Source: a virus
Reading direction: 5' to 3' (one strand)
IMG/VR virus record: IMGVR_UViG_3300021964_007578
Coordinates: 1-35,404 of that record
DNA: 35,404 nucleotides
In this document: in pieces, positions 1 through 35,404 of the stretch
Layout of the letters: every line of letters starts with the position of its first letter
Position numbering within the stretch: position 1 is the first letter of the stretch
Translations under genes and position numbers: made by a program
The notes under the pieces: model-generated
The model's input: the letters and a program-made list of their open reading frames with translations, nothing else
The model's database searches: none
Told to the model about the DNA's origin: nothing

Positions 1-120
1 TAAAGTCTTTACAATGTCGTCACCAGTATTAACTTCTTTTGAAAACTCAAGAGTAATTGCATCAATATAACGCTTAATGTTATTCTGTAAGTGTGTTGCT
101 TTGCGGATGTTCATTTGCAT
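1..120 (-). CDS. Hypothetical phage protein, N-terminal part only
   Basis: An open minus-strand frame runs off the left edge of the window. It starts at an ATG ending at 120 or at a second in-frame ATG ending at 114, giving MQMNIRKATHLQ and then a charged, probably helical stretch. The start lies inside the 3' end of the omega-like gene, an overlap of about 35-40 bp, which fits the tight packing seen elsewhere here. I do not recognise the family, and only 40 codons are visible. No strong Shine-Dalgarno sequence separates the two possible starts. Confidence 0.5.
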   Translation of the reverse strand, partial: MQMNIRKATHLQNNIKRYIDAITLEFSKEVNTGDDIVKTL

Positions 121-430
121 CTGCTCGGTTTTCTTCTCTTCCATATTGCTCTTCCTCCTCTTGGAATCGTTTTGCCATTAATTCATCTTCAGCACTTTTA
201 ATTTTACCGTTGTAATGATCTTCAGTATAAAATCCTAGTGCGATTTCCTTAATTGCTATTGTAGTAGTTTTTTGCCCTTTATGATATTCAACTAAAGGTT
301 TGGATCCTTGTTGTATTTCTCTTGCTCTCTTACTTGCCATTAACACTAGCAAGTGTTGTGAATGTATTAAATCGTGTGCCTGTTGTTGGTATCCGTATTG
401 CTCTTTTTGCTTATCATCAAGTTCGGGCAT
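80..430 (-). CDS. RNA polymerase omega (RpoZ/RPB6)-like protein
   Basis: A 116-aa protein whose residues 25-68 resemble the conserved core of bacterial omega and eukaryotic RPB6: LLVLMASKRAREIQQGSK, a short variable turn, then TTTIAIKEIALG. In omega the matching pattern is LVLxAxxRARxIxxG followed by VxALREIAxG. Omega clamps the C-terminal tail of beta-prime and aids polymerase assembly. The N-terminal part (KQKEQYGYQQQ) and the acidic tail (QEEEEQYGREEN) are unlike host omegas. The gene has its own near-consensus sigma70 promoter (465-493) and heads a leftward transcript, so it is probably expressed early. I infer it joins or competes for host polymerase; binding is not shown by sequence. 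An unrelated short helical protein is the alternative. Confidence 0.66.
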   Translation of the reverse strand: MPELDDKQKEQYGYQQQAHDLIHSQHLLVLMASKRAREIQQGSKPLVEYHKGQKTTTIAIKEIALGFYTEDHYNGKIKSAEDELMAKRFQEEEEQYGREENRADANEHPQSNTLTE

Positions 431-464
431 AAATTTTCCTATCGTTATTTTTGTTTATATTATC

Positions 465-493
465 ATTATAGCATCTACAGTACCTTTAGTCAA
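465..493 (-). promoter_or_regulatory. Sigma70-type promoter of the omega-like gene
   Basis: On the minus strand TTGACT (488-493) is separated by 17 nt from a perfect TATAAT (465-470), preceded by TGC. It lies just upstream of the ATG at 430 and faces it. It is one of nine such promoters in the window. Confidence 0.85.
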
Positions 494-497
494 CACC

Positions 498-1109
498 TTA
501 TTTTGCTATAAGTTTAACGTCCCAAGCCAAAATAGTTCTACTTCCTTGGCCTTTCCACGGATAAACAGTATGCGAAACATAACTTGGAAATATAATCATC
601 TTTAAAGGTTCTGGCTTAAAACGCCACTGATCAGTAAACACAAAATGAGCAGGGTTTCTAATTACTGGTAATCTAAATTCAATATTTGCATCACTGCTTT
701 TTGAACCTTCATCAAGTAATGGAACGTCCAAATAGATATTCCCACTAATATGTGCTTCGTGGTTATGTAATGCTTGGTAGTCGCCTGCTGTTTGCTTAAT
801 AGTCCATGCTGATACAAGCATTGGCTTATAACCATTTAAATCACTAACACCACTTGTTTTAATAATGTTGTCAATATATGCTTGGCATCGTTCTTCAATG
901 TATTGAGATAAAAAAGAAGTATCAAGTTTAAATTCATTTGGAACAACTTGTACTTGCTGACCTCCCCTAATGCTAATATTAGGATCGCCTTCATCATTGT
1001 GTTCGTTATGTTCGTGAGCAGCATTTACTATTTCACGTAACCTACTGTATTGTTCAGCAGTAACATCATCTACGGCCATTACCGTAGGATTAAAATATGC
1101 AAATTTCAT
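498..1109 (-). CDS. Putative 2OG-Fe(II) oxygenase (2OG-FeII_Oxy_5-like)
   Basis: A 203-aa protein with the pattern of the phage 2OG-FeII_Oxy_5 family. A LHNHEAHISGNIYL stretch carries the first metal-ligand histidines and the conserved SG-xx-YL strand. Farther on, IIFPSYVSHTVYPW supplies the distal histidine, and a following SRT supplies the arginine expected to bind 2-oxoglutarate. Such enzymes are common in marine T4-like phages; their substrates are unknown. The start ATG overlaps the stop of the upstream oxygenase (TAATG), so the two are probably translationally coupled. It resembles its neighbour only in the family motifs, so the pair could be an old duplication. Confidence 0.8.
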   Translation of the reverse strand: MKFAYFNPTVMAVDDVTAEQYSRLREIVNAAHEHNEHNDEGDPNISIRGGQQVQVVPNEFKLDTSFLSQYIEERCQAYIDNIIKTSGVSDLNGYKPMLVSAWTIKQTAGDYQALHNHEAHISGNIYLDVPLLDEGSKSSDANIEFRLPVIRNPAHFVFTDQWRFKPEPLKMIIFPSYVSHTVYPWKGQGSRTILAWDVKLIAK

Positions 1110-1708
1110 TATACTTCTAACCTTGTTAATGTTTGTTGATTTAATTTGCCTCTTACAAAAGTATTAAAACTTAATGATATGCGAGGCTCATCACCATCGT
1201 ATGGTTGTACTAAGTGTTCTACGCTCGATGGAAAAATTAACATTGTTCCAACAGCAGGATCTACAGACCAACTTTTGCTGTTGTAAAGATTTGCTTCTGT
1301 AATATCAAATTCAAGTGTATCGTACTGACTTGTAATAAAACTAGTATTGCCGCCTTTATTAGATTCTCCTGACATAAACACAATTGCTGAAAGTGTTGAG
1401 TTAGGATGCCAATGTCTATGATGTGTCTGGCCTTTATTAGTTTTATTAAACCAAGACTCTGTAATGTAAATTTCTGTATCTTCTGATACTTTCATTACAC
1501 CGTGAAAGTAATCATTAATACCTTTCATACATTCTTTTCTAAGTTTAATAAACTGCGGATCATCTAGTACTGCTTGACTAGTACTAATATTGTTTTGATA
1601 GTTTTGCACCCATTCAATCTTACTTAAATCTGTGCCTTCTAAATCTACTTGAGTGCGTACAATTGTTTTAGCAAACAGTGGATATACTTCTAAGTTTTCG
1701 TTGTTCAT
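1109..1708 (-). CDS. Putative 2OG-Fe(II) oxygenase (2OG-FeII_Oxy_5-like)
   Basis: A 199-aa protein, first of two adjacent oxygenases. It has the motif THHRHWHPNSTLSAIVFM (proximal metal ligands and SG/SA strand) and LIFPSSVEHLVQPY with the distal histidine, followed by EPRISLSFN, where the arginine would bind 2-oxoglutarate. The whole double-stranded beta-helix length expected for the family is present. The substrate cannot be told from sequence; family members are annotated as prolyl- or sugar-modifying without experimental support. The stop overlaps the next gene's ATG. The small secreted protein gene lies 10 bp upstream, so these genes probably share one transcript. Confidence 0.82.
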   Translation of the reverse strand: MNNENLEVYPLFAKTIVRTQVDLEGTDLSKIEWVQNYQNNISTSQAVLDDPQFIKLRKECMKGINDYFHGVMKVSEDTEIYITESWFNKTNKGQTHHRHWHPNSTLSAIVFMSGESNKGGNTSFITSQYDTLEFDITEANLYNSKSWSVDPAVGTMLIFPSSVEHLVQPYDGDEPRISLSFNTFVRGKLNQQTLTRLEV

Positions 1709-1718
1709 TAATTGTCCT

Positions 1719-1907
1719 TTATGTTGATAAAGAGTTTATAGGCTTACATTGATAAACAACTGTGTCCCAATCTCCATCTGCAGGCATACCCTTATAGACA
1801 TCTAGCATTTTAAAACACTGCTCTTTGTCGTCAAACCATTGTACGTCTTGTTCAATACAAGTTGAACCTAAACATACAGTTAATAAAATGTGCCAAATTA
1901 TTTCCAT
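1719..1907 (-). CDS. Small secreted two-cysteine protein
   Basis: A 62-aa protein starting MEIIWHILLTVCLG, a hydrophobic N-terminus that could be a signal peptide or anchor, then WFDDKEQCFKML and a C-terminal YQCKPI. I place the start at 1907 because the longer frame reading from 1940 would begin inside the tRNA-Thr gene. Two other small genes here (3815-4006 and 9879-10097) share the design: hydrophobic N-terminus, S/D-x-xxC in the middle, a cysteine followed by K or I near the end. Function unknown; the cysteines could pair outside the cytoplasm. Confidence 0.6.
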   Translation of the reverse strand: MEIIWHILLTVCLGSTCIEQDVQWFDDKEQCFKMLDVYKGMPADGDWDTVVYQCKPINSLST

Positions 1908-1925
1908 TATATTACTTTCTAAAAA

Positions 1926-2001
<76 letters not shown>

Positions 2002-2019
2002 ATTGTTTTATTTAACTAC

Positions 2020-2067
2020 GACCTCATGCTTGTAGTTCCATAAATGAATATCCTCTTTTGTGTTAAT
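2020..2067. repeat. 48-bp direct repeat, copy 1 (remnant of kdsB 3' end)
   Basis: Positions 2020-2067 are identical to 2674-2721 over 48 bp, spaced 654 bp. Copy 2 encodes the last residues of KdsB (NTKEDIHLWNYKHEV). Copy 1 lies beyond the end of the gene at 2063-2671, overlaps its stop codon, and is followed by tRNA-Thr. The two copies bracket that gene. Confidence 0.95.
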
Positions 2068-2671
2068 CCCACAAATTTTCAAAGTAGGTTCCAAACAGTC
2101 GAAAGCCATTTGCCATACGGTCTTGGTGTGACTTTACGCCTTCACTGTCCCATTTGTTGTAATCGTAATCTTCCATCCAGTTATCACGGCACTTTTGTTC
2201 GAACGCCCAAATCATTTCATCCATAATCCAGTCCCAACGTTCAAAGTGTTTAGGATCTACATCGCCACCTTTTGCATACTTGTTCTGTTGTGCCTTAGTA
2301 GCTCGTAGTTCTTTTGGAACGTCTTTCATGTCTACCATTGGTGCGCCGTGTTTAGTTTCTTTCAACTGTACAAGCATAGGCAAGATGATAGGAGCAAGGG
2401 TATGATCCATACTCCAGGTATCCCAACGATCAATATGTATCTTTATCTTTTGTACTCGCCTATCAAGGAATAGATTGATGGTGTAGTTATAAATTAATTG
2501 TATAATATCTTCCGCTTTTTCACGCCACACTTCTGCAAACGGTTGTGCTTTGACCCTTAAACCTTTTTGTTTGTATTCGGGCCAATCCACGTACCCATAC
2601 TTTTTATTCATATGGTTGCTGTGTATATTGCAGATTAATCTGTTTGGATAGTTACTAATTTTGATCTTCAT
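2063..2671 (-). CDS. Conserved hypothetical phage protein
   Basis: A 202-aa, tryptophan- and charge-rich soluble protein with no signal peptide or membrane segment. A notable stretch is IHIDRWDTWSMDHTLAPIIL, followed by HGAPMVDMKDVPKELR and a C-terminal acidic W-rich part (MDEMIWAFEQKCRDNWMEDY). Similar proteins are, as far as I recall, frequent in marine T4-like phages with no assigned function. The ATG overlaps the end of kdsB, and the stop falls inside copy 1 of a 48-bp repeat whose other copy is the kdsB tail. This looks like insertion or segmental duplication that carried the gene in behind kdsB. Confidence 0.8.
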   Translation of the reverse strand: MKIKISNYPNRLICNIHSNHMNKKYGYVDWPEYKQKGLRVKAQPFAEVWREKAEDIIQLIYNYTINLFLDRRVQKIKIHIDRWDTWSMDHTLAPIILPMLVQLKETKHGAPMVDMKDVPKELRATKAQQNKYAKGGDVDPKHFERWDWIMDEMIWAFEQKCRDNWMEDYDYNKWDSEGVKSHQDRMANGFRLFGTYFENLWD

Positions 2672-3351
2672 ATGACCTCATGCTTGTAGTTCCATAAATG
2701 AATATCCTCTTTTGTGTTAATTTCAACGCCATCAAACTCAACATGCGAACAACCAATATCCCAACCGTTCTTTAACCAACGTAGTTGTTCAAGTTTTTCT
2801 ACATCTTCTTCAATAGGAATCTCTAGAGTTGGATACATTTCTAAAGCATTGCGTTTGTATCCATAAACACCTAAGTGCCAGTCACCGTATCCTGTCATAC
2901 CTCTGCCAAACCAAAGAGCCTTGTCTCCAGCACGTACCATTTTAACACTTTCTGGACGATCTTGTTCTTCTTTACGCATTGTTGTATAAACAGTGCTGAC
3001 AGAATAATACTTTAGCCATTCTTCACAACGATCAATCATTGTTTCTGTGATGTCTGGCATGTCGCCTTGTACATTTATAAACGTATCGTATGCTTTGAAA
3101 AATTTACTTGATACAGCACCTGCACATCTTGCAGTTCCGTTTTCATAAGGTGTTTCTTCAATCCAACAACTGTCTGAGCCAAACAACGGAAAAATTTTCA
3201 TGCTGTCTGTTAATACAAAAGTATCACGCCCAGTTGCTACACAAGCATCATACACACGTTTAATCATAGGTTTACCATCTAAGTCTACAAGAGGTTTGCC
3301 TGGATAACGTGTACTGCCGTATCTAGCAGGAATTAGAATTGCTGTTGTCAT
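2668..3351 (-). CDS. kdsB: CMP-KDO synthetase (KdsB)-like nucleotidyltransferase
   Basis: A 227-aa protein with family hallmarks: IPARYGSTRYPGKPLVDLDG at the N-terminus (CTP-binding loop), TPYENGTARCAGA in place of the usual SGTDR segment, and FINVQGDMPDI containing the metal-binding aspartate. KdsB activates 3-deoxy-manno-octulosonate as CMP-KDO for lipopolysaccharide core; relatives activate other acidic sugars. It is a little shorter than cellular enzymes (about 245-250 aa). I start it at 3351 because that ATG overlaps the stop of the small membrane gene upstream (ATGA) and begins directly at MTTAILIPAR. In a phage it may supply sugars for host surface or virion modification; the exact sugar is not determined. 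Confidence 0.82.
   Translation of the reverse strand: MTTAILIPARYGSTRYPGKPLVDLDGKPMIKRVYDACVATGRDTFVLTDSMKIFPLFGSDSCWIEETPYENGTARCAGAVSSKFFKAYDTFINVQGDMPDITETMIDRCEEWLKYYSVSTVYTTMRKEEQDRPESVKMVRAGDKALWFGRGMTGYGDWHLGVYGYKRNALEMYPTLEIPIEEDVEKLEQLRWLKNGWDIGCSHVEFDGVEINTKEDIHLWNYKHEVI
2674..2721. repeat. 48-bp direct repeat, copy 2 (3' end of kdsB)
   Basis: Identical to 2020-2067. This copy is in frame as the C-terminal codons of the kdsB-like gene, so it is probably the parental copy. Confidence 0.95.
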
Positions 3352-3506
3352 TGCTGAACTCTCCATATTTCATACATCTTCCAGAGTTCCCAGGTAACGA
3401 ATAATACAATACCTCCAACGAATCCTCCGTATAGTAATCCTATGACGCCATAGTAAAACAACTGCGTGAATATTGCTATAGCGACATAGTCATACAATCT
3501 AAACAC
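3348..3506 (-). CDS. Small membrane protein, GTG start
   Basis: A 52-aa frame starting with GTG at 3506, inside the end of the DUF2693 gene, and ending in a TGA that overlaps the kdsB ATG. It reads MFRLYDYVAIAIFTQLFYYG, then a glycine-rich hydrophobic stretch (GLLYGGFVGGIVLFV) and an amphipathic WELWKMYEIW tail, so one or two membrane segments. The exact overlaps on both sides and the filled gap support it as a real gene. Function unknown. Confidence 0.62.
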   Translation of the reverse strand: MFRLYDYVAIAIFTQLFYYGVIGLLYGGFVGGIVLFVTWELWKMYEIWRVQQ

Positions 3507-3810
3507 TCGCTACCTCAGTAACGTTTGCCCAACGGAAACTGCGCCAGCCTTTTGCATTGACATCCCATACTACCTGTACTTCTTCGTTGATCTTTTGTAC
3601 TTTCTTTTGAGATGCAGGATCTTTCTTAGTTGCTTTAGGCACAATACCTTCTTGCAACGTGCAGGTCATTACACGTTTATCTCCGTTGACTTTATTAAAT
3701 GTAACTACTACTTCACCTTTAACAAGTTTTTGAATAGTACTTTCTTTTAAGATTTTAAGAACAGATGGCATCTCCTCTTTTAAATCTTCGCCTCCGAATA
3801 AAATTTCCAT
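3499..3810 (-). CDS. DUF2693/WYL_2-type Sm-like beta-barrel protein
   Basis: A 103-aa protein. Its core, EVVVTFNKVNGDKRVMTCTL, then VQVVWDVNAKGWRSFRWANV, matches the small SH3/Sm-like family (DUF2693) abundant in marine T4-like phages: a basic-residue strand followed by MTCTL and a terminal VWD...WRSFR strand. Role unknown; the fold suggests nucleic-acid or protein binding. It sits in a leftward run, followed by the small membrane gene with an overlapping GTG start. Confidence 0.72.
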   Translation of the reverse strand: MEILFGGEDLKEEMPSVLKILKESTIQKLVKGEVVVTFNKVNGDKRVMTCTLQEGIVPKATKKDPASQKKVQKINEEVQVVWDVNAKGWRSFRWANVTEVASV

Positions 3811-3814
3811 TTGC

Positions 3815-4006
3815 TTAGTTCCTTACGTTTGATTTAATACAAATCAAGTTTTGATTAATTGGCGGATATCCATCTATTGATCCCATATCTGCCAACGCTA
3901 CTTCACGAGCCATAAAACATTTCTCCATAGAGTTAAATGATGCTTTCTCATATGCAGAAATCTTATATGGCAAGACACTTATTAATACTAATACCCACAT
4001 TGTCAT
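3815..4006 (-). CDS. Small secreted two-cysteine protein
   Basis: About 63 aa: MTMWVLVLISVLPYKISAYE, a hydrophobic signal-like N-terminus, then SMEKCFMAREVALADMG and a C-terminal LICIKSN. A start farther upstream would fall within tRNA-Gln, so I use the ATG at 4006 (4000 is a second possibility; an AGGA precedes both). It shares layout with the genes at 1719-1907 and 9879-10097. Function unknown. Confidence 0.55.
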   Translation of the reverse strand: MTMWVLVLISVLPYKISAYEKASFNSMEKCFMAREVALADMGSIDGYPPINQNLICIKSNVRN

Positions 4007-4034
4007 AGTCCTATCAAACTCCAACCATTTAAAT

Positions 4035-4109
4035 TGGCTGGGGAGGAAGGATTCGAACCTTCGGTACACAGGATCAAAACCTGTTGCCTTACCGCTTGGC
4101 TACTCCCCA
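4035..4109 (-). tRNA. tRNA-Gln (UUG)
   Basis: A 75-nt cloverleaf with a perfect acceptor stem (TGGGGAG/CTCCCCA), anticodon stem ACAGG/CCTGT with loop TTTTGAT (anticodon UUG), T-arm GAAGG-TTCGAAT-CCTTC, discriminator G and encoded CCA. It looks fully functional. Confidence 0.95.
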
Positions 4110-4148
4110 ATTGCCTTGCACCATAGTTCCCACAGTTTTGCACCATAC

Positions 4149-4670
4149 CTACTCCTTATTGTCTGCATGGTACTGATCCACGATTTTCATTGCGTGGTTC
4201 CTTAGAGTTGCGTTACCTTTCGTCATTCCGTCAAGTAACAGTTTCTTTTCTTGCATGTATACCTTTGCAAATCCCGGGTCGTGTTTCATAATACTTTCGG
4301 AGTTAGAAATTAGGTCTGCATACTTAATTGTCTGCGCTTGTGCAGACGCATTGATAGAATGCTCTCTATCTTTTGCTTTACGGAATGCCCTGTTGCCATC
4401 TTCAGGATCTGAAATATCTGTAAGATCAGATACTAACGATTTTACAACTTTTCCAAACTGAACTTCGATGTCATCAAGTGTGGCTTCCGTATCTTCTACA
4501 GTATCGTGTAGAACTGCCGCTATCAACATTTCTGTTGTATGTGGTACAGTCTTTACAATACCCATCACCTCTATAGGGTGTCCGATGTAAGGAGCGCCAG
4601 TGTATTTTCTTTTCTGACCTTTGTGGGCAAGAGTAGCATAAGCGATTGCTCTGTCTAATGGCCTGTCCAT
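4149..4670 (-). CDS. HD-domain (p)ppGpp hydrolase-like protein (MESH1/SpoT-HD type)
   Basis: A 173-aa stand-alone HD phosphohydrolase. Motifs in order: AHKGQKRKYTGAPYIGHP (His31), AAVLHDTVEDTEAT (His55-Asp56, Glu59-Asp60) and TIKYADLISN (Asp119, Asn123). These are the metal and substrate residues of SpoT/RSH hydrolase domains and of the small hydrolase MESH1, which is about the same length. No synthetase domain is present. Expected reaction: removal of the 3'-pyrophosphate of (p)ppGpp. I infer it keeps the host stringent response low during infection; MESH1-like NADPH phosphatase activity is an alternative. It has a strong SD (AAGGAGG) and its own sigma70 promoter at 4699-4727. Confidence 0.82.
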   Translation of the reverse strand: MDRPLDRAIAYATLAHKGQKRKYTGAPYIGHPIEVMGIVKTVPHTTEMLIAAVLHDTVEDTEATLDDIEVQFGKVVKSLVSDLTDISDPEDGNRAFRKAKDREHSINASAQAQTIKYADLISNSESIMKHDPGFAKVYMQEKKLLLDGMTKGNATLRNHAMKIVDQYHADNKE

Positions 4671-4698
4671 AATTGTCCTCCTTCTTTATTATGTTTTA

Positions 4699-4727
4699 AT
4701 AATAGCATCTTTGTATTACTTTGTCAA
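4699..4727 (-). promoter_or_regulatory. Sigma70-type promoter of the HD hydrolase gene
   Basis: TTGACA (4722-4727), 17-nt spacer ending TGC, TATTAT (4699-4704) on the minus strand. It overlaps the last codons of the preceding gene, and the start codon follows about 28 nt downstream behind AAGGAGG. Confidence 0.83.
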
Positions 4728-4979
4728 GTATTTTAGTGCATAAAATGTAAATTCTCTATCTTCAAAATCAGCAAAGACATCTACTTGAAAGCCGTAACCA
4801 AAGTCGTCTTGTGAAATTTTTCTAAATAGATTTTTTGAGTTGTCTTTGCAGTATCGACCAGCAGGAGATTTTTCCATCCATTCAAAGATTGCTGTGTCGC
4901 AATATATTTCTGGATCTTCTACGTCACCTAACTTAAATCTATGAACGCAAAATCTATTCTGGGGTGAAGTCAAAGCCAT
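4716..4979 (-). CDS. Hypothetical phage protein
   Basis: An 87-aa soluble protein. Recognisable pieces are CVHRFKLGDVEDPEIYCDTA, WMEKSPAGRYC and a C-terminal VFADFEDREFTFYALKYLTK. The ending resembles that of the protein at 5885-6079 (WFFKDDRDAQMFALKY), a pattern I associate with small proteins of marine T4-like phages. The start at 4979 gives a 26-bp overlap with the gene before it; no better internal start exists before residue 35. Function unknown. Confidence 0.62.
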   Translation of the reverse strand: MALTSPQNRFCVHRFKLGDVEDPEIYCDTAIFEWMEKSPAGRYCKDNSKNLFRKISQDDFGYGFQVDVFADFEDREFTFYALKYLTK

Positions 4980-5247
4980 CGTGCTCTGGTGCGTACTGTG
5001 TCATTAAGATATGCTTACCAATCTCAAATAATCCTACACCGGCTGCAATGTCAGGTACATTAGACCAAATAACAGCATTACCATCTGCAGATAAACTTGT
5101 AGTTACAAACTCTGTAATTTCGCCATCAGCCACACGTTTACGAAACGCATCAACAATGTCTAGTCGAGATTGAATCTCTTCTGTTACTTCTTGCTTCTCG
5201 TTAGGCTTAAAGTCAACTACCTTTATTCCTTTGTATTCCTTTTCCAT
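4954..5247 (-). CDS. Hypothetical protein
   Basis: A 97-aa soluble protein beginning MEKEYKGIKVVDFKPNEKQE, with a central DAFRKRVADGEITEFVTTSL and an acidic end (APEHDGFDFTPE). No signal peptide, membrane segment or known motif. It lies 9 bp after the ClpP-like gene and overlaps the following gene, so it is probably co-transcribed from the promoter at 5843-5871. Function not recognised. Confidence 0.62.
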   Translation of the reverse strand: MEKEYKGIKVVDFKPNEKQEVTEEIQSRLDIVDAFRKRVADGEITEFVTTSLSADGNAVIWSNVPDIAAGVGLFEIGKHILMTQYAPEHDGFDFTPE

Positions 5248-5256
5248 TTCTCAATC

Positions 5257-5820
5257 CTATAAAATGTGATCCGCAATATTGAGCTTGATCAGATCTTTTG
5301 CGGTGAAGTACTGATCGCTTGGACTGTCAAAATACTTTTTAACCTGTGCTAAAGTATAACCAGTCGCTTCTCGTAAAATTTGATAGGCACGTTGTTCGCA
5401 GTTTTGATTTTCATGCATTGCTGCTTTCATGTCGTGCATCTTAGCGTCCATAGTATCGCTATGTTGATGGTTCATTATACCTGTGTTCTTTCCTATATAC
5501 CTTTCGCCTTGCTTACCACTTGCAAAGATTAAAAACCCTGCACTCATGATTGCACCAACACCTATTGTTCTTATATGATGATAACTTTGTTTCATAACAT
5601 CAATAAGTGCAAACGCTTCGTATAGGTCTCCACCATATGTGTTTACATATAAGGTAAGTGTTTTCTTTGGCTTCTTGTTTAAATTGGCAGAAACAATCCA
5701 CTTAATAGTTTGGCTGACGTTGTCATTAGCAATATCTCCACTTAGATAATGAATGTCATTATCGTGTAGACTCTTGTCTATTGCATCACTGGCTGTCCAA
5801 TTCTCGTACTTTGCTGGCAT
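5257..5820 (-). CDS. ClpP-like serine protease
   Basis: A 187-aa ClpP/crotonase-fold protease. The catalytic triad appears intact: Ser93 in GVGAIMSAGF (ClpP GxxxSMA), His118 in GIMNHQHS (ClpP MIHQP) and Asp169 in SPSDQYFTAKD (ClpP DRFxSAxEA). The oxyanion-side strand LYVNTYGGDLYEAFALID matches ClpP LxINSPGG. Length is close to cellular ClpP without a propeptide. In phages such enzymes can be capsid maturation proteases; here it lies among early-type genes under its own sigma70 promoter, so I favour a role in cytoplasmic proteolysis, perhaps with the ClpS and tmRNA also encoded here. That link is inference. Confidence 0.85.
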   Translation of the reverse strand: MPAKYENWTASDAIDKSLHDNDIHYLSGDIANDNVSQTIKWIVSANLNKKPKKTLTLYVNTYGGDLYEAFALIDVMKQSYHHIRTIGVGAIMSAGFLIFASGKQGERYIGKNTGIMNHQHSDTMDAKMHDMKAAMHENQNCEQRAYQILREATGYTLAQVKKYFDSPSDQYFTAKDLIKLNIADHIL

Positions 5821-5842
5821 AGAAATTACTCTTTAATTATTA

Positions 5843-5871
5843 AGTATACACATATTTATAGGTTGTGTCAA
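5843..5871 (-). promoter_or_regulatory. Sigma70-type promoter of the ClpP-like gene
   Basis: TTGACA (5866-5871), 17-nt spacer, TATACT (5843-5848) on the minus strand. The spacer also contains CTATAAATA, a possible T4-like late promoter, so the gene may be read at two stages. Confidence 0.8.
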
Positions 5872-5884
5872 GCACAAAATACCA

Positions 5885-6079
5885 TTAGTGATTGCTTGAG
5901 TTTTCACCATATTTTAGAGCGAACATTTGTGCATCTCTATCGTCCTTAAAAAACCAGCGTTCTCCACGGTTATAAAACTTGTCTACACAAGACTCTAAGC
6001 ACCAAACTAGTTTTTCTTCAGAATATTTGGATGATAAAGTTGTCCAATCGTTAACTACCGCATAAATGTCATGACTCAT
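5885..6079 (-). CDS. Hypothetical phage protein, possibly leaderless
   Basis: A 64-aa protein starting MSHDIYAVVNDW and ending with a WFFKDDRDAQMFALKYGE segment resembling the end of the 4716-4979 protein. I choose the ATG at 6079 because a perfect sigma70 promoter (6086-6114) ends only 6 nt before it, which excludes the longer frame that would start at 6130 upstream of the promoter. Transcription would begin at or next to the A of this ATG. Function unknown. Confidence 0.65.
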   Translation of the reverse strand: MSHDIYAVVNDWTTLSSKYSEEKLVWCLESCVDKFYNRGERWFFKDDRDAQMFALKYGENSSNH

Positions 6080-6085
6080 AAAAAT

Positions 6086-6114
6086 ATTATAGCATATAAC
6101 AAAAACTTTGTCAA
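6086..6114 (-). promoter_or_regulatory. Perfect-consensus sigma70 promoter
   Basis: TTGACA (6109-6114), exactly 17 nt ending TGC, TATAAT (6086-6091) on the minus strand: both hexamers match consensus with optimal spacing. The ATG begins 7 nt after the -10 hexamer, so the mRNA is predicted to be leaderless. Confidence 0.88.
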
Positions 6115-6137
6115 ATAGTTTTATGCTCACAAAATGA

Positions 6138-6144
6138 CTAAATA
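6138..6144 (+). promoter_or_regulatory. T4-like late promoter candidate for the holin-like genes
   Basis: CTAAATA, followed by G, on the plus strand 27 nt before the start at 6172, with AGTAGGAGCG as ribosome-binding region. It resembles the NATAAATA late motif but differs at one position. Confidence 0.5.
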
Positions 6145-6171
6145 GTAGTAAGTAGGAGCGAAAATACTATT

Positions 6172-6450
6172 ATGGACTTTTTAACATTTGTAAGCGAAGT
6201 TGGATTTCCAATTGCAGGCGCTATAGCCGCAGGCTTCTTTGTATTCACTACATTAAAATTTATTTTGGCTAGTGTAACAGGAAGTGTATGTGGCCTGCAG
6301 AATATGATTTCAGCATTAGATAATCGTGTACAAACAATGAATAACGATCTTGTTAAGATTGATGCATTAATGAGTTATGCTTTAAATGTAAAACCTAACA
6401 TAGATCGTATAGCTGCCAATGAAGGCAAAGAAGACGCAAGACGAGACTAA
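6172..6450 (+). CDS. Holin-like small membrane protein (copy A)
   Basis: A 92-aa protein with one membrane segment near the N-terminus (VGFPIAGAIAAGFFVFTTLKF) followed by a helical tail with heptad character (LQNMISALDNRVQTMNNDLVKIDALMSYAL). This N-in, one-TM plus coiled-coil layout resembles BhlA/UviB-type holins, which begin with a similar GFPI segment. The protein at 7059-7379 has the same layout and appears to be a paralog. It opens a plus-strand module preceded by a late-type promoter, which fits a lysis role, but no hydrolase lies inside the module. Holin function is inferred, not shown. Confidence 0.6.
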   Translation: MDFLTFVSEVGFPIAGAIAAGFFVFTTLKFILASVTGSVCGLQNMISALDNRVQTMNNDLVKIDALMSYALNVKPNIDRIAANEGKEDARRD

Positions 6451-6469
6451 CAGAAGAAAGGGTATTACT

Positions 6470-6667
6470 ATGCTATGGAAAGATTTACTACTAACAAAAT
6501 TTGAAAACGGTTTTCGCATTCTGAAAGACAAAGACCCAGAAGATAAGTTCTTTGTTATTGACGAAGTAGATATTAAAATTGGTGATGAATATAGAGTAGG
6601 ACCAAACGGATATTTCGAGTTAATAAAATCTGTCGAAGCAGGAGTGGCAATTGAAAATAACACTTGA
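6470..6667 (+). CDS. Small hypothetical protein (copy A)
   Basis: A 65-aa protein starting at ATG 6470 behind AGAAGAAAGG. It reads MLWKDLLLTKFENGF and ends DIKIGDEYRVGPNGYFELIKSVEA. The end matches that of the protein at 6847-7050 (KPGDRFIVNESGWLCKVEA), and both begin with M-W-hydrophobic residues, so the two are likely paralogs. A small beta-barrel is plausible. Its 3' end overlaps the next gene by 17 bp. Function unknown. Confidence 0.6.
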   Translation: MLWKDLLLTKFENGFRILKDKDPEDKFFVIDEVDIKIGDEYRVGPNGYFELIKSVEAGVAIENNT

Positions 6668-6842
6668 CGGAACTGAATATGAAGTTGACGCAGGTAGCGT
6701 CGGCGAAGGAATAAAAATCATTCGTGAGGAACAAGAAGCCGAAGCGAAAGGTTTTTTAAGTGTCCAAGAAATGCATTGGGCAAAAGCCAACGGTTTTGCT
6801 AACAAAGCAGAATGGTGGGCAGCAGAACAGAAGAAAGGATAA
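6651..6842 (+). CDS. Small hypothetical protein, TTG start
   Basis: A 63-aa protein with a TTG start (codons for KITLDGTEYEVDAGS follow) behind GGAGTGGCAA. Features are an acidic middle (IIREEQEAEAKG) and a C-terminal WAKANGFANKAEWWAAEQKKG. It overlaps the preceding gene and stops 4 bp before the next ATG. No known domain recognised. Confidence 0.55.
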   Translation: MKITLDGTEYEVDAGSVGEGIKIIREEQEAEAKGFLSVQEMHWAKANGFANKAEWWAAEQKKG

Positions 6843-6846
6843 AATT

Positions 6847-7050
6847 ATGATGTGGGTTGACTATACAATTGATCAGGTTGGACCAAACTTTAAAGTAAAA
6901 GGAGATTGGGAAGGCGAAGTAATGGGTTTAAAAGAGGACGGTAGTCCAAAGAACCATTACCTGTATAAACCAGGTGACCGTTTCATTGTAAATGAAAGTG
7001 GTTGGTTATGTAAAGTAGAGGCTGAAGCAGCCAAGGAAACGGATAGATAG
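6847..7050 (+). CDS. Small hypothetical protein (copy B)
   Basis: A 67-aa protein starting at the first of two adjacent ATGs (6847), behind AAGAAAGGA. It reads MMWVDYTIDQVGPNFKVKGD and ends KPGDRFIVNESGWLCKVEAE, paralogous in layout and ending to the protein at 6470-6667. It stops 8 bp before the second holin-like gene. Function unknown. Confidence 0.6.
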   Translation: MMWVDYTIDQVGPNFKVKGDWEGEVMGLKEDGSPKNHYLYKPGDRFIVNESGWLCKVEAEAAKETDR

Positions 7051-7058
7051 TAGCAAGT

Positions 7059-7379
7059 ATGACAGCAGAATTAGCAGCAGCGATAAAAGACTTCGGCTTT
7101 CCTATAGTGGCTGCGATGGGTCTTGGATATTTTGTCTACTACGTATGGAAGTGGGTAACTACTGAGATTAAACCTGTATTGGGTCAAGCATCGGCCAAAC
7201 TAGTAGGATTAATAGATCGTATTCGTATGTTAGATAATGACATGATTAGACTGAATCAAAAGTTAAACATGGTATTAGAATTTAAAGAACAATACGAAAA
7301 AGTTACAGGTAAAAAACTAGATCTTGATGCAGACGAAATTGAAAAAGCTGTAAAAGCAAAACCTAGAAAGAAGAACTAG
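7059..7379 (+). CDS. Holin-like small membrane protein (copy B)
   Basis: A 106-aa protein with a single N-terminal membrane segment (FGFPIVAAMGLGYFVYYVWKW) then a helical tail (LVGLIDRIRMLDNDMIRLNQK) and a very basic C-terminus (KAVKAKPRKKN). It shares the GFPI membrane start and an LDN-containing coiled tail with the protein at 6172-6450. The basic tail is typical of holins. It is followed immediately (TAG then GTG) by the DUF3307 gene. Holin function is an inference from layout. Confidence 0.6.
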   Translation: MTAELAAAIKDFGFPIVAAMGLGYFVYYVWKWVTTEIKPVLGQASAKLVGLIDRIRMLDNDMIRLNQKLNMVLEFKEQYEKVTGKKLDLDADEIEKAVKAKPRKKN

Positions 7380-7757
7380 GTGGAACTATTTTTACTGTCA
7401 TTACTACTTGTTAAACACACTGTAGTTGATCTTGCATTACAACATTATATTGTTGGGCAGCAAAAGCTAAAGTGGTTAAATCCTAAAGCACACTGGCACT
7501 ATGCACAACACGGCATAGGTACAATGATTGTTGTACTTCCTGTTACTGGGGACTTTTTGCTCTCCGCATCAGTTTCGCTTTTAGATTATTTAATTCATTG
7601 GCACGTTGATTGGGCGAAACATCATTGGATTGCTCGACATGGTTGGAGCTCTGCTGATAGTGGGTTTTGGTGGGCTGCTGCAATTGATCAGACTTTGCAT
7701 TATCTAACTTACTGCGCAATTGTAATGCTAGTTGCAAGTCATATATTCGTTGCTTAA
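7380..7757 (+). CDS. DUF3307 family membrane protein, GTG start
   Basis: A 125-aa membrane protein with three to four hydrophobic segments. Conserved polar residues match DUF3307: HTVVDLALQHYIVGQQK, HWHYAQHG, LLDYLIHWHVDWAKHH, and AAIDQTLHYLTY, a histidine/aspartate set that could bind metal. Starts with GTG directly after the upstream stop. DUF3307 proteins occur in bacteria and phages without known function. Placed after two holin-like genes, it may belong to membrane remodelling or lysis timing. Confidence 0.75.
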   Translation: MELFLLSLLLVKHTVVDLALQHYIVGQQKLKWLNPKAHWHYAQHGIGTMIVVLPVTGDFLLSASVSLLDYLIHWHVDWAKHHWIARHGWSSADSGFWWAAAIDQTLHYLTYCAIVMLVASHIFVA

Positions 7758-7798
7758 TATTAGTAACTTTATCTTCTATACTTAAACTTTTAAAGTAA

Positions 7799-9859
7799 TC
7801 ATTTTGTTGTTGCAATGAACACTCCATTCCAATCTTTAGGTAACTTTTGTGTTTTCATATATTCACAACGTTCAATCCACATAGTATAATACCCTTCCAT
7901 CTTAGCATCAAAGTGTCTCGATAGTTTTTCACAAATCCATATTGCTTCATCAAACTTTTGTTTTTGATACAACTCATGCATTTCTTGATGCTGGCGTTGT
8001 GCTGTGCGCCATGCTGGTTTAGGATTGTCTAGCACTGTCCAAATACCAATACCTACAGTTTTACCTTTAACTGCTAGGTCGTCTACTTTTAAGTAGAAGA
8101 AGTCGTCTTTGGTTTGTTGATATGTTGCATCTCCTACTAGTAATAGGCAACCATATTCTTTACACTTAGATTCTATTCTTGCCGCTGTACTTACAGAGTC
8201 GCCAAGAACATCATAAGAGTGCCTTGCGGTGCTACCCATTTCGCCAAGGTAACCAAGGCCAGTATTAATACCGGCACCCATGCCAACGGGAGGACGTCCT
8301 TCATTTGTAATTTGTTCATTAAATTTCTCCACTGCTTTAAGCATATCTAATCCACATTGCACTGCGGTCTTTGGATGTTCTGGATCTTCAATTGGTGCAT
8401 TGTGTACATGCATACTTGCATCACCAATGTACTTAATAACCATACCATCGCTGTCTAATATAGGTTGTGTAATAGCGTCCATATAGCCATTCATAATTTT
8501 GGTTAGGCCTTTTACATCATCACCAAAACTTTCACCTAATGGTGTAAACCCACGCAAGTCTGAAAATAGAATACTAACTTCTTTCTTCATACCTTCTTTA
8601 ATAAGTGCTGGATTTTCTTGTAGCATACGCACCACTGTTGGTGATGCATACCCTGCAAATTGCTTCTTAATCTTTTGTTTTTCAAAGAATTCTACTACAA
8701 AACGGTTAAATGTAGCATGGAAACCTACTGCTGTGCCTACTAACAGTATCCAGCTCACATCCCATAGCTGTAAATGCCCTTTAAACAGCGTATAAGCGCC
8801 GTACAAGCACGTTGCGTACATAACAAGTACCAATGCACCCACTACGTAATACGGTGCTAAAACCGCTGCAATTATAAGAATAAGCCCAATTACGATACTA
8901 GCAGCATACTCTACAAATGTAGCATAATCAAAACGTACAATGTTATCGCCATTTACAATGGTCTGTAATGCTGTTGCAGTCATTATATGACTGTATTGTT
9001 CTCCGTTTGGAGTAGCAATAACTGGTGCAAGTCCTTCTGCTGTAATACCAATAATTACAATCTTGCCTTCCATTCCCCAAAAATAATCTTCTTCTGATGC
9101 ACTATAAACATCAAAGTTTTTGTTCCAACGCAACCAAATTCTACCATTTGGATCTGTTTGAATAGTTTGATACGCCGGCACACGCATAGCAATGATGCCA
9201 CCTTCGCCGGCTTTAACTTGATAACTAGGATCGCCTACAGCAACACGGATTGTTTCCATAGTGATACTTGGATATACTTCGTCACCTACACGCATTAGCA
9301 ATGGTAAGCGTCTTACAACACCATCTATTTCAGGTGCAGTATTAATTACTCCAACGCCTGCTGCGTTTTGACCTAGTAAAGGTATAGGACCTAACATGCC
9401 TGGCCATTCAAATAACCAAGGCATAGGATCTCCTATTTTAGCAACACCTCTTGGTACTGCATTTTTATTTGTTTGCGTTGTTCCTGTTTGTGCAATAACA
9501 ACACCATTGTTTAGCAACATCTGTGCTAGTTCAGTATCTCCACCTAGCCTATCATTCTCAGAAAATAGGATAGGCATAACAATAACGCCAGCACCATGCG
9601 CTCTTAAGTTTTCAATAATACCTGCTAATACATCACGCTTCCATGGCCATTGTCCGTACTTTTCTATAGATGCTTCGTCTATTTCTAATATAGCAATGTC
9701 TTTGGATAGTGGTTCTACTGTGTCATAACTTTGAATAAGATCAAAAGATTTGAGTCTTAAAGTCTGTTTTACATAGGGATCGTTGAACCCTAATATACTA
9801 ATAACCGCTAAGGTTAGAAGTGCTGTAGACCAATGTGTTATAATCTTTGACAGTTTCAT
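7799..9859 (-). CDS. CHASE2-domain adenylate/guanylate cyclase (class III)
   Basis: A 686-aa protein: N-terminal membrane segment (about 10-25), extracytoplasmic CHASE2 sensor (about 35-310; DIAILEIDEASIEKYGQWPW), three membrane helices (about 315-380), then a class III cyclase domain (about 425-620). Metal aspartates are Asp434 (LFSDLRGFT) and Asp480 (KYIGDASM); adenine-specifying Lys476 and Asp550 and transition-state Arg561 are present. The usual Asn before that Arg is Ser557. Expected product is cAMP from a periplasmic signal. A late-type promoter lies 5 nt before the ATG. FecR and CHASE2 proteins often co-occur in bacteria; here the FecR gene lies upstream in the same cluster. Confidence 0.9.
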   Translation of the reverse strand: MKLSKIITHWSTALLTLAVISILGFNDPYVKQTLRLKSFDLIQSYDTVEPLSKDIAILEIDEASIEKYGQWPWKRDVLAGIIENLRAHGAGVIVMPILFSENDRLGGDTELAQMLLNNGVVIAQTGTTQTNKNAVPRGVAKIGDPMPWLFEWPGMLGPIPLLGQNAAGVGVINTAPEIDGVVRRLPLLMRVGDEVYPSITMETIRVAVGDPSYQVKAGEGGIIAMRVPAYQTIQTDPNGRIWLRWNKNFDVYSASEEDYFWGMEGKIVIIGITAEGLAPVIATPNGEQYSHIMTATALQTIVNGDNIVRFDYATFVEYAASIVIGLILIIAAVLAPYYVVGALVLVMYATCLYGAYTLFKGHLQLWDVSWILLVGTAVGFHATFNRFVVEFFEKQKIKKQFAGYASPTVVRMLQENPALIKEGMKKEVSILFSDLRGFTPLGESFGDDVKGLTKIMNGYMDAITQPILDSDGMVIKYIGDASMHVHNAPIEDPEHPKTAVQCGLDMLKAVEKFNEQITNEGRPPVGMGAGINTGLGYLGEMGSTARHSYDVLGDSVSTAARIESKCKEYGCLLLVGDATYQQTKDDFFYLKVDDLAVKGKTVGIGIWTVLDNPKPAWRTAQRQHQEMHELYQKQKFDEAIWICEKLSRHFDAKMEGYYTMWIERCEYMKTQKLPKDWNGVFIATTK

Positions 9860-9864
9860 ACACC

Positions 9865-9872
9865 TATTTATC
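9865..9872 (-). promoter_or_regulatory. Late promoter GATAAATA, 5 nt before the cyclase ATG
   Basis: GATAAATA on the minus strand, then GGTGT, then ATG at 9859. The T4-type late motif this close to the start predicts a leaderless or nearly leaderless mRNA. Confidence 0.65.
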
Positions 9873-9878
9873 TACGGA

Positions 9879-10097
9879 TCAATGATCGTAAATATTCGGA
9901 CCGTCTTGCATTTTTACAGGTTTGCAATATGCTGTTATTCTATGTTCTGGCGGAACTAAGTATTTGTTTCCGTAATTACCATACTGCATAGGTATACGTT
10001 TAGCGTAATATTGGCACACATCTATGCTTCTAAAATACATAGGTGAAGGTTGCTGTACATCTGCTATTAATATTACTAACATAAAGGCATGTATCAA
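9879..10097 (-). CDS. Small secreted two-cysteine protein
   Basis: A 72-aa protein: MIHAFMLVILIADVQQPSPM, a short hydrophobic N-terminus, then SIDVCQYYAKRIPMQYGNYG and AYCKPVKMQDG. It has the same S/D-x-x-C middle and C-K-P end as the 1719-1907 protein and resembles 3815-4006. It abuts the gene at 10098 and lies between the curli cluster and the cyclase gene. Function unknown; export is plausible. Confidence 0.65.
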   Translation of the reverse strand: MIHAFMLVILIADVQQPSPMYFRSIDVCQYYAKRIPMQYGNYGNKYLVPPEHRITAYCKPVKMQDGPNIYDH

Positions 10098-10580
10098 CTA
10101 TAGTACCCCCCTCGCTTTTGCTGCTAGTACTACTATAAAGATTGCAAATCCGCCAACAACAACGATGCCAAGAACTATAGCAACAGCTTCTAATACTTTA
10201 CGTCTGCGTTCTTCTTGATCGTAAATTGCTTTTTGTCTTTTCTTTCTAATGTCGCCTTCGGTTTTTAAAAGCTCTTCCCATGCACTTGGACCTCTAGTAA
10301 AACTGATAATCTGTTTTAGTTCAGCTCTCATATCTTCTGCTTTTTTCTTAGCCATAAAGATTTGCATAGCTTCTTCTTCAACCGAACCTGCTTGAAATAG
10401 TTTTTTAAATAATGGCGGTTTCTTATTATACTCTTCTGCTTTTTTAATATCTGAAACAGCACCCATCCAACGACCTAAGTCGCTTGCCATGGATTCTATT
10501 TCACGTCCGGCTGCGAAGCCGGCTTTAATTGTGTTAAATGCACCGGTTGCCATAGCAACGGCTGAGATGGGATCTATCAA
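10098..10580 (-). CDS. Conserved T4-like marine phage protein with C-terminal TM, TTG start
   Basis: A 160-aa protein. MIDPISAVAMATGAFNTIKAGFAAGREIESMASDLGRW-type N-terminal helices are followed by a basic region (PPLFKKLFQAGSVEEEAM, ISFTRGPSAWEELLKTEGDI, KKRQKAIYDQEERRRK) and a C-terminal membrane helix (AIVLGIVVVGGFAIFIVVLA). I recall this protein as common to marine T4-like phages, unassigned. The start is TTG with GGAG 7 nt upstream. A late-type promoter (10610-10617) precedes it, pointing to a virion or assembly role. Confidence 0.75.
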   Translation of the reverse strand: MIDPISAVAMATGAFNTIKAGFAAGREIESMASDLGRWMGAVSDIKKAEEYNKKPPLFKKLFQAGSVEEEAMQIFMAKKKAEDMRAELKQIISFTRGPSAWEELLKTEGDIRKKRQKAIYDQEERRRKVLEAVAIVLGIVVVGGFAIFIVVLAAKARGVL

Positions 10581-10609
10581 AGTTTCGCTCCTTTGTCTAT
10601 GTTCACCAG

Positions 10610-10617
10610 TATTTATG
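10610..10617 (-). promoter_or_regulatory. T4-like late promoter CATAAATA
   Basis: CATAAATA on the minus strand about 30 nt before the TTG start at 10580, with AAAGGAG between. One mismatch to T4 TATAAATA. Confidence 0.6.
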
Positions 10618-10623
10618 CGATTT

Positions 10624-11916
10624 TTAGTTTTGTGTTACTGTAGTTGTTGCACAGCCGTTTGAATTGCCGCAATGTTGGCTAATTGAATATGTTTGTGATG
10701 TTGAACTATCTTGTGTAAGGTCAAGTGTTGCACTATGACCTGTCATGCTAACACTTGCATTATGATTGCCTGTGCCGTCTTGTGTAATTCCAACAGTTTG
10801 ATCGCTACCAACTGCAATTTCTACATAGTGTGATCCTGATCCTTGCTGATATAAATCGATATCATTATCGTCACCTTGAACGCTTAGGAATGCTTTCTTA
10901 TCTCCGTCATTCAGTTGACTTGCTAAAATATTGTTGCTATCTCCATCAAGATCTAATGCAAAGAAATGACCATTATTTCCGATACCATTGTTATGCTTTT
11001 GTGTAATGCTTAATACATTAGAGTCACCATTAACATCAAACTCAACTCTGTTGTCGTCTGCTGTAGCGGCGTCACCTTGAGTAACAGTTGTTGTATTAGA
11101 GTCTCCTGTAACATCAAACAGTATTGCATTGTTGTTACCTCTTTGTGTTAATGTTGTATCATTGTTATTACCAATGATGTCAGCGTTTACTATATTATTA
11201 GTTGTTGAACCAACACCTGCTATAAGGTTATCACTTCCGTCTTGAACTATATCAAGCTCGTTATCATTACCAACCTGGTTGATGTATATACCACTACCAT
11301 CATGTGTTACTGCTCTTGATGTTGTAATTTGTGTAGTCTGTGCTGAACTTATGCTTGATGTGTATGATGGTGCTGTGGTTGAGATATCAGTTGAGGCATT
11401 CACATAGACCGTACCAGCAGTAGCATTAGGCACATACCATAACTGCCTCAACACTGCCCCACCACTCCATTCCGAGAACCATCGTTCATAGGTGTAGGTC
11501 TCTCCTGCCTGAAGTGTGATCGTGCCTGTCCTTGTTGCTGGAGCATGTAGACCAGACCAATCATCAATCACGGTGGTGCCATCTATCTTCAACAGTGAAC
11601 CATCGTCATCTTGATTGTAGAAAGTTACTGTGACGCTGTCACCTGCTGACCCATTGGACGGAATCGGCACAGTGATGTAACCATCAAGGTGAACAACCAC
11701 ATAGTCACTCCTGCCTGAGTCCAATACAACACCACCGCCCCAATCGTAGTTCATTGTGCTGTCTGACAAAGTGCCTGATGAAAGTAAGGTGTTTGATGAT
11801 GTGGGACAAGGCCAACTTGGACAATACCAAGTTTCGTAATTAACATCTGCCAATGCTTGTATAGGTAATAATAATAATAAAAATAATAAACTATTTCTGA
11901 ATAATGTCAATATCAT
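10624..11916 (-). CDS. PA14-like domain fused to curlin repeats, secreted
   Basis: A 430-aa protein beginning at ATG 11916 (GGAG upstream), with a signal peptide ending PIQALA. Residues about 25-165 form a PA14/GLEYA-like beta-sandwich: HLDGYITVPIPSNG, YNQDDDGSLLKIDGTTVIDDW, ITLQAGETYTYERWFSEWSG and VLRQLWYVP. The rest carries curlin-like repeats (IYINQVGNDNELDIVQDGSD, TTLTQRGNNN, VGITQDGTGNHN) ending TTTVTQN. Curlin repeats form cross-beta fibres; PA14-like domains bind glycans. The PA14-like coding part (about 11341-11820) is near 50% G+C against about 30% in the repeats, which suggests recent acquisition. It overlaps the FecR gene by 26 bp. Proposed: fibre subunit with a binding head exported via CsgG. 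Confidence 0.85.
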   Translation of the reverse strand: MILTLFRNSLLFLLLLLPIQALADVNYETWYCPSWPCPTSSNTLLSSGTLSDSTMNYDWGGGVVLDSGRSDYVVVHLDGYITVPIPSNGSAGDSVTVTFYNQDDDGSLLKIDGTTVIDDWSGLHAPATRTGTITLQAGETYTYERWFSEWSGGAVLRQLWYVPNATAGTVYVNASTDISTTAPSYTSSISSAQTTQITTSRAVTHDGSGIYINQVGNDNELDIVQDGSDNLIAGVGSTTNNIVNADIIGNNNDTTLTQRGNNNAILFDVTGDSNTTTVTQGDAATADDNRVEFDVNGDSNVLSITQKHNNGIGNNGHFFALDLDGDSNNILASQLNDGDKKAFLSVQGDDNDIDLYQQGSGSHYVEIAVGSDQTVGITQDGTGNHNASVSMTGHSATLDLTQDSSTSQTYSISQHCGNSNGCATTTVTQN

Positions 11917-13024
11917 TACTGCCGTCTCCAAGTGAGTAGTCTCTTGTTTCAAAATCTGATTGTTGTAAATTAATGTTATAACCGTTCTGTTGATCTAATA
12001 TTAATTCTACTTGCATACCTGTTCCGCTATCACGTCTAAATACCCAGTTAGGATTTTGATTGTAAAGTTCAATACCTGTTACAGGATCTTTTCCGTATTT
12101 ACTTTTTGCTTTTGATTTAGATAAACTATCACCTAGTATCTTTGATAACATTTCGTTAAGTTGATCAAGTACATTAACAAGGAAGTTTTGATCTAAATAG
12201 TTTGAATCTAAGTCTGTTTGCCAAAGATCTGGATCTTCATCAAGTTGATTTATATCTAAACCGTCGTACTCTAAAAAATCAAATCCTAAGAAGTCTGCTA
12301 GTTCTACTGCTCTTTCTCTTTCTAGCTCGTACTCAATTTCTTTAGGCCTACGGATAATAAGCAGGTTATCAATAAGTGATTCATTAATGTCAATGATAAT
12401 AGGATCTAAAGGATTTGACTCTGGTACATCTACAACTGTTGCTTGAAATGCTTTGTTTAGAATAACTTGGCCAGCATCTGATTCTACTGATATCTCACCT
12501 ACAACACAGATGCGCTTTGTTCCTACCGCTGAACAACTTGGTAAAAGAATAATTGTTGAACTTCCTGTTTCATCAACAGTCATTGTAAAGTCAGTACCGC
12601 GTACACCAATAGTAGCGGTTGGTGTAGTGATTTTTATATCTTGCCTACTGTTCTTTGCAATCTGTCCTGATGCATATCTAATAGTTCCAAAAGATGCTTT
12701 GAGGGCAAGTTTACCTTTTGAAGTACTAGGATCATACACAAACTCATCAATAATTAGTTTACTGTTCTGTGTTACATCAACTCTAGTTTCGTCTACAAAT
12801 TCTATAGCAGTTTTACCTTGGCCTGTACGAACGGTATCGTAACTTACTATAGTACTACCTTTTTCAGAAGTTAGTTTTTCTCCTGCTTGTCGTTCAATAA
12901 TAGTATTACCAATCTGCTGGGTTACATTTCCGATAGAAGCAACATTCGCCATCGCGGGTACGGTGATAGTTAGACAAACTATCATGCCTGCACGTAACAG
13001 AATTTTGTCCAGCAGCCGGATCAT
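11891..13024 (-). CDS. Secreted FecR-domain protein
   Basis: A 377-aa exported protein. N-terminal hydrophobic segment (LLRAGMIVCLTITVPAMA), then a FecR domain with the strongly conserved ITTPTATIGVRGTDFTM and preceding DTVRTGQGKTAIEFVDETRV and GTIRYASGQIA segments. The C-terminal half is acidic and linker-like (DEDPDLWQTDLDSNYLDQ), and its last residues (GDGSNDIDIIQK) look like a curlin strand. In bacteria FecR domains sense signals in the periplasm; here no sigma factor is adjacent, but a CHASE2 cyclase lies in the same cluster. I infer a surface-anchoring or sensory partner of the curlins. It starts 4 bp after the curlin gene. Confidence 0.85.
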   Translation of the reverse strand: MIRLLDKILLRAGMIVCLTITVPAMANVASIGNVTQQIGNTIIERQAGEKLTSEKGSTIVSYDTVRTGQGKTAIEFVDETRVDVTQNSKLIIDEFVYDPSTSKGKLALKASFGTIRYASGQIAKNSRQDIKITTPTATIGVRGTDFTMTVDETGSSTIILLPSCSAVGTKRICVVGEISVESDAGQVILNKAFQATVVDVPESNPLDPIIIDINESLIDNLLIIRRPKEIEYELERERAVELADFLGFDFLEYDGLDINQLDEDPDLWQTDLDSNYLDQNFLVNVLDQLNEMLSKILGDSLSKSKAKSKYGKDPVTGIELYNQNPNWVFRRDSGTGMQVELILDQQNGYNINLQQSDFETRDYSLGDGSNDIDIIQK

Positions 13025-13028
13025 AAAG

Positions 13029-13796
13029 TTAATCCGTTTGCGTAATGTCTATTGTTGCATCGTTTCCTACAGTAGTAAGACTCAACACTTTATCTTCAAC
13101 ACCTGATTGTGTAATGTTCGCAATCGAACCACCACCTTTCATATTAACTGTCATACTGTGACCATTAACATCACCAGTTCCTGATTGTGTAATTGCAACT
13201 GTATTAGCAACCCCACTTTCAACTGATGTGCTTGATGCTGTGTTACCGCCGGCGCCAACGCCTGTTAGTGTTGTTGAGCCATCGTTACTCATATCAAAGT
13301 CTAAATCAGCATTTTGAGCATTAAGTGTAAAAGTTAGAGTATCTGCATTACTGTTATTAGCCAAATCAATTGTACCCACAAAGTTCTGTGCGTCACCTGA
13401 TCCACCAATTGTTGCTGTAATGTCAGCACTTCCGCCTGTTACATCAATACTTAATGATACTGTTTCACAGTTACCAGCACCAGCGTTATCACAGTCTAAG
13501 TCGACTTGGTTACTGTTACCAGTTAAGTTAATGTTACCTGTATAGGTATTACCTTTAATGGTAGTTTCAATAACGTTAGTGTCACCTACTTGTGATACAG
13601 AAAACGTCATATCATTACCTTGCAACAAAACTCCTGTTGCATTAGTACCTAATACGTTATTTGTTCCGTCTTGTGTTACATCTAAGTCTAAGTCATTACC
13701 AGATTGCTGTATGTATATGTCATTAGCATAAGCTGGAGATATCAACCCTAAACCAAGAATAAAAAGACTACTTGCTACTATTGTCTTTAGTTTCAT
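13029..13796 (-). CDS. Curlin-repeat fibre protein (CsgA/CsgB-like)
   Basis: About 255 aa. Signal peptide (VASSLFILGLGLISPAYA) then repeats with the curlin pattern I-x-Q-x-G-x-x-N: DIYIQQSGNDLDLDVTQDGT, FSVSQVGDTNVIE, VAITQSGTG, IANITQSGV and a terminal IDITQTD. A middle Asn/Thr/Gly-rich part (LNAQNADLDFDMSNDG) has weaker repeats and one possible disulfide pair (DCDNAGAGNCE). It is longer than E. coli CsgA (151 aa). I choose the second of two ATGs (13796) because GGGAG lies 5 nt before it; the first is only 2 nt away. It overlaps the csgG end. Expected to polymerise outside the cell after export. Confidence 0.87.
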   Translation of the reverse strand: MKLKTIVASSLFILGLGLISPAYANDIYIQQSGNDLDLDVTQDGTNNVLGTNATGVLLQGNDMTFSVSQVGDTNVIETTIKGNTYTGNINLTGNSNQVDLDCDNAGAGNCETVSLSIDVTGGSADITATIGGSGDAQNFVGTIDLANNSNADTLTFTLNAQNADLDFDMSNDGSTTLTGVGAGGNTASSTSVESGVANTVAITQSGTGDVNGHSMTVNMKGGGSIANITQSGVEDKVLSLTTVGNDATIDITQTD

Positions 13797-14802
13797 CATC
13801 GCTCCCTTGACTGTCTATTCCGTCAGCCAATTTTTTAATTAACGGATCGTTATGCCAACACATGTTGTCTGCGTCACAATAGTAACTTGTTACACCTGGA
13901 TACTGCTTATTAAATTCATCTTCTGGTAATTTAATAATAGCTTCATGTCTCTGGTGTATAGTCGGACGCGACTCCGGTATTAACATACTCTCTAGTTCAC
14001 TTTCCCTCTTGAACTTCCAAAGTTTCTTTTCTTCACCTTTCATTATCAACTCAACTATTGCTGCTTCAATTGCTGTACGAACTGCATAGTTGGTTGGTTC
14101 GTTTACTGCTGCGCCTACTTCAATTTCAAGTGCCTTGGTGCCCATATCTAAGAAACGAAATACATCGCCTCCGCTACTATAACTTGCAATTTTCTTTTCA
14201 GTTGCCACAGTTAGGAGTACTTCTCCTGTTTGTGTACTGATTATGCGCATCGCCACAGTAACTTGGTCTGTTCTATAAGATGTCTGACCGCCAATGCCAA
14301 AATATCTAGCACCAACACCCCCACTCTCCATATTAGAATCGTAGCCAACAACTCCACCTTCTAATATCAGCCCCGCAAAGAGCAGTGGTTTTAAATCAGT
14401 CGGATCGTTTTCGTAAACTTCTCTAGTTGATCTAATTAACTGTCTTTCTTTAACTAGATTATCTAAGCCTACTCGTTCCACAACTTGGAACCACTTTCCT
14501 CCACCCACTTCTTTCAGAGCATTTATAACCCAAACCTCAGCACCTTGAGTAACCGCACTACTGAGCTGACTAAAACTGTCATTAGGCTTACGTTGCCCTG
14601 TTTTGTCTAGAAAACTGTAAATTGCAATTGTTATTTTTGGTCCATCGATAGCTGGCACGGTCTCCAATACACTTTGGTATGGACTCTCCGCTTTCACGGG
14701 TGGTGTCCAATCCTTTTTTGTATAGGTGGCCGCGCAACCTGTTATTGCTATAGCCAGGAACACAAATAACAAACTTCTAATTAAACTAATCAATCCTGTC
14801 AT
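13768..14802 (-). CDS. csgG: CsgG-family curli secretion lipoprotein
   Basis: A 344-aa lipoprotein: signal peptide with lipobox AITGC (Cys23), then a CsgG/HfaB fold with ITIAIYSFLDKTGQRKPN, AVTQGAEVWVINALKEVGGG, WFQVVERVGLDNLVKERQLI, LLFAGLILEGGVVGYDSN and VTVAMRIISTQTGEVLLTV. CsgG forms the nonameric outer-membrane pore of type VIII secretion. It is longer than E. coli CsgG (277 aa) owing to a C-terminal extension with two cysteines (YYCDADNMCWHND). TAATG overlap with csgF. No csgE homologue is visible, so gating may differ. Confidence 0.93.
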   Translation of the reverse strand: MTGLISLIRSLLFVFLAIAITGCAATYTKKDWTPPVKAESPYQSVLETVPAIDGPKITIAIYSFLDKTGQRKPNDSFSQLSSAVTQGAEVWVINALKEVGGGKWFQVVERVGLDNLVKERQLIRSTREVYENDPTDLKPLLFAGLILEGGVVGYDSNMESGGVGARYFGIGGQTSYRTDQVTVAMRIISTQTGEVLLTVATEKKIASYSSGGDVFRFLDMGTKALEIEVGAAVNEPTNYAVRTAIEAAIVELIMKGEEKKLWKFKRESELESMLIPESRPTIHQRHEAIIKLPEDEFNKQYPGVTSYYCDADNMCWHNDPLIKKLADGIDSQGSDDETKDNSSK

Positions 14803-15257
14803 TAAAATCCAAAACCTGTCAATGGTACAGTGATTGTCGTAACGGTTCCATCTTCTTCTGTAATGGTGATGCTAATAGTATCTGTGGTAGTATCTTTCAC
14901 CCAGTATATTGTAGCACCTTCGATTTCAGCTGTGCCACTGTTAGCACCTGTGTCATCGAACATACCGTCGACTAATTGCTTAGAAAGTTGTGCATAGATT
15001 CTACTCTCAACGTTGTTAAGAAACTTCGCTAAGTTAGTAGACTCTGCTTCACGCTTTGCTCTCGCAGCATCTGATTCAGCCTTGTCCTTAATATCTTTTT
15101 TACGAGTGAACTGTAATTGTTCAATACTCAAGACATGGCTGGAGTACCCTTGACCTGAAAATGATGGATTCTTAAATTTAAAGACCTCATCACCTGCAAG
15201 GGCAGGTGCTGTAATCAGTAAACTCAGAATAATAGATGCAGAAATTACATTTTTCAT
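14802..15257 (-). CDS. csgF: CsgF-family curli assembly protein
   Basis: A 151-aa protein with a signal peptide (IILSLLITAPALA) and a CsgF-type start, FKFKNPSFSGQGYSSHVLSI, corresponding to the pore-plugging N-terminal peptide of CsgF (NPNFGG...L...A). A charged helix follows (DKAESDAARAKREAESTNLA) and a beta-rich C-terminus (DTISITITEEDG). CsgF docks on CsgG and couples fibre nucleation to the pore. It is first of the leftward csg cluster with GGAG 6 nt before its ATG and late-type promoters upstream. Confidence 0.88.
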   Translation of the reverse strand: MKNVISASIILSLLITAPALAGDEVFKFKNPSFSGQGYSSHVLSIEQLQFTRKKDIKDKAESDAARAKREAESTNLAKFLNNVESRIYAQLSKQLVDGMFDDTGANSGTAEIEGATIYWVKDTTTDTISITITEEDGTVTTITVPLTGFGF

Positions 15258-15288
15258 AGATCGCTCCTAGTAGTTGTCGCGTCAAAAC

Positions 15289-15333
15289 TATTTATTATCC
15301 ATAGCAAAGGCAACATCTACGTACATATTTATC
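15289..15333 (-). promoter_or_regulatory. Two T4-like late promoter motifs upstream of csgF
   Basis: AATAAATA (15289-15296) and GATAAATA (15326-15333) on the minus strand, about 32 and 69 nt before the csgF start. Either could drive csgF-csgG-curlin-fecR. The exact start site cannot be told. Confidence 0.55.
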
Positions 15334-15339
15334 ATACAG

Positions 15340-15357
15340 GTGTAAAAATTTTTACAC
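15340..15357. promoter_or_regulatory. 18-bp perfect palindrome, possible operator
   Basis: GTGTAAAAATTTTTACAC, a perfect inverted repeat between the divergent csgF and Fis-like genes, adjacent to late-type promoters for both. The A-tract centre would suit a minor-groove or HTH dimer, such as the neighbouring Fis-type protein. A hairpin would have no loop, so an operator is more likely than a terminator. Confidence 0.5.
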
Positions 15358-15400
15358 TTACTATTATAAAACGCCAAGTTTTACAATGTTAACGCTACGT

Positions 15401-15408
15401 TATAAATA
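15401..15408 (+). promoter_or_regulatory. T4-consensus late promoter TATAAATA
   Basis: Perfect TATAAATA on the plus strand, 31 nt before the ATG at 15439, with GGAAGGAAAC as ribosome-binding site. It is the only exact T4-consensus late motif I found placed ahead of a gene. Confidence 0.7.
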
Positions 15409-15438
15409 CAATATCATAAGCACTGGAAGGAAACATTT

Positions 15439-15681
15439 ATGAGCAAGGAAGAACTTACTGAACAGGAGGCGATGTGGGAGTTATTGGAAACAACGTTTCC
15501 TGGCAAAGATCACAATTTAGTAATTAACTTACCTAATGAACTAGCAGAATTAGAGAAAAACAAACTTATGCAAGTTCTCGAGTTTCACGATTGGAATAAA
15601 TCAAGAGCAGCCAAAGATTTGGGCATAGGCCGAACAAATCTAATTGCTAAAATAAAAAAATATGAATTGATTCAGGATTAA
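15439..15681 (+). CDS. Fis-type (HTH_8) DNA-binding protein
   Basis: An 80-aa protein whose last 42 residues form a Fis/NtrC C-terminal helix-turn-helix: ELEKNKLMQVLEFHDWNKSR, AAKDLGIGRTNLIAKIKKYEL. In this family the pattern is L-x(4)-N-x-x-AAxxLGIxRxTLxxKLKxY. The N-terminal half is acidic and lacks the AAA+ or receiver domains of NtrC-type activators, as in Fis (98 aa). It is the only plus-strand gene in its region and diverges from csgF across a palindrome. I infer it regulates the csg cluster or phage late genes. Its stop codon overlaps that of the convergent gene at 15678. Confidence 0.85.
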   Translation: MSKEELTEQEAMWELLETTFPGKDHNLVINLPNELAELEKNKLMQVLEFHDWNKSRAAKDLGIGRTNLIAKIKKYELIQD

Positions 15682-16757
15682 GCAGCTGAAGATTTAGTAA
15701 TATGTGTTTGAGGATATAGGTTTCTAAATTCGCCGCTTATTGGATATGCTGTTGACATGTGTAATCTTAGTCCACCTGCATTAAGAGAAGCATTATCTGT
15801 GAAGTATACAAACTCGTATGGATTTTTAGTAAGATCTATCATTAAAATACCGTCATCGTCTTTTGCTTCAATGTAATTGTTCAATGCCATAACTGCATAC
15901 ACTTGTTTAGCAGGCTTTTCGTTCCCTGCCATTACGTTAGAAACAAACTTGCCTTTTAATTCATCACTTGGTAAATTAGTAAAGATTTGATCTATTAGAT
16001 TTCTTAGGTTACCTTCAAACTCTTTGTTCTTTTCAGGAGCAATACTTTGAGCAATTCTAATAATACTTGCTAAACTAATGCCTGTTGAATTTTCTAACTT
16101 CTGTTCATCAATAATGTCTTGGTATGCTGCTTTGAAACCATTTGCTGCTTGTTGGTATCCTGATCCAGGCTTAACTTGCTGATCCATAAAACGTCCAGCA
16201 CCACCTTCTCTAGTTTTAACTTCAACCATCTTACCAGCAACTGACAAGTCACCTTTACCTGCTTTGCTAATGCTCTTACTGAACACACTTAACAAGAACT
16301 CACCCTTACCTTGTCCTAAGAATGAAATCATTGACAGGTCATCAGTCATTTCTTTAATAGCAGGGTTAGAATCATAACCGTTGACAATATCTGCAATTGT
16401 ATGAGAACCTGGTTCAACTAGTTTATTGATGTTAATTAGTTTGTCGTTTTTCCAAGCAGTCAGTAGTGCATTTTTATCTGCTTGACTTGCTTCTAAACTT
16501 AAGAAATACTTTGCTAAGAGCTTTTGTGCTTTGTTAACTTCAGCATCATTAATTTGCTGTAAGGCACCTTTTACAACTTCTACTCTACTACCAGCACCAA
16601 TGTTTGCTAATAGCTCTTCAATTTCCTGTAGTAATCCCATAGTTTTAGGATCAGTAGGAAGTTGTTTGATCTTGGATGCCAAGACCTTCTTCATGTTTTC
16701 GACGTCTGGGTTTTCTGCCGGTTCTTCGTCTTCTAATAAAAATTCAAATGCTCTCAT
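15678..16757 (-). CDS. Phage protein with possible PD-(D/E)XK-like motif
   Basis: A 359-aa soluble protein. It begins MRAFEFLLEDEEPAENPD, a start common among marine T4-like phage proteins. The middle has FLGQGKGEFLLSVFSKSISK, then KGDLSVAGKMVEVKTREGG: an Asp followed eight residues on by E-V-K, the arrangement of PD-(D/E)XK nucleases. C-terminal parts are mixed alpha/beta (VYAVMALNNYIEAKDDDGIL, NPYEFVYFTDN). A late-type GATAAATA lies 5 nt before its ATG. It could be a nuclease or a structural protein; the motif is suggestive only. Confidence 0.6.
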   Translation of the reverse strand: MRAFEFLLEDEEPAENPDVENMKKVLASKIKQLPTDPKTMGLLQEIEELLANIGAGSRVEVVKGALQQINDAEVNKAQKLLAKYFLSLEASQADKNALLTAWKNDKLININKLVEPGSHTIADIVNGYDSNPAIKEMTDDLSMISFLGQGKGEFLLSVFSKSISKAGKGDLSVAGKMVEVKTREGGAGRFMDQQVKPGSGYQQAANGFKAAYQDIIDEQKLENSTGISLASIIRIAQSIAPEKNKEFEGNLRNLIDQIFTNLPSDELKGKFVSNVMAGNEKPAKQVYAVMALNNYIEAKDDDGILMIDLTKNPYEFVYFTDNASLNAGGLRLHMSTAYPISGEFRNLYPQTHITKSSAA

Positions 16758-16762
16758 ACTAA

Positions 16763-16770
16763 TATTTATC
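16763..16770 (-). promoter_or_regulatory. Late promoter GATAAATA, 5 nt before ATG
   Basis: GATAAATA on the minus strand, TTAGT, then ATG at 16757. Same spacing as at 9865, 30915 and 31651. Predicts a leaderless late mRNA. Confidence 0.65.
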
Positions 16771-17464
16771 CAAGTTTTGGAAATAACATATCTGTGCAGA
16801 ACTTATCTACATCTGCTTCGTTAAGTCCTAAGCTCTTCATAGTACGTGGAGTGTGTGGATTTTGTTGCTGATTATGGCAGTAATAATCTTGTGAAGCCTG
16901 TACTAATGCAGTATCGCCTTCGCCTTTAGTAAGTCCTACTTCAGCAAAATATGTATGTAAATTATCTAATGCAAGATCGATTATAGCAACTGCTTCTTCT
17001 TCTGTGCTTACATTGCCGGCAGCAATCATGCTTGGACTGAAAATGTTCTGAGCCCATTCAGGTAGTTCACGTTTTTTACTAGGAATAAAATCTTCTACTG
17101 CTTCTGCATAACCTTGTATCATAGGATGATTAGGATCACTACTAGCACTAACATCATGAAATGCACCGGTCATCTTCTTCTTACCTGCTATAACATCAAA
17201 GCCGTAAATAGGTGCTGGGTTATCTAATGTTGGAAAAATGCACACATGCATCATCCAGAGGCCTTTTGTATCACGAGCGTCTACAACATCAATATGAGCC
17301 CTACGAATATCGTCGTTACGCCAAACACGGTTAATCCAACTACCGTCTGGTTTATTAAAGTAATCAAGTCCTGGCTCTGAAAATTCTGTTGCTTTGTCAT
17401 CAAAAATTTTGATAATTTCATTTTGACAGTCAATTAATCTGTCCCATATAACACTATCTGTCAC
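16766..17464 (-). CDS. pcyX: Ferredoxin-dependent bilin reductase (PcyX/PcyA-like)
   Basis: A 232-aa member of the FDBR family. Matching segments: LWMMHVCIFPTLDNPAPIYG followed by FDVIAGKKKMTGAFHDVS (with the His and the catalytic Asp of PcyA's GxDxVA region), and the C-terminal QDYYCHNQQQNPHTP, then DVDKFCTDMLFP. FDBRs reduce biliverdin IXalpha using ferredoxin. It looks closer to PcyA than to PebS; PcyX, known from uncultured marine phages, makes phycoerythrobilin. GTG start behind GGAG, overlapping the heme oxygenase gene by 11 bp, so the two are coupled. Product specificity needs a phylogeny. Confidence 0.87.
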   Translation of the reverse strand: MTDSVIWDRLIDCQNEIIKIFDDKATEFSEPGLDYFNKPDGSWINRVWRNDDIRRAHIDVVDARDTKGLWMMHVCIFPTLDNPAPIYGFDVIAGKKKMTGAFHDVSASSDPNHPMIQGYAEAVEDFIPSKKRELPEWAQNIFSPSMIAAGNVSTEEEAVAIIDLALDNLHTYFAEVGLTKGEGDTALVQASQDYYCHNQQQNPHTPRTMKSLGLNEADVDKFCTDMLFPKLG

Positions 17465-18002
17465 CTTTATGCTCCATCAACTCTTTGAAAAGTTCAGTGG
17501 CAAAGTCAAAGCAAACTTTTGCTTCGTCTGCCATATTATCATTGCACTTCGCTCTAATCTTATCTTTGTAATCGTTGATGTCGATATCTCCAAACTTGTA
17601 CATTTCTCCATTGCCTGGTACACGTTTTGCAATCATCTGTCCGCCACTTAGGTCTCCCATGTGTCTAACATAGACATGTGCCATTAGCCTATTAGGATCG
17701 TCCATAATATCTTTCAAATACATTACATACTTGTGAGTAGTTTTTAGTGTAGGTGGTCTGTCTTCTTTTTTCCATAGTTCTAAGAAGTCAGCCATAATTC
17801 TCTTTGAACGTATTAGTTCAGGTACGTCATCTAGTAAGCCGTGTTGTTGAGCCATTAGCTCTAGTAGTTCATAAGCTGGAAACTGATTCCACAAATAAAG
17901 AGCATAAAACTCTGGATCAATTTTTCCAGAGAACATAACCTTTACAAATTCTTGACGCTCAGCGTTAGTATGATTTTCTTTTGTTAATTCTTTTAAGCTC
18001 AT
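17454..18002 (-). CDS. ho1: Heme oxygenase
   Basis: A 182-aa heme oxygenase. Proximal heme ligand His11 in KENHTNAERQ and the distal-helix motif YVRHMGDLSGGQMIAKRVPG (Asp117, Gly residues over heme) are intact. It converts heme to biliverdin, CO and Fe2+ with ferredoxin electrons. It is slightly shorter than cyanobacterial HO1 (about 240 aa), as phage versions often are. It precedes pcyX with an 11-bp overlap, forming a heme-to-bilin operon. AGGAG lies 9 nt upstream of the ATG; a TATAAT-like element (about 18024-18029) is present without a clear -35. Confidence 0.93.
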   Translation of the reverse strand: MSLKELTKENHTNAERQEFVKVMFSGKIDPEFYALYLWNQFPAYELLELMAQQHGLLDDVPELIRSKRIMADFLELWKKEDRPPTLKTTHKYVMYLKDIMDDPNRLMAHVYVRHMGDLSGGQMIAKRVPGNGEMYKFGDIDINDYKDKIRAKCNDNMADEAKVCFDFATELFKELMEHKGDR

Positions 18003-18042
18003 TTGTAACTACTCCTGTACTTTGATATTATAGTAGTAGTAG

Positions 18043-18354
18043 TTATCCACGTTGTTCCTCAAGGGTGAGTTTAAGTGGCGAGCCATTTATCCTAGCAATC
18101 TTCGTTGCTTCTAATGCTCGTTGTTCGGCAATTTCAAAAACGTATTCACCAACAACTGCTGCACCGTGATTGTGTACTTCTAAAGTTTTCTTTTTAGCAC
18201 TGTCTTCATCATGTTTGAACACTGCCTTCAAAATGTCAATAACAAGTTCCATCGGTGTAAAGTCATCGTTTATAACAACGACCCGCCACAACTTAGGTAT
18301 TGAAACATCAATATCTATTTTTTCGTCAATGACTGCATCTGTATTGGTACTCAT
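18043..18354 (-). CDS. clpS: ClpS N-degron adaptor
   Basis: A 103-aa ClpS. Core: LWRVVVINDDFTPMELVIDI (Asn-Asp-Asp for the substrate's alpha-amino group, Met gatekeeper) and KTLEVHNHGAAVVGEYVFEI with the conserved His; AR-x(4)-PLKLTLEE closes the fold. ClpS delivers N-degron substrates to ClpAP. Start at 18354: its SD GGAG overlaps the earlier in-frame ATG (18366), which is therefore less likely. Flanked by Hsp20 and heme oxygenase genes on the same strand. In the phage it may redirect host proteolysis. Confidence 0.92.
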   Translation of the reverse strand: MSTNTDAVIDEKIDIDVSIPKLWRVVVINDDFTPMELVIDILKAVFKHDEDSAKKKTLEVHNHGAAVVGEYVFEIAEQRALEATKIARINGSPLKLTLEEQRG

Positions 18355-18370
18355 TACTTTCTCCATAATC

Positions 18371-18392
18371 GGGGGAGTTGTTACACTCCCCC
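18371..18392 (-). other. Strong hairpin between hsp20 and clpS
   Basis: Stem GGGGGAGT/ACTCCCCC (8 bp) with a 6-nt loop, directly after the hsp20 stop and just before clpS. No U-tract follows on either strand, so it is more likely an RNA-stability or processing element than an intrinsic terminator. Confidence 0.6.
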
Positions 18393-18400
18393 TAGACGTT

Positions 18401-18853
18401 TTACTTACTGTCGATCACTGAACTATCGTTAATCTTAATAGTCTTAGGCTTTAATGCTTCTGGTACTTCACGTACTAAATGCACATTCAGCATACCTAGT
18501 TCAAGGTTTGCGTTTGCTACCTTAACGTGGTCAGCAAGTGTGAACTCTCTACGGAAGTTGCGTCCGCCAATACCTTTGTGTAGATAATTGACATCTTCAT
18601 CTCCTTTAGGAGCAGTTCCCTCAATCTTTAATTGATCACCGTCTGTAGTGATTGAAAGATTGTCCATACCAAAGCCGGCAACTGCTAACGAAATCATATA
18701 TTCGTCATCGTTGATTTGTGCTATGTTGTATGGGGGATAACCATTTCCGTTTGGACTATTTGCGAACTGTCTTTCCATTTCGTTGAATAGTCTGTCAAAG
18801 CCAATTGTAGCTCTGTGGAAGTTTGGTAGGTCTAGAGTTGTTATTCTTGTCAT
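18401..18853 (-). CDS. Small heat shock protein (Hsp20/IbpA-like)
   Basis: A 150-aa alpha-crystallin-domain chaperone. The N-terminus (FHRATIGFDRLFNEMERQFA) and core (YPPYNIAQINDDEYMISLAV, GIGGRNFRREFTLADHVKV, LNVHLVREVPEALKPKTIKI) match IbpA-type proteins; the last holds the conserved V-PE-x-KP. Such proteins hold unfolded polypeptides and are near-universal in marine T4-like phages. AAGGAG precedes the ATG. A GATAAATA late-like motif lies upstream at 18943. Confidence 0.94.
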   Translation of the reverse strand: MTRITTLDLPNFHRATIGFDRLFNEMERQFANSPNGNGYPPYNIAQINDDEYMISLAVAGFGMDNLSITTDGDQLKIEGTAPKGDEDVNYLHKGIGGRNFRREFTLADHVKVANANLELGMLNVHLVREVPEALKPKTIKINDSSVIDSK

Positions 18854-18942
18854 AGTTTTTCTCCTTTAATAAGCAAGATTTAATTTAGGTTCCCTAATGG
18901 GCAACCAACTCTGCACAAAAGATTCAGTCTTTCGTACACATT

Positions 18943-18967
18943 TATTTATCATTGAAAAATGATAAAT
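18943..18967 (-). promoter_or_regulatory. Late-type promoter motif within a 10-bp stem hairpin, upstream of hsp20
   Basis: GATAAATA on the minus strand (18943-18950) forms one side of a perfect inverted repeat, ATTTATCATT/AATGATAAAT (18944-18967, 4-nt loop). It lies between guaC and hsp20. A late promoter for hsp20 with a dyad is the simplest reading; no U-tract supports a terminator. Confidence 0.5.
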
Positions 18968-18989
18968 CCGGTAAAATGGGTATAAAAAA

Positions 18990-20042
18990 TTATCCAAATG
19001 AATTAAACACCTGATTAACTTGTTGTGTACAACGTACAAAAGTAGTACATTTTGGCATATCTTTAATACGTCTAGCGCCAATGTATGTACATGCACTACG
19101 TACACCACCCAAAATTTCAATTAGTTGCGGTGCTACTGGTCCTCTATGCGGTAGTTGTACTACCTTACCTTCTGCACCACGATATCCGTCTTTTCTACTT
19201 CCGTGTTTTGCCATAGCAGCATCTGAACTCATACCGTAAAATTGTATTTTTCCATCTACTACTTTGCCTTCGGACTCGTCATATCCGGCTAACATGCCGC
19301 CTAGCATAACAAAGTGTGCGCCAGCACCAAATGCTTTTGCTACATCTCCTGCATATACACAGCCGCCGTCTGCAATAATGTGTCCGCCAATTCCGTTTGC
19401 GGCATCTGCACATTCAATAATACCTGATAGTTGTGGAACTCCTACTCCTGTTTGCAATCTAGTTGTACAAACACTTCCCGGACCAATACCACATTTAATA
19501 ATATCAGCACCTCTAATGATAAGTTCTTCTGTCATTTCTCCTGTAATAACATTACCTGCAATGATAGTTTTATCAGGATACTCAGTACGAAGTTTTTCAA
19601 TAAAGTCACCGTAGTTTTCATGATATGCATTTGCAACATCTACAGTAATAAAAGGAATGTCTGGATACATCGCCAGTACTGCTTTCATTGTAGCAAAGTC
19701 TGGTGCATCAGGATCCCATATAACTCCTGTTCCTGTACAAACACTAAGATTTTTTAATTTTAGTCCTTTGGCATTCTTTTGCCAGTCCTCAATAGTGTAG
19801 TGCTTACGCATTACAGTAATCATGTTTTGTTCTTGTAATGCTCTTGCCATAGAAAAGGTACCAACCCCGTCCATGTTCGATGCCATGATAGGAACGCCAG
19901 TCCATGTTTGGCCACTATTGTGAAATTTAAATTCTCTGTTTAGATCGACGTTTCTTCGACTTTCTAATTTTGACCGCTTGGGCTTAAAAAGGACGTCTTT
20001 GTAATCCAATTTAATGTCTTGTTCGATTCGCATATTTGACAC
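18990..20042 (-). CDS. guaC: GMP reductase
   Basis: A 350-aa GMP reductase of the IMPDH/GMPR TIM-barrel family, close in length to E. coli GuaC (347). Hallmarks: [20 protein letters not shown] at the N-terminus, [20 protein letters not shown] with active-site Cys192, [20 protein letters not shown] and [14 protein letters not shown]. It lacks the CBS domains of IMPDH. Reaction: GMP + NADPH to IMP + NH3. GTG start at 20042 with GAGGA just upstream; an ATG at 20033 is possible. Follows dexA with no gap. It could recycle guanine nucleotides from degraded host RNA toward adenine nucleotides and lower GTP. Confidence 0.94.
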
Positions 20043-20627
20043 TTATCCTCTCATGTTAGCGTATGGCTGAATAAACTTGCCATCGATTGTTGAACTTGAT
20101 CTTAGTGTACGTAAAACATTTTGTACACCGACTGCTTGGTTCCACGCATCTTCAAGTGCATGGTGTGCAAGTACTGGTGGCCTATGTGGATTGATACCAA
20201 TGTCAAACAATGTTCTTGTATCTCTCACTTGCCAAAAATTCCAAGGGCACATTTTTTCTAACTTTTGAAAGATGTGTTCACATATAACTACATCAAAACT
20301 AGCACCATGGCTCCATACACGTTGGGCACCCCAACAAAATTTGTATAATCCATTCATTGCTTCAGCAATAGGTATTCTACCTTCTGTACTGAATGCTTCT
20401 TCTTGTGCGGCCTTACTCTGTTGAGCCCACCATGCTAGTGTTGATTCTGATGTTGTAAGACCAAGTGCATCACAACTGTCCAAATCAACTTTTACGTAGA
20501 ACTTTTCTGCTGATTTTTGTACTTGATCTTCTCCGAACGGATCGAACTTAATTGCACCAATTGTTAGTACGGTAGCAGTTGGAAGTACATCAAGTGTTTC
20601 CAAGTCGATCATTATATCTGTTCTCAT
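20043..20627 (-). CDS. dexA: DexA-type 3'-5' exonuclease (DEDD)
   Basis: A 194-aa RNase H-fold exonuclease like T4 exonuclease A. DEDDh residues: Asp and Glu in TDIMIDLETLD, Asp in VWSHGASFDVVI, His/Asp in LAHHALEDAWNQAVG. Characteristic DexA segments include TIGAIKFDPFG and STLAWWAQQSKAAQEEAF. T4 DexA degrades single-stranded DNA. Driven by a sigma70-type promoter at 20663-20691 and followed directly by guaC, so both are probably early. Confidence 0.9.
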   Translation of the reverse strand: MRTDIMIDLETLDVLPTATVLTIGAIKFDPFGEDQVQKSAEKFYVKVDLDSCDALGLTTSESTLAWWAQQSKAAQEEAFSTEGRIPIAEAMNGLYKFCWGAQRVWSHGASFDVVICEHIFQKLEKMCPWNFWQVRDTRTLFDIGINPHRPPVLAHHALEDAWNQAVGVQNVLRTLRSSSTIDGKFIQPYANMRG

Positions 20628-20662
20628 TTTATGCCTTTGTGTGTATGTTAATTTACTATATA

Positions 20663-20691
20663 ATTATAGCAGAGAGTTGTGGCGTTGTCAA
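20663..20691 (-). promoter_or_regulatory. Sigma70-type promoter of dexA-guaC
   Basis: TTGACA (20686-20691), 17-nt spacer ending TGC, TATAAT (20663-20668) on the minus strand: both hexamers perfect. Confidence 0.88.
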
Positions 20692-20704
20692 CCGTTAAAG
20701 TTGA

Positions 20705-21025
20705 TTAATGTCCTCTTTGTCTTTTGGGAGTACCTTGCTCTAATTCACGCTGTTTTCTACGCCAACGTGCAACTGCTGCCGCTTTGGCCTTCTTGCGTTT
20801 TTCGCTAGGTTTTGTGTAGTATTCACGTTCACGAATTTCTTGAAATAATCCGTCACGTTCAATTTTCTTTTTTAATCTACGGAGAGCTTTGTTGACATCT
20901 TCACCGTCTCGCACTGCTACAGCTAATCCTTCAGGATCAGGTGTCCACTGTTTTCTAGGTTTATTTTGTTGGCCTTTACCTTGCCATGGTTTACTTACGT
21001 GCTTTCGGTTTCTATCATATGCCAT
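20705..21025 (-). CDS. rpsU: Ribosomal protein bS21 homologue with N-terminal extension
   Basis: A 106-aa protein. Residues about 35-95 match bS21: VAVRDGEDVNKALRRLKKKI, then FQEIREREYYTKPSEKRKKA and a lysine/alanine-rich tail. bS21 helps the 30S subunit select mRNA starts. An N-terminal extension (AYDRNRKHVSKPWQGKGQQN) makes it longer than bacterial bS21 (about 70 aa). Phage bS21 genes are known from marine phages and may replace the host copy to bias initiation. The gene overlaps the upstream frame by 11 bp. Confidence 0.9.
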   Translation of the reverse strand: MAYDRNRKHVSKPWQGKGQQNKPRKQWTPDPEGLAVAVRDGEDVNKALRRLKKKIERDGLFQEIREREYYTKPSEKRKKAKAAAVARWRRKQRELEQGTPKRQRGH

Positions 21026-21395
21026 AACTGTTTTTTGCTTTCTCCATTAAATTGTTTATATGTTGTTGTTCCAGAATCTCTCTATTGTTGGCCGTGGATA
21101 ATTTTGTACTGCCAAAATAATAACTATTAGGCTGAGCCAAAAAATATCCTGCTGTCTGTTGATCTTCTGAATTTGCATTTAATATTACTATAACACATTT
21201 ATGTTTTTTGTCAACCACCCATTGCGGGTCATCGCTCGGTTTGGCAACATAAATTATTGTGTTAGGTAATTCCAAAGTTTGAATGGTATTACTTACCATT
21301 TGACTTTGTTCTGGTGTGAGGTCATATGTTAATATTCTTAATGCGTCTGTTTGAATATCGTCTGGGTATGTTACTATGCTTACGGTGTCATTCAT
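21015..21395 (-). CDS. Hypothetical protein
   Basis: A 126-aa soluble protein with strands typical of a small alpha/beta fold: VSIVTYPDDIQTDALRIL, NTIIYVAKPSDDPQWVVDKK, KCVIVILNANSEDQQTAGYF and YYFGSTKLSTANNREILEQQ. No motif recognised. It ends 11 bp inside the bS21 gene. Its ATG overlaps the stop of a -1 frame extension of the upstream gene. Confidence 0.65.
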   Translation of the reverse strand: MNDTVSIVTYPDDIQTDALRILTYDLTPEQSQMVSNTIQTLELPNTIIYVAKPSDDPQWVVDKKHKCVIVILNANSEDQQTAGYFLAQPNSYYFGSTKLSTANNREILEQQHINNLMEKAKNSYGI

Positions 21396-21486
21396 TTGAT
21401 GTTGCTTTTATGCGTTGCCATACTGAGTTAGGATTTTGTTCTGCATTTTGTATATATCCTAAACTTCCTTCTCTATTGTTTTTTTG
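21392..21486 (-). other. Possible -1 frame C-terminal extension of the coiled-coil membrane protein
   Basis: After the seven-A run at 21479-21485, the -1 frame stays open and reads KNNREGSLGYIQNAEQNPNS, then VWQRIKATSNE, stopping in a TGA (21392-21394) that overlaps the next gene's ATG. It fills the otherwise empty 63-bp gap. Explanations are ribosomal or transcriptional slippage, or a one-base indel in the assembly. Confidence 0.45.
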
Positions 21487-23369
21487 ACTTGCTCCGCTCC
21501 ATCTTTCTCTATCCAGCTTAAAGATTCCTTTTTTTTTGAAATCTCTTCTTCTAGTTCTGGAAACACCTTATAGTCTGCTTGTGCTTTTAGATACTTTGTC
21601 CAAGGTAGATCTTTAATTTTACCTTGATCATGTTGTAGTCTTGTTTCTTTAATTTTGTTGTTTGATGGATCTTCTGCCTTCCAACGTTTCATTGCTTCTT
21701 TTTCTTCTTGGCTAGCACCGTCGAACAGGTCTTCGTCTTCGTCGGTAAGATCGATTTTATTTTGTGATTCTTTTCCAAACTGTTCACCTATTGCCTTCTT
21801 GGCTTGATGAATGTCTTCTTCTGTGCTTTCTTCTGTTGCTGCCTTGTTGGCTGCCTCTACCCAATTGTTCCATTTTTCAAGATCTTCGTTATCTTGTTTT
21901 TCTTCTTCAAACCCTTCCATAGCCATTTCATGTAAAGTTTTTTCATTTTCAGAAACGTCTTTTTGTTCTTCGTCAGCAAGTATAACTGTTGCAGTTTCTA
22001 TTTCTGGGGGAATATTATCAGCAATTTTTTGAGCTCTAGCATTTTCGTATTTTTTACGATCAAACTCTTCATTGTCTTTTAATGCTTGTTCGTGGTCTCT
22101 ATCTATATTTGCTTTCCACGCTTCGTCATATTCTTCATCCGTAAAGGGTGGTTTAGGTGTTGGATCTAACTTTGGGGAGCCGTTATCATCTCCTCCTGGA
22201 CCAAACCTTCTGTTCCATTCGAATGTGTATTGTGATGCAATAAGCAATAGTACTGCAAGTGGATCAAATACAAATATAATAATTATAATGACCCAACGTA
22301 CTGCTTCTTCTAACATGTTTTGTGTAGCATTTTCGCCATACACAAATTCAGCAATATATTTAATTGGTCCTACTTCTGCTTCAAGTTTACGATACTCGCT
22401 TTGGATAGCATATTTTTCTTCAATAAGTACATCAATTTGATTGTTTGCTTCTTTAATTCTTAAATTTTGTTCGTCAACCTGTGAATCAATATCAGCAATT
22501 TTACCTGTATCACCTAATTGTTTACGTAGTCTATCAATAAGTTCATTAGACTGTGCAATTTGATTTTCAACTGTAGTACGCAGACGTTTAATTTCTTCTC
22601 TTGCTGCCTGTGCTTGAGGATTGTTTGATGCTTGTTCAATCTTAGATATTAACTCATCACGTTCTTTTTGTCTTATTTCTTTCCAATCGCCAATCTTTTC
22701 AGCTGTCTTTTTACCAAAGATACCATCAGCACTAGCACCAATCATTTGTTGTGCTTTTGCAGTTTCGCCTTCGTCTACATAAGTTTGTAGTGTTTTTAAT
22801 TCTTGATCTATCTTAGCAAGTTCTGCTTTGTATAAGTCTGCTTGGCTATCGATAATTTTTTGTTGTTCATCAATTGCAGGCTGAACACGGTCATATGCTT
22901 TATCAATACGATCTTGTTCTGCATCAATCTGTGATTGTACGTTAGCATCACTACCTGTATTACTAGTTTCTAACTTTTTAATTTTGTTTTCTGCACGAGT
23001 GATTATGTCTTCGTAACGTGTGATTTCTGTTGTAATGCGTTCTACTTGAGCAACGTTTTCGTTACCTGCACTAGTTTGTTCAATATGTGCTTTACTTAAG
23101 AAACCAAAAATACCCATGCTTGTAATAAACATAAGAACAACTACAGCAGTAGAGAGATAAGTTCTAAGCCACCAGGTAGCTTTGCTCCAATACTTGTGCA
23201 ACCATACAGCAGTTACTAGTTTACCTATTTCTAAAGCAGTACCCATTATGATAATAGGAAGTGCAGCCGCAGCAAATATAGCAACTAAACCTGCTACAGA
23301 ATAGTAAATCGCAATAGCACTAATACAAAGTGCCGTGAGTAGTGTTAGTAATCCGTAAATCATATACAT
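21459..23369 (-). CDS. Large membrane protein with coiled coil and acidic tail
   Basis: A 636-aa protein: four hydrophobic segments in residues 1-95 (GLVAIFAAAALPIIIMGTAL, STAVVVLMFITSMGIFGFL), a long coiled coil (about 100-345) with QIDAEQDRIDKAYDRVQPAI, another membrane segment (about 360-385, WVIIIIIFVFDPLAVLLLIA), then a very acidic C-terminal region. I recall such proteins from marine T4-like phages, function unknown. Near the end a run of seven A (21479-21485) precedes the stop; a -1 shift there would replace the last residues with an extension ending at 21392, overlapping the next ATG. Confidence 0.8.
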   Translation of the reverse strand: MYMIYGLLTLLTALCISAIAIYYSVAGLVAIFAAAALPIIIMGTALEIGKLVTAVWLHKYWSKATWWLRTYLSTAVVVLMFITSMGIFGFLSKAHIEQTSAGNENVAQVERITTEITRYEDIITRAENKIKKLETSNTGSDANVQSQIDAEQDRIDKAYDRVQPAIDEQQKIIDSQADLYKAELAKIDQELKTLQTYVDEGETAKAQQMIGASADGIFGKKTAEKIGDWKEIRQKERDELISKIEQASNNPQAQAAREEIKRLRTTVENQIAQSNELIDRLRKQLGDTGKIADIDSQVDEQNLRIKEANNQIDVLIEEKYAIQSEYRKLEAEVGPIKYIAEFVYGENATQNMLEEAVRWVIIIIIFVFDPLAVLLLIASQYTFEWNRRFGPGGDDNGSPKLDPTPKPPFTDEEYDEAWKANIDRDHEQALKDNEEFDRKKYENARAQKIADNIPPEIETATVILADEEQKDVSENEKTLHEMAMEGFEEEKQDNEDLEKWNNWVEAANKAATEESTEEDIHQAKKAIGEQFGKESQNKIDLTDEDEDLFDGASQEEKEAMKRWKAEDPSNNKIKETRLQHDQGKIKDLPWTKYLKAQADYKVFPELEEEISKKKESLSWIEKDGAEQVKKTIEKEV

Positions 23370-23812
23370 TATTTACCTGAAAACCAGGCCCAAGAATTAG
23401 TACTATTATAATGACAAGCGGTTACAGACATAACTCGTTGTTTATTATACGCAATAGCACTTAGATGAAGCCTCCTACAATAACCCGACCCTGTAGGCCA
23501 AGTTGCTACTGGAGTCGAAACACCACTTGCATTTGCTCGATACCAACTAACTGCTTCACCGTTTTCTGCATAATGTAATGCGTGTACCACACTAGCCATG
23601 TATGCATTCTTTTGTTCTACATCTAGTTTCTTATACCAACCAAAAGACCACTCGAGAAGTCTCGATCCCGGATGATTAGATGAGTAATCAAAAAACTTAG
23701 GATTGGTAAAGTCTTGAGCAACTGCTGGTGTACATGCACTAATACTGATCAGTATGCACAATTTCCCAACTACCATCAGGTTTTTGACAGCTGATACCTT
23801 TGCGTTGAACAT
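23369..23812 (-). CDS. Putative lipoprotein with 17-kDa-antigen-like C-terminal domain
   Basis: A 147-aa exported protein. Hydrophobic N-terminus with possible lipobox SISAC, then a C-terminal domain with GEAVSWYRANASGVSTPVA, GYCRRLHLSAIA and SVTACHYNSTNSWAWFSG. The W-xN-xxSG...CR...ACxxxxxxW pattern resembles the RT0821/17-kDa surface antigen family. I start it at 23812 because AGGAGG lies 6 nt upstream, even though this makes a 74-bp overlap with the preceding lipoprotein gene. Likely outer-membrane or periplasmic, role unknown. Confidence 0.7.
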   Translation of the reverse strand: MFNAKVSAVKNLMVVGKLCILISISACTPAVAQDFTNPKFFDYSSNHPGSRLLEWSFGWYKKLDVEQKNAYMASVVHALHYAENGEAVSWYRANASGVSTPVATWPTGSGYCRRLHLSAIAYNKQRVMSVTACHYNSTNSWAWFSGK

Positions 23813-24065
23813 TATGTCCTCCTACTTTCATCCAGTAATTAAATTCACCACAGTTAGGAGCCATTCCAGATCTTTTAGCAAACAGCCTTTCAATCTGACT
23901 ATCAGTACATTGTACCCTTGTCTTACTGTCGACAGTGGTTCCGTTCTGTACAATAATGTCTTCTGATGTGTGGCAATAATTTGGCTTTTGTGCAGTCACA
24001 GGGGGCGTTGAAGCACACCCTGTAATCACAATAGCCGCGCCTACTATTGCAAGTAGCCTAAACAT
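23739..24065 (-). CDS. Small lipoprotein
   Basis: A 108-aa lipoprotein: MFRLLAIVGAAIVITGCAST is a clear lipoprotein signal peptide with lipobox ITGC. The mature part has four cysteines (PNYCHTSEDI, TRVQCTDSQIERLF, APNCGEFNYW, GISCQKPDGSWEIV). Second of three leftward lipoprotein-type genes; its ATG overlaps the stop of the LPP20-like gene. The ending SCQKPDGSWEIV resembles the closing strand of 17-kDa-antigen domains. Function unknown; a host surface change such as superinfection exclusion is a guess. Confidence 0.75.
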   Translation of the reverse strand: MFRLLAIVGAAIVITGCASTPPVTAQKPNYCHTSEDIIVQNGTTVDSKTRVQCTDSQIERLFAKRSGMAPNCGEFNYWMKVGGHNVQRKGISCQKPDGSWEIVHTDQY

Positions 24066-24559
24066 TATGCCGGGTCTTTCGCTTCAGCGATCAAACGATC
24101 AAATGTTTCCAGCGGCATCTTAATTCTTACATACGTATGCACATGACCTGTACTTGCTAGTTCATATGAATACTTCTTAACTTCAAGATGCTCTCTAATA
24201 GTAGTATTCTGAACAAGATGCTCTACAAATGTTCTTGTATTACGATTGTTGTTTTGAATATCTACAGTTGTTGATGAGTTAACGGTACCATTAATACGTT
24301 CTGCAAAACCTTTTACAGCAAATGCATACGCTTGTGATTCTGACGCTTGTTCAAACTTACTTTCACCCATGCCACATGCATAAGCATAGTCGTCTTTCCA
24401 AAACAAGAAACCTTCTGAACCAATTTGTTCACAATCCATGTACCAATTTGGATTGGCTTTAGTTTCTCTAACGTCTATTGTTTTCATTGAGCTACACGCA
24501 CCCAAACCAAGTATTAGTGTGCCTACAGTCAATGCCTTCATTGTTGCCTTCATTTTCAT
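24065..24559 (-). CDS. LPP20-like lipoprotein
   Basis: A 164-aa lipoprotein: ALTVGTLILGLGACSS with lipobox LGAC. The mature part has an LPP20-type layout: NPNWYMDCEQ, YAYACGMGESKFEQASESQA, YAFAVKGFAERINGTVNSST, EHLEVKKYSYELA and HVHTYVRIKMPLETF. LPP20-family proteins are outer-membrane lipoproteins. It is first of a lipoprotein operon running to at least 21459, headed by the promoter at 24594-24622. Confidence 0.75.
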   Translation of the reverse strand: MKMKATMKALTVGTLILGLGACSSMKTIDVRETKANPNWYMDCEQIGSEGFLFWKDDYAYACGMGESKFEQASESQAYAFAVKGFAERINGTVNSSTTVDIQNNNRNTRTFVEHLVQNTTIREHLEVKKYSYELASTGHVHTYVRIKMPLETFDRLIAEAKDPA

Positions 24560-24593
24560 AACAGCCTCTCTGTATGTGTGTTAATGTACTTAT

Positions 24594-24622
24594 AGTATAC
24601 TAAATTATACTGCATAAGTCAA
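24594..24622 (-). promoter_or_regulatory. Sigma70-type promoter of the lipoprotein operon
   Basis: TTGACT (24617-24622), 17-nt spacer, TATACT (24594-24599) on the minus strand. GAGAGGC precedes the ATG at 24559. Confidence 0.78.
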
Positions 24623-24891
24623 GTATATTTTATTATTTTGGAAGATTTTTTTCTCCAAAATAACCAATGTATTTTTGCACCGTCTCTATTCCAATCTAAA
24701 AACTTTAAAGGAATAAAACGATACAGCAATGGAGAACGACTAATAGTGTCGTTCCACACTTCACTTGATATCCAGCCTACTCTTGATAGTCCTACACAGG
24801 CAGGATACTTGTGATTCTTAATCAGTTGTTCAATAAAATCGGACAGTAAATTACCGTTGTACGTAGAATATGTGTAAACCGATTCTTCCGA
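24619..24891 (-). pseudogene. Open frame without a standard start, overlapping the sleB end
   Basis: In the +1 frame relative to the SleB-like gene, an open stretch of 90 codons runs from 24891 to a TGA at 24619, filling the gap before the lipoprotein promoter. It looks protein-like: NGNLLSDFIEQLIKNHKYPA, VGLSRVGWISSEVWNDT, LLYRFIPLKFLDWNRDGAKI. No ATG exists; GTG or CTG codons lie inside. It may be a gene that lost its start, a +1 frameshift extension of SleB, or the result of an indel. I do not recognise the sequence. Confidence 0.4.
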
Positions 24892-25456
24892 TCAATAACA
24901 TATTCTTGTTCCATTTAGGGTTGACATAAGTTGCATGGTAGTGTGTTGCGCCATCAGAAACACCAATTAAGTAATCTGAATTAACCATGCGATACGCAAT
25001 AGTTTGTGCTTGTCGCCATTCATCTCCAATTGGAGGCTCGTCTGACTTTCCGTCACAAAACCAACTAAACTGGCATTGATGTCTAATAGGAACCATAACA
25101 CGTTGATCATCTGGTAAGTCTGCGTGTTGTTTAGTTTTCCAACTTTCCTTCCAACGTGCTTGATAAACTACTTCACAAATTGAATTAGGATAGTATGTAG
25201 AGTTTACTCTGTTTAGAACTACATCACTGACAGCCGCTTTACCTGCTAGATTATCTCCTCTAGATTCATAGTAAATGTTTTGTGCCAAACAGTATTCTTG
25301 CGGGTGTGTTTCTTTTGAATATAACTCGCCAACTGTTACTGATTCCTTATCGTTCATCAGTGTCGATGCTTGAAGATGTTGTCCACTCTGCGCTGTAGAT
25401 ACTACTACTACAGCTAGTATTGTAAATGTAATTAATGATCGCATAATTCTTTTCAT
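24851..25456 (-). CDS. SleB/CwlJ-type cell wall hydrolase (Hydrolase_2)
   Basis: A 201-aa exported hydrolase. Signal peptide (LITFTILAVVVVSTAQS), then the domain: CLAQNIYYESRGDNLAGKAA (catalytic Glu64), VSDVVLNRVNSTYYPNSICE, CQFSWFCDGKSDEPP and DGATHYHATYVNPKWNKNM, ending GRIGLHIFYVQR, where SleB domains usually stop. It cleaves peptidoglycan glycan strands. A CTAAATA late-like element lies 4 nt before the ATG. A second open frame overlaps its end. A role in lysis or peptidoglycan passage is likely. Confidence 0.9.
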   Translation of the reverse strand: MKRIMRSLITFTILAVVVVSTAQSGQHLQASTLMNDKESVTVGELYSKETHPQEYCLAQNIYYESRGDNLAGKAAVSDVVLNRVNSTYYPNSICEVVYQARWKESWKTKQHADLPDDQRVMVPIRHQCQFSWFCDGKSDEPPIGDEWRQAQTIAYRMVNSDYLIGVSDGATHYHATYVNPKWNKNMLLIGRIGLHIFYVQR

Positions 25457-25497
25457 CCTTTATTTAGAGTTGTATTAACCATACTAAACATAGTACT

Positions 25498-25956
25498 TTA
25501 GTTGCGCCTCATCTGTGCAATTTCTGTCGCTTGTTTCTTTCCTGTCTTATCGTCATCGTCCGCGAACACAGGAACCATATTACTTTTGTGCATTGTAGCA
25601 ATACCTATAAGTCTACGTTCTCCTGTGTACTGCAAAGGTTCTTTCTTAGTGCATGGTGCAAATGTATTCTTAGAAACATAACTAGGAATTTTATCTGACT
25701 CTCTAGCAATAGGAGTAGAAGTACTGCGTAAAGGTGCAATTACAGGTTTTGACTTAGGCTTATACTCGCCTCTGCAATATGCAATATAATCTTGAACAGT
25801 ATCAAACTGATGACTGTGCAAATGCTTTCGACGCATTTCTTTGTTATGCTGTTTCCACTTCACAGTATATTCTTCAATTTTCTTATCTGTTAGTTTCTTC
25901 TTCTTACGCTTCGTTGTATTCAATGTGGTTAAGCCACGAGCTAGATGCATTGTCAT
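25498..25956 (-). CDS. Conserved hypothetical phage protein
   Basis: A 152-aa basic soluble protein: KRKKKKLTDKKIEEYTVKWK, FDTVQDYIAYCRGEYKP, a Pro/Ser-rich linker, then GERRLIGIATMHKSNMVPVF and a C-terminal AQMRRN. The GIATMHKSNMVPVF ending is, as I recall, conserved among marine T4-like phages. Last gene of the leftward Bax-SWIM cluster, 1 bp after the previous gene. Function unknown; the basic N-terminus might bind nucleic acid. Confidence 0.7.
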   Translation of the reverse strand: MTMHLARGLTTLNTTKRKKKKLTDKKIEEYTVKWKQHNKEMRRKHLHSHQFDTVQDYIAYCRGEYKPKSKPVIAPLRSTSTPIARESDKIPSYVSKNTFAPCTKKEPLQYTGERRLIGIATMHKSNMVPVFADDDDKTGKKQATEIAQMRRN

Positions 25957-25957
25957 G

Positions 25958-26203
25958 TTAGGCTCCTAGTGCAAAGTTAGGATCACAGGCTTGTTGCCAA
26001 CGTTCAGCAATAGCTCTAGTGTGTTTACATTTACCGTGCATTGTCATACCCATACAATCACAAGTAAAGCCTTTCGATGTCCACTCAACAGTATAGTCAT
26101 CACCACGACTACCTTTCACTGGCCACTGTGTGCCAACTGCCCAATGGTCTTTCATATCCATAAAGTCAGGCTTGAAATACCTAGGTCCATATTTGCTTTT
26201 CAT
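25958..26203 (-). CDS. SWIM zinc-finger-like small protein
   Basis: An 81-aa protein with a SWIM-type motif: CDCMGMTMHGKCKH, that is C-x-C-x(8)-C-x-H, preceded by the expected beta strands (YTVEWTSKGFT) and followed by a helix (TRAIAERWQQA). SWIM fingers bind DNA or protein. The start ATG overlaps the stop of the Bax-type gene. Small stand-alone SWIM proteins are found in marine T4-like phages; role unknown. Confidence 0.8.
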   Translation of the reverse strand: MKSKYGPRYFKPDFMDMKDHWAVGTQWPVKGSRGDDYTVEWTSKGFTCDCMGMTMHGKCKHTRAIAERWQQACDPNFALGA

Positions 26204-26844
26204 TATGGTAACTCCTTACTTGCAATAGTGTTTACAATCATATCACTATACTTCTCATTAGTACTCCAAGGAGAAATATGAAATGCTAACCGATTGTAAT
26301 CCCATATATCTAAATCATTTTGACGTTTACGCTCAATACGAAAGTTTTCGTATGCATGATGTGTGTTAAGAATATTAATAGCATCTTGTACACTAGCACA
26401 TTTTGTAGGGTAAGTTTTTACACCAAACTCTGCGTTAGGTAAATCAAGTGGCTTCATTTGTGGCGTGTCTGAATCCCATGTACGAATACCAAAAAGATTG
26501 TTACCTTCTCTGGTAAACCTACTAGTACCCCAACCGCTTTCAATACCAGCCATTGCAATAATAATAGATCTCGGAACACGTTGATCACGTGGAGTTGTAA
26601 AGTTTATAAAGTCAACGCATTGCCCTACTGCGTCCATGAATGAGTTTGAATCTGCATACACGAAATCAGGTTCGTGCATACCGAGGGCGACTGCCTCTTT
26701 TAAGAACTTGTTCTCAATTTTCTTTGTATAGTCGCTTGTTACAAAACTATTTGGGTTAAATGTACCAACACCAAATGCGAATGCTACACCAGCTACTGAA
26801 ATACCTGTGATAATTGCTTTACGTTTTATGCCTGTCCAATTCAT
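26203..26844 (-). CDS. Bax/glucosaminidase-type peptidoglycan hydrolase
   Basis: A 213-aa protein with an N-terminal membrane anchor or signal (AIITGISVAGVAFAFGVGTF) and a GH73-like Bax domain: PRSIIIAMAGIESGWGTSRF with catalytic Glu102, TREGNNLFGIRTWDSD, and a C-terminal KYSDMIVNTI. These enzymes cleave GlcNAc bonds in peptidoglycan. It is first of a leftward operon (then SWIM and 25498-25956) under the sigma70 promoter at 26876-26904. The early-type promoter argues against a simple late endolysin; a wall-modifying role during infection is possible. Confidence 0.88.
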   Translation of the reverse strand: MNWTGIKRKAIITGISVAGVAFAFGVGTFNPNSFVTSDYTKKIENKFLKEAVALGMHEPDFVYADSNSFMDAVGQCVDFINFTTPRDQRVPRSIIIAMAGIESGWGTSRFTREGNNLFGIRTWDSDTPQMKPLDLPNAEFGVKTYPTKCASVQDAINILNTHHAYENFRIERKRQNDLDIWDYNRLAFHISPWSTNEKYSDMIVNTIASKELP

Positions 26845-26875
26845 TTTATGCCTTTGCTTTATTAATTATAGTAAT

Positions 26876-26904
26876 ACTATAGCACCTTTAGAAGCAAAGG
26901 TCAA
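26876..26904 (-). promoter_or_regulatory. Sigma70-type promoter of the Bax operon
   Basis: TTGACC (26899-26904), 17-nt spacer ending TGC, TATAGT (26876-26881) on the minus strand. It directly follows the terminator of the upstream gene. Confidence 0.78.
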
Positions 26905-26905
26905 G

Positions 26906-26941
26906 AAAAAAGGTGCCAAAATGTTGGAATTGGCACCTTTT
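26906..26941 (-). terminator. Intrinsic terminator after the outer-membrane protein gene
   Basis: Stem AAAAGGTGCCAA/TTGGCACCTTTT (12 bp, loop 26920-26929) with a run of T on the minus strand, 12 bp after the stop at 26953. Confidence 0.88.
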
Positions 26942-26952
26942 GGGTAGTTTTA

Positions 26953-27576
26953 TTAGAAGTTTACGTTAAATGTTAACGCAAATTCTCTATCAACTGAATT
27001 CAAGTCTGAATCTAAATCTTGCATTAAAGCAACTTGTACAGATGCTTTATCGCTTACTGGAACTGCAACGCCTAGTTCTGCATATGCGTCTTTTCTAGAA
27101 AAATCAAACAAGTCACCTTCTAATGATGAAATGTCATATCCTAGTTCTGCATAAGGAACTACTAATCCTGCATCAAATGCAGCACCAACGTATGGACTAA
27201 TTCTTAACTCGTCTTTAGTAAAAGAATCGCCTACAGTATAATGTACTTCTGGAGCAGCATAAAAGGTTACACGTGGTGCTTCACCTGTTACTGAATCTGC
27301 TACAGCAGTTGTAAAAAGTTTACCGATAGTGAAACGATAGTCATCAGTTGCATCGTCGTCAATAAACTGAACTTGGCCATAAACAGTGCCAAAGTCGTGT
27401 TTGATGCCATATACATTTGCTGTATCAGCAAAGTCATAACTAGCACCAGTGCCTGCAGATAAAGTAGTTTTATCTGATGTTATGTTAATGTTCATACTGG
27501 CATCATCGAAATTGTCAGCATAAGCAATTGGTGCAATCGCCAAAGCGAAAGCAAGTGATAGTATTAGTTTTTTCAT
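26953..27576 (-). CDS. Outer-membrane beta-barrel-like protein
   Basis: A 207-aa exported protein: signal peptide KKLILSLAFALAIAPIAYA, then alternating amphipathic strands (VYGIKHDFGTVYGQVQFIDD, DYRFTIGKLFTTAVAD, RVTFYAAPEVHYTVGD, LVVPYAELGYDISSLEGD, AYAELGVAVPVSDKASVQVA) and a terminal aromatic residue in ALTFNVNF, the usual barrel-assembly signal. An 8-strand barrel is plausible. It has its own terminator, so it is a single-gene unit. In a phage it might mask receptors or alter permeability; that is inference. Confidence 0.75.
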   Translation of the reverse strand: MKKLILSLAFALAIAPIAYADNFDDASMNINITSDKTTLSAGTGASYDFADTANVYGIKHDFGTVYGQVQFIDDDATDDYRFTIGKLFTTAVADSVTGEAPRVTFYAAPEVHYTVGDSFTKDELRISPYVGAAFDAGLVVPYAELGYDISSLEGDLFDFSRKDAYAELGVAVPVSDKASVQVALMQDLDSDLNSVDREFALTFNVNF

Positions 27577-27672
27577 TTTTATTATTTCCTATAATTTTAA
27601 AGAACGCAAAATGCGCCCCCTTGTCCAACACTGATTTTATTTAAAGAATACATAGATAAACTTATATGCTAT

Positions 27673-28251
27673 TTAAACTTCAGTGCCTTTAATGTCTTTA
27701 ATAAAGGTGAACTTTTCAGTCTGACTGCTTAGATATTCAATAACTTTCTCAGGTGCTGTTTCACCATAAGGGTCGCTATCGGCGCCATCGCAGTTTTTGC
27801 CTGGCTCTTCAAACCATGCTTCGACTACACCGTCATTAATGACAGCCGCATATCGCCATGAACGTTGCCCAAAACCTAAATGCCGTTTGTCAACTAGCAT
27901 TCCCATCATTTGTGTAAACAGTGCATTGCCATCTGGAATGACCTTTACCCTTTCTACACATTGGTCTTTGGCCCATTTGTTCATAACAAATGCGTCATTA
28001 ACAGAAATGCAGTAAATTTCATCTACTCCCATTTCTTTAATCTTGTTGTAATTCTCTTCAAATCCTGGTAGCTGATATGTACTACATGTTGGTGTAAACG
28101 CTCCTGGTAAGCTGAATAATACTACTCTTTTTCCAGCAAAGTATTCGCTGCCGTCGACATCTTGCCAACGATAAGGGTTTGGTCCTTCGATGGATTCATC
28201 TCGAACTCTGGTTTTAAAAACCACGTTAGGTATTTGTACACCTTCTCTCAT
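27673..28251 (-). CDS. Peroxiredoxin (Prx5-type)
   Basis: A 192-aa thioredoxin-fold peroxidase. The peroxidatic cysteine Cys56 is in LFSLPGAFTPTCSTYQLPGF; VDEIYCISVNDAFVMNKWAK and NDGVVEAWFEEPG match the Prx5 class, with a resolving-type cysteine possible at KNCDGAD. It reduces peroxides using thiols, often from glutaredoxin; a glutaredoxin is encoded at 31220-31474. Bacterial Prx5 proteins can carry a fused Grx domain, absent here. Likely protects phage replication or ribonucleotide reductase from oxidation. Confidence 0.92.
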   Translation of the reverse strand: MREGVQIPNVVFKTRVRDESIEGPNPYRWQDVDGSEYFAGKRVVLFSLPGAFTPTCSTYQLPGFEENYNKIKEMGVDEIYCISVNDAFVMNKWAKDQCVERVKVIPDGNALFTQMMGMLVDKRHLGFGQRSWRYAAVINDGVVEAWFEEPGKNCDGADSDPYGETAPEKVIEYLSSQTEKFTFIKDIKGTEV

Positions 28252-28362
28252 AGTGTGTTAGTTCCTTTAATAATATAAATTGTATTACAGATAGTATTTA
28301 ATTTATTTCAATACCCTGTCTGCTAGATCTGAGTGCATTTTTAATAATATGGAAAAATTTAT

Positions 28363-28437
28363 TGGCAGGCAAACAAGGAATCGAACCTCAGTTTACAGTT
28401 TTGGAGACTGTCGTGTTACCACTACACCATTCACCCT
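28363..28437 (-). tRNA. tRNA-Trp (CCA), imperfect acceptor stem
   Basis: A 75-nt cloverleaf with anticodon stem ACAGT/ACTGT and loop CTCCAAA (anticodon CCA), T-arm TGAGG-TTCGATT-CCTTG, and an encoded CCA end. The acceptor stem AGGGTGA/TTTGCCT has two central mismatches (G-G and U-U) and a G-U pair, so it may be degenerate or tolerate repair. It lies 3-10 nt after the tmRNA 3' region on the same strand and is probably cut from one precursor. Confidence 0.7.
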
Positions 28438-28439
28438 TT

Positions 28440-28740
28440 GTCAATAAAGTGCAACTTTTCTGTTGCCAGGTAAGTTGCCAACCCCGTTACCTAGTTAGAC
28501 TAGGCAGCAAGAGCAAAATTATTGTTTGCGTCTATAAAGTTGCTTGATTTACGGTCATCGCCTACCGGTAACTCCACGTTCTCTCATACATCAGTCGATC
28601 CTAGTTCGCCCCCATCATAAACACATTGGGATTGTATTGTTCCACGGACGGTCTTGATACAAACATCGTCCAATGTGCTTATGGTGGAGGCGCGGGGTAC
28701 CGCCCCCCGGTCCTGTCTGTCGTTGATTGGCTTCAACGTT
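28440..28740 (-). ncRNA. ssrA: Permuted two-piece tmRNA (ssrA)
   Basis: Minus strand, acceptor piece first: T-stem-like CGGGG/CCCCG, then CGCCTCC-ACCA ending at 28682. An intervening segment (28614-28681) with a long stem follows, then the coding piece from GGGGGCG (28613), which pairs with CGCCTCC. GAACTAGGATCGAC is the usual tmRNA 5' signature. The tag frame GCA...GCC-TAG (28529-28500) encodes ANNNFALAA. It is followed by a hairpin and an H-type pseudoknot (GGTAA/TTACC with GCAAC/GTTGC). Order acceptor-spacer-coding is the circular permutation known in alphaproteobacteria and some cyanobacteria. Outer ends are approximate. Driven by the promoter at 28750-28778. The T-loop GGCGGTA is unusual. 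Confidence 0.92.
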
Positions 28741-28749
28741 ACAGTTATA

Positions 28750-28778
28750 TTTATACTATCATATTATTGGTTTGTCAA
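28750..28778 (-). promoter_or_regulatory. Sigma70-type promoter of the tmRNA
   Basis: TTGACA (28773-28778), 17-nt spacer, TATAAA (28750-28755) on the minus strand, placing the start near 28740-28743. The -10 is within TATAAATA, so the same site could also serve as a T4-like late promoter. Confidence 0.82.
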
Positions 28779-28780
28779 CC

Positions 28781-28807
28781 AAAAAAATAGGCCCCGAAGG
28801 ACCTATT
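28781..28807 (-). terminator. Intrinsic terminator after the cold-shock gene
   Basis: Stem AATAGGTCC/GGGCCTATT with a TTCG tetraloop followed by TTTTTTT on the minus strand, 18 bp after the stop of the gene at 28825. Separates the csp operon from the tmRNA promoter. Confidence 0.92.
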
Positions 28808-28824
28808 TTCTAAAAATATTCTAC

Positions 28825-29028
28825 TTATGAAGGTCGAATATCTGATGCTTGAGGACCTTTAGGTCCCTCTGCCATTTCGTAAGTAACGGCTTGATTCTCT
28901 TGTAGAGATTTATATCCGTCGCCTGAAATAGCTGAGAAATGAGCGAATACATCTTTTCCGCCGTCGTCTGGAGTAATGAAGCCAAAACCTTTGTCTGCAT
29001 TAAACCATTTTACTTTTCCTGTTGCCAT
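28825..29028 (-). CDS. Cold shock protein (CspA family)
   Basis: A 67-aa CSD protein: [20 protein letters not shown] (RNP1 KGFGFI) and [10 protein letters not shown] (RNP2), ending [12 protein letters not shown]. Binds single-stranded RNA/DNA and unwinds mRNA structure. Last gene of a leftward operon from 29787, closed by a strong terminator. Phage Csp proteins could aid late mRNA translation or antitermination. Confidence 0.96.
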
Positions 29029-29048
29029 TTTATTTCCTTAGTTATTAA

Positions 29049-29366
29049 TTATGCCGCCTGTCTTTCTACTTCTTTGTCTTTCACGACATGGGTAGCTGAC
29101 TTCTTGCCTGTTTCTGGTCGGATAGGCTCCAACCATGAGTCCGCTATGTATGCTTTAGGTGAATCTCCAAACTGATTTTTTAATCCAGTTGCTTCAATCC
29201 ACCAGTAATGATCTGTCACAGGACACATGCATGAGACACCTCTGAAATCAAAAGTATCATTCTGCTTGTACTTTCCAATGTATTCTTTCACAAGGACGAT
29301 CTTGCCAATATTCTCAGGTCTAACTGAGTGTATTACTTTTGCTAAATCACCTTGATCACACTTCAT
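29049..29366 (-). CDS. Hypothetical protein
   Basis: A 105-aa soluble protein: KCDQGDLAKVIHSVRPENIG, KIVLVKEYIGKYK, CMCPVTDHYWWIEATG, YIADSWLEPIRPETG. The GDLAKVIHSVRPENIGKIV start and SWLEPIRP end suggest a small SH3-like barrel; I recall similar proteins in proteobacteria and phages, unassigned. It lies between the DUF454 and csp genes in one operon, with its ATG next to the preceding stop. Confidence 0.7.
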   Translation of the reverse strand: MKCDQGDLAKVIHSVRPENIGKIVLVKEYIGKYKQNDTFDFRGVSCMCPVTDHYWWIEATGLKNQFGDSPKAYIADSWLEPIRPETGKKSATHVVKDKEVERQAA

Positions 29367-29367
29367 A

Positions 29368-29787
29368 TTACTTTAACCAAGCTACTCGCTTTCCTTCTTT
29401 AACACGTCGAGCGTGTTCCTTTTCTGAGCCAGGATATCGCCAAGCCCAGATTGCTACTAGCACCATTGCACCACCACTCCACATAACTGCTTTCAGATTC
29501 TCTGTAGCAAACCATGTAAAGATAATAGTTGATGCCATTACCAATATCATTAAGTACTTCCCCTTTGTAGGGAAAACACGTTTTTTATTCCAATTTGTTA
29601 AGAACTTACCAAACCAAGGATGATTATATAACCATGCCTCCATTTTAGGTGAACTCTTAGCAAAGGCCCATGCAGCAATTACTAAAAATATGCTGAATGG
29701 AATACCTGGAGTAACGATTCCAATGTAGGCTAAACCTACACAAAGGAAACCAATACCCATGTACATATATCTTTTTATTTGATTCAT
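29368..29787 (-). CDS. DUF454 (YbaN-like) inner membrane protein
   Basis: A 139-aa membrane protein with about four hydrophobic segments. The pattern GFLCVGLAYIGIVTPGIPFS, FLVIAAWAFAKSSPKMEAWL and NHPWFGKFLTNWNKKR matches DUF454/YbaN. Function unknown in bacteria. It heads a leftward operon with 29049-29366 and csp, under a perfect sigma70 promoter (29807-29835). Confidence 0.87.
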   Translation of the reverse strand: MNQIKRYMYMGIGFLCVGLAYIGIVTPGIPFSIFLVIAAWAFAKSSPKMEAWLYNHPWFGKFLTNWNKKRVFPTKGKYLMILVMASTIIFTWFATENLKAVMWSGGAMVLVAIWAWRYPGSEKEHARRVKEGKRVAWLK

Positions 29788-29806
29788 TAATATACCACCT
29801 TGTTAT

Positions 29807-29835
29807 ATTATATAGTGTGCAATGCTTTTTGTCAA
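29807..29835 (-). promoter_or_regulatory. Sigma70-type promoter of the DUF454-csp operon
   Basis: TTGACA (29830-29835), 17-nt spacer, TATAAT (29807-29812) on the minus strand: both hexamers perfect. The -35 directly follows the stop of the PAAR gene. Confidence 0.87.
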
Positions 29836-30909
29836 CTAGGATCTGACTGGACGGAATATACCTGTCACACGTCCTCGAGACTGTGTCCATCCGCCTTTCC
29901 AGCTATTAGTAATCGTTCCACCCGATGGATTGTTATTAGTGGCACTCGCTTTATCACTTTGGTTACCGCCAACAAAAGAATAAACTCCTGGCGACGGAAC
30001 AGTGTATATAAAGTTAACGTGACTGTAGTCCCAGACTACAATGTCACCCGGTTGACCATCTGATAGTGGTATAGGAACACCACCATATAAACTTGTTTTA
30101 TCTCTAAAGTCATATGCTCTAGCACTTTGCATATATTTGTAACCTGTACGTTTTAGTACCCAATTACAAAATCCTGCACACCAAGGTGTTTGATCGTCTT
30201 GCCAATATGCCGTAGCCGGAAAGCCTAACTCTGACCATAAATTAAGAATATTAGGATTTTTCCCTACAACTGCTGGCCTTGGATCTCCTCTAGGAGGAGT
30301 AAATCCTAATTCATCCCATTGATTATTATTAGCTTCTGCTAGTACTTGACTTAAGAATCCTGGAATACCATCTGCTGCCGCTGTTGAATTTGCTGCACTT
30401 GCATCAACCAAGGCTTGTTCGTTTGTTCCTAAATCATCAACACCTGCTGCTGGAGCACCTTCATACCTTACTGGTACCTGATTCTCTGCAATAGTTCCGT
30501 TGGCTTGTCCACCACCTGTTGCACCTACATCCGGTGGGTTTTCAATTGCTTCTTGTATAACTGCATTGATTGCTGCTGCCTGTGCCGGCGAAAGTATAAT
30601 AGGTGGTACATATCCTTCGTTGGCCCAAACATTGGGTGATCCTGTTTCTGCTGCATTAGCGACCCAACTTCCGTGTCCGCCAGTTGCATCGTTCTTACGA
30701 TGAACAGGAATATTATTAATCCAAACACTTAATGAGCCGCCTGTAGCAGGGTCACCACATTTGGTGGTATCGCCTATACGTACAGTTTGTTCGTTATTAG
30801 TAAACACATCTGGAGAACCAACTGCGTATGGTTCTTGATGAAATGGATTGGGCGTAGGACTTGCATGTCCTTTGTGCTTGTCTACATTTGTTCTTACTAC
30901 TTCTGGCAT
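29836..30909 (-). CDS. PAAR-domain spike tip fused to NlpC/P60 or CHAP-like hydrolase
   Basis: A 357-aa protein. Residues 1-100 are a PAAR-like spike-tip repeat (KHKGHASPTPNPFHQEPYAV, GSPDVFTNNEQTVRIGDTTK, SLSVWINNIPVHRKNDATGG, GSPNVWANEGY). A Gly/Ala/Asn-rich linker (about 100-200) joins a C-terminal cysteine amidase: TPWCAGFCNWVLKRTGY (Cys244), GDIVVWDYSHVNFIY (His297), GGNQSDKA. PAAR tips sharpen the tail spike; the hydrolase would open peptidoglycan on entry, the job done by gp5 lysozyme in T4. A late-type GATAAGTA lies 5 nt before the ATG, fitting a virion protein. Confidence 0.88.
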   Translation of the reverse strand: MPEVVRTNVDKHKGHASPTPNPFHQEPYAVGSPDVFTNNEQTVRIGDTTKCGDPATGGSLSVWINNIPVHRKNDATGGHGSWVANAAETGSPNVWANEGYVPPIILSPAQAAAINAVIQEAIENPPDVGATGGGQANGTIAENQVPVRYEGAPAAGVDDLGTNEQALVDASAANSTAAADGIPGFLSQVLAEANNNQWDELGFTPPRGDPRPAVVGKNPNILNLWSELGFPATAYWQDDQTPWCAGFCNWVLKRTGYKYMQSARAYDFRDKTSLYGGVPIPLSDGQPGDIVVWDYSHVNFIYTVPSPGVYSFVGGNQSDKASATNNNPSGGTITNSWKGGWTQSRGRVTGIFRPVRS

Positions 30910-30914
30910 GCTAG

Positions 30915-30922
30915 TACTTATC
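30915..30922 (-). promoter_or_regulatory. Late promoter GATAAGTA, 5 nt before the PAAR ATG
   Basis: GATAAGTA, CTAGC, ATG on the minus strand. Near-identical to the element at 31651-31658 (TTAGATAAGTA before N5-ATG). Confidence 0.6.
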
Positions 30923-31215
30923 TAATTTGATAGTGCTATACCTGTTGTAGTCTGTGTATATTGTTTACTAATGTTATCTTCTGTTTTAGCAACACAACTT
31001 ACTGCGTTTGCTTTAAGCATAAATTTGCCATCTGGTGATACACTAAACATAAATGGTGCAAGACCTAATCCTTTTTGTTGTGCAATAAGTACCATTGGCT
31101 TGTGCAATGTATAATGTGTATCAGTTTCTTCTTCTAGACGTCCTACAATTTCTTCGCCTGACGCAAGTTTAAAGGAGACATTATCGCCTACTTTGTATGG
31201 TGTTTCAATTAACAT
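30922..31215 (-). CDS. Sm-like small phage protein
   Basis: A 97-aa protein with an Sm/SH3-like sheet: NVSFKLASGEEIVGRLEEET, HYTLHKPMVLIAQQKGLGLA, PFMFSVSPDGKFMLKANAV, and a disordered tail. It resembles T4-like marine phage hypothetical proteins found near tail genes. It ends where the PAAR gene's late-type promoter begins. Its stop overlaps that promoter, so both genes may also be co-transcribed. Function unknown. Confidence 0.65.
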   Translation of the reverse strand: MLIETPYKVGDNVSFKLASGEEIVGRLEEETDTHYTLHKPMVLIAQQKGLGLAPFMFSVSPDGKFMLKANAVSCVAKTEDNISKQYTQTTTGIALSN

Positions 31216-31219
31216 ATTA

Positions 31220-31474
31220 TTATCCTAGTGAGTGTCCAGTACCGTTATAACCTGTGTCTTCAACGTATTTGATTAATTCGTTGTAACCACCGATCTTTTC
31301 TCCGCGTACTGTGATTTGAGGGAATGTTCGTGCTGTTGGGAACTTTTCAAAGAGTTGCTCACGAGTAAAGTCTTCGTCTAATTGTTTGTAGACAAATTCA
31401 AACTGGTTCGATTCACAAAACTTCTTAGCCCTATCACAGTACGGACATGCTGGTTTTCCGTATATTTCTATCAT
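31220..31474 (-). CDS. Glutaredoxin
   Basis: An 84-aa glutaredoxin with active site CPYC (residues 10-13) in MIEIYGKPACPYCDRAKKFC, the cis-proline strand TFPQITVRGEKIGGYNELIK, and typical length. It supplies electrons to ribonucleotide reductase (as T4 NrdC does) and possibly to the peroxiredoxin. It follows nrdA, nrdB and a small gene on the same strand. Confidence 0.94.
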   Translation of the reverse strand: MIEIYGKPACPYCDRAKKFCESNQFEFVYKQLDEDFTREQLFEKFPTARTFPQITVRGEKIGGYNELIKYVEDTGYNGTGHSLG

Positions 31475-31477
31475 GTT

Positions 31478-31645
31478 TTATCCTACGTAAATAGTTTCTT
31501 TCTTTTTATTAATTACCTTAACCATGATAGCACCAGCGTTCTTCTTGGATATTGCCGCATTGATAGCTGTGGCTTCAGTACCGTAAGTACCGTAAGTTGT
31601 CCACACTTCGAAAGGGGAATGTCTTCTAAATTGAACTCTGAACAT
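31478..31645 (-). CDS. Small conserved phage protein between nrdB and glutaredoxin
   Basis: A 55-aa protein: MFRVQFRRHSPFEVWTTYGT, YGTEATAINAAISKKNAG, then MVKVINKKKETIYVG. It fills the gap between nrdB and the glutaredoxin gene and has a late-type motif 5 nt before its ATG. The W-x-T-YGTYGTEATAI-x-A segment looks like a small alpha/beta fold. I recall similar short proteins from marine T4-like phages. Function unknown. Confidence 0.7.
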   Translation of the reverse strand: MFRVQFRRHSPFEVWTTYGTYGTEATAINAAISKKNAGAIMVKVINKKKETIYVG

Positions 31646-31650
31646 ACTAT

Positions 31651-31658
31651 TACTTATC
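31651..31658 (-). promoter_or_regulatory. Late promoter GATAAGTA, 5 nt before ATG
   Basis: GATAAGTA, ATAGT, ATG on the minus strand, right at the end of nrdB. Predicts a leaderless late transcript for the small gene and glutaredoxin. Confidence 0.58.
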
Positions 31659-32761
31659 TAAAGTTGGAAACCTTCGAATGTCTTATCATCAACATCTTGC
31701 TTAACTCCGCCAATAATATAACTCTCGATTTCAGTCTCTTGTGGAGCAACTTGTAGCCCTGAGCTACTTAACCAATGTTGTGTCCATGGTAGAGGATTTT
31801 GTGTAATAGGACGATCATAGATTGTTTCAAGCCCTAATGCTTTAAGTCTCTTGTTAGCAATAAACTCTACGTATGCATGTAACAAGTTTGCATTAAGTCC
31901 TACAATAGAACCTTTTTCAAACAAGTAGTCTGCCCAACGCTTCTCTTCTTCAACACAAGTGCGCCACATCTCATATGTATCTTGTTCACACTCTTTTGCA
32001 ATCTTAATAAAGTCTGGGTCATCGTCACCTTTAGCCCAATGCTTTAAAATGTGTGTTGATAAGTTTAAGTGAGTTGCTTCGTCACGAGCAATAAGTGAAA
32101 TAATCTTTGCTGATCCTTCCATCTTCTTTAACTCGCCAAATGCAAACGTACATGCAAATGAAACATAAAAACGTAAACCTTCTAAAATGTTTACAGTCAT
32201 CATCGCTTTGTACAATTGCTTCTTAACTTCGTATTCGGTACCTTTACCTTTATAGAAAAAGTTTGTTGCCATTTCGTGAAACTTGTCGTACTCACGTGAA
32301 ACACTTTCTGCTCTTGCAATAATTTCTTCGTCGTCTAAGATAGTATCAAATACTTCTGCTGGATCAGAATAAACATTTTTTACAATGTGTGTATATGAAC
32401 GACTGTGAATAGTTTCTTGGAAGTCCCATGCTACAATACAACTTTCTAATTCTGGATTAGAACAGTAAGGCAAAAAGTTTAAACAAGGTCCACGTCCTTG
32501 CACACTGTCAAGCAGTGTCTGATACTTTAAGTTTGAAGTGAAGATATGCTTTTGTGCTTCTGTAAATTCTGCATAGTCTCCTCGATCTTTTTGTAGTGAT
32601 ACTTCTTCTGGTCTCCAAAAATAGCCAAGCATGGTTTGATTGAGTTTGTCATATTCCGGGTAACGGAATACGTCATAACGTTGTGTGTTTTGATCTTCAC
32701 CAAAGAACATGTACTGCTTTGTGAAGTCTACTTTATTTCTATTAAAAACTGTCTTTGCCAC
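31658..32761 (-). CDS. nrdB: Ribonucleotide reductase class Ia beta subunit
   Basis: A 367-aa NrdB. Di-iron ligands by comparison with E. coli: Asp85, Glu116 and His119 (WDFQETIHSRSYTHI), Glu194 (NILEGLRFYVSFACTF), Glu228 and His231 (ARDEATHLNLS); radical Tyr123 follows His119 by four. Hydrophobic C-terminal tail for NrdA docking ends in KTFEGFQL. Makes the tyrosyl radical used by NrdA. It follows nrdA by 14 bp; together with the glutaredoxin it makes dNDPs for phage DNA. Confidence 0.98.
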   Translation of the reverse strand: MAKTVFNRNKVDFTKQYMFFGEDQNTQRYDVFRYPEYDKLNQTMLGYFWRPEEVSLQKDRGDYAEFTEAQKHIFTSNLKYQTLLDSVQGRGPCLNFLPYCSNPELESCIVAWDFQETIHSRSYTHIVKNVYSDPAEVFDTILDDEEIIARAESVSREYDKFHEMATNFFYKGKGTEYEVKKQLYKAMMTVNILEGLRFYVSFACTFAFGELKKMEGSAKIISLIARDEATHLNLSTHILKHWAKGDDDPDFIKIAKECEQDTYEMWRTCVEEEKRWADYLFEKGSIVGLNANLLHAYVEFIANKRLKALGLETIYDRPITQNPLPWTQHWLSSSGLQVAPQETEIESYIIGGVKQDVDDKTFEGFQL

Positions 32762-32775
32762 TGTGTGTGTTTCCT

Positions 32776-35100
32776 CTATATGTTACACGCTTCGCATTCT
32801 TCACCTTCAAGTTCTTCTACTGGTTGTAGATCACCGTTCATGTGTGAATGACCATTCATTTCTACTTCTGGTTCTTTAACTTCATCGTCACCTTTGAAGT
32901 CATATGTATTTTGATAATAGCTTGTTTTCCAACCTAACTTGTAAGTTGTTAACATGTCTTTCATCATTACGCTTAATGGAACTTCATTGTTCTCAAACTG
33001 CGTAGGGTTATATGACCAATTACCACTAATGGATTGATCAAAGAATTTTTGCATTACTGCTACAATGTTGATATAGCCATCGTTGTTTGGCATATCCCAA
33101 AGTAAAGTATAGAAATTCTTTAACTGACTATACTGCGGAACAACCTGTTTAAGAGGCCCCTTCTTGGACTTCTTAACGGACAAGTATCCTCTAGGTGGTT
33201 CAATACCGTTTGTGGCATTTGACACAACGGAACTGCTCTCTGATGGCATCTGTGCGGACAATGTTGAGTGCCGTAAGCCGTGCCTTTGTATATCTTTGCG
33301 TAGAGAAGCCCAGTCATATTGTAGTTTTGTTTTTACAACTCCATCAATATCTTTTTTGTATGTGTCAATTGGTAATATACCGTCCGCATATTTAGTACGA
33401 TCAAAGTATTTACATGCACCACGTTCTTCAGCAAGTTCGTTACTTGCGACTAACAGATAGTATTGAAATGCTTCTGTAAGTTCATGCACAAGTTGCCATG
33501 CTTTAGGATCATCATACTTAACTTTATTCTTTGCAAGATAGTGTGCAAGTCCAATATAACCAATGCCCAGTGAACGTCTTGCTTTAGTGCTAACCTCTGC
33601 TGCTTTAACAGGATAACCTTGATAGTCAATAATTTCTTCTAATGCTCTTACTGCTAGTTCACATAGCGGCTCAAGTTCTTCTAGTTTGTTAATTAAGCCT
33701 ACGTTAATAGCACTAAGAATACATAATGCAATTTCGCCTTCTTCATCATCAATGTGTTGAATTGGTTTAGTTGGCAATGTAATTTCTTGACACAAGTTAC
33801 TCATGTATACAGGGTCTTTGAATGAACTGTGTGTGTTACAGTGATCAACATTCATAATGTAGATACGTCCTGTTTCAGCACGTTCTTTTAACATGTTACC
33901 AAACAGTTCTTTTGCACTTATTGTTTTCTTTCTAATAGATGTTTTACGCTCTGCTTTCTCATACACATCTTTGAACAATTCGTTATCGCCTGAGTAGAAA
34001 GCGTCATAAACTTCTGGGACTTCATGTGGCGAGAAAAGAGTAATGTCTTGATTAGATAATAATCTTTCGTAAAACAATTTGTTAATTTGAATAGAATAAT
34101 CTAATCTACGTACACGATTATCTTCAGTACCTTTATTATTTTTTAGTACAAGGATGTCATCAATTTCATAATGCCAAATAGGAAAATGAGTTGTTGCTGA
34201 CCCGCCACGTACACCGTTCTGTGTACAGCTTCTTACTGTAGATTCATAAACTTTTAGAAATGGGATAACACCAGTGTGTGCTACTTCCCCGCCTCTGATC
34301 TTCGAGTTAATCGCTCTTGTACGACCCGAATTGATTCCGATACCTGCTCGCTGAGCGATATAATAACCAATAGCGGAATTGCTACTAAAAATACTAGGCA
34401 AAGTATCGTCAACATCAACCAATACACAACTAGCAAACTGACGGATTGGAGTACGAACTCCAGCCATGACCGGGGTTGGTATGTTGATTTTAAAAAGCGA
34501 GGTCGCGTCATAATATTTCTTTACATAACTTAATCTGGTTTCTTTAGGATAGTCTGCAAACAACGTTGCCGCAATCATCATATACATAAACTGAGGAGTT
34601 TCGTAGATGTCGCCGTTGCTTCTATCCTGACACAAATACTTATCTACAACTTGACGTAACCCTGCATAAGTAAATTCTTCGTTACGATCATGCTTTAACC
34701 AAGTATTCATTTTCTTTAATTCTACATCTGAATATTTTTCTTTGATTGCAGAATCATACACACCTCGTTCAATGTTACGATCAATTATAGTAATGAGAGA
34801 ATCATGTTCGTATTTTGTATAAACTTTTTTGTGTAATCCGTACAACAACAATCTTGCTGCTGCATATTGATAATTAGGATTTTCTAACGATATAAGATCG
34901 TTTGCGCTCTTAATTAGAATCTCTTGAATTTCGTCTGATGTCATGCCGTCATAAAACTGTAAATCAGCGTTCATCTCGATCTGTGAACTACTCACTCCAG
35001 CAAGACCAGCACAAGCTTCTTCAACAACAAAGTGCATTTTATCTAAATCTAAAAGCTCTCTGCTACCGTTTCTTTTTGTGATGTGTATATCTTTGCTCAT
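32776..35100 (-). CDS. nrdA: Ribonucleotide reductase class Ia alpha subunit
   Basis: A 774-aa NrdA, full length. N-terminal ATP-cone (about 5-95), then active-site residues by E. coli numbering: Cys225 (IRQFASCVLVDVDDT), Asn435-Cys437-Glu439 (YMSNLCQEI), Cys460 (GEIALCILSAINVG), and the paired Tyr in WKTSYYQNTYDF for radical transfer. The tail ends with ECEACNI, a short CxxC in place of the longer spaced cysteine pair of E. coli. Reduces NDPs to dNDPs. A CTAAATA late-like element (35132-35138) and AGAGAGAC precede the ATG; I see no clear sigma70 promoter. Confidence 0.98.
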   Translation of the reverse strand: MSKDIHITKRNGSRELLDLDKMHFVVEEACAGLAGVSSSQIEMNADLQFYDGMTSDEIQEILIKSANDLISLENPNYQYAAARLLLYGLHKKVYTKYEHDSLITIIDRNIERGVYDSAIKEKYSDVELKKMNTWLKHDRNEEFTYAGLRQVVDKYLCQDRSNGDIYETPQFMYMMIAATLFADYPKETRLSYVKKYYDATSLFKINIPTPVMAGVRTPIRQFASCVLVDVDDTLPSIFSSNSAIGYYIAQRAGIGINSGRTRAINSKIRGGEVAHTGVIPFLKVYESTVRSCTQNGVRGGSATTHFPIWHYEIDDILVLKNNKGTEDNRVRRLDYSIQINKLFYERLLSNQDITLFSPHEVPEVYDAFYSGDNELFKDVYEKAERKTSIRKKTISAKELFGNMLKERAETGRIYIMNVDHCNTHSSFKDPVYMSNLCQEITLPTKPIQHIDDEEGEIALCILSAINVGLINKLEELEPLCELAVRALEEIIDYQGYPVKAAEVSTKARRSLGIGYIGLAHYLAKNKVKYDDPKAWQLVHELTEAFQYYLLVASNELAEERGACKYFDRTKYADGILPIDTYKKDIDGVVKTKLQYDWASLRKDIQRHGLRHSTLSAQMPSESSSVVSNATNGIEPPRGYLSVKKSKKGPLKQVVPQYSQLKNFYTLLWDMPNNDGYINIVAVMQKFFDQSISGNWSYNPTQFENNEVPLSVMMKDMLTTYKLGWKTSYYQNTYDFKGDDEVKEPEVEMNGHSHMNGDLQPVEELEGEECEACNI

Positions 35101-35163
35101 GTCTCTCTCATTTTAATTTTGTGTACAGAGGTATTTAGTTTTAGTTCCTGCGAATGCAGGATC

Positions 35164-35265
35164 TTAGTGGCTAAAATTTATACCGGTGAACGTTTTATAG
35201 TATTTGTTTAATTGTACAGTCAGAACGTGTGTTGAGCAAGAAGAAAATAACTTTTTCTTTGCCAT
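35164..35265 (-). CDS. Possible 33-aa small protein
   Basis: A short frame, MAKKKLFSSCSTHVLTVQLN, then KYYKTFTGINFSH, between nrdA and the partial gene on the right. The MAKKK start resembles small phage proteins, but no clear SD is visible and the length is marginal. The rest of the 171-bp gap holds a 6-bp stem hairpin (TCCTGC/GCAGGA near 35147-35162) and nothing else I recognise. Confidence 0.3.
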   Translation of the reverse strand: MAKKKLFSSCSTHVLTVQLNKYYKTFTGINFSH

Positions 35266-35271
35266 TTCTAA

Positions 35272-35404
35272 CTAAACTCCGTACTGTATGTCGAACGACA
35301 GAGATCCTGTAGCACCTGTAGCAATAGGATTCTTGTAAGACAACACCACGGTATCGGTACCACTGTCTGTGTCGTTGTCACGCAGAGCAGCGGAAAATTC
35401 AAAC
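35272..35404 (-). CDS. C-terminal end of an unidentified protein, possibly structural
   Basis: The open frame runs from the right edge to a TAG at 35272 and reads FEFSAALRDNDTDSGTDTVV, then LSYKNPIATGATGSLSFDIQ, YGV. It is beta-rich with Thr/Gly/Ser, as in tail or fibre proteins, and more GC-rich than the neighbouring genes. The N-terminal part lies outside the window, so the family cannot be named. Confidence 0.55.
   Translation of the reverse strand, partial: FEFSAALRDNDTDSGTDTVVLSYKNPIATGATGSLSFDIQYGV

Follow-up and report, generated by a model that had tools for sequence, protein, structure and literature searches.

A curli-type secretion operon with FecR and CHASE2 cyclase genes in a marine viral genome

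Results

Gene content and layout of the locus

The window analyzed here, a 35,404-nt viral sequence (positions 1 to 35,404 of IMG/VR record IMGVR_UViG_3300021964_007578), represents a marine T4-like phage. It contains a leftward operon at 7799–15257 that comprises csgF, csgG, curlin 1, FecR, the PA14-domain curlin 2, two small ORFs and a CHASE2 cyclase gene, all on one strand and overlapping or almost touching. The module extends past the block outlined in a preliminary description of this DNA: it also takes in two conserved small membrane proteins, which form a pair at 6172–6450 and 7059–7379 on the plus strand. The features are as follows.

6172–6450, plus: one-helix small membrane protein 1 (phrog_18771, 1.5e-30), located before csgF in most relatives and relocated here
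7059–7379, plus: one-helix small membrane protein 2 (phrog_18771, 1.9e-30)
7799–9859, minus: CHASE2 class III nucleotide cyclase (CHASE2, 1.2e-42; Guanylate_cyc, 2.4e-17)
9879–10097, minus: 72-aa ORF with hydrophobic N terminus (dN/dS 0.065)
10098–10580, minus: small membrane protein (phrog_32327, 9e-15)
10624–11916, minus: curlin 2, with signal peptide, PA14 lectin-like ectodomain (PF07691, 3.6e-07) and then curlin repeats (PF07012, 1.8e-12)
11891–13024, minus: FecR-domain protein (PF04773, 2.3e-11) with signal peptide and C-terminal curlin-type strand (GDGSNDIDIIQK)
13029–13799, minus: curlin 1, CsgA/B-like repeat protein with signal peptide (Curlin_rpt PF07012, 2.4e-05), conserved in relatives
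13768–14802, minus: CsgG outer-membrane lipoprotein pore (PF03783, 2.2e-49)
14802–15257, minus: CsgF, exported (PF10614, 5.2e-17), with N-terminal peptide FKFKNPSFSGQGY, the counterpart of the peptide by which E. coli CsgF docks to CsgG
15288–15295, minus: T4-late-type promoter motif AATAAATA upstream of csgF; the same motif is enriched ahead of the relatives’ operons
15401–15408, plus: T4-late-type motif TATAAATA upstream of the HTH gene
15439–15681, plus: Fis-type HTH_8 protein (PF02954, 5.4e-14), diverging from the operon

For curlin 2, the ATG at 11916 was taken as the start instead of the listed TTG at 11952. Pfam matches for every named protein and the close packing of the genes on one strand establish the curli–FecR–CHASE2-cyclase block as real. 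The PA14 domain and the curlin-like tail of FecR had been absent from the preliminary description. A megablast search of window positions 1–25000 against a phage collection gave 0 matches. A search for the Gp23 capsid protein found no match in any genome, including controls, and is therefore uninformative on phage type.

Conservation and relation to pelagiphage modules

The preliminary description had made its reading depend on co-occurrence of these genes in relatives, and they do co-occur: the gene order was identical in 80 viral contigs wherever readable, as well as in HTVC008M and Melnitz, whose records annotate it. The window thus has the csgF–csgG–curlin–FecR–(curlin)–cyclase order of the pelagiphage type VIII secretion system module (PMC9599517; HTVC008M; Melnitz EXVC044M), with which it shares CsgF, CsgG, a curlin, FecR, a second curlin, an adenylate cyclase and the lack of CsgE. 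Wittmers et al. 2022 (PMC9599517) already described this full set in pelagiphages, FecR and cyclase included. The pelagiphage operon itself is therefore not new, and a claim of novelty for finding FecR and adenylate cyclase genes next to curli genes is not supported. The window departs from the pelagiphage module in several respects. Its membrane pair, which normally stands ahead of csgF, is found past the cyclase and on the opposite strand; next to csgF there is a divergent HTH_8 gene; and two small ORFs have been inserted ahead of the cyclase.

Two membrane proteins of ~93 aa precede csgF in 71/76 clusters, which is new as far as the literature shows. Small membrane protein 2 and the CsgG of the window were found in an identical set of six HTVC008M and Melnitz records. 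A histidine kinase ahead of csgF has been published for podophages. In the loci read here, the ORFs at this position are the ~93-aa phrog_18771 pair and have no kinase family match; this pair, seen in loci other than the published podophage genes, probably corresponds to the reported ‘histidine kinases’. Among the viral loci searched with phmmer, the 72-aa ORF at 9879–10097 and the membrane protein at 10098–10580 each have a homologue only in the nearest relative, L004; both are probably passengers. They are common to this relative, yet not core.

Signal peptides are present on CsgF, curlin 1, FecR and curlin 2, and a lipobox on CsgG. Values of dN/dS indicate purifying selection for the cyclase (0.081), CsgF (0.125), CsgG (0.131), FecR (0.155) and curlin 1 (0.209). 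Conserved order, export signals on the fibre genes and dN/dS of 0.08–0.21 support an export, fibre and sensor module that appears to be under selection. To this extent the ‘full system’ proposed earlier holds up. Its Fis-type regulator falls outside the conserved system, since homologues occurred only in the window and L004–L006 among the viral loci searched, so that the gene is not core.

Export pore and fibre subunits

The predicted CsgG aligned to PDB CsgG at 7e-51 across residues 12–275, and its lipobox is kept in 75/83 relatives. CsgF gave a weak alignment to PDB CsgF (residues 8–52, E 0.13). The docking motif [FYW]x[NSDH]PxFxGxG[YF] is found in 72/81 relatives in this looser version and in only 18/81 in a strict one. 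As noted in the preliminary description, CsgE is missing: profile PF10627, positive in E. coli, found none in four related phage records. Published pelagiphage and alphaproteobacterial systems also lack CsgE, so it is not required in the wider type VIII family. Bacterial curli systems (E. coli csgBAC–csgDEFG and alphaproteobacterial operons) share CsgG, CsgF with its docking peptide and curlin repeats with the phage module, whereas the phages have no detected CsgE and add FecR, PA14-curlin and CHASE2 cyclase. The Caulobacter holdfast anchor HfaB is likewise a CsgG-family pore, but the phage CsgG matches the HfaB model more weakly (4.8e-11) and scores much higher on the CsgG model (1.2e-53), with both scores under the curated NCBIfam cut-offs.

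Two genes encode curlin-repeat subunits (PF07012) with an export signal. Curlin 1 is presumed to be the main fibre subunit and curlin 2 is a probable tip or decorating adhesin. Apart from the start Met, all invariant columns of curlin 2 lie within the repeats, which have a dN/dS of 0.129, while change in the ectodomain is saturated, with 43/161 residues identical. Four curlin 2 pairs with >70% repeat identity had no detectable match between their ectodomains. Curlin 2 retains its repeats while exchanging its outer domain, even among close relatives, which is new as far as the literature shows. The ectodomain of the window resembles, weakly, PA14 carbohydrate-binding domains.

FecR and its curlin-like tail

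Structure models were of middling quality (mean pLDDT 59 and 60) and were used for the FecR domain and the curlin solenoid; the FecR tail, where the model was not confident, was excluded. The FecR model resembled the PupR signalling domain (Z 10.7, 2.8 Å over 111 residues) and, at Z 8.6, a domain for cell-surface anchoring; the protein has a periplasmic domain of anti-sigma type. A FecR profile search against PDB sequences returned no match. A curlin-type strand motif occurs at the C terminus of 46/47 distinct phage FecR proteins and in ~1% of shuffled tails. The tail is a short motif that the curlin-repeat profile scores weakly (median 0.7 bits). As judged from these sequences, the curlin-type tail would be new as far as the literature shows.

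A scan of genome contigs for bacterial relatives of FecR returned three good matches. Each lay on a short contig carrying the phage cluster, and these were read as phage contigs in bacterial bins; the other matches were remote FecR domains. FecR lies beside CHASE2 in 9/60 bacterial CHASE2 loci, and in the window, too, the genes for an exported FecR-domain protein and a CHASE2 protein are neighbours. In Burkholderia, interruption of an operon with FecR and CHASE2 gave a biofilm-lacking strain (PMC5192318). This BiofilmReg operon resembles the phage locus in its exported FecR-domain protein beside a CHASE2 sensor and its biofilm link. It differs in having a histidine kinase as output and a FecR with LysM, whereas the phage has a cyclase as output and a FecR with a curlin-like tail. 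Five alphaproteobacterial csgF neighbourhoods had no FecR or cyclase matches; in this small sample, the exact curli–FecR–cyclase coupling therefore has no cellular precedent.

CHASE2 cyclase

The active site of the predicted cyclase comprises metal-binding Asp434 and Asp480, Lys476, Asp550, Ser557 and Arg561, and the metal-binding Asp residues, Lys476 and Arg561 are invariant across 26 phage sequences. Ser557 replaces the transition-state Asn in the cyclase of the window and its clade; Asn occupies this position in 20 other phage relatives and in every bacterial CHASE2 cyclase that could be read (51/51). Because the family profile match holds, Ser557 weakens the claim of activity, not that of homology. 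Within the clade, identity to the window is 79–94% for the catalytic domain and 68–94% for CHASE2. In its cyclase domain the window follows Melnitz and differs in type from HTVC008M. The cyclase domain was exchanged behind a conserved CHASE2 sensor, which is new as far as the literature shows. Four related phage records yielded no cNMP-binding protein, so any cAMP receiver would need to be a host protein. With this result and Ser557 at the Asn position, the cAMP signalling suggested in the preliminary description is uncertain.

Promoter motifs

A late-type motif lies upstream of 28/52 operons versus ~3 expected. This enrichment of a T4-type late-promoter motif is new as far as the literature shows, and the operon is probably used late in infection. 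Across the whole window, ATAAATA is not enriched (9 found versus 13.7 expected), and only the enrichment upstream of relatives’ operons was used as evidence. In many relatives the motif sits very near the start codon and is possibly not a promoter in all. A simple sigma-70 promoter scan gave 53 sites versus 41.6 expected, little above chance.

Discussion

We consider it about evenly balanced whether the locus is a self-contained, late type VIII (curli) operon whose exported fibre bears a variable lectin-like tip and is connected to a CHASE2 cyclase by way of FecR. Both curlins would leave through CsgG–CsgF and polymerise on the infected cell, with curlin 2 presenting a variable carbohydrate-binding domain. 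FecR, located either in the periplasm or at the base of the fibre, may use its curlin-like tail to read the traffic or anchoring of curlins and signal to CHASE2, upon which the cyclase would produce a cyclic nucleotide inside the infected cell. The likely benefit would be holding neighbour cells or blocking competitor phages; aggregation and superinfection block are hypotheses already put forward in published papers, and the Melnitz authors saw no clumping (PMC9004378). A bolder version, which we regard as possible rather than probable, would have FecR act as a hybrid sensor, using its own curlin strand to become part of the fibre, so that the CHASE2 cyclase gauges fibre assembly or tension directly, with lectin tip and cyclase output both exchangeable.

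Several other readings were weighed. The fibre might be functional while the CHASE2 cyclase of this clade no longer makes cAMP and serves as a structural or nucleotide-binding partner. Ser557 and the lack of a cNMP receptor in the four phages point that way, but the invariant catalytic residues, a catalytic domain at least as conserved within the clade as CHASE2 and a dN/dS of 0.081 make it fairly unlikely. Another proposal, put forward for Melnitz with structure models (PMC9004378), would have CsgG–CsgF repurposed as a pinholin-like or secretin-like pore for lysis timing, with no fibre made. One-helix small membrane proteins accompany the cluster, the late-type motif lies upstream, and in HTVC008M and Melnitz the cluster’s neighbours are tail genes. 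We nevertheless judge this reading unlikely: it assumed that csgA/B are absent, whereas two curlin genes are conserved and annotated in the Melnitz record itself; the CsgF docking peptide is retained; the window has separate endolysin-like genes; and FecR, the CHASE2 cyclase and the swapping ectodomain are left unexplained.

The same tail-gene neighbourhood and late-type motif would suit curlin-like proteins that are virion components, for example, particle fibres. Such virions are assembled in the cytoplasm, whereas every secreted part here has a Sec-type signal sequence and is co-conserved with an outer-membrane exporter, and no tail tape measure gene was recognised next to the cluster in this window; such a role is quite improbable. 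Still more so is the idea, suggested in PMC7029224 and PMC9599517 and in line with the FecR-domain homology, that the operon forms a pore for taking up large nutrients or siderophores and that FecR has an iron-related regulatory role. It leaves the conserved curlins, CsgF and the lectin-like domain unexplained, the FecR here has a signal peptide ahead of its domain and lacks the cytoplasmic anti-sigma part, and FecR domains beside CHASE2 also occur outside iron uptake.

These results correct the published inference that Melnitz lacks curlins and probably also the one that places kinases ahead of csgF. Curli clusters are reported to be widespread in marine viruses, and their use is a published open question (PMC9599517). 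As three parts, namely tip domain, FecR tail and cyclase, can each be taken out on their own, this question becomes directly testable.

Conserved module in pelagiphages

A single leftward operon, most of whose genes overlap briefly, spans positions 7799-15257. Pfam matches (all ≤ ~2e-05) identify CsgF, CsgG, two curlin-repeat proteins, FecR and a CHASE2 nucleotide cyclase, confirming the block claimed in the preliminary description. Pfam also places an HTH_8 protein on the opposite strand and a PA14 domain, missed at first reading, in curlin 2. CsgF, curlin 1, FecR and curlin 2 carry Sec-type signal sequences, and CsgG a lipobox.

6172-6450 (+) and 7059-7379 (+), small membrane protein pair
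7799-9859 (-), CHASE2 cyclase
9879-10097 and 10098-10580, two small ORFs preceding the cyclase
10624-11916 (-), curlin 2
11891-13024 (-), FecR
13029-13799 (-), curlin 1
15288-15295, AATAAATA, upstream of csgF

Using blastn, the block was matched in the isolate phages Melnitz and HTVC008M, whose records hold its genes in the same order. CsgF, CsgG and a curli-associated protein were reported earlier, with sibling capture proposed (Zaragoza-Solas et al. 2020, PMC7029224), and the full set including FecR and adenylate cyclase was described together with transfer between phage families (Wittmers et al. 2022, PMC9599517). The central claim is therefore already published, and the module is real, conserved and previously described.

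A viral-contig scan yielded 210 CsgG relatives, 80 of which were fetched. Wherever the contig was long enough, these 80 loci and the two isolate types share the order CsgF-CsgG-curlin 1-FecR-curlin 2-cyclase, bearing out the suggested co-occurrence of csgG, curlins, fecR and CHASE2 cyclase. Among the loci compared, the HTH_8 gene occurs only in the window and L004-L006, and the two small ORFs only in the window and its nearest relative, L004; neither belongs to the core, and the Fis-type regulator proposed as part of the system drops out. CsgE, claimed to be missing from the window, was also not detected in the records of Melnitz and HTVC008M or in two long viral contigs. A decaying remnant is countered by dN/dS values of 0.08-0.21 between the window and L004 for csgF, csgG, curlin 1, FecR and cyclase; the operon is a rearranged member of the conserved module.

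Two paralogous one-helix proteins (~93 aa, phrog_18771) immediately precede csgF in 71 of the 76 loci with sufficient upstream sequence; in the window, L004 and L010 the pair is instead encoded past the cyclase, on the opposite strand. Among 50,697 phage records, the second member matches exactly the six HTVC008M/Melnitz records that carry this CsgG. One more record matched CsgG, at 38% identity: the unannotated, 1499-base OR851715.1, named Salmonella phage S.Kent 1-2-1, which may be host DNA. In podophages, Wittmers et al. (PMC9599517) reported one or two histidine kinases before csgF. Because the phrog_18771 proteins fall short of kinase length and gave no kinase match, that label is probably wrong for them in the loci read here.

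Curli-cluster contigs also occur inside MAGs named Flavobacteriaceae, Pirellulales and Rhodobacteraceae (L084, L085, L086, L120-L123), with four csgF contigs in the Rhodobacteraceae bin; these are probably phage contigs binned with bacteria.

Proposed fibre, tip and sensor

NATAAATA, the core of the T4-type late promoter, precedes 28 of 52 distinct operons (~3 expected), in many only 12-17 bases 5' of the predicted start. In the window, AATAAATA occupies 15288-15295, ahead of csgF.

Between the window and L004, CsgG is 90% and the curlin 2 repeats are 74% identical; the curlin 2 ectodomains gave no BLAST match, sharing 43 of 161 aligned residues. PA14 recurs in HTVC008M curlin 2 and was not matched in that of Melnitz or L004, and several relatives have a short curlin 2 lacking the ectodomain. 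Every invariant column except that of the start Met falls within the repeats, which are modeled as a beta-solenoid; the modeled ectodomain weakly matches PA14 carbohydrate-binding domains. An alternative ectodomain without PA14 match (L042:8891-10384, L004:11885-13339) resembles a different alpha/beta domain. Retained repeats and a changing outer domain fit a tip that serves adhesion and is subject to recombination or diversifying pressure.

Both Pfam and fold comparison confirmed the FecR domain. The predicted model (block confidence 78-87, residues 31-110) aligns over 111 residues with the cell-surface signalling domain of PupR (2.8 A, Z 10.7) and over 74 residues with a cell-surface anchoring domain, 5ix9 (2.0 A, Z 8.6). 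As in the curlin repeat, N-x-[AVIL]-x-[AVIL]-x-Q forms the C-terminal end, here in 46 of 47 distinct phage FecR proteins; ~1% of shuffled tails carry a looser form. The curlin-repeat profile matched best at the extreme C-terminus in 45/45 proteins scored, with low scores. None of nine bacterial FecR genes beside CHASE2, some with frames cut by the locus end, ends this way. A curlin-type FecR tail is thus likely on sequence grounds.

The active-site pair is Ser/Asn in 20 of 26 phage cyclases and Asp/Ser in six, including the window and Melnitz; all 51 readable bacterial CHASE2 cyclases have Asn. Relative to the window, the other type is 56-62% identical in CHASE2 and 33-38% in the catalytic domain, versus 68-94% and 79-94% within the window type. 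Similar CHASE2 and divergent catalytic domains indicate that the catalytic domain was swapped behind a conserved sensor. Phage cyclases retain the metal residues and Arg, and activity is predicted as likely. A search of Melnitz, HTVC008M and two long viral contigs turned up no cNMP-binding protein.

Other window genes

Close to the cluster, a ferredoxin-dependent bilin reductase (PF05996) adjoins a heme oxygenase (PF01126) at 16766-18002, a predicted phage bilin pathway pair. A tmRNA at 28409-28791, also present in Melnitz, matches the alphaproteobacterial (RF01849) and permuted tmRNA families and adjoins a tRNA-Trp. ClpP-like protease and Hsp20 genes lie at 5257-5820 and 18401-18853; no glutamine riboswitch reached threshold in the window.

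Bacterial counterparts and proposed function

Five alphaproteobacterial csgF neighbourhoods contain CsgG and curlins, as in the phage module, but unlike it gave no FecR or CHASE2 cyclase match. Of 60 bacterial loci with CHASE2, 9 have FecR within ~1.5 kb of it, and a Burkholderia FecR and CHASE2-kinase operon is linked to biofilm (PMC5192318). The phage module thus appears to combine two themes known from bacteria, export of curli and sensing by FecR-CHASE2. A lysis pore was proposed as the function of CsgG-CsgF in a report that stated csgA and csgB to be missing (Buchholz et al. 2022, PMC9004378). Rather than a lysis pore, the new details, read from sequence, would favour a late fibre whose tip is exchangeable and to which a sensor is linked.

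Follow-up and report, generated by a model that had tools for sequence, protein, structure and literature searches.

SAR11 are among the most abundant marine bacteria, and their phages carry curli genes. As described in sections of PMC7029224 and PMC9599517, the pelagiphage and pelagimyophage curli (T8SS) operon runs in the order CsgF, CsgG, curlin, FecR, second curlin and adenylate cyclase, and the second curlin is labelled there as a fibre-repeat or hypothetical protein. The purposes proposed for phage curli in sections of PMC7029224, PMC9599517 and PMC9004378 are sibling-cell capture, superinfection defence, uptake and lysis timing. The term PA14 is absent from the main texts of these three papers, and searches of open-licence PubMed Central text found no account of curlin heads of the kind described below. 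To the known operon and second fibre gene we add the heads of that fibre and their exchange between phages.

The window is the whole of IMG/VR virus record IMGVR_UViG_3300021964_007578 (35,404 bases, a fragment). Its large ribonucleotide reductase has its nearest counterparts in marine T4-like phages (72% for Synechococcus phage S-BM3 and for Pelagibacter phage Mosig, 70% for Pelagibacter phage HTVC008M), and its curli operon belongs to the group above, sharing the gene order of HTVC008M and Melnitz:

14802–15257, minus strand: CsgF (Pfam CsgF, 5.2e-17), adjoining CsgG.
13768–14802, minus strand: CsgG outer-membrane secretion pore (Pfam CsgG, 2.2e-49).
13029–13799, minus strand: first curlin fibre gene (Pfam curlin repeat, 2.4e-05), headless, with repeats starting straight after the signal peptide.
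11891–13024, minus strand: FecR-domain gene (Pfam FecR, 2.3e-11).
10624–11916, minus strand: second curlin fibre gene, 430 amino acids, ATG at 11916, its start overlapping the end of fecR.
10098–10580, minus strand: small gene between the second curlin gene and the cyclase.
7799–9859, minus strand: CHASE2–adenylate/guanylate cyclase (Pfam CHASE2, 1.2e-42; cyclase, 2.4e-17), downstream in the same gene group.

Just upstream of csgF, on the opposite strand, lies a Fis-type HTH_8 protein (15439–15681; Pfam 5.4e-14), a possible regulator of the curli operon. The gap between the small gene and the cyclase holds about 290 extra bases in two related loci, L002 and L017, that are absent from the window (10094–10098); those of L002 (3596–3886) contain a small open frame.

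The second curlin protein (curlin repeat PF07012, 1.8e-12, 47.4 bits against a cut-off of 20.7) is differentiated into the following parts:

11848–11916, minus strand: signal peptide MILTLFRNSLLFLLLLLPIQALA, read from the translation, with probable cleavage before DVNYETW.
11371–11847, minus strand: exchangeable GC-rich PA14 head of about 159 residues, delimited by Pfam, fold, composition and comparison with L002.
11602–11607, minus strand: codons of an Asp-Asp pair (mature residues 81–82), the PA14 calcium/sugar motif.
11470–11472, minus strand: codon of Glu126, which aligns with the third of the calcium-binding aspartates in MhPA14.
11290–11370, minus strand: conserved linker beginning SSISSAQTTQITTSRAV, joining head to repeats and forming the downstream edge of the cassette.
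10627–11289, minus strand: curlin-repeat shaft, a predicted β-solenoid (Pfam and structure model).

Curlin repeats and the CsgG and CsgF genes encoded alongside are as in CsgA/CsgB-type subunits, but the repeats do not begin soon after the signal peptide, being preceded by the 159-residue head and the linker. The protein is therefore a headed variant and not a plain CsgA/CsgB. The second curlin of Melnitz, like the first of the window, has its repeats soon after the signal peptide.

A PA14-like domain within a GC-rich block had been proposed in a preliminary description of this DNA, and both profile and predicted fold bear it out. Pfam PA14 (PF07691) matches the window head at 3.6e-07 (30.5 bits, cut-off 24), and the profile is matched by all 19 aligned phage heads at E ≤ 0.1 (best 2.5e-11). 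An AlphaFold2 model from the alignment of these 19 phage sequences, window first (mean pLDDT 73.6; head plus shaft, as in the α/β model described below), adopts a PA14 fold closest to RsgI3 (6qe7, Z 18.0, 2.1 Å over 139 residues), followed by the MpPA14 sugar complexes (Z about 14, 2.7–3.1 Å over 147–148 residues) and Flo5 and Epa1 (Z about 13). Asp81-Asp82 is invariant in 19/19 heads and aligns with the RADDG motif of MhPA14 (6m8m, Asp136-Asp137). The third aspartate of MhPA14, Asp181, reads in the alignment as Glu126 in the window, a glutamate likewise invariant in all 19. According to parts of PMC6650083 and PMC8092209, the Asp-Asp motif of PA14 lectins holds the calcium that binds sugar. 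We infer that the head is a calcium-dependent, lectin-like PA14 domain with a probable capacity for sugar binding. It shares its fold (Z about 13–14.5) and Asp-Asp motif with the PA14 lectins of RTX adhesins (MpPA14, MhPA14) and with the yeast flocculins Flo5 and Epa1, heads that are also carried by a long surface protein; unlike these, it sits on a phage-encoded curlin-repeat stalk beside CsgG, with glutamate in place of aspartate as the third calcium ligand.

The head (11371–11847) has 47.8% G+C against 37.9% for the window, and none of the 33,974 windows of 477 bp not overlapping it reaches this value (maximum 46.5%, at 30355), making it the most GC-rich stretch of its size. Codons 36–191 have a GC3 of 43.6%, where 27.8% is predicted for their amino acids from the codon usage of the window, an excess equalled in 0/146 windows of 156 codons from the 26 other window genes. 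GC of the same codons is 47.6% (expected 42.7%; gene average 38.1%), so that about half of the excess lies in amino-acid content and about half at synonymous sites; GC3 of the shaft is 22%. The 60-nt lines counted in the preliminary description as 47–53% G+C, with one at 40%, agree overall except for one at 55% (52, 50, 55, 40, 52, 50 and 47% across 11401–11820), and its two low-GC lines are confirmed (30% for the line at 10981, 27% for that at 11821). The block it outlined is real, with edges that need shifting to 11371–11847: the left one fell within the linker by about 30 bp, and the right one stopped about 27 bp early.

Both outcomes that the preliminary description named as refuting are contradicted: a PA14 fold is predicted, and not every relative has this domain at this composition. 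Head and shaft GC3 was compared in 48 full-length headed fibres, with the signal peptide trimmed by a crude pattern whose cut falls late in some rows. GC3 lies above that of the own shaft by 0.19–0.31 in 6 of the 16 full-length PA14 heads (window, L063, L065, L070, L082 and L106) and matches it in seven (difference −0.03 to 0.07); the remaining three sit on GC-richer shafts, with the head equal or lower (L043, −0.01; L003, −0.19; L115, −0.23). A second kind of head, with an α/β fold, stays within 0.09 of its shaft in 28/30 cases, the outliers being L142 (0.15 above) and L141 (far below, at 0.32 in the head against 0.76 in the shaft). We take the composition signal to be a trace left as heads passed, in both directions, between phages differing in G+C, and not a feature inherent in the PA14 domain.

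Exchange is seen most directly between the window and L002, which are 91.7% identical from 13538 to 11882 and 90.2% identical from 11369 to 10094, with no detectable DNA similarity across 11370–11881. L017 gives the same pattern (flanks 82% and 80%). L105 reverses it, with a head 89% identical (11850–11588, where the L105 contig ends) and matched flanks at about 70%. The window head was therefore exchanged after its lineage split from that of L002. As L017, the next relative on the FecR tree, is α/β-headed, parsimony has the window lineage taking a PA14 head in place of an α/β one. The closest heads found, those of L105/L018, have 89% DNA identity and a dS of 0.38, so the direct donor was not found. 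Of the "recent acquisition" proposed earlier, the acquisition stands and its recency is uncertain; likewise, the suggested "variable adhesin position" is variable, with different heads and repeated swaps, while adhesion itself is presumptive.

Scans of viral contigs yielded 81 distinct fibre ORFs, in which one curlin shaft family bears a PA14 head, an unrelated ThuA/glutamine-amidotransferase-like α/β head or no head. Besides those with PA14, most bear the α/β head; L086, L090 and L013 were typed as such by eye, with only 59 head residues visible in L013. The α/β head matches no Pfam family, and a PDB sequence search gave nothing beyond weak flavodoxin-type matches. Its model (mean pLDDT 79.5) resembles IFT52 (Z 17.4), a yeast oligosaccharyltransferase chain (7oci_G, Z 16.6), GH42 enzymes and ThuA-like proteins (1t0b, Z 13.7), which places it in the class I glutamine-amidotransferase-like fold; we claim no catalytic role for it. 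Headless second fibres occur in Melnitz (L023) and L101.

A head-independent survey anchored on FecR (the best 80 of at least 589 matches) found 24 α/β-headed, 13 PA14-headed and 18 headless curlins beside fecR, with 22 loci lacking a shaft-profile match and 3 at a contig end. Read by eye, the translations of those 22 comprise 13 very short curlins, 5 of SoxYZ type and 4 others. With a headless or very short second curlin in many operons, the head is evidently not essential. In L200, L216, L219, L226 and L232 the gene after fecR encodes a secreted SoxY-SoxZ fusion instead of a second curlin (for L200, at about 4585–5340, Pfam SoxY 2.4e-25 and SoxZ 5e-16; the other four judged by eye). L206 and L209 have near-identical signal-peptide regions followed by a PA14-headed and a headless curlin, respectively, so a head may have been gained or lost. 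L007 and L009 have identical FecR and α/β heads that agree in their first half and differ in the second, a case of mosaicism inside a head. The fibre shafts of L099 and L102 are split across two reading frames, by frameshift or sequencing error. A different display format occurs on the viral contigs L119 (5854–7236) and L120, where a secreted PA14 domain is borne by a stalk that is rich in Thr and Pro and has a hydrophobic C-terminus.

Head type is distributed across phages with little regard to the neighbouring gene. In the tree of 64 shafts (41 α/β, 23 PA14; of the 81 ORFs, 15 were excluded for lacking a readable head or having a short shaft, as were the headless L023 and L101), head type changes at least 10 times (8–10 in bootstraps; well supported branches alone require 6). 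The FecR tree, with 49 labelled rows, needs at least 11 such changes (10–11 in bootstraps; 8 forced). Shuffling labels on the latter gives about 13 changes on average, and 55–78 of 500 shuffles are as low as observed; head type is thus hardly linked to FecR. Forcing all PA14 carriers into one clade is rejected on either tree (p-AU 4e-28 and 5e-50), and over 616 same-type pairs FecR identity correlates with shaft identity (Spearman 0.61) and not with head identity (−0.01). Swaps also occur between subtypes, the shafts of L074/L082 being 99% identical and their heads 49%. Across 19 pairs, head dN/dS is 0.09–0.51, denoting purifying selection, and the heads are thus kept functional. Shared heads can have far lower dS than their shafts (L022/L116, 0.05 against 0.85; L004/L127, 0.30 against 3.6), which speaks against convergence.

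The cassette has recurrent edges. DNA similarity between pairs sharing a head (L082/L106, L004/L127, L002/L127, L002/L032 and L003/L043) begins within about 2 residues of the signal-peptidase site; it stops 9–12 residues before the first member's linker motif in the first three pairs and continues into the shaft in the last two. Between pairs sharing a backbone (L074/L082, window/L002 and window/L017) the similarity breaks off within the signal peptide or at its end and returns 9–13 residues before the linker motif. Comparative sequence evidence establishes the head domain and its foreign composition, its exchange, the recurrence and boundaries of that exchange, and purifying selection upon it. 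Diversity-generating retroelements leave a pattern of point changes, unlike the whole-domain replacement seen here. For an invertible, shufflon-type cassette, the 35-kb window (a fragment record) contains no inverted pair bracketing the head and no second head. A 25-nt inverted repeat with 84% complementarity (11370–11394/12483–12507) has its arms at the downstream edge of the head and inside fecR, and may be due to chance.

When genome contigs were scanned with the PA14 head, a single relative came up, in the single-cell genome of a SAR11 bacterium (L147, 4953–10439), where PA14 forms the N-terminus of a protein of at least 1,829 residues with Ig-like repeats. A search of that SAR11 family found PA14 relatives in 2/53 genomes, that of L147 included, in long open frames (loci L147, L148 and L149). 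A giant SAR11 adhesin tipped with a related PA14, of which one was read, indicates that such heads are used by cells of the host group too; the SAR11 heads form their own branch and are thus not shown to be donors of the phage heads. The curlin shaft was found in 0/53 genomes of that family and the α/β head in 0/385 genomes of the class, both weak absences since the searches had no positive control.

Taken together, we consider it probable that the second fibre is a secreted curli-type fibre with an exchangeable lectin-like head. A subunit produced during infection would be exported by Sec and then through the phage's own CsgG/CsgF pore, and the fibre displayed on the surface of the infected cell, where the PA14 head should bind sugar on another cell, the same cell or a particle. 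Co-infecting phages would trade the head as one cassette, from signal-peptidase site to conserved linker, while shaft and export machinery stay; in other phages the α/β head would fill the same slot. The benefit would most likely be that infected cells become tethered to nearby hosts or to surfaces. We infer secretion, fibre assembly, display, sugar binding and the benefit of a headed fibre from the sequences. Given the narrowness of the CsgG pore, a head of about 159 residues would need to be unfolded in transit. Parts of PMC9477280 describe engineered curli fusions that do pass CsgG, within some limits. Those fusions (CsgA–nanobody) similarly place a binding domain on a curli subunit exported by CsgG; unlike them, the phage head is natural, N-terminal and evolutionarily exchanged.

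Several other accounts could be given of a head that turns over so readily. Heads may vary as targets of competitors or grazers, or may bind the phage's own particles or block superinfection, in place of gripping sugars on other cells. Any recognition conflict predicts turnover of the exposed part, and a passage of PMC9599517 proposes curli as a defence against superinfection; yet a lectin calcium motif kept in all 19 heads favours binding over camouflage, while being silent on what is bound. We regard this reading as rather unlikely. We find it improbable that the pore serves lysis timing or uptake and that the fibre genes are decaying leftovers whose head variation has no adhesive meaning. 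This use of the pore was proposed for Melnitz in PMC9004378, parts of which report no clumping of infected cells, counting against adhesion, and no csgA/csgB; some operons also lack a headed fibre. Two curlin-repeat genes are, however, annotated in the Melnitz records, and as its second fibre is headless the no-clumping result does not test headed fibres. Purifying selection on heads and whole replacement at domain edges are also not expected from decay.

Phage tail-fibre tips likewise combine a constant shaft with a binding end exchanged between phages. By analogy, this fixed-position exchange could mark a virion part binding host receptors, and the HTVC008M operon adjoins a tape-measure and baseplate block. 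But those neighbouring tail genes lie on the opposite strand, and the signal-peptide-like start and placement among the secretion genes of a CsgF–CsgG–curlin operon imply that, in contrast to tail fibres, the protein should end on the infected cell and not the virion, making a tail role very improbable. That the mosaic genes are assembly artefacts is more doubtful still, and for the family already contradicted. Most loci are metagenome contigs, and exact 28- and 29-base searches found the window's two junctions in no other viral contig, so its own joins rest on one record plus the comparisons with L002, L017 and L105. Head–shaft joins nevertheless recur across datasets (for example, L032/L033/L034, L005/L016, L052/L055 and L063/L065), the joins falling at the same protein boundary, and cultured HTVC008M has a PA14-headed fibre.

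That whole heads are repeatedly exchanged with their calcium motif intact is an argument for the fibre being produced and for its having a variable binding partner. A cultured pair allows a direct test, HTVC008M being PA14-headed and Melnitz, in which no clumping was seen, headless. By analogy with other swapped binding ends, head swapping points to the gripping of something variable outside the infected cell. The evidence leaves evenly balanced whether these phages operate a natural system of display, in which recognition heads from a pool common to phage lineages that differ in base composition, and perhaps in host, are mounted on a host-foreign amyloid fibre. If they do, an infected cell would gain a new surface specificity that lasts as long as the infection.

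Follow-up and report, generated by a model that had tools for sequence, protein, structure and literature searches.

The heme oxygenase and bilin reductase genes of an uncultivated aquatic phage close a conserved operon that begins with the heat-shock gene hsp20 and the protease adaptor gene clpS, and this operon is preceded by a conserved, structured leader RNA that resembles the ROSE thermometers. The stretch of DNA analysed, referred to here as the window, is a fragment of 35,404 nucleotides (IMG/VR record IMGVR_UViG_3300021964_007578). The gene pair itself is already known from the pelagiphage Mosig and from the work of Wegner et al. 2024, and the reason for hemO and pcyX in phages of apparently non-photosynthetic bacteria has been called "still enigmatic" (PMC11480375). 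Our analysis leans, with somewhat better than even confidence, towards a heme-to-bilin route that would operate in a late phage heat-shock operon, as a stress and proteostasis module of the virocell. The heat-shock operon, the structured leader and a near-complete heme route in the nearest relative make the role of hemO and pcyX directly testable.

As the first-pass annotation had claimed, overlapping genes for a heme oxygenase (HO) and a PcyX-type reductase lie on the minus strand of the window. The ho (hemO) gene at 17454..18002 (182 aa) matches PF01126 with 80.6 bits against a cut-off of 23 bits, and pcyX at 16766..17464 (232 aa, GTG start), encoding a ferredoxin-dependent bilin reductase (FDBR) and predicted phycoerythrobilin (PEB) synthase, matches PF05996 with 59.8 bits against a cut-off of 31 bits. 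Their reading frames share 11 bases (17454-17464), and a GGAG stands seven bases 5′ of the pcyX GTG, a start codon matched by the corresponding codon in the closest relative, L003. Amino-acid identity to L003 is 96% for PcyX and 95% for HO, with dS of 0.75 (pcyX) and 1.03 (ho) and a dN/dS of about 0.03 for both. Such a low ratio at high dS argues that the pair is not a product of chance, and indicates that ho and pcyX are functional genes under strong purifying selection.

The window HO matches heme oxygenases in the PDB with E-values down to 2.6e-14. Its proximal histidine is H11, G120/G121 are also invariant, and the GDLSGGQ motif of the glycine-rich distal helix is conserved, so that by domain, proximal histidine and distal helix the protein is of the HO-1/HemO type, with the corresponding predicted activity. 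The reductase scores 264.6 bits against the PcyX structure 5OWG and about 56 bits against structures of PcyA, and its AlphaFold model (pLDDT 89.6) has 5OWG as its top PDB fold match (TM 0.92 by target, E 1.5e-16). A maximum-likelihood tree, the check that had been proposed for this gene, places the reductase inside the FDBRs rather than outside them, clustered with Mosig, 5OWG and viral sequences (support 98/94). This PcyX clade is sister to the Acetobacteraceae (alphaproteobacterial) PcyA and apart from cyanophage PcyA and PebS; given long branches at some deeper nodes, we rely on the PcyX clade itself only. Cyanophage PebS (P-SSM2) and PcyA (P-SSM4, P-RSM4) share with the window the FDBR fold and phage-borne bilin synthesis, but the cyanophage PcyA proteins are at most 30% identical to the window reductase and form a separate clade.

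Residue patterns agree with this assignment. Asp55 has been named as the PcyX-specific residue (PMC11480375), and D59 of the window reductase aligns to position 55 of Mosig PcyX; Asp occupies this column in 174/174 relatives that have it, whereas cyanophage and Acetobacteraceae PcyA have Glu, and D59, H73 and D90 are kept in all aligned PcyX. Thus, the reductase is a PcyX by family, fold, clade and Asp55 equivalent, with PEB, a pink pigment, as its predicted product. Against a PEB-making enzyme it can be held that the peat-bog phage CB_2 likewise has a hemO cassette, yet its FDBR turned out to be of the PcyA type and makes PCB (PMC11480375), although the CB_2 protein lacks the PcyX Asp that the window reductase and all 174 of its aligned relatives carry. 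The earlier proposal that the pair would convert heme to biliverdin and then to a reduced bilin is upheld by sequence, clade and fold, and a route from heme through biliverdin to PEB is well supported at the sequence level. HO would open heme to give biliverdin IX-alpha, CO and iron, and PcyX would reduce the biliverdin by four electrons to PEB, most likely with host ferredoxin. The suggested search for ferredoxin was only partly rewarded, as one was found in Mosig and none in 27 window-type records. The lack of a phage ferredoxin outside Mosig counts against the proposed route, and the electron donor of PcyX is therefore probably a host protein.

The pair is not a stand-alone operon, as first described, but the end of a longer one. 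Upstream of ho on the same strand are clpS at 18043..18366 (a ClpAP protease adaptor; PF02617, 85.9 bits; NCBIfam ClpS, E 4e-23) and the operon's first gene, hsp20, at 18401..18853 (a small heat-shock protein; PF00011, 54.7 bits), preceded by a structured leader. We compared 82 loci, namely the window, Mosig and 80 loci retrieved from IMG/VR with PcyX as the query. Both Hsp20 and ClpS families are present in 80 of the 82, and wherever all four genes occur together (79/79 loci) they run hsp20-clpS-ho-pcyX along a single strand. A second set of 80 loci, whose contigs are partly shared with the first, was retrieved with an HO alignment as the query, as HO as a single-sequence query yielded four loci only. 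ClpS lies beside HO in all 80. The gene that follows HO is pcyX in 78, and the remaining two contigs stop 36 and 257 bases past HO; HO without PcyX is thus never seen among the HO-based loci whose contig does not end first. Genes for GroES, GroEL or DnaK often lie just upstream of hsp20. From its constant association with hsp20 and clpS, the pair would act under proteotoxic or oxidative stress. Against this reading stands Mosig, in which the pair sits amid 2OG-Fe(II) oxygenases, ferrochelatase and neck genes. Given this different context, the association with chaperones characterizes the window's lineage and does not extend to all phages with HO-PcyX. In other respects, Mosig EXVC030M and marine metagenomic contigs (PcyX_EBK42635, PDB 5OWG) resemble the window, namely in HO-PcyX order and in overlapping or adjacent frames, and the Mosig proteins are 52% (PcyX) and 43% (HO) identical to those of the window, with the same PcyX residues.

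The leader of the operon is a two-hairpin RNA at 18860..18915 on the minus strand (covariance model 42.2 bits, E 1.4e-8), located between the hsp20 start codon and a T4-late-promoter-like box, GATAAATA, at 18943..18950 (minus strand; position read from the printed strand). In 75/80 loci, where 10 would be expected, the motif NATAAATA stands no more than 150 bases ahead of hsp20, and it is not above chance before clpS, ho or pcyX. In our reading, ho-pcyX would be the translationally coupled end of a phage heat-shock operon that is transcribed late. In the second, terminal hairpin of the leader, CUUGCUU pairs with the AAGGAG Shine-Dalgarno sequence (SD) and one G is bulged; a terminal U(U/C)GCU/SD hairpin with a bulged G, together with an upstream hairpin, defines ROSE thermometers (PMC11182007). 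The window has a single copy of the leader motif where 0 would be expected, and CU[UC][GA]CU...GGAG is found in all 76 dereplicated leaders, with A in place of G in a few.

A covariance model built from a gap-free training set of eight leaders gave 80 matches in 982 kb, both strands searched, and all 79 matches other than the window's lie directly before genes for Hsp20 (61), DnaK (15) or GroES (3). As MAFFT alignments of the raw leaders misplaced loops, counts were made on the model matches. Pairing is kept in 97.6% of cells compared with 81.8% after shuffling, and 190 double changes were counted compared with a shuffled mean of 48 and 13-29 for slid structures, a large margin even allowing for the favourable bias that comes from fitting the alignment to the structure. 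Most of the covariation falls in hairpin 1, which has a conserved GCC...GG core, while hairpin 2 is nearly invariant and is supported chiefly by its conservation. The same leader motif precedes hsp20 in HTVC008M, Melnitz, HTVC103P, two Synechococcus phages, AG-345-L05 and Agrobacterium phage Atu_ph07, and was not found before hsp20 of S-TIM61. ROSE-like leaders of phage dnaK, groES and hsp20 genes include L198:691-744, L037:5114-5167, L195:592-643, L214:2891-2947 and L217:495-549, and such leaders also occur in cultured methylophages, pelagiphages and cyanophages.

By analogy with ROSE elements, the leader would mask the hsp20 SD in its terminal hairpin. It shares with the ROSE families (RF01832, RF02523) an upstream hairpin, a terminal U(U/C)GCU/SD hairpin with a bulged G, and a location 5′ of hsp20, but it is phage-borne and shorter, occurs before dnaK and groES as well, and scores below the Rfam gathering thresholds. 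For the window leader, ROSE_2 has the best E-value among 4227 Rfam families, at 20.5 bits against a gathering score of 65, and the Melnitz hsp20 leader matches ROSE_3 with 34.1 bits against a gathering score of 43. Since none of the leaders examined attains an Rfam ROSE gathering score, we call the element ROSE-like rather than a ROSE member. We regard Rfam matches of the leader to families such as mir-5879 and KRAS_3UTR as chance hits. Thermosensing is suggested by homology, and a conserved RNA switch of another kind, sensing a ligand or a protein and leaving the operon free of temperature control, is possible, if somewhat unlikely. Such a switch would agree with nearest-neighbour folding, in which the SD of most leaders does not open between 5 and 45 °C (a model that ignores the non-canonical pairs of ROSE elements), with the GCC...GG core of hairpin 1, to which no role has been assigned, and with the scores under the Rfam ROSE cut-offs. 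It is less easily reconciled with a terminal U(U/C)GCU/AGGAG hairpin with a bulged G that is found only 5′ of heat-shock genes, or with ROSE_3 being the sole cis-regulatory Rfam match (E below 0.5) at phage hsp20 leaders. A phage-borne ROSE-like element would represent a class not yet among the few phage RNA thermometers on record (lambda cIII, SPbeta blyA and a sigma70 gene; PMC11182007).

In some relatives, further genes lie between HO and PcyX. The two have nothing between them in 60 loci, a halogenase in 9, a carbon-nitrogen hydrolase in 2 (L046:9202-9996 (+)) and a small coiled protein in 10, while in one more locus two further genes accompany that protein; the small conserved protein (L064:9723-10001 (+)) is present in eleven loci. 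The flavin-dependent tryptophan-halogenase-like gene at L048:8508-10004 (+) matches PF04820 with 310 bits and lies in overlapping frames, and the halogenase is also found in L037-L039, L043, L045, L049-L051 and L117-L127. Its position is precisely between the two in each of the 11 complete loci retrieved with a halogenase query, all from one subclade, and it is possibly a bilin-modifying enzyme.

Besides HO-PcyX (G001 53270-54506), the 107 kb contig of L003, which is the window's nearest relative, codes for AlaS, HemB, HemC, HemE and HemF. AlaS (571.7 bits, cut-off 338.55), HemC (269 bits, cut-off 164) and HemF (299.6 bits, cut-off 297) exceed their cut-offs, and HemE and HemB are above Pfam but below NCBIfam equivalog cut-offs. 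HemF, HemC, HemE and HemB are consecutive at G001 84655-88184 (+; L225:4655-8184), and AlaS lies at G001 95840-97045 (+; L225:15840-17045), about 42 kb from HO; the hem stretch falls outside the part of the genome covered by the window. No HemD, protoporphyrinogen oxidase or ferrochelatase was seen. Coproporphyrinogen oxidase and porphobilinogen deaminase have been noted earlier in pelagimyophages (PMC7029224), and the valaS-hemO-pcyA/X cassettes, including that of CB_2 (Wegner et al. 2024, PMC11480375), likewise combine tetrapyrrole synthesis and breakdown genes in one phage. The nearest relative differs from these cassettes in the distance of AlaS from HO and in the addition of the four Hem genes. 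As far as our literature search showed, the fixed hsp20-clpS-ho-pcyX order is provisionally new; the same search, which covered few subscription journals, returned no interposed halogenase, no ROSE-like leader of a phage heat-shock operon and no HemB/C/E/F set together with HO-PcyX, and ClpS, Hsp20 and the halogenase are absent from the main text of PMC11480375.

Several purposes had been proposed for the pair at the outset. Stress or redox protection appears to fit the gene context best. Iron supply, in which HO would free host-heme iron for phage enzymes and PcyX would clear biliverdin and so keep HO turning over, has been discussed before (PMC11480375) and could serve the NrdA- and NrdB-like proteins (class Ia ribonucleotide reductase) and two 2OG-Fe(II) oxygenases of the window, with four such oxygenases near the pair in Mosig. 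We nevertheless regard it as unlikely, because making and then breaking heme gains no iron, and tetrapyrrole genes accompany HO: AlaS in 9/28 records, and HemB, HemC, HemE and HemF in the nearest relative. The constant company of PcyX and, in one subclade, the addition of a halogenase between the two argue in the same direction, and from these three features we think that bilin rather than iron is the output. HemB and HemF are limited to 1/29 records searched, the nearest relative, and this counts against our reading. An extended reading, in which a line AlaS-HemB-HemC-HemE-HemF-HO-PcyX of large aquatic myophages, its last steps placed with chaperones and ClpS under ROSE-like thermometers, would yield a reduced bilin, halogenated in one subclade, that protects the infected non-photosynthetic cell, is speculative and fairly unlikely as a whole.

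Chromophore supply, in which PEB or another PcyX product would load onto a host phytochrome or bilin-binding globin and alter signalling during infection, is distinctly improbable. The PCB made by the CB_2 vPcyA does assemble with phytochrome (PMC11480375), and bilin-binding globins accompany pre-PcyA in heterotrophs (PMC10151467), but the phytochrome option of the earlier list finds no phage-side support, with neither a PHY domain nor a phycobiliprotein-type globin on the phage records. Phytochrome PF00360 was absent from the window and 27 related records, and phycobiliprotein PF00502 from the 27 records and Mosig, apart from one sub-cut-off match inside a 1580-aa frame. A light-harvesting role in cyanobacteria, of the kind served by cyanophage PebS and PcyA, seems very remote, although Synechococcus 7942 made to express PcyX carries PEB on its phycobilisomes (PMC13197396): photosystem, phycobilisome and other photosynthesis genes are absent from the phage records, the tmRNA of the window is of alphaproteobacterial type, and the PcyX clade is sister to alphaproteobacterial rather than cyanophage PcyA. 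That the phage has no visible photosystem genes was confirmed for the reaction centre family PF00124 in the window and the 27 records, a result that rests mainly on the larger relatives since the window is a 35.4 kb fragment. For a protective role in the heat-shock operon, the selected output would probably be heme removal and a supply of reduced bilin in the stressed virocell, purely by analogy with the mammalian HO-1/biliverdin-reductase pair, and not light harvesting.

The genes around the operon bear on the host. A permuted tmRNA at 28448-28791 (minus strand; RF01849, 122.9 bits; ARAGORN tag ANNNFALAA) is of alphaproteobacterial type and, with the lack of photosynthesis genes, agrees with the earlier view that the host is probably one without phycobilisomes. 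The curli and cyclase genes resemble those of the myophages HTVC008M and Melnitz, which share the csgF-csgG...cyclase order, curli homologues 55-59% identical and an hsp20 leader of the same type; NrdA of HTVC008M is 70% identical to that of the window. These phages differ from the window in that their records hold no HO or PcyX match. Relatives of the window include contigs of 275-353 kb. We read the window as part of a large T4-related myophage, perhaps with an alphaproteobacterial host. A label of "Mosig-like pelagiphage" was dropped, since a search of the 107 kb relative turned up no capsid, portal, sheath or terminase of the Mosig type, and the structural proteins that a 275 kb relative shares with Mosig have no more than 33-40% identity; the Gp23 capsid model PF07068 matched nowhere, controls included, and is uninformative.

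Other features of these phages deserve mention. Curlin-repeat proteins (PF07012), one with a PA14 domain, lie beside csgF/csgG at 10624-11952 (-) and 13029-13799 (-), with a FecR-domain protein between them (11891-13024), whereas CsgA/CsgB were reported missing in pelagimyophages (PMC7029224). A protein with CHASE2 and adenylate/guanylate cyclase domains is encoded at 7799-9859 (-), where its gene lies downstream of those for curli, an order shared with HTVC008M. Phage-type PcyX was also found on metagenome-assembled genome (MAG) contigs labelled Halobacteroidaceae, Pirellulales, Neomarinimicrobiota and Rickettsiales (L093-L096). We rejected these as host genes, as the full-length ones fall inside the phage PcyX clade; an FDBR was found in 0/31 other genomes of the order of the L096 MAG, and the four contigs are probably phage DNA binned with bacteria. 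Finally, the window encodes a ClpP-like protease (5257-5820 (-)) and a 275 kb relative encodes ClpA (L234:509-2767 (-); 876 bits, under the equivalog cut-off), which together with ClpS may constitute a phage-encoded ClpAPS system.

Follow-up and report, generated by a model that had tools for sequence, protein, structure and literature searches.

A permuted two-piece tmRNA gene with a putative hybrid promoter and spacer slot in a pelagimyophage-like genome fragment

Identification and anatomy of the tmRNA

Does a phage genome fragment carry its own working two-piece tmRNA, and if so, where does this RNA come from, when would it be made and what occupies the segment between its pieces? The window analysed here is the whole of a 35.4-kb IMG/VR record (IMGVR_UViG_3300021964_007578; 35,404 nt), a 35-kb fragment in which an earlier note, made from the sequence alone, had proposed a circularly permuted tmRNA with its own promoter. 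We found that positions 28742-28451 of the minus strand, on which all features of this locus lie, encode a circularly permuted tmRNA consisting of an acceptor piece, a 68-nt spacer and a coding piece with an H-type pseudoknot. Two Rfam covariance models scored above their curated cut-offs, RF01849 (alpha_tmRNA) at 28448-28791 with 122.9 bits (E 2.7e-33; cut-off 50) and RF04321 (tmRNA_permuted) at 28500-28742 with 120.6 bits (cut-off 47), and ARAGORN, which is independent of Rfam, called a permuted tmRNA* with the tag ANNNFALAA. The proposed permuted arrangement was thus borne out, the match to the alpha-tmRNA model being significant.

The acceptor piece (28682..28742), placed by the start of the RF04321 match at 28742 and by the sequence, comprises the P2 5′ strand, the T-arm, the acceptor 3′ strand CGCCUCC and an encoded ACCA, the last base of which is 28682. 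It is followed by the spacer (28614..28681), which is exactly the 68 nt that had been claimed and whose two ends form a 12-bp helix (MFE −19.3 kcal/mol, z −3.1). The coding piece (28451..28613; ARAGORN, Rfam and pseudoknot covariation) begins with GGGGGCG at 28613 and runs to the end of the pseudoknot, so that both the sequence and ARAGORN give the order acceptor piece, spacer, coding piece. Its tag frame (28500..28529), GCA AAC AAT AAT TTT GCT CTT GCT GCC TAG, has a resume codon and a hydrophobic ALAA end, with the codons at 28529-28503 and the TAG stop at 28502-28500; ARAGORN returned the same ANNNFALAA-stop that had been read by eye. The H-type pseudoknot 3′ of the tag (28451..28494), also anticipated in the earlier note, could be resolved into S1 (28494-28489/28471-28466) and S2 (28478-28472/28457-28451). 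The 7-bp acceptor stem GGGGGCG/CGCCUCC contains a G3.U70 pair, the mark of alanine tRNAs, and the whole tmRNA folded with a z of −4.6 relative to shuffles. An intron-containing tmRNA, with a group I intron in the T-loop, was considered and rejected, as Rfam gave no group I intron match in the window or in the tmRNA loci of 8 relatives.

Comparison with viral relatives indicates that this type of tmRNA is under selection as an RNA. The pattern used to search for viral tmRNAs prescribed acceptor pairs 1-4 and one of the two bases of pair 7, therefore only pairs 5-68 and 6-67 are informative; these were standard in 100% and 99%, respectively, of 106 distinct viral tmRNAs among the matches listed, with five standard pair types at 5-68 and three at 6-67. 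Pseudoknot S2 covaried across 69 phage and host sequences (44 distinct stems), with a mean of 6.4 bp compared with 4.87 ± 0.12 for swapped partners, and a spacer end helix of at least 10 bp was present in 88% of viral tmRNAs but in 0.2% of shuffles.

Upstream of the tmRNA lies a cold-shock-domain gene (28825..29028), separated from it by that gene's intrinsic terminator (28782..28811), a hairpin and U tract. The consensus terminator scan did not list this element; its hairpin of −16 kcal/mol (z −5.6) agrees with the claim that the tmRNA is insulated. Directly downstream is a tRNA-Trp(CCA) gene (28363..28436; ARAGORN, Rfam) that is probably co-transcribed with the tmRNA, an arrangement shared by relatives L369-L376, followed by a peroxiredoxin gene (27673..28251). 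Elsewhere the window encodes a ribonucleotide reductase, a PAAR/tail lysozyme protein, endolysins, CsgF, CsgG, curlin repeats, a CHASE2/cyclase protein, peroxiredoxin and ClpP. Its CsgG is nearest to those of Pelagibacter phage HTVC008M (58.7%) and Melnitz (55.2%), and from this similarity and the gene content we therefore regard the window as part of a pelagimyophage-like T4 relative, for which SAR11-type Alphaproteobacteria are the most likely host. The SAR11-type family used for comparison was itself assigned from a genome (G224) with two SAM-V riboswitches and from family genome sizes of 0.8-1.6 Mb; G224 came from a second batch, the first six small genomes searched having yielded no SAM-V riboswitch. 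The curli-like block (10624-15257, minus strand) consists of CsgF, CsgG, two curlin-repeat proteins, one with a PA14 domain, and a FecR-domain protein, and is followed by the CHASE2/cyclase protein. The ClpP-family protease (5257-5820, minus strand; Pfam CLP_protease, 92 bits) shares its genome with a degradation-tag RNA, and could be a head protease instead of ClpP.

Two-piece tmRNAs have been published for the OM43 (Methylophilales) phage Melnitz and for other marine phages, pelagimyophages, with 53 of 133 distinct phage tmRNA structures scored as two-piece and 50 of these 53 coming from marine or aquatic samples (PMC9004378); the view that phage tmRNAs are mostly one-piece is therefore out of date for marine phages. 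Our pattern scans of IMG/VR in five spacer-length classes returned at least 120 stretches in each of four classes and 87 in the fifth. Given these hundreds of contigs and the published cases, the tmRNA as such belongs to a known type, and is functional-looking but in itself ordinary for marine phages. Melnitz resembles the window in having a permuted tmRNA of alphaproteobacterial type, a T4-like marine phage genome and curli pore genes, but differs in its tag (ANDNYVPVDYALAA as against ANNNFALAA), in spacer length and content and in genome position; at its locus a glutamine riboswitch (4354-4402) overlaps the annotated tmRNA 3′ end, as published. The SAR11 phage isolate HTVC008M (KC465899) carries a permuted tmRNA at 145161-145370 that had not been annotated; it shares with the window CsgF/CsgG/curlin and cyclase genes and a peroxiredoxin gene near the tmRNA, and differs in its tag, ANFNEYALAA. 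Phage-type permuted tmRNAs were also seen in four bacterial MAGs (L126, PBPT01000016.1; G001; G311; G312), probably as phage contigs binned with bacteria; in the Neomarinimicrobiota MAG L126, phage genes surround the tmRNA.

A candidate early/late promoter

The tmRNA was confirmed to have what appears to be its own promoter, with a sigma70-type −35 box TTGACA (28773..28778) that aligned in all relatives compared, followed after 17 nt by TATAAATA (28748..28755), a T4-type late box that occupies the −10 position as well and is kept in the six closest relatives. The late box lies about 6 nt before the model RNA start at 28742, the placement expected of a late promoter, which phage sigma gp55 would use late in infection. 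From its sequence we read this element as a composite of a sigma70 −35 box and a T4-late box. The earlier interpretation, right on the permuted tmRNA, the promoter and the terminator, had overlooked both this hybrid character and the exchangeable spacer described below.

The hybrid form was strongly enriched at viral tmRNAs. Among the matches listed in a first scan, TTGAnn-17-TATAAATA occurred at 62 of 121 tmRNAs and 11 times elsewhere in the contigs, compared with 0 of 121 and 55 for TTGAnn-17-TATAAT; the corresponding values among the matches listed in a second, independent scan were 35 of 120 and 3 for the hybrid, and 0 of 120 and 78 for TATAAT. Taken together, the hybrid was found at 97 of 241 tmRNAs and TATAAT at none, with 14 and 133 occurrences elsewhere (Fisher 2e-53, a value overstated by the relatedness of the sequences). 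The 17-nt segments between the boxes had a mean identity of 37% and fell into 17 clusters in the viral tmRNA set. Cellular ssrA promoters mostly lack the late box, which was found in 0 of 30 genomes of the SAR11-type family and in 2 of 60 other alphaproteobacterial genomes. Melnitz also has TTGACA-17-TATAAATA, a promoter classed as early by its authors (PMC9004378), whereas the HTVC008M tmRNA is without the hybrid form. We found no earlier description of the hybrid promoter, or of the spacer turnover and spacer ORFs described below, in the literature searched.

An association of the late box with contigs holding homologs of Melnitz, HTVC008M or window proteins was tried and dropped (p 0.72, in contigs that are short). 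The window contains only three TATAAATA boxes; one of them (15401-15408, plus strand) is a likely late promoter, followed 30 nt further on by a small gene for a Fis-like HTH protein (15439-15681, plus strand). One phage contig (L079) carries a pair of permuted tmRNA genes (8100-8560 and 9040-9520) at a distance of about 1 kb, with the tags ANDNFASEDYALAA and ANENFALAA; both have the hybrid promoter, and their acceptor stems, GGGGTAG/CTACTCC and GGGGGCG/CGCCTCC, are compensatory.

The spacer and candidate small genes in relatives

Almost every base of the mature pieces of relatives L371-L376 matches the window, whereas their spacers, of 164, 106, 45, 45, 45 and 106 nt, have 23-46% identity with the 68 nt of the window and retain only the pairing ends TAAGCACA...TGTGYTTATGAT. 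The same pattern was seen in 25 pairs of the viral set, in which near-identical mature pieces enclose spacers that differ by at least 30 nt. Cellular spacers are short: those of the SAR11-type family span 11-13 nt, and none of the 72 genomes measured exceeds 61 nt; the length distribution of the phage spacers reflects the length classes of our scans and not natural frequency. The spacer thus appears to be an exchangeable slot between fixed mature pieces, and a permissive one because it would be discarded.

Long spacers of relatives appear to carry small protein genes. Among the matches listed, 264 distinct viral tmRNAs had a spacer of at least 90 nt, and in 215 of them an ORF filled at least 60% of it; 91% of spacers of 140-185 nt had an ORF covering at least 70%, compared with 8% after shuffling; no excess over shuffles was observed for spacers of 60-100 nt. 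The ORFs formed about 54 families (by single linkage, which merged some), and each of the 12 families with variation enough for a test was most variable at the third codon position (1878/937/3170 in one example). A Shine-Dalgarno sequence preceded 92 of 174 ATG starts, compared with 24 in shuffles. The stop codon was the TGA of a conserved TGAT just before the coding piece (spacer position −4) in 102 of 215 ORFs, and in 46 of 215 it was a TAG within the coding piece, at +10. Eight of eight spacer-ORF loci re-examined with Rfam were tmRNAs, and homologs of proteins from Melnitz, HTVC008M or the window are also encoded on 186 of the 215 spacer-ORF contigs.

Such genes would have escaped notice because the entire stretch is annotated as tmRNA. 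This is the case in the Melnitz isolates, where a spacer ORF (46096-46212) that is not reported in PMC9004378 lies inside the annotated SsrA. A different spacer ORF family is represented in Melnitz by gene 85, which stands free immediately upstream of the tmRNA (70.5% identity), and three families have several free-standing homologs each. A PHROGs search with ten spacer proteins gave one weak match only, and two spacer proteins had no match among phage isolates. The 68-nt spacer of the window itself showed no coding signal; its 21-codon ORF (MFVSRPSVEQYNPNVFMMGAN) is unsupported, being found in one distinct relative only (L037), with a shared MFVSRP start, and was left as noise.

Known tmRNA genes with cargo include one with a group I intron that carries a homing endonuclease gene and a permuted tmRNA with a tRNA-Ala in its spacer, the latter and a repeat element being the only spacer cargo of permuted tmRNAs in the non-subscription literature searched (PMC11915505). 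The phage spacers are similar in that an extra gene sits in a stretch that the mature tmRNA lacks. They differ in that their small ORFs are many and unrelated and lie, without an intron, between the acceptor piece and the coding piece. We tentatively propose, as a possibility rather than as the expected outcome, that the spacer is a dedicated cargo slot in marine T4-like phages, where small genes come, go and are exchanged, served by a dual early/late promoter and with translation and maturation competing for the closing helix, and that the window holds a short, non-coding allele.

A narrower reading, which we consider doubtful, is that translation of the spacer ORF is coupled to tmRNA maturation through the terminal helix. 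Here the Shine-Dalgarno sequence would lie in the 5′ strand of the helix and the stop within or beside its 3′ strand; ribosomes would then open the helix and delay processing, and a fall in initiation would let the helix close and the tmRNA mature. In single-sequence folds of the 103 ORFs that have a Shine-Dalgarno sequence, this was at least 60% paired in 82, and in 61 its partner lay within the final 25 nt of the spacer, which suggests a competition of this kind, as does the frequency of the stop at position −4. However, the helix and TGAT are also found in ORF-free spacers and may serve processing alone, and coupling does not apply to the window itself.

Function, origin and meaning

We consider it highly probable that the window encodes a working two-piece tmRNA with a discarded, permissive spacer in a T4-like marine phage with a likely SAR11-type host, and ribosome rescue with tagging for proteolysis appears to be the best reading of its function. 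A decoy or inhibitor that occupies SmpB or stalled ribosomes and so blunts host trans-translation has a precedent in the tag-less tmRNA of mycobacteriophage DS6A, as cited in PMC11915505, but is improbable here: the DS6A copy is described there as being without a tag frame, whereas the window copy keeps a full ALAA-ending frame, a stop codon, a covarying pseudoknot and G3.U70, and the spacing and ending of the tag are preserved across diverse phages.

The origin of the RNA was addressed by comparison with cellular copies. Alphaproteobacterial ssrA genes (RF01849), including those of SAR11 type, share with the window the permuted arrangement, the T-loop and the ACGGGGT..ACCTGGCAACAGAA pseudoknot motif. 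The T-loop GGCGGTA, previously described as a departure from the usual sequence, is normal for this lineage, since GGCAGTA (62) and GGCGGTA (35) account for 97 of 121 viral permuted tmRNAs among the matches listed and also occur in SAR11-type host copies; we therefore rejected it as an anomaly. The nine-residue tag matches in length and ending those of the SAR11-type family (ANESYALAA, ANDKFALAA, ANEQFALAA, ANNKFALAA), while the other cellular tags examined were mostly longer than nine residues. The shared nine-residue form points to a phage tag adapted to the proteases of SAR11-type hosts.

In a tree of 83 sequences, based on about 300 columns, with viral rows picked by pattern and several long branches, a branch (99/96) had all 37 cellular alphaproteobacterial tmRNAs on the same side. 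The window belonged to a clade of 10 rows, all of them from phages (98/96), and did not nest among the SAR11-type copies, with which its identity is at most 57%. Because the phage tmRNAs group apart from the 37 cellular ones, a recent host capture is not supported; the capture from a host with a permuted tmRNA that the earlier note had envisaged is possible as an ancient event only, and the pattern can be read as a phage tmRNA lineage of long standing. Recent passive capture from a current SAR11 host, for instance as an attachment-site remnant with no phage-specific function, would account for the similar tag and T-loop but is very improbable given this separation, a promoter and spacer that differ from those of the host (host spacer 12 nt), the spacer turnover between near-identical mature parts of sister phages and the lack of an integrase among the window ORFs scanned.

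For a working two-piece tmRNA, one precursor would be transcribed from the hybrid early/late promoter through acceptor piece, spacer and coding piece and probably into tRNA-Trp. Host tRNA-processing nucleases would cut at the coding-piece 5′ G and after CCA, a maturation to which the turnover of the spacer lends indirect support, releasing the spacer, and the two pieces would stay paired through the acceptor stem and P2. Charged with alanine via G3.U70, the tmRNA would enter stalled ribosomes with host SmpB and add ANNNFALAA, a host-like tag that should send the product to ClpXP. Between sister phages the spacer changes as the mature RNA stays constant, and the small protein gene in many relatives' spacers would use the tmRNA promoter.

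The tmRNA alone is one more example of a published group, and the unusual part is the hybrid promoter together with the cargo spacer. The published guess for expression of such a tmRNA is early only; the sequence predicts both early and late. The hybrid promoter makes it possible to test at what stage, and for what reason, phages bring a ribosome-rescue RNA of their own, a question of long standing. If the spacer is indeed a cargo slot, permutation would let phages insert genes within an RNA gene that looks essential without any cost to the mature RNA, and many unrelated small, overlooked proteins would sit in tmRNA spacers.
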